Shown in pieces: positions 1-64,000 of a stretch of DNA of 64,000 bases (the first letter of the stretch is position 1; every line of letters begins with the position of its first letter). Below the pieces are notes generated by a model, which searched no databases, was not told the DNA's origin, and saw only the letters and a program-made list of their open reading frames with translations. Source of the stretch: an uncultured Bacteroidota bacterium (GTDB taxonomy: Bacteria; Bacteroidota; Bacteroidia; Chitinophagales; Chitinophagaceae); contig CAIYTT010000028.1 of assembly GCA_903929195.1 (NCBI GenBank), forward strand, positions 1-64,000, written 5' to 3'. Both the position numbers and the translations under genes were made by a program.

Positions 1-557
1 CCATCTCCAAATGCATCTTCTTCCCACGATGTTTTAATACCTTCTCTTGGAGCCGGGTCTTTCACATTTAAAGAAATAGTAGTATTTGCAGTATCCTTAG
101 GGTCTAAACATGACTTTATACCCGCAATTGTTTCTTTTATCTTCGCTTTAAGTTCTATAGCTTTTTTATGAACAATCATAACATTGGGAGATATCTCAAT
201 ATCATCTCTTTTATTCACTTCACCATTTGGCTTTAAGCCTTCACCTTTTTCAATTAATTCTTTTATATCCGCATCAATTATTTTGTCTAAATCTTTGCAA
301 ATAGTTTGTACTTTTTTTGCTCTGTCATAAAACGGCTTAGATCGTTCAGGAGAATTTTTTAAATCTGATTCTTCAAAGCTTTTAAATCTATTTTCTGTTG
401 ACTCGGCAACTAATTTTGAAGTCTCTTTAAGACTGTCTGTCAAATTTTGGAAGGCATCAAGTACGTGGTCTGTAACTGTGGTTGCTGCTAAACCAAGCAG
501 AACCAGGTACAGTATTCCCATCATCTTTTGCCGCGGGGTTTCATTTAATTCTGCCAT
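1..557 (-). CDS. gldM: GldM/PorM, gliding and T9SS motor protein (N-terminal part)
   Basis: Only the first 185 codons are in the window; the rest lies beyond position 1. The start is the ATG at 557-555. The translation begins MAELNETPRQKMMGILYLVL, with one N-terminal membrane helix followed by a periplasmic coiled stretch rich in Lys and Glu, as in GldM. In the family, GldM's membrane helix sits with GldL in the inner membrane and forms the proton-driven motor, while its periplasmic domains reach the GldK/GldN ring. It follows gldL with a 37-nt gap on the same strand, the usual gldK-L-M-N order, so gldN is expected just outside the window. Identification is firm from sequence and context. Confidence 0.92.
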   Translation of the reverse strand, partial: MAELNETPRQKMMGILYLVLLGLAATTVTDHVLDAFQNLTDSLKETSKLVAESTENRFKSFEESDLKNSPERSKPFYDRAKKVQTICKDLDKIIDADIKELIEKGEGLKPNGEVNKRDDIEISPNVMIVHKKAIELKAKIKETIAGIKSCLDPKDTANTTISLNVKDPAPREGIKTSWEEDAFGD

Positions 558-594
558 TTTTTATATAAAATTTTTAGAATAAGTTAGATTAAAA

Positions 595-1488
595 TTATTT
601 TTTAAATGCATCCAATTGAGCTTGATAAACCTTAGTAATAGCAGCCATATTTTGATTATAAGCTTTCATACCGGCAGTAGCAGCTTCAAATTCTTTCAAC
701 ATAGTTTGTGTAGAAGCCGTCATTTGATTGATAGCAGCTAATGTTTTAGTAAACTGGTCGAAACTTGCATTTAAGTCTGTTGTATTTTTTGCGAAAGACC
801 TCATACCTGCTGATGCACCTTCGAAATCTTTAATCATTGTAGCTGATGCAGTAGCCATTTGATTTACTGATTGTAAAGATTTACCAAATTGGTCAAAATT
901 TGACGTAACACCATTTAAGTTGTCTCGGAATTTCTTCATATCAGTAGTAGCAGTTTCCATTTCTTTCAACATGTTTTGAGTAACATTAAAAGAACCTGCA
1001 ATTTGATTTACGGATTCAACAGTTTTATTAAATTGCTCAAAACCTTTGCTTAAACGCTCAATTACTTTAGGTGTTATAGCAGAAGCTAACAACTCTTCTA
1101 AACCTGAATCTTTCTTTTCATCTTTATGGTCGTCATGTGCATGAGTATCTTCAGGAACTGCCATTGCAGCAAAACCTAATATTGTAAATAGAATAGCTTC
1201 AGCAGAAAGACCGATTGTAATAAATATCTCACCACCTTTCCAGTGAAGGATTTTAAACATCAAACCAATAATTACCACACTCGCACCCCAAGATACTACC
1301 GAATTTAAACCTACTTTCTTTTTAGGTTTTGCAGGTTTTTGTTTTGCAGGTGCTGAAGCAGGTGCAGGTGTTTGAGGCTTTGCAGGTGCAGATGCAGCAG
1401 GTGTAGTAGATGCAGTAGGTGTACTAGCAGCGGCCGGTGTAGGTTGTTGAGGCTTTGGTTGTGAACCTGGTTGTGGATTAGTGCTCAT
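595..1488 (-). CDS. gldL: GldL/PorL, T9SS proton-motor subunit with Pro/Ala-rich N-terminal extension
   Basis: Two membrane helices lie at about residues 63-82 and 88-110. The motor signature is intact: Lys79 and His82 at the end of helix 1 and Glu97 in helix 2 (GLSAEAIL). In the family this Glu/Lys pair couples proton flow to GldM rotation. Two things are unusual. Residues 1-57 are a low-complexity Pro/Ala/Thr/Lys segment preceding the normal start of the fold. The cytoplasmic tail (about 150-297) carries three related units of about 50 residues, each with a MLKEME-, MIKDFE- or MLKEFE-like start and an F-DQF-K centre. It sits between gldK (102 nt) and gldM (37 nt), presumably co-transcribed. 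Confidence 0.93.
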   Translation of the reverse strand: MSTNPQPGSQPKPQQPTPAAASTPTASTTPAASAPAKPQTPAPASAPAKQKPAKPKKKVGLNSVVSWGASVVIIGLMFKILHWKGGEIFITIGLSAEAILFTILGFAAMAVPEDTHAHDDHKDEKKDSGLEELLASAITPKVIERLSKGFEQFNKTVESVNQIAGSFNVTQNMLKEMETATTDMKKFRDNLNGVTSNFDQFGKSLQSVNQMATASATMIKDFEGASAGMRSFAKNTTDLNASFDQFTKTLAAINQMTASTQTMLKEFEAATAGMKAYNQNMAAITKVYQAQLDAFKK

Positions 1489-1590
1489 AATTTACGTATA
1501 TATTGTTTTTGTTAGTTTTAAAGTATTTTAATAAATTAATATTTCAATCAAAAAAGTAAAGATAGATATAAACAATTTTATTATTAATAA

Positions 1591-3051
1591 TTATTTTTTA
1601 CTTGTTTTAGGCACTATAGCTGTTTCTCTTTTACGAGTCATCACTTTTGTACCTAAAATTTCAGGTGCAGCCATTACTAATCTAAAGCCGATATAGCAAT
1701 GTGGTACATCTTGCATTTCAAAATCTCTTGAATAAGGGCTTAAGCTTTTCGCATTACTCATAAATGAACCACCGCGAACCACTTTACGCTTCATTGCATT
1801 TACATCTGTTGAATCTGCATCATATAATAATTCAGGATTCACATCGGAAACGAATGCAAAAGCAGATGGACTGTACGCATCCAATACCCATTCAGCAACA
1901 TTACCAACCATATTATATACACCATAATCATTGGGTGCATAAGCCATAACCGGCAATGTAAAAGACGCACCATCACCTGTATAAACACCTTCCTCTTGTT
2001 TAAAGTTTTCTAATAAACCGTATTTATCTCTATCCATTGGTGTACTATCAATTGGAGGTAGCATCATACCTGCAACTGCTGTATCTTTAGTTACAACAAC
2101 CGGAGGAAGTGCGTTTGTTGAATCTTGAGGCTTTTCATCTTTATTCTCAGCATTCTTTTCTTCTTCTTTTGATTCACTTTCTTTCTTAGATTCTGCTTTT
2201 ATATCTAAACCGGCAGCATATACCCATTGTGCTTCGGTAGGCAGGCTATAAGTTAGGTGATAGTATTTCATGTAATCAGCAACATCAGAAAAAGAACCGG
2301 ATACTTGACTTCTCCAATATGCATAAGCTCTAGCTTGTTTCCAAGTTACACCTACAACAGGATAGTCATCATAAGGAGGAGTAGTAAAATAATTTTCAAC
2401 CATTACATCAATTTGTGCATTGGTTAAATCTTTAGCCCATATTTTTTCATCAGGATAAATATTTACACCTTCATAAGCTCTGTCTCCAACTTTATTTTTA
2501 GGATTGGTACCCATTGCTTTTAAGTAAGAGAAAGCAAATGTGTAAAACTCTTTTTTAATTTGTCCGTTTTCCTCTCTTAATGGTTGTAATTTCAACATAA
2601 CGTCTGGGTCTGTTGTACCCCATATTTTTTTATGATCAACTTTAGACCAATCAATATGTCTTTTTAATTTAGAGTTAGTAGCACTGTCATCAGAATTTTT
2701 TTCTTTAAAATACTTATCATCTTTTAAGTAATTTACGATAGCAATTGAATCAATAACCCATTCAACAAACTGTCTGTATTGTTGATTTGTTACCTCTGTT
2801 TTATCAATAAAATAAGAAGTCAAACTCACTTTCTTCACAGCATTAGAATCTGTTGAAGATTGACTATATTTAATTATTGTAGTACCACCCGGTATATATA
2901 CCATTCCCGGAGGCGCTGCAAGTCTGCTATGGCTATAAGGAATTACCGGACGTATCCTAGTTTTTAATTTTGTTTGAGCACTCGTATGAAAACAAAAGTA
3001 AGGCAAGGTAATAAACAAGAACAATGCGGATAAAGTGCTCTTTAAATACAT
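1591..3051 (-). CDS. gldK: GldK/PorK, formylglycine-generating-enzyme-like T9SS ring protein
   Basis: A 486-residue SUMF1/FGE-fold protein. Visible family motifs are PGMVYIPGG near residue 50, DKTEVTNQQYRQF near 85, PVVGVTWKQARAYAYW near 230, LPTEAQWVYAA near 270, GNVAEWVLD near 390 and VVRGGSF near 425. GldK forms the periplasmic, outer-membrane-associated ring of the T9SS with GldN. A charged Lys/Glu/Ser linker (about 285-335) is inserted before the last third of the fold. The N-terminus is a signal peptide ending near TSAQ. The only early Cys (Cys20, in LPYFC) is not in a good lipobox, although GldK is a lipoprotein in Flavobacterium. It is the first gene of the gldKLM(N) unit. Confidence 0.92.
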   Translation of the reverse strand: MYLKSTLSALFLFITLPYFCFHTSAQTKLKTRIRPVIPYSHSRLAAPPGMVYIPGGTTIIKYSQSSTDSNAVKKVSLTSYFIDKTEVTNQQYRQFVEWVIDSIAIVNYLKDDKYFKEKNSDDSATNSKLKRHIDWSKVDHKKIWGTTDPDVMLKLQPLREENGQIKKEFYTFAFSYLKAMGTNPKNKVGDRAYEGVNIYPDEKIWAKDLTNAQIDVMVENYFTTPPYDDYPVVGVTWKQARAYAYWRSQVSGSFSDVADYMKYYHLTYSLPTEAQWVYAAGLDIKAESKKESESKEEEKNAENKDEKPQDSTNALPPVVVTKDTAVAGMMLPPIDSTPMDRDKYGLLENFKQEEGVYTGDGASFTLPVMAYAPNDYGVYNMVGNVAEWVLDAYSPSAFAFVSDVNPELLYDADSTDVNAMKRKVVRGGSFMSNAKSLSPYSRDFEMQDVPHCYIGFRLVMAAPEILGTKVMTRKRETAIVPKTSKK

Positions 3052-3722
3052 ATTTACAAATTTTAATTTAAATGTTTTATTAAAAATATAGTTTTTATTT
3101 AAAATACTGATTTTTATTTGTTTCTTAAAAAATTATACTCAAAATAAGTATCTCTTTTTTATCATAAAATAAGGACTTAATTATTAGCTATTGCCAATAA
3201 TTATTTATCCTTTTTTCTATTTCTTGCAAAGTTAAATAAATTTTTGAAAAAAAGAAGGAAGTTTATAAAAATAAAACCAAAGTTAACCAAGATTTCATAT
3301 TATAAATATTTTATTTTTTTTTAGTTTTTTTTAAATCAAATAAAATACCTACTATTTTTAACTAAATCTAACAAAACAAGCAATAAATTTCATTTTAAAT
3401 AAAAAAATTAAACCAAGAATTAAAATTACAAGCAACATAAAAAATATTCAGCATGTAATCATTTTTTTGATTTATGGCGTAAAAATAGTGTTTTCATTTC
3501 CTAAAATTGCAAATTTAGTATTATTATAAAGTTAATATTTTTATAAAAAAAATACTACAAATTTTGTCAATGTAAAATAAAGTAATTTCAAAAAAACAGG
3601 AATAAAAAAACTATAAAAATGCCTTTAATAAGATACTGATAAATATTTTAGGGTTCAACTTAAACTATATTCCTATCTTGCAGCAAAATTTTTAATTACA
3701 ACACTAAAAATATAAAAACATC
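3052..3722. other. Divergent intergenic region upstream of gldK
   Basis: About 670 very AT-rich bases between gldK (minus) and the oxidoreductase (plus). No coding signal or structured RNA was recognised. It must hold the promoters of both units; two minus-strand -7-like motifs are listed separately. Confidence 0.7.
3227..3285 (-). promoter_or_regulatory. Candidate tandem -7 elements for the gldKLM operon
   Basis: The minus strand reads TAACTTTG twice, at 3234-3227 and 3285-3278. Both fit the Bacteroidota -7 consensus TAnnTTTG. No clean TTTG -33 box lies 19-21 bases upstream of either, and the distance to the gldK ATG (175 and 225 nt) would mean a long leader. Suggestive only. Confidence 0.35.
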
Positions 3723-4709
3723 ATGCTAAAGATAGGTGTCTTTGGTGCAGGTCATTTAGGTAGAATACATATACAACAATGGCTGGAAATAAAAGAAATA
3801 GAATTAGTAGGTTTTTACGACCCAAACGATATACAAGCGGAAACAACACTATCACAATATCCAATTTCTCGTTTTGAAAATTTTGACGAACTGATTAATA
3901 GTTGTGATGCTTTAGATATAGTATCTACTACTACTTCTCACTATGCAATTGCAAAAAATTGTTTGTTGAAAAGTAAACATGTTTTTATAGAAAAACCACT
4001 TGCACACACGCTTGAAGAAGCACAAGAATTAGTAAAATTGGTTGAAGAAGCAAATGTAAAATGCCAAATAGGACATGTAGAGCGTTTTAATCCGGCTTTT
4101 CTATCATTGAAAAATGAAACAATCAACCCAATGTTTATTGAGGCACACCGTTTGGCTCAATTTAATCCGAGAGGCACTGATGTATCTGTAATTTTGGATT
4201 TAATGATACACGATATAGACATTATTTTATATTTGGTAAAATCTCCTGTAAAAAGAATTTCAGCAAGCGGTGTAGCTGTTTTAAGTGAGACAGCCGATAT
4301 TGCAAATGCAAGAATTGAGTTTGATAATGGTTGTGTTGCAAATTTAACATCAAGCAGAATCTCATTAAAAAGGATGAGAAAAGTACGCCTTTTTCAACGT
4401 GACGCCTATATAGGTATGGATTTTTTAGAGAAAAAAACAGAAATAATACGATTAAAAGAACCAAATACAGCTTCAGGCTTAATGGATTTCCCAATTGAAA
4501 TTGGGAATGGCGAAAAAAAAATAATATCCGTTCAGCTACCCGAAGTGCCTGTTGTAAATGCTATAAATATGGAATTAACCGATTTTGCTATGGCTATAAT
4601 AAATAATCTTCCCACACGTGTTAGTGTACACGATGGTTACCAAGCAATGGATGTAGCTTATAAGATACTAAAAAAAATGAGCCAACACAATGAATTACAC
4701 AATGTTTAA
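3723..4709 (+). CDS. Gfo/Idh/MocA family oxidoreductase
   Basis: A 328-residue NAD(P)-dependent sugar or cyclitol dehydrogenase-like protein. The Rossmann nucleotide-binding motif GVFGAGHLGRIH is at residues 5-16. The family's EKPLAHTLEEA motif near 93 contains the Lys that usually joins the active site. HVERFNPAF near 118 and DLMIHDIDIILYL near 160 mark the C-terminal substrate domain. The substrate cannot be read from sequence. It starts an operon with a lipoprotein (36-nt gap) and a polyprenyl-phosphate sugar transferase (8-nt gap beyond that), so a role in making a nucleotide sugar for surface polysaccharide is a reasonable inference. Confidence 0.85.
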   Translation: MLKIGVFGAGHLGRIHIQQWLEIKEIELVGFYDPNDIQAETTLSQYPISRFENFDELINSCDALDIVSTTTSHYAIAKNCLLKSKHVFIEKPLAHTLEEAQELVKLVEEANVKCQIGHVERFNPAFLSLKNETINPMFIEAHRLAQFNPRGTDVSVILDLMIHDIDIILYLVKSPVKRISASGVAVLSETADIANARIEFDNGCVANLTSSRISLKRMRKVRLFQRDAYIGMDFLEKKTEIIRLKEPNTASGLMDFPIEIGNGEKKIISVQLPEVPVVNAINMELTDFAMAIINNLPTRVSVHDGYQAMDVAYKILKKMSQHNELHNV

Positions 4710-4745
4710 AACTTTTTTGCGTTTACGATAACGGAGAGTACCGAC

Positions 4746-5624
4746 ATGCATATTTCAAAAATAAAGTTAAAATATTATATATTCATTTTTCTTGCAATTT
4801 ATTATTTACAAAGTTGTAATATAATAAATCCTGCCGAAAATGTTCCTACCTACTTTCATATTGACTCTTTTACATTTACATCGCCTGCAAACAAATATTT
4901 GTCTAAAACACATGATATAAATGCAGTATGGGTATATTATAATAATAGTCCGATAGGAGTATTTGATTTACCGGCTACTTTTCCGGTAATGTGTACCGGA
5001 AGCGGTCAATTAGAATTAATGCCCGGAGTGTTGATAGACGGGCAAAATAATATGATGACCGGTTATCCATTTTATACTATTGATACCGTAACCTTTAATG
5101 CTCAACCCGGAAAAATAATTTACCATCAACCCAAAACAACTTATTTCAGTGCGGTAAAATGTACCCAAATTTCATTATTCGGTTCCGGTACAGGCTCCGG
5201 CATAACTGGTTTTTCTAATTGGGGCAACACCCTACCAATGACGCAATATTTTGATACCTTTTTCTGTGGAAAAATAGTACTCAATTCACCTGCCGATAGT
5301 TCGGTAGATAGTACCTCTACTACTTTTGCTATTGCAAAAGGTAATTCAGCTTTTATAGAATTTGATTATAAAACAACAATTCCATTTTATATAGGGCTAC
5401 AAGCCAATGTAAGCACCATTTCTTCAACACCCTACTACCTAACCGGACTTTATCCGAATGCAGGGTGGAAACACTTTTATTTAAGTGTTGCAGATTTTAA
5501 CGCACAATATCAAGGAACATCTTATAATATGTATATTAAAGCTAATTATGATACCTCTTTAATGCCGAAAGGAATTAAAACAGGAACTATGTTAATAGCA
5601 AATGTTCAACTTATTACTTTTTAA
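4746..5624 (+). CDS. Uncharacterised lipoprotein in the sugar-transferase operon
   Basis: A 292-residue protein not matched to a named family. A hydrophobic N-terminus ends in a plausible lipobox, IYYLQSC (Cys24), so it should be lipidated. The body is rich in beta-strand-prone Thr/Ser/Gly/Tyr stretches. The second half (about 150-292) looks like a carbohydrate- or galactose-binding-type beta sandwich (GFSNWGN, FIEFDYKT, GWKHFYLSV), but this is shape-based guessing. It lies 36 nt after the oxidoreductase and 8 nt before the sugar transferase, so it is almost certainly co-transcribed with them. Confidence 0.75.
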   Translation: MHISKIKLKYYIFIFLAIYYLQSCNIINPAENVPTYFHIDSFTFTSPANKYLSKTHDINAVWVYYNNSPIGVFDLPATFPVMCTGSGQLELMPGVLIDGQNNMMTGYPFYTIDTVTFNAQPGKIIYHQPKTTYFSAVKCTQISLFGSGTGSGITGFSNWGNTLPMTQYFDTFFCGKIVLNSPADSSVDSTSTTFAIAKGNSAFIEFDYKTTIPFYIGLQANVSTISSTPYYLTGLYPNAGWKHFYLSVADFNAQYQGTSYNMYIKANYDTSLMPKGIKTGTMLIANVQLITF

Positions 5625-5632
5625 TCCAACTT

Positions 5633-7057
5633 ATGATATTAAATCCATTGAAAAAAAAAGCAGTCAGGCAATTAATCTTGCTTGATTATCTTGGTTCTTC
5701 ATTGGCTTGGTTTTTATTTTGGATTCATAGACAACATCTACTTACTAAACTAAGTTACTCAGAAATACTACCTATTTTTAATCTTAGAGATTATGTAAAT
5801 ACATTACTAATAATACCTTTAAGTTGGTTATTTGCGTTCTGGGTATCCGGCACCTATTTTGATTTATATCGTAAGTCTCGTTTAAATGAAATCAACCGTA
5901 CATTAATATCCTGTATACTAGGCTGTATAATTGTATCCATCTTTGTTTTTGCCAACGATACCAGAGATTATTCTTATTTTATAAAAGCTGCTACAAACTA
6001 TTTATTTATTCAAACCACCATAATACTCATTTTAAGATTATTTATTTTATATATTGTAAAACTAAACCTTATAAATCATAAAGTAGGTTTTAATACCCTA
6101 ATAATTGGCGGAAACCAAAAGGCAATTGATATTTACCAGCAAGTTTTAGATAACCCGAAGGTATTAGGTAATCTTTTTTTAGGCTTCATTTATTCAAATA
6201 AAGAATCAAGTAATGGTATGTCTAAGTTTTTACCCCAATTGGGTCATTTGTCGCAATTAGAAGAAATTATTGATAAGTATGATATTGAAGAAGTTATTGT
6301 TGCTGTAGATTCCGCAGAACATCATTTACTTGAAAATATATTAACCAGGCTTTGTTACCGCCCTGTTGTAGTAAAGGTTTTGCCTGATTATTATGACATC
6401 TTATCTGGGTCTGTTAAAACAAGCAACGTTTACGATGCAATACTCATACATATACACCCGGAATTAATGCCGGATTGGCAAAGAGTGTGTAAACGTATTA
6501 TTGATGTTACTTTTTCCTCGCTGTCACTTTTGCTATTATTACCATTTTTGCTATTGAATGCAATAATGGTAAAGTTGTCATCAAAAGGTTCTATTTTTTA
6601 TAAACAAGAAAGAATTGGGTTATACGGCAAGCCCTTCTACATATACAAATTTAGGTCAATGTATGTTGATTCCGAGCAAGCAGGGCCAGCACTATCTAGT
6701 AAATTAGACCCAAGAATTACCAAATGGGGTAGATTTATGCGTAAATGGAGAATTGATGAATTACCACAATTTTTCAATATTATTATTGGAGATATGTCTC
6801 TCGTTGGTCCTCGTCCGGAAAGGAAACATTATATTGATATTATCAGCAATAGAAATCCACATTACAAATATTTACATAAAGTAAAACCCGGTCTTACTTC
6901 TTGGGGTATGGTGCAATTTGGATATGCCGAAAATGTTGATGAAATGATTGAGAGAATGAAATATGACCTACTTTATATAGAAAATTGTTCTTTAGCGCTT
7001 GATGTAAAAATAATTTTATATACTTTTACTGTTATTTTTCAAGGCAGGGGAAAATAG
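5633..7057 (+). CDS. Polyprenyl-phosphate sugar-1-phosphate transferase (WbaP/WcaJ type)
   Basis: A 474-residue initiating glycosyltransferase that moves a sugar-1-phosphate from a nucleotide sugar to the undecaprenyl-phosphate carrier, beginning an exopolysaccharide or O-antigen unit. The N-terminal half has four membrane helices and a Rossmann-like CoA-binding_3 domain (LIIGGNQKAIDIYQQV near 155). One more hydrophobic segment (about 290-305) precedes the catalytic bacterial sugar transferase domain. That domain holds SIFYKQERIG, YKFRSM, RKWRIDELPQ and MSLVGPRPE, the diagnostic motifs, then KPGLTSWGMVQ. Length and architecture are typical. It ends the three-gene unit from 3723. Confidence 0.93.
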   Translation: MILNPLKKKAVRQLILLDYLGSSLAWFLFWIHRQHLLTKLSYSEILPIFNLRDYVNTLLIIPLSWLFAFWVSGTYFDLYRKSRLNEINRTLISCILGCIIVSIFVFANDTRDYSYFIKAATNYLFIQTTIILILRLFILYIVKLNLINHKVGFNTLIIGGNQKAIDIYQQVLDNPKVLGNLFLGFIYSNKESSNGMSKFLPQLGHLSQLEEIIDKYDIEEVIVAVDSAEHHLLENILTRLCYRPVVVKVLPDYYDILSGSVKTSNVYDAILIHIHPELMPDWQRVCKRIIDVTFSSLSLLLLLPFLLLNAIMVKLSSKGSIFYKQERIGLYGKPFYIYKFRSMYVDSEQAGPALSSKLDPRITKWGRFMRKWRIDELPQFFNIIIGDMSLVGPRPERKHYIDIISNRNPHYKYLHKVKPGLTSWGMVQFGYAENVDEMIERMKYDLLYIENCSLALDVKIILYTFTVIFQGRGK

Positions 7058-7112
7058 TATTTTTTTATTGCTTGCGAATTAATAAATGGGGGGTCGTAAA
7101 AATTGGTTTTCC

Positions 7113-7120
7113 TACTTTTG
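7113..7120 (+). promoter_or_regulatory. Candidate -7 promoter element before the PAP2 gene
   Basis: TACTTTTG followed by C matches the Bacteroidota -7 consensus TAnnTTTG and lies 69 bases before the ATG at 7190. No clear TTTG -33 box at the right distance. Confidence 0.4.
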
Positions 7121-7189
7121 CAAAAAAAGTTATAGCTTTCATTTAGAAATTTGTTTTTTATTATTTATTTGTAATTTTGAATTCAATTA

Positions 7190-7825
7190 ATGAAAACATA
7201 TACATCAAATATTTTTCTTATTATCTGTTTTTCTGTTTTTTCGTTTTTAACAGATACTGTTTGTATTGCACAAAATGCAGATATACAATTATTACGCAAC
7301 TTTAATAAAAGAACAAAAGGTACGGATGGCATAATGATTGTTACCACTAATTCCGTGTATCCTTTTGCGGTTGCCGCCCCTATTACAGAAATTATTGTGG
7401 GTTATGCAAAACACGATAATATTACTTTCGAAAAAGGATTACAAACAATTGCAGGCTTAGGCTTAAATTTTTTAGCTACCGAAGGATTTAAATATACACT
7501 TAACAAAGATAGACCATATATTACTTATACTAATTTAAATCCCTATCAATGGGATACCGACCCTACATTTCCATCCGGGCATACTTCATTTGCCTTTAAC
7601 ACAGCAACGTCATTAAGCATGTGTTACCACAAATGGTATGTAGTTGTTCCATCATACTTATGGGCTGCGTCTGTTGGTTATTCCAGAATGTATTTAGGTA
7701 TGCATTACCCGTCTGATGTAGCAGCAGGTGCAATAATAGGTACAGCAACAGCATGGTTTGCAAAAAAAGGTAATGACTATCTTAAATATAGACGTAGAAA
7801 AAAATTTATGATTGACCACGATTAA
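7190..7825 (+). CDS. Exported PAP2-family phosphatase
   Basis: A 211-residue acid-phosphatase-fold protein. The three phosphatase signatures are complete: K-x6-RP (Lys101 to Arg108-Pro109), PSGH (to His131) and SR-x5-H-x3-D (Ser165-Arg166, His172, Asp176). A signal peptide (about 1-27, cleavage near CIAQ) and few further membrane segments suggest a periplasmic or membrane-associated lipid or undecaprenyl phosphatase. A strong hairpin follows at 7858-7897, so it is probably the last gene of its transcript. Its own -7-like element in the 132-nt gap after the sugar transferase suggests separate expression. Confidence 0.9.
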   Translation: MKTYTSNIFLIICFSVFSFLTDTVCIAQNADIQLLRNFNKRTKGTDGIMIVTTNSVYPFAVAAPITEIIVGYAKHDNITFEKGLQTIAGLGLNFLATEGFKYTLNKDRPYITYTNLNPYQWDTDPTFPSGHTSFAFNTATSLSMCYHKWYVVVPSYLWAASVGYSRMYLGMHYPSDVAAGAIIGTATAWFAKKGNDYLKYRRRKKFMIDHD

Positions 7826-7857
7826 TAAATACCTCCTTTTTCATAATCATGTTTGAT

Positions 7858-7897
7858 AAAAAGACTAAAAATGACTAAAATCATTTTTAGTCTTTTT
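7858..7897 (+). terminator. Terminator hairpin after the PAP2 gene
   Basis: Perfect 17-bp inverted repeat (7858-7874 with 7881-7897) around a 6-base loop, its right arm ending in TCTTTTT. It is 33 nt past the PAP2 stop. Confidence 0.85.
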
Positions 7898-7906
7898 ATC
7901 TTAATA

Positions 7907-7914
7907 TACTTTTG
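7907..7914 (+). promoter_or_regulatory. Candidate -7 element and leader of the tryptophanase gene
   Basis: TACTTTTG plus C fits the Bacteroidota -7 consensus. It would give a leader of about 130 nt before the tryptophanase ATG at 8052. The -33 region is not a clean TTTG. No Trp-rich TnaC-like leader peptide was recognised. Confidence 0.45.
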
Positions 7915-8051
7915 CTACATGAATATTTGGAAAAATATTATCAACCGACCTTCTTAGTTTTTACCTCTTATGCGAATAAATGCACTGGCGGCAGAATGCA
8001 TGTAAAAATTAATTATTCCATTATTCCATTCTTAAAAAAACAATTTATTTT

Positions 8052-9425
8052 ATGAAAACAATCATAGAACCATTCCGGATAAAATCTGTAGAACCTATTT
8101 ATTTTAATACAAAAGAAGAAAGAGAAGTTATATTAGAAAAAGCATTCTATAATCCGTTTCTAATACATTCAAACGACGTATTAATAGACCTCTTAACCGA
8201 CAGTGGAACAAGTGCCATGAGTAGTAATCAATGGGCTGGTATTATGCAAGGTGATGAATCGTATGCAGGAAGCCCAAGCTTTTTTCGTTTCGAAAAAGCA
8301 ATACAAGACATTACCGGTTTGCCTATTGTGATACCTACCCATCAGGGCAGGGCATCCGAAAAAATTCTTTTTAGTATTTTAGGCGGTAAAGGAAAATATT
8401 TTTTAAGTAATACTTTATTTGATACTACCAGAGCTAATATAGAATTTTCGGGGGCAGAGGGTATTGATTGTTTATGTGAAGAAGGAAAACTACCTACAGT
8501 AGCAGCTCCATTTAAAGGTAATTTAGATATTGAATTATTAAAAAAACACATACTCGAAATAGGTGCAGGTAATATTCCACTTGTTTTAATTACGGTTACA
8601 AATAATTCGGGTGGTGGACAGCCTGTAAGCATGAAAAACATAAGAGCTGTAAGGCAAATATGTACAGAACATAACATTCCACTTTTTATTGATGCATGTA
8701 GGTTTGCTGAAAATTGTTATTTTATAAAATTAAGAGAAGCAGGTTATGAAAATAAAACAGTGAGGGAAATAGCTGCTGAATTGTTCTCTTATGCAGATGG
8801 TTGCACCATGAGTGCCAAAAAAGATGCATTTGCTAATATAGGTGGTTTCTTAGCTATGCGTAGCGAAGAGTTAGCTTTAAATTGCAGAAATTTATTAGTA
8901 ATTACAGAAGGTTTCCCTACATATGGTGGCTTGGCTGGCAGAGATTTAGAAGCTATTGCCATTGGCATAAACGAAGTTTTAGACGAACATTATTTACAAT
9001 ATAGAATTAGAAGCATTGAATATTTAACTAATAAACTGATTGCTGCCGGGGTGCCTGTTATGCAGCCTGCAGGTGGACATGCTGTATATATAGATGCAAA
9101 ACAGTTCCTTCCGCACATACCGGTAAACCAATATCCGGGACAAGCTTTTGTTGGTGCATTATATATTGAAGGTGGTATTCGCAGTGTGGAAATAGGCTCA
9201 CTTATGTTTGGAAAGTACGATGATAACCATAATCTAATTCCGGCACAGTTAGAATTAGTTCGCTTAGCAATACCCAGACGTGTATATACCCAAAGCCATA
9301 TTGATTATGTAGCAGAAGTAATTATAGATGTTTTTGAAAGAAGAAATGGCATTAAAGGGATGCAAATAATTGAAGAATCACCTATGCTAAGACATTTTAC
9401 TGCTAAATTAAAACCGGTTGAATAG
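8052..9425 (+). CDS. tnaA: Tryptophanase (L-tryptophan indole-lyase)
   Basis: A 457-residue PLP enzyme of the tryptophanase / tyrosine phenol-lyase family, which cleaves Trp to indole, pyruvate and ammonia. LTDSGTSAMS, GDESYAGS, PTHQGRASE and SAKKD (PLP lysine Lys257) are clear. The two enzymes differ at a few positions. FDTT carries Asp where tyrosine phenol-lyases have Thr, and VEIGS carries Ile where they have the substrate Arg (MERG). Both choose tryptophanase. Much of the rest, such as FSYADGCTMS and GLAGRDLEAIAIG, reads closer to the lyase branch, as in other Bacteroidota tryptophanases. Standing alone between terminator and spacer, it has no tnaB permease beside it. Confidence 0.9.
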   Translation: MKTIIEPFRIKSVEPIYFNTKEEREVILEKAFYNPFLIHSNDVLIDLLTDSGTSAMSSNQWAGIMQGDESYAGSPSFFRFEKAIQDITGLPIVIPTHQGRASEKILFSILGGKGKYFLSNTLFDTTRANIEFSGAEGIDCLCEEGKLPTVAAPFKGNLDIELLKKHILEIGAGNIPLVLITVTNNSGGGQPVSMKNIRAVRQICTEHNIPLFIDACRFAENCYFIKLREAGYENKTVREIAAELFSYADGCTMSAKKDAFANIGGFLAMRSEELALNCRNLLVITEGFPTYGGLAGRDLEAIAIGINEVLDEHYLQYRIRSIEYLTNKLIAAGVPVMQPAGGHAVYIDAKQFLPHIPVNQYPGQAFVGALYIEGGIRSVEIGSLMFGKYDDNHNLIPAQLELVRLAIPRRVYTQSHIDYVAEVIIDVFERRNGIKGMQIIEESPMLRHFTAKLKPVE

Positions 9426-10049
9426 TATCTTATTTATTAGCGACTATTCAGATTGCAAAAACACACTACCGGTTTTAAATAATTGTACAATATACAATTA
9501 TACAATATTTATATTTTGCAAACACATGCGATTATTTAATGTATATTTTTAAATATATTTTCAAATTATTGCAGCACTATTAGCTATTATTTTAATACTC
9601 TAATAATTATAAGAATATTAAAAATTAGGCAGGGCATAGATTAGCTACTACTATTTCTATACATTTTTTTTTGCATGTATGCCTAATGTTGGTTTGTTTA
9701 ATTTAATTCATAAAAAAATTAAAAACGGTATTAAAAGCACAAAATAGTGGTTTTATTTATATTATAAATATTGTATTTACATTAAGAAAACACAACACTT
9801 GCATTGGCATAATAAAACGTGGAATTTTGTATAAATAAAAAAATCACCTGATATTATATCTTCAAAATAAAAAAATTATATAAACTTACGAATTGCTATT
9901 AATTTGTATAAATCGTTTTGCAAATTATATATTTTATGTATGTGGCTTACTATTCAAAGAAGTCATTTAGCATTCTTAAAATATTCAGTAGTGAAAACTT
10001 TAAATCAAAATTTATTCGTTATAAATAAAAAAAGCACATTTAATAGTTA
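9426..10049. other. AT-rich spacer, no gene seen
   Basis: About 620 bases between the converging tryptophanase and T9SS protein genes. Only short chance reading frames and poly-A/T tracts are present; no good terminator hairpin was found. Confidence 0.65.
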
Positions 10050-13000
10050 TCAATTTTTTATCTTCACCAATTTATCTGTTAGTATTAAAAGTCCATTATT
10101 GTCATAAATTTGAATTATAAATACTCCAATATTCAGCATTTCAATATTTATATCTTTAGCACTTTTTTCTTGAATTAAATTTTTACCATCAGGAGAAATG
10201 ATTTTTACAATTGTTTCAAACGGAGCATCAATATGTAATAGAGTAGTTGCCGGATTAGGGTAAAAACTAACATTTTTACTATTGTAATTTATGTTTTCAA
10301 TATTATTAGTTCCGTTAGTAAAAATATATGCTGATGATGTATCGGCACATCCATTTATATCAGTTGCTATAATAGAATAATTTCCGGAAATGGCAGGAAT
10401 ATAAATACTTGTTGTAGCACCGGGTATTATAGTGCCATTTAATAACCATTGATAACTATAAAAAGAACCGGTAAACAGTAAACTTGTTCCATCTTTAGTT
10501 ATAGTAGGGTGTGGTTGCGGTAAAACACTTAATGTAGGTAAAACTTCAGAACAAGTTCCATTTGATATTAAAGCGGAAAAAATACCGGGTGTCGTAGTTG
10601 TAAAAGTACTATCTGTTGCCCCAGTAATTGCAGTACCATTCATTTGCCATTGATAGGCTAAGGAACTTGAAAAAGAATGTACATGCATGGAAATATGATT
10701 GGTACGACATAGCGTAATAGAACTATGTGGTGTTAAATAAGCATTAATATTACCTGCAAATGTTAGATTGAAAGTTGTAGAATTACTACAGCCGTTTATA
10801 TCAGTAATAATATAAGTAATAGTAGTATTACCCGCAGTAATATCATTTACTCTACCATTTATGCTGTTTACAGTTGCAACTGTTGTATTGCTGCTAGTCC
10901 ACAAACCGCCCGGAATACTATCTGTAAGTGTAATAGCTGAAAAAGAACATATTGAACCGGAAGGACCAATAATTGGTGCAATAGTTGGTAGCGGATTTAC
11001 GGTAATAGTTGTAGAGTCTGTAATTATTCCGCAGATACTTGTAATATTGTAATAAATTTTTACCGTTCCTTGTGCTATTCCGGTTACAATACCGGTAAAA
11101 GGGTCTATAGTGGCAATCGTATTATCTGCACTACTCCAGGTGCCGAACAATATAGAATCAGAAAGCGTAATTTGGTTGCCAATACATACATTTATAATTC
11201 CTGTTATTGGTGCATATACCGGTATCGCATTTACGGTATCAGCGATAGTTACAGTTGCACTACAACCAAATATATTTGTGTCGGTATAAGATAGGGTAAC
11301 AATACCTTGTGAAATACCTGTAACAAATCCTGTTAATGCGTTAATAGTTGCAATACTGTTATTTGAAGAGGACCAAACACCACCGGGTAAACCATTATTC
11401 ATAGTTGTAACAGTACCTGTACAAATATTTGTTATACCGGTAATAACTGGTACAAAAGGAATCGGATGAATAGTTATTGGCAAATTAACTGAACAATTTG
11501 TAGGCAATGTATAAACAATAGTGTCTGTACCGGAAGCAATTGTAGTAATATTACCTAAAGATGGGTCTATTGTAGCAAGACCAAGATTAGTACTACTCCA
11601 AATTCCACCAATAGAAGTATCAGAAAGTATTTCAGTATTACCAACGCAAATTGTGTTAGTTCCCAAAATAGCTGTAGGTAAAGGATTAACAGTTACACTT
11701 GTAACGGATGAACTATTGGTACAAAATAAATAATTTACAACAACATTATAATTACCACTAACATAAGCTGCATAAGAACTATTTGTAGCACCTGCAATAA
11801 TTGTGCTATTCATATACCATTGGTAAGTGTAACCCGCACTAATACTTGCCATAAGCACAACACTGTCTCCTGCACAAAACGTTGTTGTACTGCCCGGTGT
11901 TATGGTAATAACGGGTTGAGTAGGGTCAACGGTTAGGTAAAATGTCTTTGCAGCACAATCATTCATCATTGGGTTTGTGCCTGTAATGGTATAGGTTGTA
12001 ATACCGGCAAGAGCATTGAAATTTACATTATTATAAATACCTGTAGTAGTAGAAAGCCCCACTGAAGGCGACCAAGTCCATTGGCTACCAAACCATACTT
12101 TATCAATGCCATTACTTATGCTTACAGGGAAAGTTGAATCGGATACTTGGCATCTTTTTACAGTATCGGTAGCATCGTAGGCTAAGCCCAAAGTTACAAT
12201 TTGCGGCTCGGGAAAGGCACTGTCAACACCGGTTGAGTCATTAAAAATATAGGCATAAGTAAGAATGGTGCTATCACCGGCAGCAATATTACCAACATTA
12301 AAAATAAGTCCTATTCCATTATCGCCGGCAGGTAGTCCGCCAGTGAAGGTCGTTCCTGCTAAAGTTTGATTCCAAATAGTACTGAAATCTGTTGTTGTTG
12401 CTAAAATAAAGGGTGTATAACTAAAGCATTTTGCCCTACAATCTTTAGTACCAATACCCATATAACAATTAGTATATGCAGTACCTTTTGCCGAAACTAA
12501 AACCCTGTGTAATGCATCGTTTTGGAAACTAATAGAATTAACAGTAGAGAAACTGCCACCGGTTTGGGTTTCATCGTTATCTGGGTCGCATATCCTTATA
12601 TAATAAATGTTTGGTATGGCTGCAGCAGATGTGTTTTTAAGTACTGTATTAATTACAACCCATGACGCCTCAGTATCAATATAGGTTGTTTGGTCTATAA
12701 CCAAGTTGCCACTGCTTGCAGTACCTTGCCAATTGGCGGTCATTCGACCGCTGCGGTTTGAATAAGAAACATTATTACCGGTAAGAGTTCCTGTACCGGA
12801 AAAAGTACCTGGCGTAATATAATTTGCCTGATTGTACAATCCATTTACTTGCAAACCCCAGCCTTCATACGGGCTACCCGGAAATGTATAATCTCCATAT
12901 TCAGGAGGTGTGCCTATTGTCCATCCGTCATGGCCGTAATCATATACTTCAGCTAAATTATTTATAAAACCATGAGGGTGATAGCCGGCAGGGACTGACG

Positions 13001-13163
13001 TACTGCCAAAAGTACCATTTGTAGATTGACCTATCTCTAACCAATGCCCTTGTAGAAATATCTCTGTTCCTATCATTTGTGCTGTATTTGAATTACAGAA
13101 AAATACAGATATAAAAACAAAAAATAATAATCGAAAATTAATATTAAAAAATGTAATCTTCAT
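10050..13163 (-). CDS. T9SS type A secreted protein with Big_2-like repeats
   Basis: The start is taken at the ATG at 13163, because the sequence from there is a proper signal peptide (MKITFFNINFRLLFFVF ... NTAQ); an upstream in-frame ATG at 13238 adds 25 unlikely residues. Residues about 30-330 are an unassigned N-terminal domain. An Ig-like region follows, then four Big_2-like repeats of about 85 residues with the pattern CxGN...G.WSS.N...ATI....G.VTGI..G, and further Ig-like modules. The C-terminus (about 75 residues, starting SFYPNPATT) is a T9SS type A sorting domain. It should be exported by the machine whose subunits are encoded at 1-3051. Adhesin or surface-layer function is inferred. 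Confidence 0.88.
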   Translation of the reverse strand: MKITFFNINFRLLFFVFISVFFCNSNTAQMIGTEIFLQGHWLEIGQSTNGTFGSTSVPAGYHPHGFINNLAEVYDYGHDGWTIGTPPEYGDYTFPGSPYEGWGLQVNGLYNQANYITPGTFSGTGTLTGNNVSYSNRSGRMTANWQGTASSGNLVIDQTTYIDTEASWVVINTVLKNTSAAAIPNIYYIRICDPDNDETQTGGSFSTVNSISFQNDALHRVLVSAKGTAYTNCYMGIGTKDCRAKCFSYTPFILATTTDFSTIWNQTLAGTTFTGGLPAGDNGIGLIFNVGNIAAGDSTILTYAYIFNDSTGVDSAFPEPQIVTLGLAYDATDTVKRCQVSDSTFPVSISNGIDKVWFGSQWTWSPSVGLSTTTGIYNNVNFNALAGITTYTITGTNPMMNDCAAKTFYLTVDPTQPVITITPGSTTTFCAGDSVVLMASISAGYTYQWYMNSTIIAGATNSSYAAYVSGNYNVVVNYLFCTNSSSVTSVTVNPLPTAILGTNTICVGNTEILSDTSIGGIWSSTNLGLATIDPSLGNITTIASGTDTIVYTLPTNCSVNLPITIHPIPFVPVITGITNICTGTVTTMNNGLPGGVWSSSNNSIATINALTGFVTGISQGIVTLSYTDTNIFGCSATVTIADTVNAIPVYAPITGIINVCIGNQITLSDSILFGTWSSADNTIATIDPFTGIVTGIAQGTVKIYYNITSICGIITDSTTITVNPLPTIAPIIGPSGSICSFSAITLTDSIPGGLWTSSNTTVATVNSINGRVNDITAGNTTITYIITDINGCSNSTTFNLTFAGNINAYLTPHSSITLCRTNHISMHVHSFSSSLAYQWQMNGTAITGATDSTFTTTTPGIFSALISNGTCSEVLPTLSVLPQPHPTITKDGTSLLFTGSFYSYQWLLNGTIIPGATTSIYIPAISGNYSIIATDINGCADTSSAYIFTNGTNNIENINYNSKNVSFYPNPATTLLHIDAPFETIVKIISPDGKNLIQEKSAKDINIEMLNIGVFIIQIYDNNGLLILTDKLVKIKN

Positions 13164-13569
13164 ACAAAACTTGAATAATAAAAAGTATATTGCACAATAA
13201 TACATAAAACCATACAATATTAAATAAGATTTAAACAATTATTTATACATATTGTTTTGAGTAAATAGTATTAATGTCGTATTTGTATTTAGATGTATGC
13301 AAAATAAAATGCCATTTCAATAAATTATTTAAAAAAAACAAATTAGAATAGGATGGATAAATACAATAATATGTATAATTTGTTATAATAAAGATAAAAA
13401 ATATGTTTCATTTTTTAAATAACCAAAGCAATTTATTTAAAAAAACTGTAACTTTGTACTTTGTTAAATTTTATACATTTTTATTTTTTTATAAAGTAAA
13501 AATTTTGTATATTAATTTAGCATTTACATTTCATTTATCGACATTTTTTGGTATAAAATAGTAAAATAT
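13164..13569. other. Divergent promoter region between two T9SS protein genes
   Basis: About 400 AT-rich bases. A plus-strand TAACTTTG at 13449-13456 matches the -7 consensus but lacks a matching -33 box and would leave a leader of about 110 nt before 13570. No coding sequence or RNA seen. Confidence 0.5.
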
Positions 13570-16500
13570 ATGATTAACATTAGACTCGTTGTACTATTAT
13601 TATTTTTTTCTTTTTCTACAAACGTTTATGCAACTTTAATTCCCAATTTCACATCAGATAGGTCTGCGGGTTGTGTAACCTCCTCTAGTCATTTTTTAGT
13701 GCATTTTTCAGATGCCACTACCGGTGGTGCCATATCAAGATATCATTGGGTATTTGATAATTTAAGTGTTGGTGATACAGATAATGTAGCAAACCCATAT
13801 TTTAGTTATTCAACTCCAGGACATTATGATGTAAAATTGATTGTTTATGATGCATTGGGCAATGCAGATTCTATTACAATGCCAAATTATATTACAGTAA
13901 CAGCACCACATGTTATTCGCTTTACTGCAAGTGATACAGTAATTAGTTGTGTGCCGCAAACTATTGTATTTACAAATAATTCGGATACTACAATTGGCTG
14001 TACTTCAAATTATACTTGGAATATAGATACCGGTACGAGTACCGCCGTTATAAATACAATAGGTTTAGCATCAGTATCCATAACTTATAATCGATTAATA
14101 CATATTCCTGACTCGTTAACAGTATCATTAGTAGAAACCGATGGGTGTGGTTGTAGTAATAGCTTAACTAAAACCGGTTATATACACATGGACTCATTAC
14201 CAACAGCCAATTTTTATGCAGTTGATACCACTCCTTGTGGCGCACCAAGAACGGTTTGTTTTACAAATACATCTACTACTGCAGTAAGCTTTTTGTGGCA
14301 TTTCGGTGATGGTACTTCTAGTACTGCTTTTAATCCATGCCATACTTATACAACTTCCGGGAATTACTCTGACACTCTTATTGCCTCTGCCGGTACATGT
14401 ACTAGCCGGCTAATAAGAACCAATTATATTAGAGTGGGTAATTTTGTAGGCAATTTTTATACTACAACTTCAAGTGGTATTATAACAAATACTTTCTGCG
14501 TAGGTACTCCTTTTACATATATAGATAATAGCACACCTACTTCAGGTGCAACAAGGCCTACTTATAGACATTTTAGATTTTCTTCAGTAATAAATGATAC
14601 CAGTATTTATTCATCCGGAACTCATATCTATAATACACCGGGTGTTTATAGAATCTACGATTCTATAAGAAATGCATTAGGATGTAGTGATACAGTAAGC
14701 CATATTGTAATAATTGATACATTGCCTGCAGTTTCTATAAGTGCAACACATGCATATAGATGCAGTATTAATGACACTGTTCATTTTACATCTACTATTT
14801 TTGACACGGCAAGTATTCAATCTAAAATTTGGCATTTTGGTGAAAATGCACATGGTTATTTATCTGCGATAAATACTGCTCATTCCGACTCGGTACACAT
14901 ATATGATACTTTAGGTTATTTTACACCTTCAATACAAGTTACTGATATACATGGCTGTACCTCAAAAGATTCTATTGTAAATTTTATCAATATTAATTTA
15001 CCAAAAGATTCAATTGTACTAAAGAATTCAGCGGGTGTAATTACCGACTCCGGTTGTTTTCCGTTAGCACTCAATTATTATTCTTATTTAAACCCAAATG
15101 TTACCTTCTATACAGATTCTTTTGCTTTTGGAGATGGTACAAGTTCTGATATTTCAATGGCAGATAGTGGTGTACATACTTATACCTATGCTGGTAGATT
15201 TAAATTGATTCATTACTATCATTTAGATACTGCTTTTGGTGGATGCTACTTAAGCGATACAACTATTGTTCCGGTTGGCGACCATCCTATTTATGCTATT
15301 AATGCACTACCGGATTCCCTGTGTCCAAATGACTCCATTATGTTTATTGCTAACTGTAGTACATGTACCTCCGAGTTGTGGAATGTAGCAGGGTCGCCTA
15401 TACGTAAAGACACAGATAAAGTAGGTTTTTATATCCCAGGTTGGGAACGCAATTATTTTTTGGGAAATTATAACGGTTGTTTTACAGATACCCTTAGAGA
15501 CTCTATTTTTATCTATTTTCCAAGTGCTAATTTTACAGATTCTATAATTGCAGCAAATTGTATATCATATTCAATAAACCCAACTGCATATCTTACACAT
15601 AAATTTACAAATACTTCTGTTGGCGATACGACTGTAGGCGTTCCTAATGTACATCACTTTAAATGGAATTTTGGAGATGCATTAAGTGCTTCTAATTTAG
15701 ATTCCACTCATAGAACAGTCTCGCATACATTTAGTGGACCGGGTACATATACCGTAACATTAACTGATTCAGGTTATTATTCTACACATGCATGTTCTAA
15801 TATTAAAAAAATAGCTGTTTATGTATATCCAATTGACCCGACAGTAGATACATTTACCGCTAGTAAAACGGTAGCGTGTAGAAATAGCCCTATTAAATTT
15901 ACAGGGCCTATTGCTCATTATGGAGGTTTCTATAATAATTACAAATGGAAATTTAAAGATGGTGGTACTTATTCAATTTTATCATCTGCAACAACAGATA
16001 CTATGTTGAAATCATTTACCAATTTGGGAAGTGATACGGTGAAATTAATTATAACTAATAAATACGGATGTATTGATTCAATTACTAACCCCAACTATAT
16101 TACTATTACTGCACCCGGTTATACCAATGGATTAAGAGATACGGGTTTTACTGTAGATATACGTAAAGGATGTTCACCTCTTTTAATTCATTTACATGAT
16201 AATGATACCGCGCGAGCAGGTGGTAGTATTGTAAGCAGGAAATGGGCATGGAATACAGGCGGAATCCAATACACTAGTATTGGCAGAGATACCAGTTATT
16301 TATATTATGATACTATAAGTACTTTGCATAATGTAATTAGAATTGCTACTGATGATTTAGGTTGTGTGGATATGGATACAATACAAATAAAAACACAAAA
16401 ACCATTAGCTCATTTTTACTCTAACGATACACTTGCTTGTACATTTGTAAAAGTAGGTTTTCATTCTACCACACCACTATCAACTTATACATGGAATTTT

Positions 16501-19446
16501 GGGGACGGAACTACAGGAATTAACAGCATAGGACAGGATACAACACACATATATACTGTAAATGGCATTTATACTGTTAACGTAATTGTGGTCTCTTTAC
16601 CCGGTAGTTCTGATTCTGTTGGTGTGGGTTGTATTGATACTTCAACCGTTCCGGTAATAATTAATGTAGGTAATTCAAGCATCCGTGATAGTTTTACTTT
16701 AAGTGCTAATTTTAGAGCTTGTCCGCCACTAACAATAAATACCATTCATACATCAACAGCTTATACCAATATTTGGAAAATGGGTATAGATTCAAGTGTA
16801 TTTTCAATTGCAAACCACGTTACAGGCTATACCTATAATTTTCCTGGTACATATGTAGTAACCTTGATTGATTCTATTCCTTTAGGTTGTAAAGATACCA
16901 TGAGACAAACACTAACAATAGGTGGACCAACAGGAATTCTTACTTTTAGCCCTGATACTATTTGTGCCGGTAAAACAGTTAAATTACACTTAACGCCCAC
17001 CGGTTCGGTGTCATTAGACCCTTCTTTTATTTGGACAGTAGGTACTACAACATCTACAACAGTTGACTCTACTGTATTTACTTTAGGCAGCTCGGGAATC
17101 ATACATCCTAATGTGCAAATCTTGCATGGCACTTGCCCAGTAATGGTATATGCAACTGATTCTATTTATGTGAGTGCATCACCTACAATACACGCAGTTG
17201 GTGATTCCGTTATCTGCCGCAATGCTACAGATTCTTTGAGTGCTACCGGGGCAAGTACTTATGTTTGGTCGCCTGCTGCGTCCTTATCGTGTTCTACATG
17301 TCTTAATCCTGTGGCTACGCCTACCGTAAATACAATCTATAAAGTTGTGGGTACAAGTGGCATTGGTTGTAAAGATTCTGTTTACATAAGAGTTAATATA
17401 GATGTGCCTTTTAGAATGGCACTGCACCAGTTAGATAGTATGTGCTTCGGGCAAAGCGATACTGTTTATGTTACTACACATGGTATTATGCCTTTATCAT
17501 ATAATTGGAGTCCGACAGATTCTTTTAGTTGTGCTACATGCGATACAACTGTAATTCATCCGTTGGCAAATGAAGCCTATTCTTACTATTCTTTATCCGC
17601 CAAAGATAGCCTGAATTGCTTAGATACGGTTTCGTTTAAAGTTTGGGTACATGGGCCTACAGGTACACTTAGCATTATTAGAGATAGTATTTGCCAAAAT
17701 CAATCGGTACATTTCCATTTAAATCCTACAAGTACCTATGCATTAGACGCAAATTATATATGGTCTCGTCCACCCTATTCCGATACCATAACAACTATAC
17801 CCGACCTCACTTTTAATTACAATGATACCGGTAAATATAATCCGAGTGTGATAATTACTCAAAATCATTGTTCGGAAACAATGCATACTACCGACTCAGT
17901 TTTAATTTTCCCTACGCCAACGGTTACTGTAAATCACCCGGCATTAATATGTAAACAAAGCTCTACTGTATTAACAGCTAATCTTACGAGAGGCACAGGC
18001 ACTTATAGCTGGCTACCTGTAAGCGATTTGTCATGCAATACCTGTGCGAATCCAACGGCAAGCCCAACCATAACAACAACCTATACGGTTACAGCAATTA
18101 ATAGTCATGGGTGTATAGATACGGCAAGTACTACTGTAATGGTTGATGTACCGTCTGTAATAGTATTGTCTGGTAGAAATACAATATGCAATGGAGAGCA
18201 TGATACCATTATCGTTGTAAGTGGTGCATCAGGACCCTATCATTGGACCGGTGGTACAGACCTATCTTGTACTACATGTATTACAGATACGGTAATTGTT
18301 CATCCTACATCTTTAAGAACCTACATTTTACATGCCGTTGATGCTAATTCTTGTAATAATTCGGATAGTATTACGGTTAATGTTACGCCATTGGCTGTGT
18401 TAAGAAGTAGCTTAACGCCGAGTGCAATTTGCGACAATACAGCGTTCAATTATACGCCTTTAAGTGATTCTGTAGGTACTGTTTTTGCTTGGAATAGAGT
18501 TCCGGTGTCCGGAATACTACCTGCCACCAATAGCGGTACAGGAGCTATTTCTGAAATATTACACAATACTACTCCTTTCCCCGATAGCGTTGTTTATGTT
18601 TATACTATGACTTATTTAGGCTGTAAAGATTCACAAAATGTAAAATTAAGAATTAACCCACTCCCTGCTGCTACACCAATTACTACAAAATCGTATTCTA
18701 CTGTTTGCAATAACACAATGTATCAAAATTTTGGTACCACAGTTGCTAAGCCTGCAAATGAAAGTTATACTTGGATAGGAAATAATTGTACTGTTTGGGC
18801 TGTAGGTAGCGATAAACAATATTGTTTGGTTAACTTTATTGACAGCGGAGAAGCAGTCGTAATTTTAGCAACAAGCTACACAGGTGTAAAATGTTATAGT
18901 AATGATTCTGTTATTGTAAGAGCTAGTTCAAATCAAGCGGCTCCTGTGTCTGTAATATATGATAATGGAAATTTAATATGTTTACAAAATTCGGTTGATA
19001 CCTACCAATGGGGATATGATGATAAAACAACTTTAGATTCTACCTTAATTTTTAATGAAATAAATCAAAACTATTATATACCTGATTTAGACACTGCACA
19101 TAAATACTATTGGGTTATGACAACAAGTGGTTCTTGTCTTCAAAAAACGTATTTAAATCAACCTACCGGAATTAACAACGTAAATGCGGAAAATTCTTTT
19201 GATGTAAAAGTATATCCCAACCCAGCTAATGATTATTTGATAATAGAAACAATTGGCAACACAGCAGGTGTTTTATCATTTAATATTATTGACCTCAGTG
19301 GTAAAACATTAAAATCAGAAATATTAAATGGAAATAAAGTGAGCGTGGGTTTAAAAGACTTATCTAATGGAATGTATTTGATAGAGATATATAGAGATAA
19401 TATTAAAACAGTAACAACTAAATTCCTCAAGTCTAATATTCGCTAA
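13570..19446 (+). CDS. Giant PKD-repeat T9SS type A surface protein
   Basis: A 1958-residue protein with signal peptide (1 to about 21). It is a chain of PKD and PKD-like Ig modules: YHWVFDNLS...DTDN, FLWHFGDGTSS, FAFGDGTSS, KWNFGDA and YTWNFGDGTTG are visible PKD cores. In the second half they give way to CxxC-bearing modules (STCLNP, ATCDTT, NTCANP, TTCITD) typical of gliding-motility-associated Bacteroidota adhesins. The C-terminus (about 1885-1958, starting VKVYPNPAND) is a T9SS type A sorting domain. An OmpA/TSP3 outer-membrane protein gene follows after 16 nt, so the two are co-transcribed. SprB-like adhesin or matrix function is inferred from architecture alone. Confidence 0.9.
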   Translation: MINIRLVVLLLFFSFSTNVYATLIPNFTSDRSAGCVTSSSHFLVHFSDATTGGAISRYHWVFDNLSVGDTDNVANPYFSYSTPGHYDVKLIVYDALGNADSITMPNYITVTAPHVIRFTASDTVISCVPQTIVFTNNSDTTIGCTSNYTWNIDTGTSTAVINTIGLASVSITYNRLIHIPDSLTVSLVETDGCGCSNSLTKTGYIHMDSLPTANFYAVDTTPCGAPRTVCFTNTSTTAVSFLWHFGDGTSSTAFNPCHTYTTSGNYSDTLIASAGTCTSRLIRTNYIRVGNFVGNFYTTTSSGIITNTFCVGTPFTYIDNSTPTSGATRPTYRHFRFSSVINDTSIYSSGTHIYNTPGVYRIYDSIRNALGCSDTVSHIVIIDTLPAVSISATHAYRCSINDTVHFTSTIFDTASIQSKIWHFGENAHGYLSAINTAHSDSVHIYDTLGYFTPSIQVTDIHGCTSKDSIVNFININLPKDSIVLKNSAGVITDSGCFPLALNYYSYLNPNVTFYTDSFAFGDGTSSDISMADSGVHTYTYAGRFKLIHYYHLDTAFGGCYLSDTTIVPVGDHPIYAINALPDSLCPNDSIMFIANCSTCTSELWNVAGSPIRKDTDKVGFYIPGWERNYFLGNYNGCFTDTLRDSIFIYFPSANFTDSIIAANCISYSINPTAYLTHKFTNTSVGDTTVGVPNVHHFKWNFGDALSASNLDSTHRTVSHTFSGPGTYTVTLTDSGYYSTHACSNIKKIAVYVYPIDPTVDTFTASKTVACRNSPIKFTGPIAHYGGFYNNYKWKFKDGGTYSILSSATTDTMLKSFTNLGSDTVKLIITNKYGCIDSITNPNYITITAPGYTNGLRDTGFTVDIRKGCSPLLIHLHDNDTARAGGSIVSRKWAWNTGGIQYTSIGRDTSYLYYDTISTLHNVIRIATDDLGCVDMDTIQIKTQKPLAHFYSNDTLACTFVKVGFHSTTPLSTYTWNFGDGTTGINSIGQDTTHIYTVNGIYTVNVIVVSLPGSSDSVGVGCIDTSTVPVIINVGNSSIRDSFTLSANFRACPPLTINTIHTSTAYTNIWKMGIDSSVFSIANHVTGYTYNFPGTYVVTLIDSIPLGCKDTMRQTLTIGGPTGILTFSPDTICAGKTVKLHLTPTGSVSLDPSFIWTVGTTTSTTVDSTVFTLGSSGIIHPNVQILHGTCPVMVYATDSIYVSASPTIHAVGDSVICRNATDSLSATGASTYVWSPAASLSCSTCLNPVATPTVNTIYKVVGTSGIGCKDSVYIRVNIDVPFRMALHQLDSMCFGQSDTVYVTTHGIMPLSYNWSPTDSFSCATCDTTVIHPLANEAYSYYSLSAKDSLNCLDTVSFKVWVHGPTGTLSIIRDSICQNQSVHFHLNPTSTYALDANYIWSRPPYSDTITTIPDLTFNYNDTGKYNPSVIITQNHCSETMHTTDSVLIFPTPTVTVNHPALICKQSSTVLTANLTRGTGTYSWLPVSDLSCNTCANPTASPTITTTYTVTAINSHGCIDTASTTVMVDVPSVIVLSGRNTICNGEHDTIIVVSGASGPYHWTGGTDLSCTTCITDTVIVHPTSLRTYILHAVDANSCNNSDSITVNVTPLAVLRSSLTPSAICDNTAFNYTPLSDSVGTVFAWNRVPVSGILPATNSGTGAISEILHNTTPFPDSVVYVYTMTYLGCKDSQNVKLRINPLPAATPITTKSYSTVCNNTMYQNFGTTVAKPANESYTWIGNNCTVWAVGSDKQYCLVNFIDSGEAVVILATSYTGVKCYSNDSVIVRASSNQAAPVSVIYDNGNLICLQNSVDTYQWGYDDKTTLDSTLIFNEINQNYYIPDLDTAHKYYWVMTTSGSCLQKTYLNQPTGINNVNAENSFDVKVYPNPANDYLIIETIGNTAGVLSFNIIDLSGKTLKSEILNGNKVSVGLKDLSNGMYLIEIYRDNIKTVTTKFLKSNIR

Positions 19447-19462
19447 TTTTTTAATTATATAA

Positions 19463-21268
19463 ATGAAAAAAGCTTTTTTATTGCTTGTAATCGTTTTTAG
19501 TTTTTTAGGTGCAAATGCACAAGATACTTTTAAAGTACCTACCTATAAATACTATACTCCTTACCATTGCTTTATAGATTTTAATTTTAAAGGCGGATTA
19601 TTAAATCAGGAACTGTCTTATACCGACTTATCTAAAAATTATCTTAATTCAATTAATACAAGTATTGGAAAACTAAATGTAAAACAAGGGGTTTCGTTAG
19701 GTGGCGATATACAAATTGGTTATTTTTTTGGTGAGAAAAAGCATTTTGGTATCGGTATAGGATTTTTATATATGCAACAAAGTAATGAAATTGGTATTGA
19801 TTATTTTCATACAGAATATCAATCTAATGATGCAAGAGGTGCTATTTTTAGGCAAATAATTACGGCAAATAATCCAATAAAAGAATCTATTACAACCACA
19901 AATATTAATATACCTTTAGTTTTTAAATATAAAACACAATTTACAAAAAAAGTTGGCTTTACTGTTGATGCAGGTATTTTGTATAATGTGCAAATAGAAA
20001 ATGCTTATACCACCAATGCTACTTTTAATTATGAAGCAGCTTATTTACGTTCGTCAGATAATGGGTGGGTATATGATCCCGGAGCTACATTAGATAAAAA
20101 TGATTGGTTGATAACGCAATCTAATTATACAGCAAAAAACCCTACCGGAAATATGAGTCATTATTTTGATAGTATGCAAAATATTGAACATTATAATGTT
20201 GCATTGAAACAAGGTGTAACAAATAAAACAGCTGCTGTAAAATATACGATTGGCTCTATAGGTTATTTATTGCAGCCTGCAATCACATACAGACTTTCTG
20301 AAAGGTGGTATTTAAATATGGGATTTTACTATATTTATCAAAACTTTAAAAAACCGGTAAATACAATAGCCGTTTTAACAGATAAGCCCGGTAATTATAG
20401 TTCGTTACTAAATAGTGTAACCAATAGTGTAAACCAAACCTATGGTGTAAATTTAGGTGTAAGATTTCTTTTTGGTAAAGCCAAAGATTCTGACCATGAC
20501 GGCATACCGGACAAAAAAGACAGGTGTCCTTTTGATTCAGGGCTGATTCAGTTTTTAGGATGTCCCGACCATGACCATGATGGCATACCGGATTGTGATG
20601 ACTCATGCCCAAATACTTGGGGAATAGCAAAATTTCATGGTTGTCCGGATACCGATGGAGATGGGATAAGAGATTTGGATGATTCCTGTCCTTTAACACC
20701 CGGCTTATTACAATTTCACGGTTGCCCTGATACGGATGGAGACGGGATACCGGATAGAGCAGATTCTTGCCCAACCGAACCCGGCTTATTACAATTTCAC
20801 GGGTGTCCGGATACTGACGGTGATGGAATACCGGACAAAGAAGATGCATGCCCCACAAAGCCAGGACCATTGTCAAATCATGGTTGCCCAATAGATACTG
20901 TTGCTAAAAAGAAAAGAAGGGCATTACAAGATTTTCAACCCCAATTAATTCATTTTGAATTTGGAAAAACAATTATTAAGAAAACAAGTTTTGGTTATTT
21001 AGATTCTTTAGTAGAAGTTTTAAATGATAATCCGGAAGTAGATATTATTGTTGAAGGGCATTGTGATACAATAGGTTCAGCAAAAGTAAATAATAAAATT
21101 TCTAATTCAAGGGCTGATGCTGTAAAAAAGTATTTATTAAACAAAGGCATTGAGCCAGCAAGATTGGTAACTATAGGCTATGGATACAAAAAACCAATTG
21201 CATCTAACCGTACAAAAGCAGGTCGTGCTAAGAATAGGCGAGCTGTATTGAAAGTGAAATTTGATTAA
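19463..21268 (+). CDS. OmpA-family outer-membrane protein with thrombospondin type 3 repeats
   Basis: A 601-residue protein with three parts. A signal peptide (1-19, cleavage after ANA) and a beta-barrel-like region of alternating aromatic and polar strands run to about 340. Five Asp-rich TSP3 calcium-binding repeats of about 22 residues (344-476, DTDGDGIPD units) follow. The C-terminal OmpA peptidoglycan-binding domain holds FEFGKTII, VEGHCDTIG and SNSRADAVKKYL. The family anchors the outer membrane to peptidoglycan. The gene starts 16 nt after the giant PKD protein gene, so it is a candidate outer-membrane partner for that adhesin; this pairing is inference. Confidence 0.9.
   Translation: MKKAFLLLVIVFSFLGANAQDTFKVPTYKYYTPYHCFIDFNFKGGLLNQELSYTDLSKNYLNSINTSIGKLNVKQGVSLGGDIQIGYFFGEKKHFGIGIGFLYMQQSNEIGIDYFHTEYQSNDARGAIFRQIITANNPIKESITTTNINIPLVFKYKTQFTKKVGFTVDAGILYNVQIENAYTTNATFNYEAAYLRSSDNGWVYDPGATLDKNDWLITQSNYTAKNPTGNMSHYFDSMQNIEHYNVALKQGVTNKTAAVKYTIGSIGYLLQPAITYRLSERWYLNMGFYYIYQNFKKPVNTIAVLTDKPGNYSSLLNSVTNSVNQTYGVNLGVRFLFGKAKDSDHDGIPDKKDRCPFDSGLIQFLGCPDHDHDGIPDCDDSCPNTWGIAKFHGCPDTDGDGIRDLDDSCPLTPGLLQFHGCPDTDGDGIPDRADSCPTEPGLLQFHGCPDTDGDGIPDKEDACPTKPGPLSNHGCPIDTVAKKKRRALQDFQPQLIHFEFGKTIIKKTSFGYLDSLVEVLNDNPEVDIIVEGHCDTIGSAKVNNKISNSRADAVKKYLLNKGIEPARLVTIGYGYKKPIASNRTKAGRAKNRRAVLKVKFD
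20492..20890 (+). repeat. In-gene tandem repeat encoding five TSP3 units
   Basis: Period about 66-69 bases, encoding D-x-D-x-D-G-I-x-D...D-x-CP units that end in GCP. Copies 3-5 are the most alike at DNA level, suggesting relatively recent copy-number change. Confidence 0.8.
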
Positions 21269-21300
21269 TGTAATAAATTGTAACTATTCAAATTTCTTAT

Positions 21301-21337
21301 TTATAGATAGCATACTTAATAAGTATGCTATCTATAA
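21301..21337. terminator. Bidirectional hairpin between OmpA and msrA genes
   Basis: Perfect 17-bp inverted repeat (21301-21317 with 21321-21337) with a 3-base loop, between convergent genes. There is no long T-tract on either side, so termination efficiency is uncertain. Confidence 0.75.
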
Positions 21338-21369
21338 AGTCCTATTGTTGATTTCAAAAAAATGCTTTA

Positions 21370-22035
21370 TTACTTCTTAGTTTTTATTTTGTCTTTAAAT
21401 ATTTTTTTGAATTTATCTATTTTAGGGCCAATTACATAATGACAATAAGGTTGGTCTCCATTTTCGTTGTAATAATTTTGATGGTAGCCTTCAGCTTTAT
21501 AGAATATAGTGAAAGGAGAAATTTCTGTTACAACGGGATTAGCCCATGCTTTTTCATCATTTAGTTTCTTTTTATAATCTTCAGCTTTTGTTTTTTGCTC
21601 CTCATTATGATAAAAAATTACTGAGCGATACTGTGTACCTATATCATTGCCTTGTTTGTTTAGTTGCGTAGGGTCGTGGCATACCCAAAATGCAGCTAGT
21701 ATTTCGTCAAAACTAATTATACTTGCGTCGTAAGTAATATTGCATACCTCCGCATGGCCGGTTGTGCCGGTACAAACATCATGGTAGCTTGGGTTAGCCA
21801 CTTTACCCCCACTAAAGCCCGATTCTACCTTTATTACTCCATTTAATTGTTGAAACTGAGCCTCCGTACACCAGTAACAACCGGCTCCTAATGTAGCTAT
21901 TTCTGTTTTTTTATCTTTTGTAATGCCCTGTGTGTTATTCATTTGTTTAAAAGCTTTAGATTTTTCAAAATTCTCGTTTTGTGCACACGAAGTAAAGTTT
22001 ATCAGTAAAGTTAAAAGAAAAAGATAATTTTTCAT
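21370..22035 (-). CDS. msrA: Peptide methionine-S-sulfoxide reductase, lipoprotein form
   Basis: A 221-residue MsrA that reduces Met-S-sulfoxide in damaged proteins. The catalytic motif is GCYWC (Cys53), where most MsrA have GCFW followed by a different residue; the extra Cys56 is two residues past the Trp-facing pocket. ESGFSGG, HAEVCNITYD, DPTQLNKQGNDIGTQYRS and the C-terminal YHQNYY are all present. Residues 1-17 are a lipoprotein signal (LINFTSC, lipid on Cys17), so this copy acts in the envelope, protecting exported proteins. Cys198 in QPYC near the end may serve as the recycling cysteine. It is monocistronic, convergent with the OmpA gene. Confidence 0.95.
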   Translation of the reverse strand: MKNYLFLLTLLINFTSCAQNENFEKSKAFKQMNNTQGITKDKKTEIATLGAGCYWCTEAQFQQLNGVIKVESGFSGGKVANPSYHDVCTGTTGHAEVCNITYDASIISFDEILAAFWVCHDPTQLNKQGNDIGTQYRSVIFYHNEEQKTKAEDYKKKLNDEKAWANPVVTEISPFTIFYKAEGYHQNYYNENGDQPYCHYVIGPKIDKFKKIFKDKIKTKK

Positions 22036-22274
22036 TTCTAAATTGTTTATACAAATGTAGAATACTAGGCAATAGTTCCATTAATTAATGTATAAATAAT
22101 ACTTATAAACAGTTACAATTGTATAGATTTAGGACTTAAATCTGGTAACGCTTACAAATAAATTTTCTTTAAAAGGTTATGTGAATATTATTTTTAAAAC
22201 ATTTAAACGGAAAATATACACCAAAATGAAAAAAATCTTTTTGATTGTCATTAGGATGCTTTAATTTTGTCCGC

Positions 22275-22359
22275 GGAGAGATGGCAGAGCGGTCGATTGC
22301 GGCAGTCTTGAAAACTGTTGACTGTTATAGGTCCGGGGGTTCGAATCCCTCTCTCTCCG
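22275..22359 (+). tRNA. tRNA-Ser (UGA anticodon)
   Basis: An 85-nt class II tRNA with acceptor stem GGAGAGA/TCTCTCC and discriminator G. The anticodon loop CTTGAAA contains TGA. It has a long variable arm and the T-loop TTCGAAT. CCA is not encoded. Flanking bases extend the acceptor pairing by two. Confidence 0.96.
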
Positions 22360-22362
22360 CAG

Positions 22363-22405
22363 AAAGGGACAAATAGCTTTTAACAGCAGTTTGTCCCTTT
22401 TCTTT
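22363..22405 (+). terminator. Terminator of the tRNA-Ser gene
   Basis: An 11-bp stem (22363-22373 with 22390-22400) followed by TCTTT, starting 4 nt after the tRNA. Confidence 0.85.
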
Positions 22406-23117
22406 AAAATTTAAAGCTCCTTGTAGGTCTGCAATTAGCGAAAACTTCATTTTTCACTTTCGTTCGAAATGCACCACTTTAACAGTGATTACAAAATTTC
22501 GGCGGAAAAGAGCAATTTTTGCAGAGTTTCTTTCGGCTTAATACTGCTTGATGTCCATGTAGTATTGAGTTTAAGGATATATTTATTGCCTTTTCAAAAT
22601 CAGCTATCAGGTTCGAAATGCAAAAAACCAATTTCCCGATTTTTTCGTTACTTCCTTTCTTTCTTTATTATAGCATGGATATAGTTATTTGCAATAAAAT
22701 TCACTGCTCCTATCCTTTACAACATAACCTGTAAATGATTTTCCACTGTAACAATATTTACAAAAACCGAGTATGTGCAAACAAAGGCAATAAAACAATT
22801 TACTTAAAGTTTTTACCGTAATATATGTACAATTACAAAATTTCGGTAGTATAAACACGTTGCAACACTGCATTTATGGTAAAAAAAGATTACATTAGAT
22901 TTCTAGCGGCAAAAATAGGTGAGACAGTATGGTCATATTCAGAGTGAGAAATTTTATGCCAAGAACCGAACAGAATAATATGATAAAATACATATAGGAC
23001 ATAATTATTACACTTTTAAAATGGAAAAATGTTTTCCATTTCTTTTGCTTCTACCTATGTCATTATAATATGCTCGTATTTTTATGCTTTACATATCATT
23101 TGTAATTATATTGCGTA
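22406..23117. other. Non-coding or eroded stretch after tRNA-Ser
   Basis: About 700 bases with only small reading frames that look random and lack ribosome-binding context. Two short words recur by eye: TTCGAAATGCA near 22463 and 22613, and ATTACAAAATTTCGG near 22488 and 22833. They may be traces of a decayed repeat beside a tRNA, but they are short enough to be chance. Confidence 0.4.
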
Positions 23118-23396
23118 TTATTGAAACAAAATATAGACCAAAATCCATAAAATTGGTGTGGATAAAAATAGAAATAACCAATCTATTGCCCTTCTTAATT
23201 TTAATATTTCCAAAAATAAAAGAGTAATTGTTACAATTGCTGCAATAATCCAGAAATAAAATAGGTATAGCATATATACTAAACTGCATTCTTCACCATG
23301 GCATGTGTTTGCTAAATATAAAAAATATAGCATAATAATATTGTAAATAATACAATAAATTAATACCGGAAGCGTGTTTTTATGGTCTATATTCAT
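23118..23396 (-). CDS. Small three-helix membrane protein, unknown
   Basis: A 92-residue reading frame starting ATG at 23396. It has three hydrophobic helices (about 10-28, 40-60 and 70-91) with LEILKLRRAIDW between the second and third, and a positive-inside pattern. No family was recognised. It stands alone between the eroded tRNA flank and the FG-GAP gene. It is listed because composition and helix spacing look protein-like, but it could be spurious. Confidence 0.5.
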   Translation of the reverse strand: MNIDHKNTLPVLIYCIIYNIIMLYFLYLANTCHGEECSLVYMLYLFYFWIIAAIVTITLLFLEILKLRRAIDWLFLFLSTPILWILVYILFQ

Positions 23397-23502
23397 TTAT
23401 GATAAATTAGTGCCTTTTTTCGGGTGTAATTTATGTTACACTCACGGATATAGACACTTTTAGAACAAATTATAAACAGTACTTCTTAAAAACATATTCG
23501 GA

Positions 23503-25800
23503 TTATTTTGCCACAGTAAATTTAGAATAATACCTGTTTACACCGCTTTGCAATTGGCAGAAATACATACCTGTAGGTAATGTAGCTATACTTTGTGTAT
23601 ATATACCGTCTATTGATGGCTTTTTAATAGCATAAATTAGCTGCCCTTCTGTATTGTAAATACTAATTTCAACTTCACTTTCTTTTATACCATTCCATTT
23701 TATGTTTAATAAATCTTTTGCCGGATTAGGATAAACAGTTATACTCGCATTTTCGGGTTCGTTTATAGTAGGTATTTGCACATGGCTTACTAATTTACGT
23801 TTATAAATCTCTACACCGCCTTTTATATTCCCTACTATCATTTCTAAGCTGCCATCGCCGGCAATATCGCCAATGGTTAACGAAGAACGGAAACCGTCGT
23901 AAATACCATAAAATGTACCCGGTGCATTTTGCCTTAAATAAGTAGAATCTATATAAGAGAAATTTTGAGTTAGTAACGGATAGGTTATCGTTGTATCACC
24001 ACAATCAACACTATCATATAAATATATATTACCCGAATTGCTACCAATGAGCAAATAGTCTTTAGTGGTACTATCAATTTTACCAATAAAAGGAGTACTG
24101 TAACAACCCCAAAAATGGCTATTGTCAACCTGAACACCACCTAATTGAGAATTAATTAATTTTAAACTGATAGAACCAGGCACAGTACTTACGTTTCTGT
24201 AATATTGTAAATATCCGTAATTTTCACCTATTATTAAATCCTTTTTACCGTCTTTATCTAAATCATAAATACAAGGAGCCGCAAACGAACCTACATTAAT
24301 AGTATCACCAATAGAGTCTGTAAGTACGGTTTGTACCAATTGCCAATCGGGAGTTAAAGAATCGGTTGCTGCCATATTTTTATAATAAGATAATGTACCA
24401 TCATTATGCCCTAAAATCATATCTGTTTTTCCGTCATTGTCAATATCACCAAATGCAGGGGCAATACCTTGAAAATTTGCTGCATTGATGCCTAAGAAAT
24501 CTTTCGTTATCAACGTAAATGAAGGGCTTCCGGCAACACTTGTATTTTTATAATAAGATATTTTGCTTTTTAGCAGCCCTGTAGAATCCTGAAAATAGCC
24601 GTCTGAGCCTATAAATAAGTCCGGTTTCCCATCTTTGTCATAATCAAAAAGAGCCGGCATGGCAGCAGTGCCTAAATCTATTGTTTTATCGGTTAAAAAA
24701 GAATCAGACTGAAAAACCCAACTCGGTGAGCCGGGGGTAGTATAGTTTTTATAATACCAGATGCACTTATAATTTTCTGCACCCGTAGAGGCAGAATTAG
24801 GCGATATTAATAAATCTTTTTTTCCGTCTTGGTCTATATCTATATTAAAAGCAGCAGGCCAAGTAGGTATTTCTATCTGATGTCCAACGCTTTGCCACAT
24901 AGTATCTTGGTAAGCCATACTATCCGGACCGGACGGATTATTTGGAATTCTTCCATTCATTAAAAAAGTCATTTCATTAAAAGAAATATTACCGTCTAAA
25001 TAGTCATAATCACCATCCATATCCCAATCGAACAAACACGGGGTATTGCCGGTATGCGTAACATGCGCTGTTTTGTGCAACGATGAATTATCGCAATGCA
25101 TATCTAATTCATGCGAACGCGTGTTAGACTGAAAAACCTTGCCCCAACATTTATCTACTAATTTTATTCTTATACTGTCGCAAGGCAGCCCGTCTTCAAC
25201 GCGCATATTTTTATAATAATAAAGCCACTGTCCAAACGGTTCATAAGACACAAAATCTAAATCACCATCACCATCAATATCAACAATAGCAGGTATATCA
25301 CCCGGATTAACATAAGCATTTGCAGGGCCATGTGCATCTATATCATTATAATAATATAAGTCTTGGTAGAACGTGAAGCATAATTGATTAGATGTATTAT
25401 AATACCCTTTATAAACCTCGAAACCTGTAGAACCTCTATGAAATAAATCGGCTATACCATCGCAATTATAATCTGCCAATATTAAATAATTGTATATCGG
25501 TGGGAAATTAAGTGCATACTCCGGAGCATAAACATATTTTGGATTACCAACAGAACCCTTATTTAAATAAGTCCATACACCAATACCACTTTCATAAACT
25601 ACTAAATCTTGCAGTCCGTCATTGTTTAAGTCTCCCATTCCAAATTGAGGTTTATTAAACCCACCACACCAAGCAATTGTTTGTTCAGCACCATAAGCAT
25701 ACATTTTTATACTTGTATCGTGCTGAAATAAAAGTGTTTGTGCATTTAAAGCATTATTGCTAATAAAGAGGGGTAGAAATAAGCAAAGAATCTTTTTCAT
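23503..25800 (-). CDS. FG-GAP/VCBS-repeat T9SS type A secreted protein
   Basis: A 765-residue protein with a signal peptide (1-20, ending LNAQ). At least seven calcium-binding FG-GAP/VCBS units follow, each carrying a D-x-D-x-DG-x-x-D loop: GDLNNDGLQDL, DIDGDGDLDF, DWDMDGDYDYL, DIDQDGKKDLL, DYDKDGKPDLF, DIDNDGKTDMI and DLDKDGKKDLI. These repeats build a beta-propeller in family members such as integrin alpha. The tail (about 690-765, SITVYPNPAKD) is a T9SS type A sorting domain. It is expected to be surface-attached or released; no catalytic domain is visible. Monocistronic. Confidence 0.9.
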   Translation of the reverse strand: MKKILCLFLPLFISNNALNAQTLLFQHDTSIKMYAYGAEQTIAWCGGFNKPQFGMGDLNNDGLQDLVVYESGIGVWTYLNKGSVGNPKYVYAPEYALNFPPIYNYLILADYNCDGIADLFHRGSTGFEVYKGYYNTSNQLCFTFYQDLYYYNDIDAHGPANAYVNPGDIPAIVDIDGDGDLDFVSYEPFGQWLYYYKNMRVEDGLPCDSIRIKLVDKCWGKVFQSNTRSHELDMHCDNSSLHKTAHVTHTGNTPCLFDWDMDGDYDYLDGNISFNEMTFLMNGRIPNNPSGPDSMAYQDTMWQSVGHQIEIPTWPAAFNIDIDQDGKKDLLISPNSASTGAENYKCIWYYKNYTTPGSPSWVFQSDSFLTDKTIDLGTAAMPALFDYDKDGKPDLFIGSDGYFQDSTGLLKSKISYYKNTSVAGSPSFTLITKDFLGINAANFQGIAPAFGDIDNDGKTDMILGHNDGTLSYYKNMAATDSLTPDWQLVQTVLTDSIGDTINVGSFAAPCIYDLDKDGKKDLIIGENYGYLQYYRNVSTVPGSISLKLINSQLGGVQVDNSHFWGCYSTPFIGKIDSTTKDYLLIGSNSGNIYLYDSVDCGDTTITYPLLTQNFSYIDSTYLRQNAPGTFYGIYDGFRSSLTIGDIAGDGSLEMIVGNIKGGVEIYKRKLVSHVQIPTINEPENASITVYPNPAKDLLNIKWNGIKESEVEISIYNTEGQLIYAIKKPSIDGIYTQSIATLPTGMYFCQLQSGVNRYYSKFTVAK

Positions 25801-25867
25801 AAATCAAAAAATATGTATAAAGATAAAGTAAAATAAAAATAAAAAAGCAATTAGTTCCCAAAAAATG

Positions 25868-26680
25868 TTATCTATTTTTTTTCAGTGGAGAATCCGGTTC
25901 TTTTACAAAATGATTAAAAACTAACCTATCCGCAATGCCGGGAAACAATTTATTAATTAAAACTATAAGTTTGCCTTGGCTTGTCATTACTACGGTACGT
26001 TTTCTTTTTTCTATAGCCTTCATAATAATGGAAGCACATTGTTCGGCACTCATCAGTTTTTTCTCATCTAACGGAGTTTCGCCCTGTAAAGTACCATTAG
26101 CTGCCCTTGCTACATTTCTAATATTAGATGCTGTAAACCCGGGACTTACCCACATCACATTTACACCTGTTTCTAATAATTCGGTTCTTAAAGATTCTAA
26201 AAAACCTTGCAATGCAAATTTAGATGCCGAATACCCGGTGCGACCCGGCAAGCCCCTAAAACCGGCAATAGAAGAAACACCCACTATTACACCCTTCGTT
26301 TTTAATATATGTGGTAATACAAATTTTGTACAGTAAACTGCACCATAAAAATTTACATCCATTAATTCTTTCACTACCGTTAGCGATGCATCGTTAAATA
26401 AAGCACGCATGCTAATACCCGCATTGTTTATTAGTATATCTATTTTGCCCCAATGGTTTATAACAACATCTATAAAATGAGTACAATCCGTTTCTATACT
26501 TACATCTGCTTCAATACATAATAAATGAGCATTATTGCTAAATAATTGTTGTAGTTTTTGGTAATTGCGGGCACAAACAGCAACCTTAGCACCATGTGCC
26601 AAACATTCAACTACCAATGCTTTACCAATGCCTGACGAACCACCTGTAACTACAATTACTTTGTCTTTTAATAGATACAT
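25868..26680 (-). CDS. Short-chain dehydrogenase/reductase
   Basis: A 270-residue classical SDR. It shows the TGGSSGIG cofactor motif (residues 12-19), NNAG (85-88), the catalytic Ser in GVSSIAG (136/137) and YSASK (Tyr150, Lys154). ADV near 58 with no acidic residue right after strand 2 (CARN) leans toward NADP. The C-terminal extension (about 230-270) resembles DHRS7-type lipid or ketone reductases of Bacteroidota (GIADRLVFNHFVK). Substrate unknown. A minus-strand TAACTTTG lies at 26705-26698, 17 nt before the ATG. Divergent from the MacB-like permease gene. Confidence 0.9.
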   Translation of the reverse strand: MYLLKDKVIVVTGGSSGIGKALVVECLAHGAKVAVCARNYQKLQQLFSNNAHLLCIEADVSIETDCTHFIDVVINHWGKIDILINNAGISMRALFNDASLTVVKELMDVNFYGAVYCTKFVLPHILKTKGVIVGVSSIAGFRGLPGRTGYSASKFALQGFLESLRTELLETGVNVMWVSPGFTASNIRNVARAANGTLQGETPLDEKKLMSAEQCASIIMKAIEKRKRTVVMTSQGKLIVLINKLFPGIADRLVFNHFVKEPDSPLKKNR

Positions 26681-26824
26681 AAAAATATAATGAATTACAA
26701 AGTTAGCACATGAAATTGCAAAGAACTAAAAATACAGATAATAACATAAAAATGTCGGATTATTTTTTAGATATTAATCATTTGATTTCTGTAACGTCAT
26801 TGCAATTTAGTAAGTTTGCAGTGC

Positions 26825-28081
26825 ATGAATTATATAGGGCAAATAATAAGTACAAGTGTAATACAAGCACTGCAAGAACTGTGGGCAAATAAATTGCGTA
26901 CTTTTTTGTCTCTATTAGGTATTACAATAGGTATTTTTTGTATTACTGCTGTTCTTACAGTTTTGGATAGTATGAAACATAATATTCAAAAGGAAATGTC
27001 AACATTAGGTAGCGATGTATTGTATATAGGTCGCTGGCCTTGGATGGATGAAGGAGGGGAATATAAATGGTGGGAGTACTTGAAAAGACCCAGTATGACC
27101 CCGTTTGAGGTTAAAAGCATTGTATCGCAAGTGCCTGATGTTGCTTTTGCAAGCTTATGCCTTACATCGGGTAATGTAAATGTAAAGCACAGAGATATGG
27201 AGGCAAGCAGCATATCTTGTTATGCTGTATTAAGCGATTTTGAAAAAATACAAAATATTGAAATTGCAGATGGCAGGTACTTAAATGCATCGGAGCTTGA
27301 TGGGGGAAGTAATACCGTAGTTATTGGTGATGAGGTGCGTAAAGCCTTGTTTCAAACAAGTATTAGCCCACTGGGACAAACCATTTCTTTTTTAGGAAAA
27401 CAATTTATAATAGTAGGTGTTCTAAAAAAGAGCGGACAAAATATGGCAGGGTTTAACTTCGACAATTGTGTTATGTTTTCTTATTATACTGCCGCATCAG
27501 TTATAGATGTTAAAGCATTAGATAATGACCCCTTACTTGCTGTAAAAGGAGCTAAAGGTAGAAACATTGATGAGGTAAAATATGAAGTAGAGGGTGTTTT
27601 AAGACGAATTAGAAAAGTGAAACCAGGGCAAGGAAACAATTTTGCCATCAATCAGTTAAGTGAGATTTCTAAAACAATAGAATCTTTATTTGGTACTATT
27701 AATGTTATAGGAGGTGGAATTGCCATTTTATCTTTAATTGTGGGTTCTTTTGGTATAGCAAATATTATGTTTGTAACTGTAAAAGAACGAACAAAAATTA
27801 TAGGGCTTAAAAAAGCGATAGGTGCAAGGAAATCTTCTATTTTATTAGAATTTTTAGTGGAAGCAATTGTTCTTTGTGTTATTGGTGGATTAACAGGTAT
27901 TGTAATTGTGCTATTATTAAGTGTATTATCTACTTATGTATTTGGATTTGAAGTAATTTTATCATTTTATAACTTTTTTTTAGGTATATTTGTTTCCATA
28001 GTTGTGGGTATATTATCCGGAATTATTCCTGCATGGTCGGCATCCAGATTAGACCCTGTGGTGGCAATAAGGTCAAATTGA
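26825..28081 (+). CDS. MacB-like ABC transporter permease
   Basis: A 418-residue permease counted from the ATG at 26825; a TTG three codons upstream is in frame but less likely. It has an N-terminal helix (about 26-46, SLLGITIGIFCITAVL), a periplasmic MacB_PCD domain (about 50-280), and an FtsX domain with three helices holding IANIMFVTVKERTKIIGLKKAIGA and GIIPAWSASRLDPVVAIR. This is the type VII ABC mechanotransmission fold used for export or lipoprotein release. No ATPase or membrane-fusion partner gene adjoins it. A PyrR-like gene follows 6 nt after its stop. Confidence 0.9.
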   Translation: MNYIGQIISTSVIQALQELWANKLRTFLSLLGITIGIFCITAVLTVLDSMKHNIQKEMSTLGSDVLYIGRWPWMDEGGEYKWWEYLKRPSMTPFEVKSIVSQVPDVAFASLCLTSGNVNVKHRDMEASSISCYAVLSDFEKIQNIEIADGRYLNASELDGGSNTVVIGDEVRKALFQTSISPLGQTISFLGKQFIIVGVLKKSGQNMAGFNFDNCVMFSYYTAASVIDVKALDNDPLLAVKGAKGRNIDEVKYEVEGVLRRIRKVKPGQGNNFAINQLSEISKTIESLFGTINVIGGGIAILSLIVGSFGIANIMFVTVKERTKIIGLKKAIGARKSSILLEFLVEAIVLCVIGGLTGIVIVLLLSVLSTYVFGFEVILSFYNFFLGIFVSIVVGILSGIIPAWSASRLDPVVAIRSN

Positions 28082-28087
28082 TTTTTT

Positions 28088-28588
28088 ATGAATGAAAATA
28101 GTTTATTAGTTTTAGATAAAGAACGTATTGCATTTAAAATGCGCCGTATGGCTTACGAAATATGGGAGCGTAACAGCGATGAACAAGAGCTAACCCTTAT
28201 AGGTATTGAACATGGCGGTAAAATACTATCAGACAATCTTACAGAAATATTAAGAGAAATATGCCCACTTGTAATTCATAATATTGCAATAAGCATTAAT
28301 AAAAAAAATCATCTAAACCATGCTCTTGATTTTGATGATAATTTAAGCGGTAGAGCGATTGTACTAATAGATGATGTTATCAACTCCGGCAAAACAATTA
28401 TGTATTCTTTGCATGCCATACTTTCTTTTGATATTAAAAAACTAATGGTAGCTGTTTTGGTTGACCGTAAACATAAATCGTTTCCGATTTCATCAGATAT
28501 TGTTGGGCATACGATATCTACAACTTTACAAAACAAAATAGATGTTAAAACCGAAGGTAATGAAATTATAGGTGTTTATTTAGAGTAG
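28088..28588 (+). CDS. PyrR-like phosphoribosyltransferase
   Basis: A 166-residue type I phosphoribosyltransferase. The PRPP loop IVLIDDVINSGKT is at 91-103, the GIEHGG loop near 39-44, and AVLVDRKHKSFPISSDIVG near 122 is close to the equivalent stretch of PyrR. PyrR proteins bind UMP/UTP to control pyrimidine genes and have weak uracil phosphoribosyltransferase activity. No pyr genes are nearby, and Bacteroidota members need not be RNA-binding attenuators, so the gene symbol is withheld. It lies 6 nt after the permease gene. Confidence 0.8.
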   Translation: MNENSLLVLDKERIAFKMRRMAYEIWERNSDEQELTLIGIEHGGKILSDNLTEILREICPLVIHNIAISINKKNHLNHALDFDDNLSGRAIVLIDDVINSGKTIMYSLHAILSFDIKKLMVAVLVDRKHKSFPISSDIVGHTISTTLQNKIDVKTEGNEIIGVYLE

Positions 28589-28817
28589 AATATACACATA
28601 TCACTTAATCATCAACCATAATTTTCTTACCGGCATACAATTGGCATTTTTATTGAATCTTGCAGATTATAGTTCAATTATACGATACAGCGAGCTTTAG
28701 GTTTCTTTATGGGTTTGTTACTCCCCATCATTTTACTTTGCAAATTAATAGATGCATAGAAACTGTAGCACTAAACGAGTGGACTTTTTTTCTTAAAAAA
28801 ATAATAGTATTTTAACT

Positions 28818-28847
28818 ATTGGATATTGAAAAATAATGATATTTTTG
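28818..28847 (+). promoter_or_regulatory. Candidate promoter of the Lys/Glu-rich lipoprotein gene
   Basis: ATTG at 28818-28821, an 18-base spacer, and TATTTTTG at 28840-28847 fit a slightly imperfect Bacteroidota -33/-7 promoter. The ATG is 21 bases downstream at 28869. Confidence 0.55.
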
Positions 28848-28868
28848 TCCTCATAAAACTGTAAAAAA

Positions 28869-29189
28869 ATGAAAAAACAATTATTAGTATTATCTGCATG
28901 TGCTTTGATATTCGCATCTTGCAATAACACACCGGCTACTCCGGCAGGGCCTACACAGGCACAATTAGATTCTGCAAAAAATGCTAGTGCAGCATCAGAT
29001 GCTAAAGCTAAAGAAGCTGAAGATAAATTAAAAGAAGAAGAAAGAGCAAGAGCTGCTGAAAAACGTAAAGAAGAAGGCGAAAAAAAAGCTGAGCAAGCTC
29101 AACAACAACCACAGCAAGCTGCACCGGCTCCAGCGCCTGCACCAGCTCCTGCTGCACCACCACAAGGTAGGTCAAGAGCTCATAATTAA
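28869..29189 (+). CDS. Small lipoprotein with charged coil and Pro-Ala tail
   Basis: A 106-residue protein with a lipoprotein signal (LIFASC, Cys18). A highly charged Lys/Glu/Ala helix (about 35-75, KEAEDKLKEEERARAAEK) and a Gln/Pro/Ala-repeat tail (APAPAPAPAP) follow. The shape suggests an envelope tether spanning the periplasm, comparable in style but not in sequence to Lpp-type or TonB-linker proteins. No named family recognised. It has its own promoter candidate and a strong terminator, so it is a free-standing and probably well-expressed unit. Confidence 0.75.
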   Translation: MKKQLLVLSACALIFASCNNTPATPAGPTQAQLDSAKNASAASDAKAKEAEDKLKEEERARAAEKRKEEGEKKAEQAQQQPQQAAPAPAPAPAPAAPPQGRSRAHN

Positions 29190-29200
29190 TTATTGTAAAT

Positions 29201-29253
29201 TAGTTATAAAAGAAAAAGTCTCGAAAATTTCGAGACTTTTTCTTTTATAACTA
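29201..29253. terminator. Bidirectional terminator
   Basis: A perfect 26-bp inverted repeat (29201-29226 with 29228-29253) with A/T-rich outer arms (AGAAAAAGTC/GACTTTTTCT), placed between convergent genes. This is the longest perfect hairpin in the window. Confidence 0.9.
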
Positions 29254-29265
29254 ATAATATAAAAA

Positions 29266-29808
29266 TTATTGTTTTATAAGAGATGTAAAAGTATTAGTAG
29301 TAGAATAACCTGCAGAATCTTCTGTAACGGTTAATGTTGCAGTGGTAACGTTAACTGTACCGGTACCAGAATAATTCCAACCAGCATAAGTAGTAGGAGT
29401 GATTGTAAAAGATGCACCTGTTGCTGTAAGGTTTGAAAGTACTATTGGAGCAATAAAATGTATAAATCCATCACTAAAAGTACCTTTAATGTTCATATTT
29501 ACATAATTTGTATCTGTCGCAGCAGTAAATGATAACACATAATTTGTATGGTTTTGTACCGGTGTACCATTATCATGACCATCTCCTTTGTAATTATTTG
29601 CATACATAGTTCTGTACACAGAATCACAAACTTTACCACCAATACCTGTTTTACAAGTACAATTACCACTGCTGCAAGCACCGCCATTTTGGCAAGTTAC
29701 TCCAGAACAAGGGTCTGTAGTTGTTTTAGAACAAGAAGAATAGAAAATTGCGCTAAATGCGCCAACTGATAAAATTGCAGCTACGGCAATGTTACGAAAT
29801 GATTTCAT
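29266..29808 (-). CDS. EGF-like-domain lipoprotein
   Basis: A 180-residue protein from the ATG at 29808; an in-frame ATG at 29865 would place a charged segment before the signal. The signal ends IFYSSC (lipid Cys26). One EGF-like module follows with six cysteines in DPCSGVTCQNGGACSSG and the adjoining CTCKTG...C. A C-terminal beta-rich domain of about 115 residues (SFTAATDTNYVNM...) is unassigned. The same lipobox-EGF-beta-domain plan occurs at 54381-54944, so the two are paralogues or members of one family. Eukaryote-like EGF modules on Bacteroidota lipoproteins are known, but the role is not. Confidence 0.82.
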   Translation of the reverse strand: MKSFRNIAVAAILSVGAFSAIFYSSCSKTTTDPCSGVTCQNGGACSSGNCTCKTGIGGKVCDSVYRTMYANNYKGDGHDNGTPVQNHTNYVLSFTAATDTNYVNMNIKGTFSDGFIHFIAPIVLSNLTATGASFTITPTTYAGWNYSGTGTVNVTTATLTVTEDSAGYSTTNTFTSLIKQ

Positions 29809-29955
29809 AAAAAAAGTTTTGTTTTTGTTTAAAAAAAGTTTTGCCAAAGATAAGTATTCGCACAAAATAAACTTGTTAATTTACGATTACTTTTTATTTT
29901 TTTTGAAGCTACACCTCATATATATATTAATATATTATGACATGAAAACAAATTG

Positions 29956-30624
29956 CTATAAAAAGTAAAATACGCTTGTTCCGATAGCTATGCCCAACAA
30001 GCAACCGCAAATTACCTGCCCAAGCGTATGCACTTTTAAATGAAGACGAGCAAGGCAAACACCTATTACCATAATGGTAATTATTATAAATGGAGTGCTA
30101 AAAGACGTGGAAGGAAATTTATGCATCAGAAAATACAATATTGTTAAAAAGCCTAATGCACCCGATGAATGGGTACTTATTTTCCAAAATTGGGTAATTA
30201 CCAATATAAATAAAACGGAAACAGTATTGGCTATCATAGTTAAGGTTAGTGCATTTGTGGAGGAAAATTTATTAATTAAAAATATAGTAATGCTGATATA
30301 ACATAATAAAGAAAAAAGTTGAGGTATTAACCTATCCTCTCTTTTTTCTAAGTCGAGTGTTGAGATTATTTTTAATTTATATAGTATGAAAACAACAATA
30401 AAAGGAAGTATAGTTGTAAATGCAAATATATATAATACCGCCATCCATTTTTCTTTTTCAGTAAAAGCTACCGGCATTGCTTCTGGATAATAAAATAATA
30501 TAATTGCAAATAAATAGGTAGGAACTAAAAGAGGTATTAATACAATAGTAAGAAAGTGGGAAAGAAAATCTTTTATCAAAAAAGATAGTGTTTTTTTTTC
30601 AGACTCTGTTTTTTTGTTTTGCAT
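29956..30624 (-). CDS. Divergent PAP2-superfamily membrane protein
   Basis: A 222-residue protein with about six membrane helices. Positions matching the PAP2 signatures are present but altered: LEKREDRLIP for K-x6-RP, STHSSG for PSGH, and ARLHLKVHTLGQ for SR-x5-H-x3-D, where the final Asp is Gln. The His pair is kept. This resembles the small membrane PAP2 group of Bacteroidota, whose substrate is unknown. With the last acidic residue missing, reduced or different activity is possible. Monocistronic as far as visible. Confidence 0.7.
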   Translation of the reverse strand: MQNKKTESEKKTLSFLIKDFLSHFLTIVLIPLLVPTYLFAIILFYYPEAMPVAFTEKEKWMAVLYIFAFTTILPFIVVFILYKLKIISTLDLEKREDRLIPQLFSLLCYISITIFLINKFSSTNALTLTMIANTVSVLFILVITQFWKISTHSSGALGFLTILYFLMHKFPSTSFSTPFIIITIMVIGVCLARLHLKVHTLGQVICGCLLGIAIGTSVFYFL

Positions 30625-30879
30625 TCTATTCTATGTTTATTTAAAATAAATTTTAAGAAACTCAAATTTAATGTAACTATTCGGCTTTATGCTAAATAAA
30701 AAGCAAATATTCCCTTTTTTACCCAAATTTTGCAGTTGAATAAATATCGCCACCCTAACACCATCACTGAAAATGTCTATATTGTTTTTCCGGATTTTCC
30801 GCAGGGAATCCGGAAGTGAGTTGCCATATCGGAACATCAAGAAGAACATGGTAGCCAATAGCACGGGCATATTTCACAA

Positions 30880-31386
30880 TCAATTATGTATTTTGAAGTC
30901 AGGATTTTCATTTCTTATTGGAATACCTTTGTTTTGCAACTCCTCGTACAATGGTAGCCAAAATTTTTTTTGAGGCATACTAAATTCCACTTCTTTAAAG
31001 TTGCTTATTTTAAATTTAATCTTGTAAATTTTATTTCGGCTAATATATCTTAAAAAAACAACTTCTGTAATATCATTAATATTATATACACATATATTAT
31101 TTGGAATAAATTTAATATTGTACAAGCCAAAGTAATTCTTAACACAAATAAAATTCTTTGATATAGATATATAATGTGTATTAAACATTAAAATTGAGCA
31201 AAATATAATAAGGAATGCCGCAACCGGGTAAACGCCCGAAATTATAAATGCAATAACCCAGAAACCCAACAAAGATGACAATACTAAAAGTCCCAATCGA
31301 ATTTTTTTAGGATAAAATAATTTCCAATCAGTTTCTCGGTCTATATCTAGTATTTCTAATGTATTTTGTTCTTCCTTCATTTTCAT
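30880..31386 (-). CDS. Membrane protein with C-terminal PH-like domain, unknown
   Basis: The ATG at 31386 is chosen; the reading frame extends upstream to 31428 but that part is hydrophobic and unlikely. Another ATG is two codons on. The protein has about 168 residues, with two adjacent hydrophobic helices (about 28-65) followed by a beta-rich region (HYISISKNFICVKNYFGL, ITEVVFLRYISRNKIYKI) resembling bacterial PH-like domains such as DUF304/bPH. A short C-terminal helix follows (MPQKKFWLPLYEELQNKGI). Function unknown. It sits 255 nt upstream of the PAP2-like gene on the same strand. Confidence 0.6.
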   Translation of the reverse strand: MKMKEEQNTLEILDIDRETDWKLFYPKKIRLGLLVLSSLLGFWVIAFIISGVYPVAAFLIIFCSILMFNTHYISISKNFICVKNYFGLYNIKFIPNNICVYNINDITEVVFLRYISRNKIYKIKFKISNFKEVEFSMPQKKFWLPLYEELQNKGIPIRNENPDFKIHN

Positions 31387-31428
31387 TAGAAATAATTCTT
31401 TTGTTTCAAAAGTAAAAAAATAAATCAA

Positions 31429-31823
31429 TATTGCAAACTTTTAGATACAAAAGCACCTCACAGTTACATATGTTATATCGAAAGAGCATTCTACACTCCT
31501 AGTATAACACCCTATTCTACGAAATTCATATTGTAGAGGATGTTGATTGTTATGTTGGTTATACAATTAGCCTTATAAATGTTGTATAATACTTGCACTA
31601 TTTCAGATTTATTTTTTGCTAATAATTATACTCCTATCAAAGAACTTGATTATATTATAACCTATGGGCTTTGCCATATTAAAAGAACCGGAATAGATAC
31701 AAAAATATGTATTTATTAATGTTACAGAAACAATATAATATCACATTATAGTATATGCTCATGGTAATACTACCTCAACTGGATAAATATTACCAAATAT
31801 TGAATAGTTTATGACTAATTATT
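31429..31823. other. AT-rich spacer, no gene seen
   Basis: About 400 bases between the PH-like membrane protein gene and the terminator of the RIC gene. No reading frame, RNA fold or repeat of note. Confidence 0.6.
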
Positions 31824-31870
31824 TTTAACAAAAAGGACTTGCGGAATTACTGCAAGTCCTTTTTGTTAAA
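31824..31870 (-). terminator. Terminator of the RIC/ScdA gene
   Basis: Perfect 19-bp inverted repeat (31824-31842 with 31852-31870) around a 9-base loop. On the minus strand the stem ends in TTTTTGTTAAAAA, 23 nt past the RIC stop codon. Confidence 0.85.
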
Positions 31871-31893
31871 CTTTTTATACTCGAAATAGAAAG

Positions 31894-32841
31894 TTATCTC
31901 TCTAATTCAACAGCCTTTGGAAATAATATATTATTTTCTAAGTGTATATGCAAATGGAGGTCATTTTCAAATTCTTCCAGCTTTTTATAGAGTAAATAAT
32001 AACTATTACAAGCATCTGCCGGTAATGTATAATCATTAGATAATGCTTTTATTTCGGCACCTAAATTGCCAACAATTTCATGGTCGTTTTCCATAACCGA
32101 TATAGGTTGCAATATAGAACCAAAACCGTTAGATGCATTCATGCCTTCCATTTTATTTACTTCTAATTGCTTAATATAGGGGAATAATATTTTTTCTTCT
32201 TTAATTAAATGTGTTTTAATTTCGCTGAATAATAATTCTGCTTTTGCTTTAATTTGTAACAATTCAGGATGTTGTTTGCCATGGTGTTCTGCAACTTTTA
32301 TACATAATTCTTCAATAGCAGGTATGTTATTTTTTACATAAGAATGGTGTACATTTATAATATAGTCTATTAAAAAAGTAAGATTCCAAGAATTATAATC
32401 GTGTTGGGGTATTAAGTTATTAATTTTACCTATATCCTCCAATTCAGCTTTTACCTGCAATACGTCTAAACCTTTTTCTTTACAAGAATCTTCTAAAGTT
32501 TTCTTACCCCCACAACAAAAATCTAAACCATATTTTTTAAATACTTCTGCTTTTCGTAAATCTTTTGTTGCTATTTCGCCTAAAGTTTCTACTTTTTGTG
32601 AAGATAAGTATTTTCTTATCTCCACTCTCCATAGTTCCGGTCCATTTTCTAAATATGCCCAAGAAAACGTATTTCCACGCTCACCTAACAATTGGTAATA
32701 GAGCGGTTTAGGGTCGTGGTCGTTATGTATAATTACAGCCACACCCTCATCTAAATAATCAAAAGCCTTAAAAATGGATGGGTGCTTCAGTCTTGGCTCT
32801 ATTTTAGTAACATCAATAATAATATCCTGTTCCATATTCAT
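31894..32841 (-). CDS. ric: Iron-sulfur cluster repair di-iron protein with DUF2249 domain
   Basis: A 315-residue RIC/ScdA/YtfE family protein that repairs Fe-S clusters damaged by nitric oxide or oxidants. An extra N-terminal DUF2249-like domain (about 6-75, VTKIEPRLKHPSIFKAFDYL...) comes first. ScdA_N follows (about 84-135) with the paired cysteines FCCGG (Cys109-Cys110). The C-terminal hemerythrin-like domain has the His/Glu di-iron ligands in VHHSYV, EHHGKQHPEL, LIKEEKILFPY, NDHEIVG and HLENNILFPKA. The alternative ATG at 32835 is equally possible. Its placement beside an Rrf2 regulator and norCB supports an NO-stress role. Confidence 0.92.
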   Translation of the reverse strand: MNMEQDIIIDVTKIEPRLKHPSIFKAFDYLDEGVAVIIHNDHDPKPLYYQLLGERGNTFSWAYLENGPELWRVEIRKYLSSQKVETLGEIATKDLRKAEVFKKYGLDFCCGGKKTLEDSCKEKGLDVLQVKAELEDIGKINNLIPQHDYNSWNLTFLIDYIINVHHSYVKNNIPAIEELCIKVAEHHGKQHPELLQIKAKAELLFSEIKTHLIKEEKILFPYIKQLEVNKMEGMNASNGFGSILQPISVMENDHEIVGNLGAEIKALSNDYTLPADACNSYYLLYKKLEEFENDLHLHIHLENNILFPKAVELER

Positions 32842-32968
32842 TTTTTATTTTATGTTTAAACAATTTGTATATCTTTTTCTATGTGTTTTACATTGAACAG
32901 TAAACAGATTTATATGCATTACATAAAAAGCAATTTAAAGGTTCTAAATTCATTCTTTACACCCTATT

Positions 32969-33424
32969 TCATTCGTCGTCATCTATTAAATGGTCGTGCC
33001 TGATAAACTTTCTTCCCTTTTTTAATATTTTTGCCATTTCATCAATTGTGGTTCGTTCCATCATTTTTTCCAAATTAGACCGTATAATCTTATATTTGTC
33101 ATGCAAAGGACAAGGTTCATCATCAGAACAATATTTTAAACCAAGCCCGCATCCCGAAAATAATTTATCTCCGTCAATAGCTCTTACTACTTCTATAAGT
33201 TGTCTGTTTTTCTGTGGCTTGGTCATAAAAAAGCCGCCATTAACACCTTTTTGCGAACTCAAAATGTCGGTATGAACAAGTGTTTGTAAAATTTTTGCAG
33301 TAAAATGAGACGGAGCCTCTATATTCTCACTAATTTCTGCAATACCTATTTTATAATCTTGGCTCCCTGTAGCACAAATATAAATTGATGCTCTGATGCC
33401 GTACTCGCAAGTTTTTGAAAACAT
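32969..33424 (-). CDS. Rrf2-family [2Fe-2S] transcriptional regulator (NsrR/IscR-like)
   Basis: A 151-residue winged-helix regulator. The start MFSKTCEYGIRASIYI is typical of Rrf2 proteins. Three cysteines, Cys92, Cys99 and Cys105 (GCGLGLKYCSDDEPC), with His108 close behind, match the cluster-binding loop of IscR/NsrR. The Fe-S cluster is the NO or redox sensor in characterised members. It lies between norCB and ric on the same strand, so it probably regulates both. Its own upstream region has the palindrome ATACTTAGTAT at 33447-33457, a candidate operator. NsrR is favoured by context over IscR, but sequence alone does not settle it. Confidence 0.9.
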   Translation of the reverse strand: MFSKTCEYGIRASIYICATGSQDYKIGIAEISENIEAPSHFTAKILQTLVHTDILSSQKGVNGGFFMTKPQKNRQLIEVVRAIDGDKLFSGCGLGLKYCSDDEPCPLHDKYKIIRSNLEKMMERTTIDEMAKILKKGRKFIRHDHLIDDDE

Positions 33425-33446
33425 GTCAATTATTTTTAATTTAACT

Positions 33447-33457
33447 ATACTTAGTAT
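33447..33457. promoter_or_regulatory. Candidate Rrf2 operator palindrome
   Basis: ATACT-T-AGTAT, a perfect 11-base palindrome 23-33 nt upstream of the regulator's ATG, in an otherwise AT-only stretch. I did not find an identical copy upstream of norC or ric. Confidence 0.4.
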
Positions 33458-33533
33458 CCCTTAAAAAATAAAGCAATACATACATAAAACAAATAGCAAT
33501 ACTTTTATATCAAAAAACATTTAAACAAAATAC

Positions 33534-34874
33534 CTATATTTCAATTTGCGTTTGAAATTCTTTTAACTTTATTGCATTATATAAATATACAATTACAATA
33601 GACGCAATACTTATTACTAAAAAAACACCTGCATAAGAAAATACTTTCATTACCCTTAACACAGGTTCCATTATCTCTTGAAAATTTAATTTGCAACTTT
33701 CTACAGTCCTATATCCTTTTATTAAGCCGGCGACAATTAAAGCTATCCAAAAACAGCTTAAAGAAAATTGACTTAACCAGTATGAAAAACTCAAAAATCT
33801 ACTTACCCTACCCTTTAAATCGTCAATTTTAAGTATATATGTAAAGCTTGCTAATAAAATCATTGTGTTAATGCCAATTGTAGCACCCATTGCATGGGCA
33901 ACTGTTATATGTGTGCCGTGTGTATATAAATTTATTGCCGGCACAGATATAGAAAGCGTTAATAATAAGTTCATAAAAACCCAAAATTCAGCTGCAATTA
34001 TAAATCTGTAAGTAAGTAGATGTCTTAATTTTGCACGCTGTTCTAATGTCTTTTTAAACGATTGAATCATTCTAATTAAAAACACCCATTCCGTCATACT
34101 AATGATATATGAAGTGTCTCTTATCCATGCTGCCGTAGGAACATTATAGATATGATGCCCCCAATTAAACATTAAATTAGTTAAGCCAAGCATGTAAAAG
34201 AAAAAGGCTGTTTTTCCTTTTGCAATATTTTCATCGCCACTAATTTTAACCATAAGATAAAGCGATGTTCCATATATCATCTGGTTCCAAGCACCTACCA
34301 TTGCACCGTTCGATTTCCATTGCACTGTTATCTCTTTTAGGTAGGAGGCTCTAAACCAAGATATTTGCCATAAATTTTGTTCAACAAATGTTATTAAAAA
34401 AAATAGTATCCCTGTTGCCCACATCCAAATATACATTGGCTTTTTACCGGTACTTTTAAATAATGGCACATAGAATGAAAACATTAATAATATCCAACTT
34501 ATTAATAAAGGCAAACATAATATTGGTGGAAATTCCCAATATTCTCTACCCCCAAACATTTTTAAACCATAACAAATAAAAATAGCTGCAATAGTAGTAA
34601 GCCATATAACCATAAAACCGGTTTCTAATAAAGCACTACTATTTTTTCCATTTGCAAATGTTTCCTTTTTATAAAATAAGATACTCGCTGTAGCCCCTGT
34701 TATAATCCAAAACAAAGCAGCTGAAACATGAAAAGGTCTTAATTGATAAAAAGGAAGAAATTTATTATATACTTCAGGAAATAAAAAAGCCCATGTAGCT
34801 AAAAGCCCAAAAATCAATGTGGTTAAAAGCAAAATCAAAGCACTAATTATATATATACGAATATTACTTTTCAT
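33534..34874 (-). CDS. Nitric oxide reductase catalytic subunit, divergent NorB
   Basis: A 446-residue haem-copper superfamily protein with about 12 helices. Recognisable ligands are His49 (low-spin haem, RPFHVSAALFW), His240-His241 (FeB, NWGHHIYNVP) and His327 (haem b3, TVAHAMG). Two usual ligands are different. At the helix-VI HxxxE/Y position the sequence reads WNQMIY, with Asn197 in place of the FeB His and Tyr201 in place of Glu. The second His of the canonical AHGH motif is Met329. It overlaps norC by one base (TAATG), so translation is coupled. NorB identity rests on fold and partner; the chemistry may differ from cNOR, so no gene symbol is given. Confidence 0.85.
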   Translation of the reverse strand: MKSNIRIYIISALILLLTTLIFGLLATWAFLFPEVYNKFLPFYQLRPFHVSAALFWIITGATASILFYKKETFANGKNSSALLETGFMVIWLTTIAAIFICYGLKMFGGREYWEFPPILCLPLLISWILLMFSFYVPLFKSTGKKPMYIWMWATGILFFLITFVEQNLWQISWFRASYLKEITVQWKSNGAMVGAWNQMIYGTSLYLMVKISGDENIAKGKTAFFFYMLGLTNLMFNWGHHIYNVPTAAWIRDTSYIISMTEWVFLIRMIQSFKKTLEQRAKLRHLLTYRFIIAAEFWVFMNLLLTLSISVPAINLYTHGTHITVAHAMGATIGINTMILLASFTYILKIDDLKGRVSRFLSFSYWLSQFSLSCFWIALIVAGLIKGYRTVESCKLNFQEIMEPVLRVMKVFSYAGVFLVISIASIVIVYLYNAIKLKEFQTQIEI

Positions 34875-35278
34875 TAATTATCAAGTTTGTAGTTTCCTGT
34901 CCAAGTAACTTTTTCTTTGCTAACTCTATTTTTACCACTTTTATCTACCCATTTCAAAAAAGAAACTATCTTAGCTATTTCTGAATCAGATAAATTGAAA
35001 TTGGGCATTTTAGCAGTACCATATTTAATAAAACTACTTATATATAAATCGTTCTTTGTGGTGTCCGATGCCAAATTTGTCAAATCGGGACCCATATAAC
35101 CACCCAAACCGTATATTTGATGGCAACTCTGGCAATTTTTATTCTGCCATATATTCCACCCTACTAATGCATTGCTACTAGGACTTATTTCAGTTTTTTG
35201 GGATTTGTCGCAATAATAATAAACCATGCAAGTATAAATTGCAAAGGCAATAAATAACCCAATCCACAATCGAATCAT
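34874..35278 (-). CDS. NorC-like membrane-anchored cytochrome c
   Basis: A 134-residue protein with one N-terminal membrane anchor (about 4-22) and a single periplasmic haem c domain. The haem motif is CQSCH (49-53), with GLGGYMGPDLTNLA after it and Met91 (AKMPNF) as the likely sixth ligand. This matches the small subunit of nitric oxide reductase, which passes electrons to NorB. Its stop overlaps the norB start by one base. A minus-strand TATTTTTG at 35342-35335 fits the -7 consensus, so this is the first gene of the pair. Confidence 0.87.
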   Translation of the reverse strand: MIRLWIGLFIAFAIYTCMVYYYCDKSQKTEISPSSNALVGWNIWQNKNCQSCHQIYGLGGYMGPDLTNLASDTTKNDLYISSFIKYGTAKMPNFNLSDSEIAKIVSFLKWVDKSGKNRVSKEKVTWTGNYKLDN

Positions 35279-35409
35279 TACAAACTTTTTTTATGATTTT
35301 TAGATAATCAAACTCCCAAAGAAAATTTGCAATGCAAAAATAATTAAACATTTTAGGTTAAAACATGATTAGAATCAGGAAATAAACTATCTGTTTTCAT
35401 AATCGGGAA

Positions 35410-35447
35410 TAAAAAAAGGGAGCAACATATTATCGTTGCTACCCTTT
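35410..35447 (-). terminator. Terminator of the 602-residue protein gene
   Basis: Stem AAAGGG-AGCAAC (35415-35426) with GTTGCT-A-CCCTTT (35435-35447), one bulge, 8-base loop. On the minus strand the stem runs into seven T. It lies 29 nt past the stop at 35476. Confidence 0.8.
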
Positions 35448-35475
35448 GAATTTTCAGTATTTAATTGTAGTTTCT

Positions 35476-37284
35476 TTACGCAGTTTGTAAACAAAAATTA
35501 GACATTGCTAATATATTTGCTGCTTTATCTAATTCTGCTTTCATTATTGCTATATATTGGCTACTTTCTTTCTTAAAATAATTTACCAAATCATTATAAT
35601 ACTCAATGCCATCCATTAAATTATTTTTAAATACTTGTAGCTGTTTTATTTGTTTAGGGTTCAAACTTAAATCAGATTCAAGCCTTTTCTTAAAATGGTC
35701 TATATATAGGTTCAATTCATTAATAAACATATTAGGTCTATATAATGAATTTAAGAGGTTGATACGCCCATAGATATGATTAACCATTTCCGCCAGAGAA
35801 AAAGTACCTGAAAAATAAGCTAAATTAGGACCGGGACAAATTGTAACTGCATTTAAATTGTGCGATAAAGGCATATTGTCTTTAATTAATACAGCCGTAC
35901 CTAAACCTTCGCATAAGCAATCCTTTTCAGTAATAGCATTAAACTCTTTTTCATAAATTTCTTCAGGAAGATTTTTAGATTTAAGTTCATTAATTTTTAA
36001 ATTTTGATACTCTCTTGATGCGGTACATATAGGAGTATCAGTAAACTCTACATTGGTAGCAAGAAACTTTTTATAACACGGGCTACCAGGTCTGCCTTTG
36101 CTTATTCGTTCTTGTCTTTGTTTTTCTGCCGAACTCTGTCTGAAATTATTAAATGCTATGCCTAAAGGTGATGCATAGCTTATATAGTAGTCTTCTTTTT
36201 TAGCTGTTGCTAATTTACTTAGTGTAACACTATCAACATTTGTAGCCTCCGGCACTAATAAAAAAGGACTCCCCCATCCGGTACCGTCTAAAACAAAATG
36301 TTCTAATAAAAATTCATTTTCGTTTGATGTACCTATGCCCCCCTGAACGGTTATTTTAAGGTGGGGTTGTGAAATAAATGGTGATTTATTTTTTTCTTTA
36401 ATTCCAATATTACATAAGTCAAAAAGCTCTTTTGATAATTCAGCCCTTTTATTTTTAAACTCTTCTAAAATAGGTCCTAATAATAAGCCATCGGTAGGAA
36501 ATGCATGACCACCGCAATTTAATCCTGATTCAATTCTGAATTCTGAAATCCACAAGCCTTTTTTAGCAAATATTTTGCCTTGAACCATTGCAGAACGAAA
36601 ATCACTCACTTTTAAAATAATCTTCTTTTTAAGCCTATTGTTTTCATCCGGAAAAAAATCGTTAAACTGTTCTACATAATTATATAATCGTGGATTATAA
36701 CCTGCCGAAAAAATAATTGAAGAATCCAAATTACTATTTGCAAAACCACGAAAAGCTGATAATGCATCTGAAAATTCAACAGGTGGTAAATTGCCGTCTT
36801 TATCCGCTTTTAAACTATCAACCTTTGCCATTACGTTTACATCAATTGCACCGGGTCTTATTAAACTTTTTAATTTGTTCTGTAATTCCAGTTTTTCATT
36901 TCCTTCCTTCATTGCATTTATTTCCAAATACATCACCTTCAATGGAGATTCAATTGGTAGAAGTTCAAAATATTTATACAAATCATTGTCTTCATTAAAT
37001 GGCAAATTACGTATCTGCATTACCTGAAAATTAACTATATCATTCACTAAGTTCAAGTAGGCTGTTATTCTTTTGGCTCTGTAATCAGTCTCGGTATTAT
37101 TAATAGGTTCATAAATATAACCAAATTGCGAACTATGGTATGCTCTCATCTTCTCTATTAATTCATCGTCCATTATTGATATTACGGACGATATACCATA
37201 ACATGCAACTTTTATTGGCGTATCAATTGAATATCCAATTCCTAAAACCGGTATATGAAAACTATGTAATTTAGGCTTATCCAT
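35476..37284 (-). CDS. Large Cys-rich protein of unknown function
   Basis: A 602-residue soluble-looking protein with no signal peptide or membrane helices. I could not name its family. The N-terminus (HIPVLGIGYSIDTPIKVACYG) and a central GGIGT...DGTGWGSPFLLVPEA stretch recall FMN-dependent TIM-barrel enzymes such as nitronate monooxygenase or glutamate synthase; this is resemblance only. Striking conserved-looking patches are ESGLNCGGHAFPTDG (Cys257), GSPCYKKF (Cys403), TPICTASRE (Cys420), KDCLCEGLG (Cys456, Cys458) and TICPGPNLAYFSG (Cys483). The last five cysteines could bind an Fe-S cluster. The final 110 residues are helical. It lies upstream of norCB on the same strand, separated by its own terminator. 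Confidence 0.8.
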   Translation of the reverse strand: MDKPKLHSFHIPVLGIGYSIDTPIKVACYGISSVISIMDDELIEKMRAYHSSQFGYIYEPINNTETDYRAKRITAYLNLVNDIVNFQVMQIRNLPFNEDNDLYKYFELLPIESPLKVMYLEINAMKEGNEKLELQNKLKSLIRPGAIDVNVMAKVDSLKADKDGNLPPVEFSDALSAFRGFANSNLDSSIIFSAGYNPRLYNYVEQFNDFFPDENNRLKKKIILKVSDFRSAMVQGKIFAKKGLWISEFRIESGLNCGGHAFPTDGLLLGPILEEFKNKRAELSKELFDLCNIGIKEKNKSPFISQPHLKITVQGGIGTSNENEFLLEHFVLDGTGWGSPFLLVPEATNVDSVTLSKLATAKKEDYYISYASPLGIAFNNFRQSSAEKQRQERISKGRPGSPCYKKFLATNVEFTDTPICTASREYQNLKINELKSKNLPEEIYEKEFNAITEKDCLCEGLGTAVLIKDNMPLSHNLNAVTICPGPNLAYFSGTFSLAEMVNHIYGRINLLNSLYRPNMFINELNLYIDHFKKRLESDLSLNPKQIKQLQVFKNNLMDGIEYYNDLVNYFKKESSQYIAIMKAELDKAANILAMSNFCLQTA

Positions 37285-37471
37285 TAAATATTTAGTTATG
37301 TATTAATTCAAATTTTATGCAACTACTAAGCAAATGTATTCTTTACAAAATTCAATTTTTATTCATAAAAACCTAATGATGAAAATCACTGATAAAAATG
37401 ATATGAGTCATGTTTTTGCTGGTATTGAATATAGAACTTTATAAAAAAAATAATTTTTAATATAAAAAATT

Positions 37472-37966
37472 TTGAAAAAAGAAGAAAAAAGGAAAGAAAA
37501 GACACCATCGGAATCGGAAACCATTACTACAGAAGTTGTATATCCTAATGATACAAACCCTATGGGTATGTTACAAGGCGGTAAATTAATACATTGGATG
37601 GATACAGCATCTGCGGTATGTGCCCAAACCCATGCCGAAAATATTGCAGCTACAGTATCATTAGATAAGGTTGTTTTTAAACACCCTGCAAAAATTGGTG
37701 ATATCATAACTATAAAAGCAAAAATTACGCGTGCCTTCGGCTCTTCAATGGAAATATATACCTGTGCATGGGCTAGAAAGTTTAACATTAAAGAAACATC
37801 ACTAATTAACGAAGCTTATTTTACTTTTGTAGCCTTAGACGACAATGCTCACCCTATTACAGTGCCTTCGGTTTTGCCGGTTACAGAAGAAGAACAGCAT
37901 TTTTTTGAACAAGCTCTTGACCGAAAAAATGCGAAAATAAATAAAAAAGATAATGACCATATTTAA
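37472..37966 (+). CDS. Hotdog-fold acyl-CoA thioesterase
   Basis: A 164-residue YciA/BFIT-type thioesterase. Hotdog motifs are visible in YPNDTNPMGMLQGGKLIHWMD (residues about 24-44, with the catalytic Asp region after it) and SLDKVVFKHPAKIGD. It hydrolyses acyl-CoA thioesters in the cytoplasm; chain-length preference is not readable. The start is TTG at 37472. A stop lies just upstream in frame and the next ATG (codon 31) would cut into the fold, so a TTG start is well supported. It overlaps queD by 14 nt. Confidence 0.87.
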   Translation: MKKEEKRKEKTPSESETITTEVVYPNDTNPMGMLQGGKLIHWMDTASAVCAQTHAENIAATVSLDKVVFKHPAKIGDIITIKAKITRAFGSSMEIYTCAWARKFNIKETSLINEAYFTFVALDDNAHPITVPSVLPVTEEEQHFFEQALDRKNAKINKKDNDHI

Positions 37967-38309
37967 ACAGTTCACTTTCGATTCAGCTCATTACCTGCCT
38001 AATGTTCCCGATGGGCATAAGTGTAAAGAGATTCACGGGCATACCTATACTCTTACCGTTTATCTTGATGCTGCCTTAGATGAAAAATTAGGCTGGGTAG
38101 CCGATTTTGCAGAAGTAAAAAACATAATATCACCTATTATTGATATAGTGGACCACCATTTACTTAATAATATTGAAGGTCTTGAGAACCCAACATGTGA
38201 AATTTTGGCTATATGGATTTGGAATAAAATTAAAAAAGAAATTCCAATATTAAAAAAAATAAAACTAAATGAAACACCAACATCCGGTGTTGTTTATGAA
38301 GGCATCTAA
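37953..38309 (+). CDS. queD: 6-carboxytetrahydropterin synthase (QueD/PTPS family)
   Basis: A 118-residue PTPS-fold enzyme. Zinc ligands His13 (DSAHYLP), His28 and His30 (EIHGHTY) and the catalytic Cys24 are in place, with DFAEVK near 51 and the His-rich VDHHLLN near 66. In most bacteria the family makes 6-carboxy-tetrahydropterin for queuosine. Folate- or biopterin-type activity is possible in some members, and no other que genes are in the window. It overlaps the thioesterase gene by 14 nt in another frame. Confidence 0.88.
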   Translation: MTIFKQFTFDSAHYLPNVPDGHKCKEIHGHTYTLTVYLDAALDEKLGWVADFAEVKNIISPIIDIVDHHLLNNIEGLENPTCEILAIWIWNKIKKEIPILKKIKLNETPTSGVVYEGI

Positions 38310-38483
38310 TTAAAAGATTTTATACATAACAAATAAACATTATTAAATTGTTTTGTTAAGAAAAATTAGTATAATTTATCGTTTTTATTATCTTTGTTAA
38401 AATATTGTAGTTTTTAATACAGATTATCTTTATGAATAGTTTTGTTGTTACAAAACTATATGCTTAATACATAAAAAAAACAG

Positions 38484-40679
38484 ATGCAAACCCGAAACAC
38501 AAACAAAAATATCAAATTTATTTTATATTTCAAAAGAAATAGAAATAAGTTAAATATATTTATTGCCTTTTTTTTTATTGTTTTGTGCAACACAAACCTT
38601 CTTGCACAAAACAAAGACAGTTTACAGATAGAACTAAATAAACATACTATTGAGGATACACTTAAAGTTAATTTACTTGTAAACTATGCAAATACATATC
38701 AGTATGCCAATATAGATTCAATGATAATAATTGCAAATAACAGTATGCAATTAGCTATTAAGCTTGATTATAAAAACGGTATAGCAAATAGCAATAAATT
38801 ATTAGGCTTAGCTGCTTTACACAAAAACAATTTAGACAGTTCTATCAATTACTATAATTACGCATTAAATTATTTTGAGAAAGCAAAAAACATATCAGAA
38901 AAAAGTTCGGTAATTCTCTCTATTGCAGATGTCTATTATAGACAAAGTAAATACAGTTTAGCTATAGACTATTATAAAAGTGGAATAGACCTTTGCGAAA
39001 AAGCAGACAACAACAGGGGAATTGCATTTGCAAATATGAGTATTGGGGGTATATACAACGACTTAGGTAACTACTCAGAATCTTTAGTTTTTTACCTTAA
39101 AGCTTTAAAATTATTTGAAGAAATAAAATATACAAGTGGCACATCTATGTGTTTATCCAATTTAGCTGCTACTTACTCATCTATTGGTGATTTTAAAAAC
39201 GCAATATTATATATAAGTAAATGCATTGAAACAAATAAAAATAATGAAAATAAAGAATCAATACTTACCAATTTCATGAATGCCGGTATTGTATATGGCC
39301 AATCGGGAGATTTACAAAATTCCTTATTATTTTTTAATAAGGCTTATGAATTAGCCAAAACAATTGGCGATGAAGAATGGATACGTGCAGGGAAAACAAA
39401 TATAGCAGAGGTATATTACGGAATGGAAAAATTTGATACCGCATTAAAAAATTATCTTGATATACTAAACGATACCGAAAAAATAAAAGATGATAATTTT
39501 TCTTTTATTGCCAATAAAGGAATAGGCAAAATATTTTTGAAAAAAAACAATACTAAAGAATCTATAAAGTATTTTTTAAAATCATATGCTATTGCTAAAA
39601 AATTACAATTAAAACAAGAATTACATATTTCAGCAGGTACTATTAGTGAAGCCTATGAAAAAATGGGAGATTATAAAAATGCATTAGAATATCATAAGAT
39701 ATTTTACAAATATAAAGATAGTCTATCAGACGAAAAAAAAGATAGACGAGTGCAACAAGTACAATTTCAATATGAATTAGACAAAAAACAAGCTTTACTT
39801 GACAAAAACAAAATTGTATATCAAAAAAATAAAGAAAAGCAACATTTTATTTTTATTGCACTTTTAGCAGGCATTACATTATTGGTTGTAATAATACTAC
39901 TAATGTATAGAAGTAGAATATCTGAAAAAAAGACCAAGCAACAATTAGTATTACAAAACGAAGAAATTCAAAAGCAAGCTTCAAGGCTTGAAGACTTAAA
40001 TAAATTTAAAGACAAAACATTCTCTGTACTTTCTCATGATTTACGTAGCCCCATAAATGCAATATCGTCTTGTATGATGCTCTTAGATGAAAAAATATTA
40101 TCTGCTGAGGAATTTGAAGAAATGAGAACAGAAATAAATAAAAAACTAATTTCTCTAAATATATTATTAGATAATTTATTAAAATGGGCACAAAGCTACA
40201 TGAAAGGAGCAAATTCAACTGTACCTACTATTGTAAATATATATGAAATAGGTAAAAACGTCTTTAATATATCTGAAAATGAAGCAAAAAGCAAAGGAAT
40301 AACTTTAATAAATATTATGCCGGAGGATTGTACCGCTTTTTGCGATGCCGGACAAATTGATATTGTATTACGTAACCTTATTAATAATGCTATCAAGTTT
40401 TCGAATCAAAACGATATTATTACCTTAAATGCAACACATGACGATAAAAACATAACCTTTTCGGTTGCAGATACGGGTATAGGAATTAGTGAAGATAAAT
40501 TAAAACAACTTTTCACAATCACACCGGATATTAGCACTTACGGCACACAAGGCGAAAAAGGCATTGGATTAGGTTTATTATTGTGTTATGAATTTATAAA
40601 AGCAAATAACGGCAAAATAAAAGTAGAAAGTGAACCTAATAAAGGTACTATCTTTTATGTTACATTACCCAAAGCCTAA
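38484..40679 (+). CDS. TPR-containing sensor histidine kinase
   Basis: A 731-residue protein. A signal-anchor (about 24-42, ending LLAQ) is followed by a periplasmic array of roughly eight tetratricopeptide repeats (about 55-420) and a coil with one membrane helix (about 455-475). Next comes a HisKA domain with phospho-acceptor His518 (SVLSHDLRSPINA). The HATPase_c domain has NLINNAIKFS (N box), DTGIGIS (G1) and GIGLGLLL (G2). This is the common Bacteroidota layout. No response regulator gene adjoins it, so it is an orphan kinase here. Monocistronic. Confidence 0.93.
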   Translation: MQTRNTNKNIKFILYFKRNRNKLNIFIAFFFIVLCNTNLLAQNKDSLQIELNKHTIEDTLKVNLLVNYANTYQYANIDSMIIIANNSMQLAIKLDYKNGIANSNKLLGLAALHKNNLDSSINYYNYALNYFEKAKNISEKSSVILSIADVYYRQSKYSLAIDYYKSGIDLCEKADNNRGIAFANMSIGGIYNDLGNYSESLVFYLKALKLFEEIKYTSGTSMCLSNLAATYSSIGDFKNAILYISKCIETNKNNENKESILTNFMNAGIVYGQSGDLQNSLLFFNKAYELAKTIGDEEWIRAGKTNIAEVYYGMEKFDTALKNYLDILNDTEKIKDDNFSFIANKGIGKIFLKKNNTKESIKYFLKSYAIAKKLQLKQELHISAGTISEAYEKMGDYKNALEYHKIFYKYKDSLSDEKKDRRVQQVQFQYELDKKQALLDKNKIVYQKNKEKQHFIFIALLAGITLLVVIILLMYRSRISEKKTKQQLVLQNEEIQKQASRLEDLNKFKDKTFSVLSHDLRSPINAISSCMMLLDEKILSAEEFEEMRTEINKKLISLNILLDNLLKWAQSYMKGANSTVPTIVNIYEIGKNVFNISENEAKSKGITLINIMPEDCTAFCDAGQIDIVLRNLINNAIKFSNQNDIITLNATHDDKNITFSVADTGIGISEDKLKQLFTITPDISTYGTQGEKGIGLGLLLCYEFIKANNGKIKVESEPNKGTIFYVTLPKA

Positions 40680-40688
40680 TGCAGATTC

Positions 40689-41630
40689 TTAAGTTACTGC
40701 TTTCTTTGCAAATGGTTTTATTAATTGTCCCATTTGCAATATAACAGAAAAAACAATTAAACTCATACCTATTAAAAAACCCATATTTAAATGATTCGTA
40801 CCGGCAATAAAAATGGTTTCTCTATTTTCGTTATAAAACAAAAAAGCTAATAGAATACCATACACCGGCTCTAAATTAACAGATAAGGTAGCCGTAAAGG
40901 ATGATAATACCTTTAAAGCATTTAAAGCTAACGATTGCGACCAAACTGTACAACACAAGCTTAAAACAACAATCCACAACCAATCATTTTTAATAAAATC
41001 AGCACTTAACAAGTTTGCAGAATGAGGTAAAAACTGTGTATTGGGATTTAGAAAAAAAACAATTGGCAGTAATAAAGAGATTAAAACCCAACCCGTTGTC
41101 ATTTCGTAAAACACCATTGTTCTTGCCGGATATTTATGCGCCACACGTTTGTTTAATACCGTGAATACCGAACTGAGAATAGCAGCAATTAAGCCAAAAA
41201 TAATACCTATACCAAATGAAACTTGATACATATAAATAAAATATACACCGGCAATAGCTAAAGTACCTATAAAAACCTCTTTTAGGTCGTGCTTACCATT
41301 ATTTACAAAAGGGTCTATTATAGAAGTAAATATACTGGCAGTAGATAAACATACTAATGCAATTGATATATTTGCAAATTTGATAGCAGCATAAAAAGCA
41401 ACCCAATGCAAACAAATAAGACCACCGATAAGCCCCAATTGTAACATATCTTTTAATTTAATTTTTACCCATTGCTTGCGATAATATAATATTATTGCCA
41501 TAAATAGTGCAGTAAATAACATTCTATACCACACCAAAATTGGCGAATCAAGAGAAATTGCCTTCCCTAAAACACCGGTAAACCCCCATAATAACACAGC
41601 TACGTGCATTTGTATTAATGCTTTCTTCAT
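40689..41630 (-). CDS. EamA/DMT-family transporter
   Basis: A 313-residue inner-membrane protein with ten predicted helices in two EamA repeats; LLWGFTGVLGKAISLDSPILVWYR opens the first and the second begins near residue 150. Members export amino acids, metabolites or drugs; the substrate cannot be assigned. A minus-strand TATGTTTG at 41654-41647 matches the -7 consensus, 17 nt before the ATG. Convergent with the histidine kinase gene, whose stop is 9 nt away. Confidence 0.88.
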   Translation of the reverse strand: MKKALIQMHVAVLLWGFTGVLGKAISLDSPILVWYRMLFTALFMAIILYYRKQWVKIKLKDMLQLGLIGGLICLHWVAFYAAIKFANISIALVCLSTASIFTSIIDPFVNNGKHDLKEVFIGTLAIAGVYFIYMYQVSFGIGIIFGLIAAILSSVFTVLNKRVAHKYPARTMVFYEMTTGWVLISLLLPIVFFLNPNTQFLPHSANLLSADFIKNDWLWIVVLSLCCTVWSQSLALNALKVLSSFTATLSVNLEPVYGILLAFLFYNENRETIFIAGTNHLNMGFLIGMSLIVFSVILQMGQLIKPFAKKAVT

Positions 41631-41912
41631 TTTCTATTATTGTACGCAAACATAATATTTATTATTGCTAAAAAACATAATACCCAATTAATATTCATAC
41701 ATACAAATGAATTAACTTTAGCAAAAAAAAATTATATTAATAATTTAAGCAAATAGTTACTTTTGTTTGTAAAATAAAAATTGAAGAACCTGAATCTAAA
41801 TTTTTGAAAAATAATATTCGGATTAAGGATGTATTTATTTTTATATTTTTTATTGTAAACCATTGAATGAATAATTTTTAAATAACCTATTTTATACATT
41901 CTACTTATTTAA

Positions 41913-43328
41913 ATGAATAACACATACGCAGATCTCGTACAGCAGACATTCCATTTTCCGCAGGATGGCTTTGATATTAATGATAATAACACCTTAGATT
42001 TTAATGGGGTTGATATTAAAGCATTAATAGATAAGTATGGGACTCCCTTTAAACTTACTTTTTTGCCCAAAATAGGTATGCAGATAAATAAGGCAAAAAA
42101 AATGTTTAATGATGCGATAAAAAAGAATAAATATGATGGTAAATACTATTATTGCTATTGCACAAAAAGCTCTCATTTCTCTTTTATTGTAGAAGAAACA
42201 TTAAAATTTGATGTAAATTTGGAAACATCGTTTGCTTACGATATAGATATAATATGGCAATTATATAAGAAAAAGAAAATAACAAAAGATATTTTTATTA
42301 TATGCAACGGCTTTAAAACCAAACAATATACCAGAAATATTGCACGCCTTATTAATGAAGGTTTCAAAAATGTAATACCGGTTATAGATAACAAAAACGA
42401 ATTTGAGGAATATCAAAAATCAATACGTGCCAAAGACCCTGTAAATATAGGCATAAGAATAGCAAGTGAAGAAGAACCTACATTCGATTTTTATACTTCT
42501 CGCTTAGGTATTCGTAGTAGAGATATATTAGAATTTTATGTAGATAAAATAAAAGGAAATGATAAATTTCAGCTTAAAATGCTCCATTTCTTTATGAATA
42601 AGGGTATAAAAGATGATGTTTATTATTGGAGTGAATTAAACAAAGTACTTAACTTATACTGTCAGCTAAAAAAAGTATGTCCTGAATTAGAAGCTATTAA
42701 TATAGGAGGCGGCTTACCGATAAAACATTCCTTAGCTTTTGAATATGATTACAATTACATGATTAATGAAATTGTATCTACCATAAAAAAAGTGTGTAAG
42801 AAGAATAAAGTAGATACACCTGATATTTATACCGAATTCGGGTCGTTTACAGTAGGCGAAGCCGGAGCGGTTGTTTATAGTGTATTGGATGAAAAAATGC
42901 AGAACGACAGGGAAATTTGGTACATGATAGACAGTTCGTTTATTACTACATTGCCAGACACATGGGGTATAGGCGAAAAATTTTTGATGCTACCAATAAA
43001 TAAATGGGATAGTGAGTACTTAGAGGTGCATCTAGGTGGTTTAACTTGCGACAGCCACGATTTCTACACATCTGAAGAACATATTAATGCTGTTTTCTTA
43101 CCTAAATTAGACAAAGAAAAAAGTAAGGAACCTCTATATATCGGCTTCTTTCACACAGGGGCATATCAAGACCAATTAGCAGGCTATGGTGGTATTAAAC
43201 ATTGCATGATACCCTCGCCTAAACATATTATTGTGCAATATGATGACGATGGTAAAATGGAAGATTGGTTATATGCAAAGGAACAAACCCCTTTAAGTAT
43301 GCTGAAAATTTTAGGATATGTAAAATAG
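41913..43328 (+). CDS. speA: Arginine decarboxylase, short alanine-racemase-fold type
   Basis: A 471-residue PLP enzyme of fold type III. It is the short form found in Bacteroidota, lacking the insertions of enterobacterial SpeA. The PLP lysine is probably Lys85 (CYCTKSSHF); INIGGGLPIKH binds the phosphate, and CDSHDFY near 380 carries the Cys and Asp of the second active-site half. FFHTGAYQDQLAGYGGIKHC near the end is characteristic. It converts arginine to agmatine, the first step of polyamine synthesis. No agmatine-processing genes adjoin it. A strong terminator follows at 43383-43425. Confidence 0.87.
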   Translation: MNNTYADLVQQTFHFPQDGFDINDNNTLDFNGVDIKALIDKYGTPFKLTFLPKIGMQINKAKKMFNDAIKKNKYDGKYYYCYCTKSSHFSFIVEETLKFDVNLETSFAYDIDIIWQLYKKKKITKDIFIICNGFKTKQYTRNIARLINEGFKNVIPVIDNKNEFEEYQKSIRAKDPVNIGIRIASEEEPTFDFYTSRLGIRSRDILEFYVDKIKGNDKFQLKMLHFFMNKGIKDDVYYWSELNKVLNLYCQLKKVCPELEAINIGGGLPIKHSLAFEYDYNYMINEIVSTIKKVCKKNKVDTPDIYTEFGSFTVGEAGAVVYSVLDEKMQNDREIWYMIDSSFITTLPDTWGIGEKFLMLPINKWDSEYLEVHLGGLTCDSHDFYTSEEHINAVFLPKLDKEKSKEPLYIGFFHTGAYQDQLAGYGGIKHCMIPSPKHIIVQYDDDGKMEDWLYAKEQTPLSMLKILGYVK

Positions 43329-43382
43329 ATTGTGTTTATGTAAACTAAAAACAAGAATCTACCTTTTTTCTGTATTTTCTGC

Positions 43383-43425
43383 TAAATAAATGAAAGAGAA
43401 AATCAAATTCTCTTTCATTTATTTA
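43383..43425 (+). terminator. Terminator after the arginine decarboxylase gene
   Basis: Perfect 18-bp inverted repeat (43383-43400 with 43408-43425) around a 7-base loop, 55 nt past the stop. Confidence 0.85.
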
Positions 43426-43815
43426 CAAAATTAATAATCATCCAAAACTATATAAATGGTAATATTGCAAGTTGCCATAGGGCTATGCCCTATTCTATCG
43501 TATTAAGCCTATACAGGACTACCTAAAATAAAATTTTGAAAGCAATTTTAATGTCTAATTTATATTATTCATTTCCCAAACACATTCAAATAACTTTGTA
43601 ATGTAATATCATGCAATCCGCTATTGCGTTTCAATCTATATATTACGTATTTTTTCAACACAACATAGTCGTATCATAAATTTTTATTTTCTTAAGTAGA
43701 ATTTGCCATTTTATATCTAGGTGTATTGTAGAACTCGAAAAAAGAGCATTATCGAACTCTTAAAGTGAATTATATTTTCGAGTATGTTTCTTTACTGGCA
43801 AGGGTTTCAGAGGAC
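43426..43815. other. Spacer between speA and tmRNA genes, no gene seen
   Basis: About 390 AT-rich bases without a convincing reading frame. Convergent transcripts end on either side. Confidence 0.6.
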
Positions 43816-43858
43816 AAAAAAAACGGGAGTTCAGGTTTTAACGCTGATAACTCCCGTT
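43816..43858 (-). terminator. Terminator of the tmRNA gene
   Basis: On the minus strand, AACGGGAGTT pairs with AACTCCCGTT (43858-43849 with 43831-43822), extended by CTGA/TCAG. It is followed directly by eight T, starting 4 nt after the tmRNA 3' end. Confidence 0.92.
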
Positions 43859-43861
43859 CAG

Positions 43862-44228
43862 TGGAGTCGGCGGGAGTCGAACCCGCGTCCAAACACATGC
43901 TCAATAAGCTTTCTACATGTTTATTTCTGAATTGGATTTCGAGAACTTGCCGGAACAGAACAAACCAACCTTTTCCCTATCTGCTTTCATTTTCATCCAT
44001 CGGAACACAGCACTCCAACAGCTTATCCAATCTTTGTTTGATTCGGCTGGCGGGGATGGCAATTGGCAACCCTCCCGGCGGCTATAATGTATGTCTAATC
44101 TCTGATTAGGCAGCCATGGCGTAAGAATATTCGCCTTATAATTGTTGAGCTTTCAGATTAACGTGCTAACACACAACGCACGACATGCTTACAGACCCCG
44201 CCCTATGCTGTCAAAGCCAGTCGACCCC
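43862..44228 (-). ncRNA. ssrA: Transfer-messenger RNA (tmRNA)
   Basis: A 367-nt one-piece tmRNA. The 5' end GGGGTCGACTGG pairs with CGACTCC near the 3' end, before discriminator A at 43862. The T-arm GGGTTCGACTCCCGC is at the 3' side and CCA is not encoded. The tag frame reads GGC GAA TAT TCT TAC GCC ATG GCT GCC TAA on the minus strand (44135-44106), giving GEYSYAMAA and stop, close in style to other Bacteroidota tags. tmRNA rescues stalled ribosomes with SmpB. Confidence 0.96.
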
Positions 44229-44235
44229 ATTTGGT

Positions 44236-44291
44236 TTACTTTTTTTACAGATAGCTGTTTGCTATCAAAGAACTATCTGTAAAAAAAGTAA
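44236..44291. repeat. Long inverted repeat just upstream of tmRNA
   Basis: A perfect 19-bp inverted repeat (44236-44254 with 44273-44291) with an 18-base loop that itself can pair (GATAGC/GCTATC). Its inner edge is only 8 nt from the mature tmRNA 5' end. It could be a terminator for upstream minus-strand transcription, a processing signal in a tmRNA precursor leader, or both. Confidence 0.7.
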
Positions 44292-44655
44292 CTCGCACAA
44301 AGATACGGATATTTGTAGATAAGAAATATTATTGTACTTTTTTCTGTTCAGTAATTAAAGTAGAAAAAATGGAACTATGAAGTAAAAAAGCTCAATTCAT
44401 TTTATTGTTAGTGAAATTTATAGATATATTTTATAACTTTTCAAGTCTCCAAATTATTATCCCACCTTTATGGAGAGAGAAGGCTTTCAGGATTTTGTAA
44501 TGAGAAAAATTGCTTTTTATTTAGCTCGCCTCAAAAGTTACACAAACTGTTGTTTGCCGGCTATTTATAGCAATTAAATAATACAAATAACTATACATAC
44601 TACATGTTTGTTATGTAATTAAATATCCTATATGTAAGAAGAATGTGTATTAATA
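44292..44655. other. Spacer upstream of tmRNA, no gene seen
   Basis: About 360 bases between the inverted repeat and the AhpD-like gene. It presumably holds the tmRNA promoter; no clean TTTG/TAnnTTTG pair on the minus strand was found near the repeat. Confidence 0.5.
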
Positions 44656-45000
44656 CTATTGACAACTTATCAATTCTTCCCAATATTCTGCACCTCTGCG
44701 GGTATGGGGTATTACAATAGTGCCACCAACAATATTGGCTACAGCAAATATTTCATAAATTTCTTCGGTAGTTATGCCTTGTTCTTTGCACTTACCTAAG
44801 TGATATTTAATACAGTCATCGCAACGCAAAACCATACTGGCTACTAAACCAAGCATTTCTTTGGTACGCGTGCTTAATGCGCCTTCGGCATAAGTATTGG
44901 TATCTAAATTAAATAAACGATTGATTACTTTGTTGTTCTTACCAAGTATTACATCGTTCATCTTAGCACGATAATCATTAAATTCTTGTATTTGGCTCAT
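44656..45000 (-). CDS. AhpD-like carboxymuconolactone decarboxylase family protein
   Basis: The ATG at 45000 is preferred; an in-frame ATG at 45039 adds 13 hydrophobic residues. The 114-residue all-helical protein carries the redox pair RCDDCIKYH (CxxC-x3-H), the hallmark of the AhpD/CMD group, and GTIVIPHTRRGAEYW at the end. Members act as thiol peroxidase partners or as decarboxylases. With the CxxC present a redox role is more likely. It stands alone, separated from the next upstream gene by a terminator. Confidence 0.85.
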   Translation of the reverse strand: MSQIQEFNDYRAKMNDVILGKNNKVINRLFNLDTNTYAEGALSTRTKEMLGLVASMVLRCDDCIKYHLGKCKEQGITTEEIYEIFAVANIVGGTIVIPHTRRGAEYWEELISCQ

Positions 45001-45040
45001 ATAGCTGTAAAAATAGGTATTTATTAGAATTTTATACAAA

Positions 45041-45082
45041 TAAAAAATGAGGCTCTCTCAAGAAGAGCAGCCTCATTTTTTA
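45041..45082 (-). terminator. Terminator of the DUF5684-like gene
   Basis: Inverted repeat of 14 bp (45041-45054 with 45069-45082) extended by CTCT/AGAG. The minus strand ends in TTTTTTA. It lies 17 nt past the stop at 45099. Confidence 0.88.
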
Positions 45083-45098
45083 TTAAATTTACAATTTT

Positions 45099-45431
45099 TT
45101 AATTTATTAGATTATTATTTTCAAAATCAAACTTCTTATTTTCATTATAAGCTCTAAATGCTACCGGGTCGCCATAAGGACCTAAATATTTTGCATTACC
45201 ATAGCCAAGTATTGGTATAAATATAAAAGGTAGAAGAATTAAACCCACAGTAAAGCCTTCATCTTTACCAAAGCTTTTAGACAGCATGTTACACAACCAA
45301 ATAGCCCAAATAATTCCAATAAAAAAGGGAATGCAACACAATAAACCCCAATAGGGTGGTTTACCAACAGCTTTTGCCAATACCCATAAATTATAGAAGG
45401 GTACTAAGCTTTCCCAGCCTTCTAAACCCAT
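45099..45431 (-). CDS. DUF5684-like membrane protein, start uncertain
   Basis: From the ATG at 45431 the protein has 110 residues and begins MGLEGWESLVPFYNLWVLAK, with two or three helices, typical of the middle of DUF5684-type proteins. The frame stays open upstream to 45557 and encodes another clear membrane helix (YYFALLIWFFFFFGILLF then ANWKIYKK), exactly what the family has before this point. That stretch has no ATG, GTG or TTG in frame. An out-of-frame ATG at 45532-45530 suggests a one-base indel, a sequence error or a rare start. The family's function is unknown. Confidence 0.65.
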   Translation of the reverse strand: MGLEGWESLVPFYNLWVLAKAVGKPPYWGLLCCIPFFIGIIWAIWLCNMLSKSFGKDEGFTVGLILLPFIFIPILGYGNAKYLGPYGDPVAFRAYNENKKFDFENNNLIN

Positions 45432-45589
45432 TTTCTTATATATTTTCCAGTTAGCTACGATTATGAATAATAATATGCCGAAAAAGAAAAAGAACCATAT
45501 TAATAATGCAAAATAATACCAATAGCTTCCATGATTTTTTTTACAAATATTTAAATTTTAATCCAAATAAAAAAGACATTTTAAATATT

Positions 45590-46990
45590 TTATTTTATTT
45601 CCCCAACCATATCTTTAGGGTCAACCCAACTGTCAAATTCTTCGGCAGTTACATAACCTAAATCTATTGCGGTTTGTTTAAGTGTTTTACCTTGTTTGTG
45701 TGCTGTTTGTGCTATTTCGGCAGCTTTGTAGTAGCCTATTTTCGTATTTAAAGCTGTTACCAACATTAGAGAATTATTTACATGTTTTTTAATGTTTTCT
45801 TCTATCGGCTGCAATCCTTCGGCACATTTATCATTAAACGATACACAACCGTCGCCTATCAGTCTGGCACTATGCAAGAAGTTGAATATCATAACCGGCT
45901 TAAACACATTCAATTCAAAATGCCCGTTAGAACCGCCTATACTTATTGCTACATCATTACCCATTACTTGCGCTGCAATCATGGTTAAAGCCTCACATTG
46001 TGTTGGGTTTACTTTGCCCGGCATAATAGAAGAACCCGGCTCGTTATCCGGTATATGTAATTCACCAATACCAGACCTTGGCCCGGAACTCAACATTCTT
46101 ATATCGTTGGCAATTTTCATAAGGCTTACAGCAACTGTTTTTAAAGCACCATGTGCTTCTACAATAGCATCGTGGGCTGCAAGACTTTCAAATTTATTTT
46201 CTGCAGTTATAAATGGCAAGCCTGTTAATGATGCTATATTCTCTGCCACTTTTTCAGAATAACCTTTTGGTGTATTGATACCCGTACCTACGGCTGTACC
46301 ACCTAATGCCAATTCGCTAAGGTGAGCAAGTGTGTTTTTAATAGCTCTTAAGCCATGATTTAATTGCGATACATAACCGCTTAATTCCTGCCCTACGGTA
46401 AGTGGGGTCGCATCCATAAAATGGGTACGACCTATTTTTACTACATGCATAAATTCTTTTGATTTGAGTGCAAGTGTATCATGTAATTTTTGTATGCCGG
46501 GAATGGTTACATCTACTAACATTTTATAAGCAGCAATGTGCATAGCTGTAGGAAACGTATCGTTTGATGACTGTGATTTATTTACATCATCATTCGGGTG
46601 TATCACTTTTGTTTTATCTGCAAGCTCGCCACCATTAAGCACATGTGCTCTGTAGGCTATTACTTCATTCACATTCATGTTAGACTGTGTACCAGAACCT
46701 GTTTGCCACACAACCAACGGAAATTCATCTCTTAATTTACCTTCAAGAATTTCATCACAAACTTTGCCTATCAAATCGCATTTTTCTTGCGATAAAACAC
46801 TTAACTGACAGTTGGTAATTGCAGCAGCTTTTTTTAAATAAGCAAATGCCTGTATTATTTCTTTAGGCATTTTGTTAATGTCTTGGGCTATTTTAAAATT
46901 ATCAATAGAACGCTGTGTTTGCGCCCCGTAATAGGCAGTAGCAGGTACGCTTACTTCGCCCATAGTGTCTTTTTCTATTCGGAATGACAT
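45590..46990 (-). CDS. fumC: Fumarate hydratase, class II
   Basis: A 466-residue member of the fumarase/aspartase superfamily that interconverts fumarate and malate in the TCA cycle. [12 protein letters not shown] near 100, [12 protein letters not shown] near 137, [11 protein letters not shown] near 187 and the signature [11 protein letters not shown] near 318 are present; the catalytic Ser is in that last loop. Length and all boundaries are typical of FumC rather than AspA. A minus-strand TACCTTTG at 47038-47031 matches the -7 consensus, 41 nt before the ATG. Monocistronic. Confidence 0.95.
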
Positions 46991-47205
46991 AAAAAAAATA
47001 TTTTAAGAACTAAAATTACTTTATCGAATGCAAAGGTAATAGGCTATTTCGTATTTATGTAACAGTACCAATATTCAAATAGTGTTTTTTAAAAAATTCT
47101 ATATTATGTATTGATAACAAATATAATTGAACTACAAGTCTCTCCTCTTTGTAATATAGAAACAGTTAGTATGTTTAATCGTAACTTTATCAAAATTCCA
47201 AAAAT

Positions 47206-47349
47206 AGGAGTAATCAAAAAAGTTTTACATTTTCAAATAAATCTTTTTATAAAATTTTGAAACTATGGGTAGACGCAGTTACTATAAAAAAAGAATCTAT
47301 CATGGATTGATATAATGAAAAAGCACAAAAAGTTGGTACGCTAAATTGA
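47206..47349 (+). pseudogene. Truncated, decayed copy of the 48544 gene
   Basis: About 60 bases upstream plus the first 25 codons, and then the last 25 codons, of the gene at 48544-49062 are repeated here with roughly 370 bases missing from the middle. The start codon is AGG instead of ATG, one base is lost near codon 16, and a Trp codon has become TGA. The shared run GAGTAATCAAAAAAGTTTTA shows the relation. Homology begins near 47151. Confidence 0.85.
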
Positions 47350-47357
47350 GTTGGAAA

Positions 47358-47388
47358 GAAAAAAACTTATAAAATATAAGTTTTTTTC
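47358..47388. terminator. Hairpin behind the decayed copy
   Basis: Perfect 14-bp inverted repeat (47358-47371 with 47375-47388) with loop AAA; the right arm ends in seven T, so it reads as a plus-strand terminator. Confidence 0.7.
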
Positions 47389-47431
47389 AATGTTCACCTT
47401 CGACAAAAAACATTATTATAACAATATATAT

Positions 47432-47486
47432 GTTTAAGTAAAACTACAAACTAGAACCAATAGATGGTTTATAGTTCTACTTAAAC
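47432..47486. repeat. Imperfect inverted repeat in the scar region
   Basis: GTTTAAGTAAAACT (47432-47445) and AGTTCTACTTAAAC (47473-47486) pair at 13 of 14 positions, 27 bases apart. No transposase gene lies between them. It could be a relic of a mobile element end or a weak hairpin. Confidence 0.4.
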
Positions 47487-47561
47487 GAATTTTTTAGATT
47501 TCTTTTTAAAGAAGCTCTTTTTGTGAAAGACCGAACCAATTGAGCTACTTAATACTAGTAA

Positions 47562-47720
47562 TTTGAAAGTAAGCTAACCACAACTAAATGGGCTAAGATA
47601 ATCCAATGCTCAGATGACAAAGCTATTCGGAATATACAGAATCTGATAGAAAAGCAGATATTGATGAAGGAAAATGCAGGTGGAAGAAGTACTTGTTATC
47701 GTATTAATTTTGAGTTTTAA
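47562..47720 (+). pseudogene. C-terminal remnant of a Fic-family-like protein
   Basis: An open stretch with no start encodes about 52 residues ending KWAKIIQCSDDKAIRNIQ, NLIEKQILMKENAGGRS and TCYRINFEF, then a stop. This winged-helix pattern (alternating LIEKQIL and GGRST with an aromatic end) is typical of the C-terminus of Fic proteins in Bacteroidota. The upstream part is gone; in-frame stops precede it. The Fic assignment rests on this short tail only. Confidence 0.55.
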
Positions 47721-47774
47721 ATTTGGTCAAGCATATTTTATGAAACATCTGCCGGTATTTGGACATCTCAAAAA

Positions 47775-48212
47775 TTAATTTATAATTTCTGCATTTGAAT
47801 CTGCTCTGATATTAGCTAACTTTTCTTGCCATTTTTGAAGTTCCTCAGGTGTTAGTCGCACCCAATCTGTTACTTCGCCAATTACTTTCAGTGATGCTCG
47901 GCTGCGATAGGAACGTGTGGGATTGCCGGGAAATTTTTTGTCAGTAACGTTTGGATCATTTTCAAAACTCCCGGTAGGTTCAACGATATAAACACGTTCC
48001 CGACCATCACCTGCTGCCAAGGCTGCCGCAAGTCCTGCAACATTCGGTAAGGCTGTGAAATAAATATGATTCATTATAACTTCAAGTTTGTAATTCGACC
48101 TAAATCCGGCAGACAACAAATCGCCAATCTCCATATCTGTTTTTGTTCCGTGATAAAAAGGACCCTTGTCTAAAACATCAGTACCACCTAATTCGATATT
48201 ATTTTTTTTCAT
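47775..48212 (-). CDS. arr: Rifamycin ADP-ribosyltransferase (Arr)
   Basis: A 145-residue Arr, which transfers ADP-ribose from NAD+ to the C23 hydroxyl of rifamycins and inactivates them. The catalytic and NAD-binding residues are in place: His21 (GPFYHGTK), Tyr51 (MNHIYFTAL) and Asp86 (FENDPNVTDKKFPGN), matching His19, Tyr49 and Asp84 of the mycobacterial enzyme. GAGLAAELAAGDG- and RSYRS-type motifs are also kept. The coding sequence is more GC-rich than its neighbours and lies between a decayed duplicate and gene remnants, which suggests acquisition by transfer. It is complete and should be functional. Confidence 0.93.
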   Translation of the reverse strand: MKKNNIELGGTDVLDKGPFYHGTKTDMEIGDLLSAGFRSNYKLEVIMNHIYFTALPNVAGLAAALAAGDGRERVYIVEPTGSFENDPNVTDKKFPGNPTRSYRSRASLKVIGEVTDWVRLTPEELQKWQEKLANIRADSNAEIIN

Positions 48213-48543
48213 CTTTTAATGTTGTTGTGAGTATATTATGAGGTGGTAAAAAGCTGCTTAAAATTGAAAATTATATTTAATTTATACAACTTCAAATTCA
48301 TAATTTTTCACAAAAAATAACCACAAAGCTAATCCATAGGTTAGAATTCTACAATTGCTTTCAAATCTTTTACAAAAAAGTTTGAAAGTTGTCCCAATCC
48401 GTCTTCTCAAACTTAAAACAAACACTATCATTATTAAGAACGAAACGAAATGTATTTATTGGCTTGAGTAATTTAATGTTGCAATGTTGTAATATAGAAA
48501 CTTTAGTATATTTGCTACCATATTTATCAAAAATTCCAAAAAT
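48213..48543. other. Spacer between arr and the 48544 gene
   Basis: About 330 bases. The last 60 (from about 48484) are repeated upstream of the decayed copy at 47151-47205. No gene is supported; a 61-codon minus-strand frame at 48370-48555 overlaps the duplicated part and looks spurious. Confidence 0.5.
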
Positions 48544-49062
48544 ATGAGTAATCAAAAAAGTTTTACATTTTCAAATGAATCTTTTTATAGAGATTTTGAA
48601 ACTATGGGACCTGAATATGGTTCTATATTGACAAAAGGAGTAAAAATAGATATGATGGCAATGCCGGATACCGCACATATCCTTGCCGATAGATTTGTGA
48701 AATTTCTAAAAGAGATAAGGAATTTTAACATGGATTACTCGGTTGAAACATTGTTCATAGTTGATGCTCTGTTTGAAGGTTTTGTTACTCAAAAAAACGA
48801 TGTTGATGAAAATGCTGTGCTAATCTATACTGCCGGTTGTTATGTTGGCGAGGTAATACAGAAGCAACTTAAAGGCAAATGGATTGACCCCTCAAAAGAG
48901 AAATGGCCACAAAGGATTAGAACGTTATCTGTGATGCTACTGCCAAATAATGATTATATAGACCCTATTGCAAAATCTTTTAGAAGAAGTTATTATGGAA
49001 AAAAAGAGTCCATCATAGATTGGTATAATGAGAAAGCACATAATATTGGTTTGCTAAATTAA
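48544..49062 (+). CDS. Unknown soluble protein, duplicated in part upstream
   Basis: A 172-residue protein without signal peptide or membrane helix; no family recognised. The central part reads as helices with a conserved-looking LFIVDALFEGFVTQ and NAVLIYTAGCYVGEV, resembling small immunity-like or DUF3806-type folds by feel only. The start ATG at 48544 is supported by the duplicate, where the homologous block starts at the same place. A lipoprotein gene follows 99 nt later. Partial duplication plus accessory surroundings fit a toxin-immunity or defence-island gene; this is inference. Confidence 0.7.
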   Translation: MSNQKSFTFSNESFYRDFETMGPEYGSILTKGVKIDMMAMPDTAHILADRFVKFLKEIRNFNMDYSVETLFIVDALFEGFVTQKNDVDENAVLIYTAGCYVGEVIQKQLKGKWIDPSKEKWPQRIRTLSVMLLPNNDYIDPIAKSFRRSYYGKKESIIDWYNEKAHNIGLLN

Positions 49063-49161
49063 GTTTGGAAGAAGTTCTTTTATCCAATAAAATGCTTTTA
49101 CCATTTTACATACATTACAAAAATACAACAATTGATAACTAATACTAATTTAGAGACTTTA

Positions 49162-49695
49162 ATGCGAAATTGGATAAGATTACTATTAATTGGATATACA
49201 TTATTGCTTACAGAATGTAAAAATGACAAATCCGTAACAAAAATGGAACAGAAGATAGACAAACAAAAGAGAGACAAGTTGGTTAGTAAATATGATTTAC
49301 TAAATTTTCCTAACATAAAGAGTCCTGTTTTATTTACAATTGATGAGTTTTTTGACGGAAACAATGATGATGCATCAATTGCACCAAACCTAAATTTGAA
49401 ACCAAAAATAACTGAGTATTATAAAGTTCTTAAATCGTTATCAAATAGCACTAAAGTAATTGATGCTTTTGTAGAAATAAAGGAAGTTTTGATTTATGAA
49501 AATGGTCAACTTCATGACAATGAATGGTTCTATACTGATATTATTTATTTTATTGGCGACATAACTACTGACGAAATTAGAGAAGCAACGAAATCGCTTT
49601 TACCGGATGAGGTTGAGTATGATACCGAAAATAAAATAATTACACTATCTCCTAAATATAAAGGCAAGAAAGTAGTGTATATATGGTGGGATTAA
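49162..49695 (+). CDS. Small lipoprotein of unknown function
   Basis: The ATG at 49162 is chosen because MRNWIRLLLIGYTLLLTEC is a lipoprotein signal (Cys19); a TTG ten codons upstream is in frame but adds polar residues. The 177-residue protein continues with a Lys/Asp-rich linker and an alpha/beta domain (SPVLFTIDEFFDGNNDDAS, AFVEIKEVLIYEN, DIIYFIGDITTDEI, KGKKVVYIWWD). No family recognised, though the end resembles immunity-type proteins. It is probably in one transcript with the 48544 gene, 99 nt upstream. Confidence 0.65.
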   Translation: MRNWIRLLLIGYTLLLTECKNDKSVTKMEQKIDKQKRDKLVSKYDLLNFPNIKSPVLFTIDEFFDGNNDDASIAPNLNLKPKITEYYKVLKSLSNSTKVIDAFVEIKEVLIYENGQLHDNEWFYTDIIYFIGDITTDEIREATKSLLPDEVEYDTENKIITLSPKYKGKKVVYIWWD

Positions 49696-50034
49696 TGAAT
49701 TGCTGATAAAAAATAGTACTCTTTAAAAAATGATAATGCATAAATCCCCTATAAAAAAACGATAATTGTCTGTTTTAGCCAAACTTAATATAAAATTTCC
49801 ATTTAAAAAGTTTGTAAATAATAGAGTTGTATAAAATACTTTACAATAAAAATAACATTAGAGATAATAAAAAAATTAACTCATGATTATTATTTGTAAG
49901 AATTTTATTACTTTTAATACCATATATTGATATATTGTAATAAATATTTCTTTAGAAATTATTTATGCATTTAAATATTTGGGTGAGTATTTAATAATTA
50001 AATACGTTTCAGTGCATTTCAATAGAAAAAATTA
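49696..50034. other. AT-rich spacer before the protease promoter
   Basis: About 340 bases, no gene. A frame open from 49979 runs into the protease gene but encodes no signal peptide and starts upstream of the promoter, so it is not used. Confidence 0.6.
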
Positions 50035-50065
50035 TTTGTTCTATAATATAAAATTATTACCTTTG
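50035..50065 (+). promoter_or_regulatory. Consensus Bacteroidota promoter of the C10 protease gene
   Basis: TTTG at 50035-50038, a 19-base spacer, and TACCTTTG at 50058-50065 match the -33/-7 consensus exactly. The predicted start of transcription is about 50072, giving a leader of about 15 nt before the ATG at 50087. Confidence 0.8.
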
Positions 50066-50086
50066 GAATTCAAAAACATTCTTTTT

Positions 50087-53000
50087 ATGAAGAAAATAGT
50101 ACTCGTTTCTTTGGCATTGTTTTGCACATTGCTATCTTTCGGTAGAACTGTTCCGTTGAACACTGCCAAGCTTACAGGTTATCATTTTTTGCAGCAAAAA
50201 TTAGGCAGCGATGTTGTACCTGATGTTAATTCACTCATCTTAGAACATACTTCAAGAGGAAGTACAGGAGTTGTTGGGTATTATGTTTTTAATGTAAGCC
50301 ATGGCTTCGTTATGGTATCCGGCGAAGATGCAATTATGCCTATACTTGCCTATTCTACAACCAGGAACTTCAATAGTGGTCATTTACCTCCAAGTGTTTC
50401 TGCTTATATTGGCTCTTATCAAAACCAAGCAGAAATTGTTGTTACAAGAAATATTTCTGCCAGCCCAGAGGTTTCAGCAAAATGGAATACAATTATTAAT
50501 AATATTCCGGAAACAAGAGCAAGAACAACAGTTGTTGCACCATTATTAAGCAGTACTTGGAATCAGAATCCTTATTATAACGATTCTTGCCCTTACGATG
50601 GTGCATCAAGTTCTTTATGCGTTACCGGTTGTGTTGCAACAGCAACATCGCAGGTAATGAGATTTTGGAACTGGCCAAATACCGGTACCGGTTCTCATTC
50701 ATACACAGCAGGAATTTATGGTACGCAATCTGCAAACTTTGGCGCTACTACTTATAACTGGAGTGCTATGCCTTTAAATGTTACAGGTCCTAATGCTGCA
50801 GTTGCTCAATTATTATATCATGTAGGTGTTGCAGTAGATATGAGCTATGGTCCGGCATCTACCGGTGGTAGTGGTGCTTATGTAGTTTCTTCTTGGTCTG
50901 CCGGCACCAATTGTGCTGAATATGCTTTGAAAACTTATTTTAATTATTCTTCAGCATTGCAAGGTCTTAGACGTTGGGATTATTCTGATGCAGCTTGGAT
51001 AGCATTAATTAAAGCTGATTTAGATTTGGGTCATCCAATAGTTTATGCTGGTAGCGGTAGTGCCGGTGGTCACTGCTGGGTAGTTGACGGTTATGATATT
51101 TCTGATAATTTACATTGCAATTGGGGTTGGGCAGGTTACGGTCCTGATGGTTATTATTCTATGAATGCTATGAATCCTCCGGCATTAGGAACCGGTGGTG
51201 GTGGTGGTGGTTTCGATACGCTACAAATGGCAATTGTAGGTATTGTACCTAACCTTATGCCTATAAATGGTACCTTAACTGTTTGTGCAGGTTCAACAAC
51301 ATCTTTAAGCGATGCTACAACCGGTGGTACTTGGAGCAGTAGCGCACCAGGTACGGCTTCCGTATCCAGTTCCGGATTAGTAACAGGTCATATTGCGGGT
51401 ACTGCTACCATTTCTTATACAGTAGCAGGTAGCTCTTCTACTGCTGTGGTAACTGTAAACCCTTTACCTACTGTAGCACCAATTAGTGGTGGTGGTGTTT
51501 TGGTTTGTGGAGGTTCAACACATACTCTTACTGATGCTACACCCGGTGGAGGCTGGAGTGTTTCTTCATCAGGAATAGGTACAATAAGTGGTTCAGGAAT
51601 TTTTACTGGTGTTTCTGCTGGTACAGTTATTATTACTTATTCTGTTTCAAATAGTTGCGGTGCTACAAATGTTACTACAACTTTAACGGTTAGTCCTGCT
51701 GTTTCTATTTCATCGGCACCATCAGTAACACCTCCGGGCACTACGCCTTGTGCAGGTAGTACTGCCTCTTATTTCGCTACGGTTTTTGGTGCTACTTCTT
51801 ATGTATGGTCTGTAACAGGTACAGGCTGGAGTGGTACAAGCACTACCGGCATGTTATCTGCGGGTGTAGGTAGTGGTGTTGGTCAAATAATAGTTTATGG
51901 TACAAATGCCTGTGGTAACGGTCCTGCCGATACATTACATGTTACACCGGCAGCACTTCCTACTACACCGGCAGTAACGCTTTCCGGTTCTATTCCTTGC
52001 ACAGGTGCTTCTTCAGCTACTTATAATGCTGCATCTACGGGTGCTACTTCTTATAGTTGGACTGTACTTGGTACTGGTTGGACCGGTAGCAGTACTACAG
52101 GCAGTATAGTAGTTGGTTTGGGTTCAGGTACAGGTACATTAATTTGTTCGGGTGTTAATGCATGTGGTTCTAGCAGTGCAGATACAACATCACTTACTTC
52201 TTCGCCTTTACCTTCTACACCAACAGTTAGTTTAGTAGGTTCTATTCCTTGCCTTGGTGCTACATCAGCAGTTTATAATGCAACTTGTTTGGGAGCAACT
52301 ACTTATTCTTGGACTGTTTTAGGAACAGGATGGTCTGGTACAAGCACTACAAGTACATTAAATGTTACAATTGGTAGCGGTGCAACAGGTACTATTATTT
52401 GTCATGGTATAAATACATGCGGAGCAGGCACAGCAGATACTGTTTATTTAACACCTTCATCTGGTTTATCAGGTGCAACAGTTATTGTTGAACCAACAAG
52501 TATTTGTGAAGGCAGTACTGCTACGTTCACTACCCCTTCTATTGCAGGTGCTACCGGTTATACTTGGATAGTTGCAGGTACAGGCTGGAGTGGCAGTAGC
52601 TCAACGAATTCAATAACACTTACTGTAGGTACTGCACCGGCAACAATTACTGTTTATGGCTATAATGCTTGTGGTCATGGCGCTTCTTATACAATAAGTG
52701 GTGTTGTTCCGGTTGCTCCGCCAACATCAAATTTCTCAATTGCTAATCATATTACTGCTTATGGCGTTATTGATTTAATTACTTATACAGGTACCGGCTT
52801 ATCAACTGCTTCTTATTCTTGGAACTTTGGTGGTGGTACAATTGCTTCAGGTACTGGTTCAGGTCCTTATAATGTTTCATGGGCTACAACAGGCTTAAAA
52901 ACAATTTCTCTTTCTGTTACTGAAAGTGGTTGTACTTCTGGCGTTACAAGAGATACTGTATTAGTTGTTTCTACTACTGAATTAGGTGAAATGATTGCAC

Positions 53001-53251
53001 AAAACAGTAATGTTGCAATCTATCCTAATCCAAACACAGGTATCTTTGATATTGTTTTTGGTATTACAGGTAATTATCCTATAAGCGTAAAATTAAGCGA
53101 TGTTCAAGGTCGTGTAGTTTATAACAATGAATTTGATACTATAAATAATAAATTGACTATTAATACTTCTAACTTACCAAATGGTATCTATACTGCAACA
53201 ATCGTTACAGGTGGTGCTATTTTTAATAGAAAAGTAGTTGTAAGTAAATAA
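50087..53251 (+). CDS. T9SS-secreted C10 (streptopain-like) cysteine protease with repeat tail
   Basis: A 1054-residue protein from the ATG at 50087, where MKKIVLVSLALFCTLLSFG is a signal peptide; the consensus promoter lies just upstream. Residues about 20-120 form the inhibitory Spi-type propeptide (GFVMVSGEDAIMPILAYS). The C10 catalytic domain follows with Cys182 (GCVATATSQVM), His329 (GGHCWVVDGYD) and Trp346 (NWGWAGYGPDGYY), as in SpeB, interpain and periodontain. Two Big_2-like modules (about 395-555) and about four 83-residue PKD/Ig-like repeats (TSYVWSVTGTGW-type) come next. The end is a T9SS type A sorting domain (AIYPNPNTG). It is an extracellular protease. Confidence 0.93.
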   Translation: MKKIVLVSLALFCTLLSFGRTVPLNTAKLTGYHFLQQKLGSDVVPDVNSLILEHTSRGSTGVVGYYVFNVSHGFVMVSGEDAIMPILAYSTTRNFNSGHLPPSVSAYIGSYQNQAEIVVTRNISASPEVSAKWNTIINNIPETRARTTVVAPLLSSTWNQNPYYNDSCPYDGASSSLCVTGCVATATSQVMRFWNWPNTGTGSHSYTAGIYGTQSANFGATTYNWSAMPLNVTGPNAAVAQLLYHVGVAVDMSYGPASTGGSGAYVVSSWSAGTNCAEYALKTYFNYSSALQGLRRWDYSDAAWIALIKADLDLGHPIVYAGSGSAGGHCWVVDGYDISDNLHCNWGWAGYGPDGYYSMNAMNPPALGTGGGGGGFDTLQMAIVGIVPNLMPINGTLTVCAGSTTSLSDATTGGTWSSSAPGTASVSSSGLVTGHIAGTATISYTVAGSSSTAVVTVNPLPTVAPISGGGVLVCGGSTHTLTDATPGGGWSVSSSGIGTISGSGIFTGVSAGTVIITYSVSNSCGATNVTTTLTVSPAVSISSAPSVTPPGTTPCAGSTASYFATVFGATSYVWSVTGTGWSGTSTTGMLSAGVGSGVGQIIVYGTNACGNGPADTLHVTPAALPTTPAVTLSGSIPCTGASSATYNAASTGATSYSWTVLGTGWTGSSTTGSIVVGLGSGTGTLICSGVNACGSSSADTTSLTSSPLPSTPTVSLVGSIPCLGATSAVYNATCLGATTYSWTVLGTGWSGTSTTSTLNVTIGSGATGTIICHGINTCGAGTADTVYLTPSSGLSGATVIVEPTSICEGSTATFTTPSIAGATGYTWIVAGTGWSGSSSTNSITLTVGTAPATITVYGYNACGHGASYTISGVVPVAPPTSNFSIANHITAYGVIDLITYTGTGLSTASYSWNFGGGTIASGTGSGPYNVSWATTGLKTISLSVTESGCTSGVTRDTVLVVSTTELGEMIAQNSNVAIYPNPNTGIFDIVFGITGNYPISVKLSDVQGRVVYNNEFDTINNKLTINTSNLPNGIYTATIVTGGAIFNRKVVVSK
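51960..52710 (+). repeat. In-gene 83-codon repeats of the C10 protease
   Basis: Successive modules of about 250 bases encode P-C-G-x-x-x-Y-x-A...GAT-Y-W-V-GTGW-G-ST...G-NACG. The copies at about 51960, 52200 and 52450 are the clearest. Ser/Thr/Gly-rich composition raises the GC content relative to the surrounding genome. Confidence 0.65.
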
Positions 53252-53271
53252 TATTCTTTAAAAGTAATTAT

Positions 53272-53310
53272 AAAAATAGGGTGGCTAATTTTAGCCACCC
53301 TATTTTTATT
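53272..53310 (+). terminator. Terminator of the C10 protease gene
   Basis: Perfect 17-bp inverted repeat (53272-53288 with 53291-53307), GC-rich core GGGTGGCTAA, right arm ending in TATTTTTATT. It lies 21 nt after the stop. Confidence 0.93.
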
Positions 53311-53345
53311 TGTTGTTAGATATTTTTAAATCTATTTTTTGCGAC

Positions 53346-54263
53346 CTAACTTTTATTTGTTGTTAGGTTTCTAAAAACATCTTCTAATGTTTCCACTTGT
53401 GCTTGTAGGCTGCTTATGTTTATGTTTTCATTAAGTGCCATTTGCATTACTTCTCGCCTTAGGCTGTCCGGATTATCTGTAAATAATTTCCACTGATTGC
53501 CAATTATATTTTCATATTTATTTAGGTAATTAAGTTTTGATAGGAGTTGCGTATCAATTGTATTTTCAAAAATAATTATCAAAACATCTTGTCTTGTATT
53601 TTGTTGTTTTAAGTTCTCAATAGAATCATCGGCAACAATCTTTCCGCTATTTATTATTATAACTCTTTCGCACATTGCTTGCACTTCTTGCATTATATGC
53701 GTTGATAATAAAACTGTTTTTTTTCCTGCAAGTTTCTTAATTACTTCTCTAATTTCTATAATTTGATTCGGGTCTAAACCCGATGTCGGTTCGTCTAATA
53801 TAAGTACTTCAGGGTCGTGTAGCATTGCTTGTGCCAAGCCTACTCTTTGTTTATAGCCTTTAGATAAGGCTCCTATTTTCTTATGTGCCTCTTTGGTTAA
53901 TCCTGTTAAGGCAATCATTTCCTCAATTCTGTTTTTGGTATCTTTTCCTAATTTATGTATGTTAGCAGTAAATGTAAGATACTCTCTTATATACATTTCA
54001 AAATACAAAGGGTTCGCCTCCGGTAAATAACCTACCCGTTTGCGTACTTCCATAGGTTGTGTTTCTACATCAAAACCACACACATTTACAATACCTGATG
54101 TAGGTGGCAAATAGGTAGTTATCATTTTCATTGTTGTAGATTTACCTGCACCGTTTGGGCCTAAGAAACCAACAATTTCTCCTTTTTTTAATTCAAATGA
54201 TATAGCATCAACTGCTTTTTGGGTATCGTAAACCTTAGTAAGATTTGTTACTTGGATAGACAT
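53346..54263 (-). CDS. gldA: GldA-like ABC transporter ATP-binding protein
   Basis: A 305-residue ABC ATPase. It shows Walker A GPNGAGKS (near 35), the Q-loop region GYLPEANPLYFEM, signature LSKGYKQRVGLAQ, Walker B VLILDEPTSGLD and the H-loop LLSTHIMQEV. The opening MSIQVTNLTKVYDTQKAVDAISFELKKGE and overall length agree with GldA of Flavobacterium, the ATPase of the GldAFG exporter required for gliding in that genus. Its permease partners GldF and GldG are not nearby, so a generic ABC-2 ATPase cannot be excluded. A minus-strand TAAATTTG at 54275-54268 lies only 4 nt before the ATG. Confidence 0.78.
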   Translation of the reverse strand: MSIQVTNLTKVYDTQKAVDAISFELKKGEIVGFLGPNGAGKSTTMKMITTYLPPTSGIVNVCGFDVETQPMEVRKRVGYLPEANPLYFEMYIREYLTFTANIHKLGKDTKNRIEEMIALTGLTKEAHKKIGALSKGYKQRVGLAQAMLHDPEVLILDEPTSGLDPNQIIEIREVIKKLAGKKTVLLSTHIMQEVQAMCERVIIINSGKIVADDSIENLKQQNTRQDVLIIIFENTIDTQLLSKLNYLNKYENIIGNQWKLFTDNPDSLRREVMQMALNENINISSLQAQVETLEDVFRNLTTNKS

Positions 54264-54320
54264 AAGGCAAATTTACACAAAAAACTTGTTCTTGCGTTCA
54301 TTCCCAAATTATTGGCGGTT

Positions 54321-54357
54321 ACAAAAAAAATCCTGATAAAAATGATTTATCAGGATT
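54321..54357 (-). terminator. Terminator of the EGF-like lipoprotein gene
   Basis: Stem AATCCTGATAAA (54329-54340) with TTTATCAGGATT (54346-54357), 5-base loop. On the minus strand it is followed by eight T. It separates the lipoprotein gene from gldA. Confidence 0.9.
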
Positions 54358-54380
54358 CTTGTAGATTAAATGCAGGAAAA

Positions 54381-54944
54381 TTAGTTTGTGGCATGTGGTT
54401 TATTGCCTAAAAAAGAACATTGATTAAATACTGAATCCACTCGTATTGTATGTGTAAATGTATCGTAATGTGGTGTTTGTATATATTCATATCTAAACAT
54501 GCTTAACCGTGTATTACTTTGCAGTGTTACATTGTAAGACTTTTGATATAATGAATCATTCGTAGCTGGTAAAAAAATGGTCCATACTGCTTGGTTAAGT
54601 CCTACATGACCATGTAGAGTATCTAAAGGGTCTGAATGTAAAACAAATTTTACATTTAGATTTCCACCATAATCAGGCAATACAAACGCTGTATCAATAA
54701 TTGCTGCTCCATTATTACAAGTGGTAAAGCCTGCATAAACTCCAATAAATCTACCTTGAGTCCAGTTTTCGCATTGGGCACCATCGTAGCCAACAGGGCA
54801 GGTACAAATACCATTACCACAAGAACCACCGTGCTGGCAATGCTGGTCGGTGCAGGGGTCTTTTTCGCAAGAAGAATAGACAACTGTGATTAATATGCCT
54901 GCTAAAAAAAATAGTGGTAGAATATAACGTTTCAAAAATTTCAT
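54381..54944 (-). CDS. EGF-like-domain lipoprotein, second copy
   Basis: A 187-residue protein with lipoprotein signal (TVVYSSC, Cys26) followed at once by an EGF-like module: DPCTDQHCQHGGSCGNG and then CTCPVGYDGAQC. A beta-rich C-terminal domain of about 130 residues follows (GRFIGVYAGFTTC, LNVKFVLHSDPLDTLHGHVG). Layout and EGF module parallel the protein at 29266-29808, but the C-terminal domains differ. Expected on the periplasmic or surface side of the outer membrane. It has its own terminator. Function unknown. Confidence 0.82.
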   Translation of the reverse strand: MKFLKRYILPLFFLAGILITVVYSSCEKDPCTDQHCQHGGSCGNGICTCPVGYDGAQCENWTQGRFIGVYAGFTTCNNGAAIIDTAFVLPDYGGNLNVKFVLHSDPLDTLHGHVGLNQAVWTIFLPATNDSLYQKSYNVTLQSNTRLSMFRYEYIQTPHYDTFTHTIRVDSVFNQCSFLGNKPHATN

Positions 54945-55009
54945 AATATTATATTTGAGTGTAAATTACAACAAAAGTATTTATTTGGAAACTATTTTAC
55001 TAATTTTTT

Positions 55010-56044
55010 TTATGAAAAAGCATTCCAACCCTGTGCTATTAATTTGTGGTTATTACCACCCTTAGATAGCATGTAAGTTCCTTTCTCTTTTTCAGTAATA
55101 TAACCTATTACCGAAATATGTGCATTTGTTTTCATAATCTCGTAGTCCTCCTGTTTTATGGTAAAAAGAAGTTCGTAATCCTCGCCACCGCTTAATGCAC
55201 AACTGGTTCTATCTAATAAGAACTCTAATGCCATTTTTTCGGTGTCAGGGTGAAACGGAATTTTTCCTTCATATAAAACACAACCTACATTGCTGCTTTT
55301 ACAAATATGTAGTAATTCAGAGCTTAGCCCATCACTAATATCTATCATAGATGTGGGTGTAATATTATTTTCTTGTAACCATTCTACAATTTCTGCTCTT
55401 GGTTCCGGTTTTAGTATTCTACGTATTAAATAAGATTGGTCTTCCAAATCAGGTTGTATGCCCGGGTTTTCTAAAAATATCTTTTTTTCTCTCTCTAATA
55501 ATTGTAAACCTAAATAGGCAGCCCCTAAGTTGCCCGATACGCAAATTAAATCATTAACTTTTGCCCCGCTTCTGGTTACATATTTATCGGGGGCTACCTC
55601 GCCAATAGCAGTAACACTTATAATAAATCCTTTTTGACAACTGGATGTATCACCACCAATTAAATCAACATTATACTTTTGACAGGCTGCATAAACACCT
55701 TCATAAAATTCTTCTAATGCTTCTACCGAAAATTTATTAGATATACCAATAGACATAGTAATATGTGTAGGCGTTGCAAACATGGCATAAATATCAGACA
55801 AATTAACAGCTACAGCCTTATAACCTAAATGTTTAAGTGGGGTGTACATTAAATCGAAATGAATACCCTCTATTAATAAATCGGTAGAAACAACCATTTG
55901 CTTACCAAATTGGTCTATAACAGCTGCATCGTCGCCAACACTTAACAATGTGCCTGCCTGTGTAATTTCATTATTTTTTGTAAGATGTTCTATGAGTCCA
56001 AATTCGCCAAACTCACTTATTTCGGTTCTTTCGTTTTGTTGCAT
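55010..56044 (-). CDS. thiL: Thiamine-monophosphate kinase
   Basis: A 344-residue ThiL, which phosphorylates thiamine monophosphate to the diphosphate coenzyme. It shows SEFGEFGLIEHLT at the start, SVGDDAAVI (metal-binding Asp), VVSTDLLIEGIHFD, AVNLSDIYAMFATP, GGDTSSCQKG, SMIDISDGLSSEL and LSGGEDYELLF. The ATG at 56044 is used; the frame also opens at a TTG (56065), but a TACTTTTG -7-like element at 56070-56063 overlaps that position, supporting the downstream start. No other thi genes adjoin it. Confidence 0.94.
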   Translation of the reverse strand: MQQNERTEISEFGEFGLIEHLTKNNEITQAGTLLSVGDDAAVIDQFGKQMVVSTDLLIEGIHFDLMYTPLKHLGYKAVAVNLSDIYAMFATPTHITMSIGISNKFSVEALEEFYEGVYAACQKYNVDLIGGDTSSCQKGFIISVTAIGEVAPDKYVTRSGAKVNDLICVSGNLGAAYLGLQLLEREKKIFLENPGIQPDLEDQSYLIRRILKPEPRAEIVEWLQENNITPTSMIDISDGLSSELLHICKSSNVGCVLYEGKIPFHPDTEKMALEFLLDRTSCALSGGEDYELLFTIKQEDYEIMKTNAHISVIGYITEKEKGTYMLSKGGNNHKLIAQGWNAFS

Positions 56045-56119
56045 ATTTTTTGTTCTATTTTGCAAAAGTAGCTGAATCTTGCTTTTTTATTTATTACGTG
56101 TTTATTTGTAATGTTTCAT

Positions 56120-56710
56120 TTATTTTATTTCATCCACTGCTTTTATTTCAATAGTTGAAAGATTTTTTAAATACCTGCCACCGCCATTAATATCATTTGC
56201 AGATAAAACCAATAGTTTTTCAGGTATTTGATTTAAACTCTTCCCATTTTTTTCAGTAATTAGATATACATGATTCCCAATTTCAGTATTGTACAATTCA
56301 TTCCACGAATAGCTATTTTTATAACCGTCAACGGCAGTAAGAATTATAAAAAACTGATTGTAATTTTTGTAATTTGTAGATAAAATAACAGTGCTATCTA
56401 AAATTGTTTTTAATAATACTCCTTTCATATTTTTTGCATTTATAACTATATCGCCTTTATGATTCTTTATGTATACTGTACCAATAGATTCTTGCTTCAT
56501 TTGTAATAAATCTTTTTCAGTATATATCCTTTCTTTTTTCACTAAACCGAAGACCCTAAATTCATTTGTTATCATGTCATTTTTCTCATTAAGAATCAGT
56601 TCTTTATGGTTAGTTTGTGGCATAGATTCAAACAAAACCGGAGTACTTTTTGTTTGCGTGTATGCATTAAAAGCTAAAAAAATTGAAATTATTAAAAATA
56701 GATATTTCAT
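56120..56710 (-). CDS. Exported protein with sulfite-oxidase-like (molybdopterin) fold
   Basis: A 196-residue protein with signal peptide (1-18, ending AYTQ). The body resembles small Oxidored_molyb-type domains: VFGLVKKERIYTEKDLLQM, MKGVLLKTIL, FIILTAVDGYKNSYSWNELYN and a closing GGRYLKNLSTIEI. The cofactor-ligating Cys of true sulfite oxidases is not visible, so it may bind no molybdopterin. Bacteroidota encode many such short versions, uncharacterised. It lies 26 nt downstream of the LptF/G-like gene on the same strand, so they may share a transcript. Confidence 0.65.
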   Translation of the reverse strand: MKYLFLIISIFLAFNAYTQTKSTPVLFESMPQTNHKELILNEKNDMITNEFRVFGLVKKERIYTEKDLLQMKQESIGTVYIKNHKGDIVINAKNMKGVLLKTILDSTVILSTNYKNYNQFFIILTAVDGYKNSYSWNELYNTEIGNHVYLITEKNGKSLNQIPEKLLVLSANDINGGGRYLKNLSTIEIKAVDEIK

Positions 56711-56736
56711 AAGAAAATTTTTTATTAAAACGTATA

Positions 56737-57942
56737 TTATTTAATCTGCCTTCTGCACAAATAAAATGCAAATATCCCGAAAACAAAATTGGGTAACCAT
56801 ACAGCAAGAAAAGGACTAAAATTTGACTTGGTAGCAAAAGTTGTAGATGTTTGCAAAAACATAATATATATTGCACTTATAACTATGCCCAAAGCCAAAT
56901 GAAAACCACTACCGCCTCTAATTTTCTTGCTGGCAATACATACACCAATTATAGTTAAAATTAAGCCTGCAAATGGTTGGGCGCTACGCCGTTCTTTTTC
57001 AACAAAGTAGAAATTTAAATTTTCTCTGCCTCTGGTTTGTTCTGTATTTATGTATTTATTTAATTGTGGTGTAGTTAATGCCTCTTTTATAGCTTCATTC
57101 TTTTCTAAATCAGATGGTACAAAAGCATATTTCATATCCATGGCACTTACTGTGCGTACACTCTCCTGAAACGTATCGTTAGTGCGAATGGTTACATTAT
57201 GTAAATGCCATATTTTTAATGCCGTATCATAGTTTACCCAGTCTGCCATTAGTTTTTCGGCTAATAAAGTACCTTTAATTTTTTCGCATGTAAAATGGTT
57301 ACCTGTATTACTTATAAAATTAAAGCTTTGCATATATATATAGTTATCTTTACCTATACCTAAATGCACATTTTCGCCGGGAGCTAAATAATTACCGAAA
57401 TTACCATCATTAATATATTTATCTTCGAATGCAACTCTATTTTTATTGGCTACAGGTATTACCCAATGATTAGCAATAAAAGAAACTAAACATAGCAAAC
57501 CGCCACCAATAAAATAAGGTCTTAAAAATCGCTGAAAAGAAACGCCTGCCGAAAGCATAGCAATAATCTCTGATTTATAAGCAAGCTTTGAAGTAAAAAA
57601 AATAGTAGAAATAAAAATAAATAAGGGAAATAGTAATGCTGTAATATGGGGAACAAAATCCATATAATAATGTACTATGTCATTAAGTGGTACTTTTTTT
57701 TGAACGAAATTATCTACTTTTTCAGAATAGTCTATAACACACGAAATAACAGCCAAAATCATGATTGCAAAGACGAATGTGCTAATAAATTTACCTATAA
57801 GATAAACATCCAGTTTTTTTATACCTAATAAGCCCCAACCTCTGAATGGAATTTTATATTTTTTTACATTTTCCCCATCAAAACTTTCAGGCAGGTAATT
57901 TATGTTATTCGTATTGTCAATATCACTCTTTTGTTTATCCAT
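56737..57942 (-). CDS. LptF/LptG-family permease
   Basis: The ATG at 57942 is preferred; the open frame reaches 58068, but the added 42 residues contain an extra hydrophobic helix unusual for the family. The 401-residue YjgP/YjgQ protein has six helices: one near the N-terminus (LIGKFISTFVFAIMILAVIS), two more before residue 150, a periplasmic beta-jellyroll (about 160-300) and three at the end. KLDVYLIGKF at the start is characteristic. These permeases extract lipopolysaccharide for the Lpt bridge with LptB. LptF versus LptG cannot be separated here. Confidence 0.88.
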   Translation of the reverse strand: MDKQKSDIDNTNNINYLPESFDGENVKKYKIPFRGWGLLGIKKLDVYLIGKFISTFVFAIMILAVISCVIDYSEKVDNFVQKKVPLNDIVHYYMDFVPHITALLFPLFIFISTIFFTSKLAYKSEIIAMLSAGVSFQRFLRPYFIGGGLLCLVSFIANHWVIPVANKNRVAFEDKYINDGNFGNYLAPGENVHLGIGKDNYIYMQSFNFISNTGNHFTCEKIKGTLLAEKLMADWVNYDTALKIWHLHNVTIRTNDTFQESVRTVSAMDMKYAFVPSDLEKNEAIKEALTTPQLNKYINTEQTRGRENLNFYFVEKERRSAQPFAGLILTIIGVCIASKKIRGGSGFHLALGIVISAIYIMFLQTSTTFATKSNFSPFLAVWLPNFVFGIFAFYLCRRQIK

Positions 57943-58227
57943 AAATACTTCCCTAAACGAAATATTGTTACAATTAGTAAACAACAAAGTTAAGCCTAAA
58001 GCAAACAAATAAAGTCTATTAATACAAATGTATATATTAAAATATTCCCAAAAACAAGGAAAATCCAATTTTTTGGGTTGTTAATTAGTAATGCCCCCTT
58101 TTTTGGGGGGATAATTGGAAAAATCTAGTTTGTTGAAAACTGTTAAGAAAAGTACTACCTTCTTGAATTTCAGAAATAGACTATATAAAATTAAATATTT
58201 ATCGTTGAAATATAAAAATACACATTA

Positions 58228-59070
58228 TTAATAATCGCCATAAATAGTAATAGGTAATTCTGCAAGTGCAGCTGCTAATTGCTTATCGCTGGGTGCAATA
58301 CCATGCCATTCGTGTGTGCCTTCCATAAAACTTACGCCTTTGCCCATTTGCGTATGCATTATAATTGATATAGGTTTTGCTTTGCCGGTTGCGAGTTTTG
58401 CTTCTGCCATAACTTTTAAAATGTCATCTATATCATTTCCATTCATTTCAAACACTTGCCATCCAAATGCCTGTAACTTGTTGCTTAAAGAGCCTAAATT
58501 CATAACAACATTTGTAGGGCCGTCTATTTGTTGTCCATTATAATCTATTGTAGCAATTAAATTATCAATTTTATGGTGTGCTGCAAACATTAATGCTTCC
58601 CAGTTTTGTCCCTCTTGCATTTCACCATCACCATGTAAAGAATAAACAATATGCGAATCATTATTCATTTTCTTAGCCATTGCAGCCCCGCAGGCAACAC
58701 TTAAACCTTGCCCTAATGAGCCGCTGGCAATACGCACACCGGGTAAATGGTCGTGTGTAGCAGGATGACCCTGTAAACGAGTGTTTAGCTTTCTGAAAGT
58801 ACTGAGTTCCTTAATATCAAAATAGCCACTACGTGCTAAAACACTATAAAACAAAGGGGATATATGCCCATTAGACAAAAAGAAAATATCTTCGTTAATA
58901 CCATCCATTTCAAAACCCGCCTTACGTTCCATTATATTAAAATAGAGAGCTGTTAAAAAATCAGAACAGCCTAAAGACCCACCGGGATGCCCGCTTTGCA
59001 CAGCATGTACCATTCTTAATATATCGCGGCGTACCTGTGTAGCCATTTGTTTCAATTCAATACGTTCCAT
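58228..59070 (-). CDS. Transketolase, N-terminal subunit
   Basis: A 280-residue protein equal to the thiamine-diphosphate-binding half of transketolase. SGHPGGSLGCSDFL near 26, HPATHDHLPGV near 102, GSLGQGLSVACG near 117 and the TPP motif GDGEMQEGQNWEAL near 146 are present. In split transketolases a separate C-terminal subunit supplies the pyrimidine-binding half and normally sits immediately downstream. Here the next gene downstream (minus strand) is the LptF/G permease, and no partner gene occurs in the window. The sequence is intact, so the partner is probably elsewhere. Confidence 0.92.
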   Translation of the reverse strand: MERIELKQMATQVRRDILRMVHAVQSGHPGGSLGCSDFLTALYFNIMERKAGFEMDGINEDIFFLSNGHISPLFYSVLARSGYFDIKELSTFRKLNTRLQGHPATHDHLPGVRIASGSLGQGLSVACGAAMAKKMNNDSHIVYSLHGDGEMQEGQNWEALMFAAHHKIDNLIATIDYNGQQIDGPTNVVMNLGSLSNKLQAFGWQVFEMNGNDIDDILKVMAEAKLATGKAKPISIIMHTQMGKGVSFMEGTHEWHGIAPSDKQLAAALAELPITIYGDY

Positions 59071-59149
59071 TAAAATACTTTATTTACAGGCAAAAGTAAG
59101 TTATATGCTTTGTTTTTTAGAAAAACAATAAATAATAGCTCCATTTTAT

Positions 59150-59644
59150 TTATCGCTTACCTAATTCTATTACTTCACATTGTTTCATATCCTTGCCATC
59201 TATTACAAATCTTATTATCGTGCGTACGGTATGCCACCCCGAATGGCCGGCAGCACCCGGATTAATATGTAAACAATTTATTTTATTGTCGTAAATAACT
59301 TTTAATATATGCGAGTGCCCTGAAATAAATAAACGGGAAGCATTTGTAATTAATTGGTCTTTTATTCCCGGTGCATATTTAGCAGGATGGCCGCCAATAT
59401 GGGTAATAAACACATTCACTTCTTCGCAAGTAAAAATGAGTTTTTCCGGATACTTTAGTCTTATATCTATATTATCTATATTGCCATAAACACCCCTTAA
59501 TGGTTTAAAATCTTTTAATTTGTCGGCAATTCCTATGTAGCCGAAATCACCGGCATGCCAAATTTCATCGCAATTCTCAAAATGTTTAAAAACAGCATCG
59601 TCTAAAAAACTATGTGTATCCGATATTAATCCTATTCTTGTCAC
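59150..59644 (-). CDS. YfcE-type metallophosphoesterase
   Basis: A 164-residue calcineurin-like phosphodiesterase of the MJ0936/YfcE group. All metal-binding motifs are visible: SDTH (8-11), WHAGDFG (Asp near 33), GNID, THIGGHPAKY and SGHSH, then NPGAAGHSGWH near the end. These enzymes hydrolyse phosphodiester bonds in vitro; the natural substrate is unknown. The start is GTG at 59644, placing the SDTH motif at the usual distance. It lies 24 nt past the hxlR-type gene's stop on the same strand, so the two are likely co-transcribed. Confidence 0.88.
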   Translation of the reverse strand: MTRIGLISDTHSFLDDAVFKHFENCDEIWHAGDFGYIGIADKLKDFKPLRGVYGNIDNIDIRLKYPEKLIFTCEEVNVFITHIGGHPAKYAPGIKDQLITNASRLFISGHSHILKVIYDNKINCLHINPGAAGHSGWHTVRTIIRFVIDGKDMKQCEVIELGKR

Positions 59645-59668
59645 AATTACTACTATTACAAGGTTACT

Positions 59669-60025
59669 TTATTGATTTTCTTTGGTCATTACTTTCTTTC
59701 TATGCTCTTTCCCCCAATCATGTAGTGAATTAATTACACTTCTAAGCGAATCAGCGTATGGAGTAAGCGAGTAGGAAACAGATACCGGAATAGAGTCATA
59801 AACGCTTCGTTTTACTAATTGATGCATCTCCAAGTCTTTTAACTCTTTCGACAACATTTTAGGTGTTATACCTAATAATGTATGTAATTCTTTAAATCTA
59901 TATTTGCCATGTGCTAATGCAATAATAATTGGGAGTTTCCATTTTCCGTTTAAAACATCTAATGCATCCCTAACTGCTAATAATTGCCCGTTACATTCAA
60001 CTTCGCCTATTTTTTCTATATTCAT
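59669..60025 (-). CDS. HxlR-family transcriptional regulator
   Basis: A 118-residue winged-helix protein with the family's opening Cys (Cys11), RDALDVLNGKWKLPIIIAL, RFKELHTLLGITPKMLSKELKDLE and a C-terminal dimer helix. HxlR/YodB-type proteins sense electrophiles or redox change and often repress an adjacent divergent gene. Here the divergent neighbour is a DoxX-family gene, and a palindrome lies over the shared promoter region (60078-60114). The metallophosphoesterase gene follows downstream. Confidence 0.92.
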   Translation of the reverse strand: MNIEKIGEVECNGQLLAVRDALDVLNGKWKLPIIIALAHGKYRFKELHTLLGITPKMLSKELKDLEMHQLVKRSVYDSIPVSVSYSLTPYADSLRSVINSLHDWGKEHRKKVMTKENQ

Positions 60026-60077
60026 CTTCTATAATTATTTGTTTATACAAACTAATAACACTGAAAATTTATAATGT

Positions 60078-60114
60078 TGCTATACAAAAGTATATCAGTA
60101 TAAAAAGTATAGCA
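60078..60114. promoter_or_regulatory. Candidate HxlR operator between the divergent promoters
   Basis: TGCTATAC (60078-60085) and GTATAGCA (60107-60114) form an inverted repeat around GTATA direct repeats. It covers the hxlR -7 box and touches its -33 box, the position expected for autorepression and joint control of doxX. Confidence 0.55.
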
Positions 60115-60116
60115 AA
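60085..60116 (-). promoter_or_regulatory. Consensus promoter of the hxlR-type gene
   Basis: On the minus strand TTTG (60116-60113), a 20-base spacer and TACTTTTG (60092-60085) match the Bacteroidota -33/-7 consensus exactly. Predicted leader of about 50 nt. Confidence 0.75.
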
Positions 60117-60147
60117 TATACAATAATTTGCACGAAAATTATAAAAA

Positions 60148-60510
60148 ATGAAAACAAATAAAATTATCTATTGGATTACAACAGGCATTTTTTCAGCCTT
60201 CATGCTTATGAGTGCTTATATGTATTTAAGCCATAATGCAAAGATTGTGGAAGCATACAAAGAAATTGGCTTCCCATTGTTTTTTGCTAATATATTGGGA
60301 ACAGCAAAACTATTAGGTGCAATAGGTATATTGCAACCACTATATCCTAAATTGAAAGAATGGGCTTATGCCGGGTTTACATTTGTACTTATTGGTGCTA
60401 TAAGTACACATATTATTACATCTACCAGTTTTGTACCCGCGTTACTATTTACGCTAATATTAGCTACTTCTTATTATTTTAATATGAAAGAATATAGTGC
60501 TAAAGCTTAA
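60148..60510 (+). CDS. DoxX-family membrane protein
   Basis: A 120-residue protein with four membrane helices, beginning KIIYWITTGIFSAFMLMSAYMY and containing LGTAKLLGAIGIL, typical of DoxX/DoxX-like (DUF6326-like) proteins. Members are small redox-linked membrane proteins of unclear role. Divergent from an HxlR regulator 122 nt away with a shared operator candidate, so expression is probably controlled by that regulator. A -7-like TAATTTG at 60124-60130 lies 17 nt before the ATG. A terminator follows. Confidence 0.87.
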   Translation: MKTNKIIYWITTGIFSAFMLMSAYMYLSHNAKIVEAYKEIGFPLFFANILGTAKLLGAIGILQPLYPKLKEWAYAGFTFVLIGAISTHIITSTSFVPALLFTLILATSYYFNMKEYSAKA

Positions 60511-60540
60511 TATTTGTTAGTTTCCTGAGATTAAATAGAT

Positions 60541-60585
60541 AACTACGAAAATTATTTACATAAAATAGTTTTCGTAGTTTTTTTG
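60541..60585 (+). terminator. Terminator of the DoxX gene
   Basis: AACTACGAAAA (60541-60551) pairs with TTTTCGTAGTT (60569-60579), followed by a run of T to 60584. Confidence 0.9.
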
Positions 60586-60801
60586 GTGTATAAAATCGTA
60601 GCATTTAAATTTTAATCTAAAGTAGCTGATAATTTTAGTAAAGAGATAATCTATAACTATTTTGTTTTATACTATACCTAAACGGAGGTAATTTGATTGT
60701 CTTACATCAAATACATACATTGTTACAATATAGATATTTTTAAAGTAGTTAGGGTGCTATTCTATGTATAATATGCATAAAATAGCAACGTTGTATTGTA
60801 A

Positions 60802-62694
60802 TTAAGATTGTTCCATTTCACTTAGTTCCAACCATCTCATTTCTTTTGTTTCTAATAAGCCGGTTATTTGGGTTAGGCGAAAACTTATTTTTTGTATCTC
60901 ATCATAGTTTAAACCCGGATTTTCCATTTTTTCTGTAATTGATACCCTTTCTTTTTCTAAATTGGCAATCTCTTTTTCTAATTGTTCAAATTCTTTTTTG
61001 TCTTTAAATGACCATTTCTTTTTAGGTGCAGTATTAATTGATACTGAAGGGGTAGGTGTATATTCTGTTACAATTTCTTTTCCGGGTGGCTTTTCCTTCA
61101 ATTTTTCTTCAATGCGATAATTGGTGTAATTACCGGGATAATCTCTAATAACTCCATTGCCTTCAAAAATAAACAAATGGTCAACTAATCTATCCATAAA
61201 ATAACGGTCGTGAGATACAATTATTAAACAACCTTGATAATCGTTTAAAAAATTTTCTACAACAGATAATGTAGGTAAGTCTAAATCGTTGGTGGGTTCA
61301 TCAAGAATTAAAAAATTAGGATTACGAAAAAGAACAGATAATAACTGTAATCGTTTTTTTTCGCCTCCGCTCAGTTTCGATAAATAATTATATTGTTGCT
61401 CCGGTGGAAATAAAAAGAGTGTTAAGAATTGCGAAGCCGATAAGGAACTACCATCTGCAAGTGGAAAGTTTTCAGCAATATTCTTTACATATTCTATTAA
61501 TCGCATGTCTTCCTTAATAACTAAGCCCTGCTGCGAAAAATTGCCGAAAACTACTGTGTCTCCAATATTAATTTTGCCACTATCCGGCATAGCTTGCTCT
61601 TGCAATAATTGCAGGAAGGTACTTTTGCCTGTTCCGTTTTGTCCAATGATACCTATACGTTCACCTTTTTTAAAGGTATAATCGAAGCCTTTAAGAATTA
61701 CTTTATCACCAAAACTCTTATAGACTTTTTTCATTTCTGCAATTTTACCTCCTAGCCGGTTCATTTTCATTTGCAATTGCACTTGCAAGTCTTCCACTTT
61801 TTGTTTGGCTTTAGTTTGTATTTCATAAAAATTATCTTGCCTGCTTTTAGATTTTGTAGTTCTAGCTTTAGGTTGTTTACGCATCCATTCAAGCTCTTTG
61901 CGAAACAGGTTTTTTGCTTTGTCTATATTAGAAAGCGTATTTTCTATACGGGCTGCTTTTTTCTCTAAATAATTTTGATAGTCGCCTTTATAAGTGTATA
62001 AGTTTTCGGTATCTATTTCCCATATTTCTTCACATACATCTTCTAAGAAATAACGGTCGTGGGTAACCATAAGAAGCGTAACTTTTTGTTGATTAAGATA
62101 ATTTTCAAGCCATTCTACCATTTCAATATCCAAATGGTTGGTAGGCTCATCCATTATCAACAATACATGTTTATGCTCAAAACCAATATCTATAAGTGTT
62201 TGTGCAAGGGCTATACGCTTACGTTGCCCACCCGATAGGGTTTTTACTTTTTGGTCGAGCTGTGTAATATTTAATTTACCGAGTATTTGTTTTACCTTAC
62301 CTTCAAATTCCCATGCCCCTAATTCGTCTATACGTGCCAGAGCGTGTGCAATATCATTGGGGTCTTTACCGGGATTATTTAATATTTTTTCATATTCTCT
62401 AAGAGCCTCAGCAACAGGGTGCTTATAATGAAAAATATTATCTAATGCAGTTAGTTCTTCTTCAAAATGGGGTTCTTGTTCAAATAATGCAACTGTAACA
62501 TCTTTATGAATCCATAGCGTACCGTCATCAAGAGTTTCTTTTCCTGCAAGAATTTTCAATAAAGTACTTTTTCCTGTCCCGTTACGGGCAATGAGTGCTA
62601 TTTTATCGCCCTCACTAATATGAAAAGTAATATCTGTAAATAAAGGTTTTATACCGTGCGATTTACTTATACGGTTCGCTGTTACATAATGCAT
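60802..62694 (-). CDS. ABC-F family ATPase (Uup-like)
   Basis: A 630-residue soluble protein with two ABC domains and no membrane helices. First domain: Walker A RNGTGKST, signature LSGGQRKRIALAQ, Walker B LLIMDEPTNHLD. Second domain: Walker A GQNGTGKST, signature LSGGEKKRLQLLS, Walker B FLILDEPTNDLD. Between them is the helical P-site tRNA interaction linker (RKELEWMRKQPKARTTKSKS). The C-terminal coiled coil (about 560-625, FEQLEKEIANLEKERVS) is the Uup mark. ABC-F proteins act on stalled ribosomes. The ATG at 62694 is preferred to a TTG nine bases upstream; TATCTTTG at 62708-62701 would give a nearly leaderless mRNA. Confidence 0.93.
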   Translation of the reverse strand: MHYVTANRISKSHGIKPLFTDITFHISEGDKIALIARNGTGKSTLLKILAGKETLDDGTLWIHKDVTVALFEQEPHFEEELTALDNIFHYKHPVAEALREYEKILNNPGKDPNDIAHALARIDELGAWEFEGKVKQILGKLNITQLDQKVKTLSGGQRKRIALAQTLIDIGFEHKHVLLIMDEPTNHLDIEMVEWLENYLNQQKVTLLMVTHDRYFLEDVCEEIWEIDTENLYTYKGDYQNYLEKKAARIENTLSNIDKAKNLFRKELEWMRKQPKARTTKSKSRQDNFYEIQTKAKQKVEDLQVQLQMKMNRLGGKIAEMKKVYKSFGDKVILKGFDYTFKKGERIGIIGQNGTGKSTFLQLLQEQAMPDSGKINIGDTVVFGNFSQQGLVIKEDMRLIEYVKNIAENFPLADGSSLSASQFLTLFLFPPEQQYNYLSKLSGGEKKRLQLLSVLFRNPNFLILDEPTNDLDLPTLSVVENFLNDYQGCLIIVSHDRYFMDRLVDHLFIFEGNGVIRDYPGNYTNYRIEEKLKEKPPGKEIVTEYTPTPSVSINTAPKKKWSFKDKKEFEQLEKEIANLEKERVSITEKMENPGLNYDEIQKISFRLTQITGLLETKEMRWLELSEMEQS

Positions 62695-62742
62695 ATACCG
62701 CAAAGATAAGCTTGGAGTGCCAAAGCATTTGTTATTCTTTAA

Positions 62743-63294
62743 TCAATTGATTTCAGACTTATTATTTTGCTTATCCCATTCCCATTTAAGTAACGAATAG
62801 ACCTCAGAATCTTCATTGATACCATTCACACAATAATCTTCGCGGCTTGTACCCTCTCTGGTAAAACCATATTTTTGAATTAAATGTACTGAGGCTACAT
62901 TTTCAATTGCGACACATGCCTGAATACGGTGCAGTTGTAGTTCTGTAAAACCATAATTCAGTACATATCTTAGAGCTTCAGTCATTATACCTTGCTGTTT
63001 ATATTCGTTTTGCCGTAATAAGTAGAATAATTCAGCTCTTCTATGTGTTTTATTCCATGTGTGAAAGCCACATTCGCCTATTGGTTTATTCGTTTCATTA
63101 AGAATAATAAGAAAAAAGAAATGAGAAATACGGTGGGTCTCCATTCCCTGTAAGTACATTTCTTTATAGTGCTTAAAACCCATATCATCAACACCAAGGA
63201 ACTCTTTTATTTCCTCGTCTGAATTAGACCTAAACAAATCTCTTATGGTTTGCGGTGTAATAGAAATAAGAGTTAGTCGAGGTGTGGCTATCAT
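62743..63294 (-). CDS. RimJ/RimL-type GNAT acetyltransferase
   Basis: A 183-residue N-acetyltransferase. The opening TPRLTLISITPQTI is typical of the group, GECGFHTWNKTHRRAELFYLL leads to the acetyl-CoA-binding strand, RQNEYKQQGIMTEAL is the phosphate-binding loop (Q/R-x-x-G-I/M), and NVASVHLIQKYGFTREG closes the fold. Members acetylate protein N-termini, amino acids or antibiotics; the substrate is unknown. Probably separate from the ABC-F gene 49 nt downstream, which has its own -7-like box. Confidence 0.9.
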   Translation of the reverse strand: MIATPRLTLISITPQTIRDLFRSNSDEEIKEFLGVDDMGFKHYKEMYLQGMETHRISHFFFLIILNETNKPIGECGFHTWNKTHRRAELFYLLRQNEYKQQGIMTEALRYVLNYGFTELQLHRIQACVAIENVASVHLIQKYGFTREGTSREDYCVNGINEDSEVYSLLKWEWDKQNNKSEIN

Positions 63295-63353
63295 AAAAAT
63301 TGAAATATATTTTTTTAGAAGGTATTCAATGAATGATTTTTTTGAAATTTTAA

Positions 63354-64000
63354 TTATTTTTTTGAGTTATGCATTTTAAATATACATAAAATTTGGCTGT
63401 TTAGCACAGACAAAGTATAATCGATAGTAATACTTGAATTTGGGGGGTAGTCTTCCGGATGACACCTGAAATTTGTCATAAAATAATCTGCTTTTTGCCA
63501 CCCTATTGTATCAAAACGCACCCTATCTTGCATAGGCAACATTTGTATATTATTTCTTATTGGTGTTAATGCAAAATCAGATGCAATCTTAATGTGTTTG
63601 GATGTATCGTTGGCTGCAATATATTCTAAACCTTGTTTCATACTTAATCCCCAATAATCCATTTCGTAATTATGTCTTAAAGAATCTTCTTCATGCGAAA
63701 CTAATTCATTAAAATAAATGTGATTTAACGGGTGGTTCCTTACCATAAACCAAGCAATAGAAATAAATTGTAAGGCACATAAGCTTACTAAAACCCATTT
63801 AAATTTCTTTTGCATAAAAAAGTTAATAGCATATAAAGCTAATAGTACAAAAGACGGGTAAACAAAATAAAGATGTCTCCAATCATCATATATAACAGAA
63901 TGAAGCACAATAACAGCAAAAATAGGGGCAAAAAAACAAGCTAAATAGAATATAAAATTACGATTAGTAGTATTTTTTATATATTCAAGAGGTTTTTTTA
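63354..64000 (-). CDS. Polytopic membrane protein, GT39-like C-terminal part
   Basis: The frame is open through the right edge of the window, so the N-terminus is missing; 215 codons are visible. Hydrophobic helices at the start of the visible part (FYLACFFAPIFAVIVL, FVLLALYAINFF, WVLVSLCALQFISIAWFMV) are followed by a soluble periplasmic domain of about 120 residues. The YDDWRHLYFVYPSF motif in the loop before the last helices is typical of GT-C glycosyltransferases such as ArnT/PMT relatives, which use lipid-linked sugars. Family assignment is therefore probable, the acceptor unknown. It lies 59 nt upstream of the GNAT gene. Confidence 0.72.
   Translation of the reverse strand, partial: KKPLEYIKNTTNRNFIFYLACFFAPIFAVIVLHSVIYDDWRHLYFVYPSFVLLALYAINFFMQKKFKWVLVSLCALQFISIAWFMVRNHPLNHIYFNELVSHEEDSLRHNYEMDYWGLSMKQGLEYIAANDTSKHIKIASDFALTPIRNNIQMLPMQDRVRFDTIGWQKADYFMTNFRCHPEDYPPNSSITIDYTLSVLNSQILCIFKMHNSKK

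Follow-up and report, generated by a model that had tools for sequence, protein, structure and literature searches.

NorC*B*, the NorC-like and NorB-like pair encoded within the window (the whole stretch of 64,000 nucleotides analyzed, part of a 4.19 Mb genome), is on balance predicted to be a membrane-bound, cytochrome c-fed, NO-consuming heme enzyme, most likely converting NO to N2O. The labels NorB* and NorC* cover the pair in the window and its relatives, a large, conserved family in which the heme-copper histidine sextet is broken at two places at once. These bacterial membrane proteins, which resemble NO reductase, have apparently been overlooked and may be an unrecognized NO-consuming enzyme with unusual chemistry. 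The NO-consuming reading draws on the invariant residues, the CcoN/cNOR fold, the position of the clade, the NorC-like partner, the gene neighbors, the enrichment of nosZ and nirK, two informative genomes (G589 and G437) and the distribution of NorD.

The norC* gene (34874..35278, minus strand) is an open reading frame for a 134-amino-acid NorC-like membrane-anchored cytochrome c with a CQSCH motif and matches to Cytochrome_CBB3/Cytochrom_C, and norB* (33534..34874, minus strand) is one for a 446-amino-acid NorB/CcoN-like subunit I (PF00115) with altered distal-site and low-spin heme ligands. The stop codon of norC* overlaps the start codon of norB* in the window sequence TAATG. A NorC-like cytochrome c is found directly upstream of norB* in 73 of the 77 loci scored for neighbors, and somewhere in the locus in all 77. 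NorC* presents the CxxCH motif, a G-x-G-G-Y-x-G-P-D-L stretch and a conserved Met91, features partly common to NorC, and Met91 is likely the sixth heme ligand. A terminator-like hairpin followed by a T run, read directly from the sequence (35411..35445, minus strand), lies between norC* and an upstream gene for a 602-amino-acid protein (35476-37284, minus strand), suggesting that norC* opens its own transcript. The 602-amino-acid protein has no Pfam or NCBIfam matches, and relatives of its gene are found at 25 of the 77 loci.

NorB* has the 12-helix subunit I fold of the heme-copper superfamily, as indicated by the COX1 profile PF00115 (88 bits, cut-off 34.8), by an AlphaFold2 model with a mean pLDDT of 91 and by Foldseek, which finds CcoN and cNOR about equally close to the model (TM 0.83-0.86). 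A sequence search of solved structures gave cNOR 4xyd as its sole match (E 1e-8). There is no NCBIfam model specific to NorB*; the best match of the window protein and of 71 relatives is ccoN. This best match, together with a structural similarity to CcoN that equals that to cNOR, would suit a divergent cbb3-type O2 reductase. Such an identity is extremely improbable, given that the match scores 33 bits where the cut-off is 583, that the helix-VI CuB histidine is lacking and Leu234 stands where cbb3 enzymes have the helix-VII tyrosine, that the partner is NorC-like rather than CcoO/CcoP, that the genomes already contain CcoN, and that the neighborhood is linked to NO.

In an IQ-TREE phylogeny of 59 rows, NorB* forms its own clade (100/100) and is placed as sister to a clade of cNOR, qNOR and Nod (100/100; support for the union 96/93); the cbb3-type rows fall outside this grouping. 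The tree contains long branches, which make this exact sister placement probable but not certain. In this tree, which includes no named eNOR, sNOR, gNOR, nNOR or bNOR, NorB* falls on the C-family side, apart from five B-family-like rows. Its position outside cNOR, qNOR and Nod argues that NorB* is not a decayed cNOR. The distinct lineage proposed in the sequence-only reading is thus borne out, as a fully supported and strongly conserved clade outside cNOR.

The six-histidine signature that is taken as the hallmark of the heme-copper superfamily (PMC3413370) is incomplete in NorB*, with four of the six present (His49, His240, His241 and His327), the helix-VI histidine absent and Met329 in place of the sixth. 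All residues named in the sequence-only reading (His49, Asn197 in WNQMIY, Tyr201, His240-His241, His327 and Met329) occur in the window protein. His49, the low-spin heme ligand on helix II, is encoded at 34728..34730, and His240-His241, the two helix-VII histidines kept from the distal (FeB) site, which align with His258-His259 of cNOR, at 34152..34157 (both minus strand). His327-x-Met329 (33888..33896, minus strand) aligns with the HGH/HAH motif of cNOR and qNOR. The alignment is unambiguous at this AHAM site, where His327 is the proximal histidine of heme b3 and Met329 replaces the second histidine of the low-spin heme, as had been claimed. Since Met329 is invariant, a low-spin heme b with His/Met ligation is likely.

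The helix-VI signature, Q185-W-K187-x-x-G190-x-x-V-G194-x-W-N197-x-x-x-Y201 (34272..34322, minus strand), contains neither the FeB histidine nor Glu211. Alignment by hhalign of 71 NorB* with 14 Bacteroidota cNOR sequences (probability 99.6%) pairs WKSNGAMVGAWNQ with WVVHLWVEGVWEL, placing Asn189 at His207, Val193 at Glu211 and Asn197 at Glu215. A joint MAFFT alignment of NorB*, cNOR, qNOR, Nod, cbb3 and B/A-family rows has Gly190 in the His207 column and a gap in the Glu211 column. The His207 position is taken by the variable Asn189 in the former and by the invariant Gly190 in the latter; both alignments leave helix VI without a histidine and NorB* without equivalents of His207 and Glu211. The earlier claim that these two ligands are missing therefore stands, but its register does not: pairing Asn197 with His207 and Tyr201 with Glu211 needs a deletion of about eight residues between helices VI and VII and was rejected, and alignments that preserve the spacing place the histidine at Asn189 or Gly190. 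A histidine elsewhere on helix VI filling the FeB place is excluded, as helix VI has no conserved histidine in 102 sequences. With a helical turn of 100 degrees per residue, Lys187, Gly190, Gly194, Asn197 and Tyr201 share one face of the helix, probably the one on which cNOR has its His and Glu ligands.

The altered ligand set is, by alignment, a family-wide trait. Among 102 distinct NorB* sequences, with pairwise identity down to 33%, the residues His49, Glu165, Gln185, Trp186, Lys187, Gly190, Gly194, Asn197, Asn233, Trp238, His240, His241, Glu262, His327 and Met329 are found in every one. Lys187 and Gly190 are thus invariant with variable positions 188 and 189 between them, the latter being N in 70 sequences, Y in 20, L in 5, G in 3, M in 3 and A in 1. 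The presence of Met329, His49, His240, His241, His327, Lys187, Gly190 and Asn197 in 102 of 102 sequences excludes chance and sequencing error. A pseudogene or simple degeneration was likewise rejected, given the invariant residues and the intact frames, with one exception. This sole broken copy seen (L092:9376-10692, in genome G475) carries an in-frame TAG, perhaps as a result of pseudogenization or of a sequencing error. The earlier judgment that loss of function is unlikely agrees with these invariant residues and the NorC-like partner, which point to a conserved lineage rather than a decaying copy.

Of 249 genomes belonging to the family-level group of the window genome, 45 contain NorB*, as do 8 of 396 sampled across the phylum. 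A pattern-based scan of 84,980 species genomes retrieved approximately 550 relatives, almost all of them accompanied by a NorC-like protein; the best 80 of these 550 are nearly all labeled Bacteroidota and include the isolates Chitinophaga silvisoli, Pararcticibacter amylolyticus and Pedobacter sp. BAL39. One norB* (L163) lies on a contig labeled as a Rhodospirillales MAG, which may reflect transfer beyond Bacteroidota or misbinning. In a plasmid collection, NorB* gives only matches at the level of ordinary cNOR (approximately 25% identity). A literature search, of which a PNAS 2024 survey (e2316422121) was not part, found no published Bacteroidota NOR of the NorB* type, and an earlier mention is possible.

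The ligand residues are those shown by the alignments, and the heme content and electron path are presumed from them. Electrons would pass from the heme c of NorC* to the low-spin heme b (His49/Met329) and on to heme b3 on His327. The distal site would retain only His240-His241, opposed by a helix-VI face with the invariant Lys187, Gly190, Gly194 and Asn197. A metal might be held there by the two histidines and other ligands, such as Glu262, Asn197 or water; alternatively, the metal may be gone, with Lys187 giving charge and a proton. Loss of FeB ligands is expected to abolish standard NOR chemistry, which weighs against NO reduction by NorC*B*, and FeB coordination is believed to be lost in the Glu211Ala variant (PMC3431322).

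In cNOR, FeB is inserted by NorQ and NorD, whereas qNOR needs no NorQD (PMC9976466). NorD was found in 6 of 49 NorB*-containing genomes, exactly those with a canonical cNorB, and neither NorQ nor NorD occurs in any of the 77 loci scored. NorB* therefore appears independent of NorD and would mature without NorQD; this agrees with an altered distal site and is supportive but not decisive, since qNOR also does without NorQD. The dispensable NorD and the invariant Lys187 and Gly190, set between variable positions and on the FeB face by helix periodicity, lend themselves to a bolder scheme, namely a widespread metal-free NO reductase of the heme-copper fold. In it, Lys187 above Gly190 would replace the FeB site, taking over charge and proton delivery, and a His/Met low-spin heme b would supply the electrons. 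This scheme is a tentative possibility, as Lys187 may simply pair with a heme propionate, and the invariance of His240-His241 suggests that something is still bound.

The genomic setting is consistent with a role in NO metabolism. In the window, norB* is accompanied by a gene for an Rrf2-family regulator (32969..33424, minus strand; PF02082) with conserved-type cysteines, likely responsive to NO or Fe-S, and by one for a RIC/YtfE-type di-iron repair protein (31894..32841, minus strand) with a DUF2249-ScdA_N-hemerythrin architecture (TIGR03652 above cut-off). Across loci, the neighbors include RIC (27 of 77), Rrf2 (36 of 77), HHE and CRP-type proteins and nosZ-L-D-F-Y, so that the NorC partner and NO-stress neighbors described earlier extend to the family. 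Two conserved multi-pass membrane proteins without Pfam matches also recur beside NorB*, RIC and Rrf2 (a 417-amino-acid ORF in L087 and a 420-amino-acid ORF in L072; also L066-L072, L088 and L089), one of them at 26 of the 77 loci.

NosZ occurs in 37 of 45 genomes with NorB* and in 97 of 204 without it (Fisher p 2.4e-5), and NirK above cut-off in 12 of 45 and 18 of 204 (p 0.002), p values that are indicative only because the genomes are related. Most NorB*-containing genomes thus have no NirK, which counts against the preferred reading. NirS gave only weak hits in NorB* genomes, resembling propeller repeats, and was rejected. A cNOR, qNOR or Nod is also present in 13 of the 45 genomes, and these coexisting NORs leave room for NorB* to do something else. 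About eight more of the 45 contain B-family-like heme-copper proteins of uncertain role; such proteins, of 555 to 579 amino acids and without the HxH motif, were seen in L182, L184, L191, L199 and L200, and the joint alignment shows GHFK for L182 and L191, with Lys for the second low-spin heme histidine. In G589 and G437, which have both NirK and NosZ, NorB* is the only non-oxidase protein of the heme-copper superfamily and so the only candidate NOR of that superfamily. The window genome has no nosZ, no nirK, no convincing NirS and no other NOR-like heme-copper protein, and its NorC*B* fits NO detoxification with RIC and Rrf2. Reduction of NO to N2O by NorC*B* would thus serve detoxification or, elsewhere, form a step between NirK and NosZ.

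The same setting bears on whether turnover has been lost, leaving NorC*B* as an NO-binding sensor, an NO sink or an electron-transfer module that, for example, feeds NosZ or tunes a neighboring NOR. The whole family lacks the FeB His and Glu, and NorC*B* adjoins nos genes and an active-looking canonical norCBQD (in L077-L079, norCB with norQD is separated from the pair by a few genes and has the same orientation). This alternative is nevertheless unlikely: the electron-entry path, the heme b3 histidine, both helix-VII histidines and Glu262 are invariant, about half of the NorB* genomes have no other NOR-like heme-copper protein, and a cytochrome c partner of its own would be superfluous for a sensor.

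Some Bacteroidota loci carry nod-like (qNOR-like) genes beside norC*B* (L064:11075-13378, L080:1861-4314, L081:2813-5155 and L095:6445-8790), in which SHN replaces HH and the helix-VIII Glu is a Gln. In these loci, and also in L133, L134, L153 and L155, norC*B* diverges from the nod-like gene. The changes from HH to HN and from Glu to Gln are those described for NO dismutase (PMC3413370). By analogy with these neighbors, and because one of the three FeB histidines is missing in both Nod and NorB*, a dismutase-like conversion of NO to N2 and O2 might be envisaged. It is very unlikely, since a different histidine is lost (HN and Gln in Nod, HH and Glu262 in NorB*; PMC3413370), NorB* is supplied by a cytochrome c, whereas the Nod reaction is believed to use no electrons from outside, and NorB* falls outside the qNOR/Nod clade.

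If NorB* does reduce NO, it could be part of the missing step in genomes with nir and nosZ but no nor. In one survey most of the genomes that carry nosZ without nir belonged to Bacteroidota, and nir and nosZ without nor were found in 9% of Bacteroidota with denitrification genes (PMC12569097); nor was lacking in one third of nirK- and nosZ-containing Bacteroidetes (PMC4250227).

Among known systems, cNOR (NorCB; 3O0R, 4XYD) shares with NorC*B* the two subunits, the gene order norC-norB, the fold (TM 0.83-0.85), His49, HH, His327, Glu262, the GREYxE stretch, and NO-stress and denitrification neighbors. NorB* differs in having only approximately 20 to 25% identity, in lying outside the cNOR and qNOR clade, in retaining His240-His241 alone of the FeB set of three His and Glu211, in having Met329 where cNOR has a bis-His low-spin heme b, in the invariant Lys187/Gly190 and in lacking a link to NorD. 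qNOR is on the same side of the superfamily and does not need NorQD (PMC9976466), but is one fused polypeptide with the complete FeB ligand set, whereas NorB* belongs to a two-subunit, cytochrome c-type enzyme outside the qNOR clade. Nod, often a genomic neighbor, has also lost one FeB histidine, but is a qNOR-like single protein that has HN in place of HH, Gln at the helix-VIII Glu position (PMC3413370) and no NorC partner, where NorB* keeps HH, Glu262 and a separate NorC-like partner. CcoN of cbb3 oxidases resembles NorB* in fold (TM 0.84-0.86), in the QW motif that opens helix VI and in a one-residue gap at Glu211, but NorB* lacks the helix-VI CuB histidine, has Leu234 at the helix-VII tyrosine position (MAFFT) and is paired with a NorC-like protein, without CcoO/CcoP. 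The eNOR, sNOR, gNOR, nNOR and bNOR enzymes are, as NorB* is predicted to be, alternative NORs of the heme-copper superfamily, and all are described as related to B-family oxidases (PMC11388526). That description sets them apart from NorB*, whose lineage on the C-family side does not fit the NOR classes beyond cNOR and qNOR described there.
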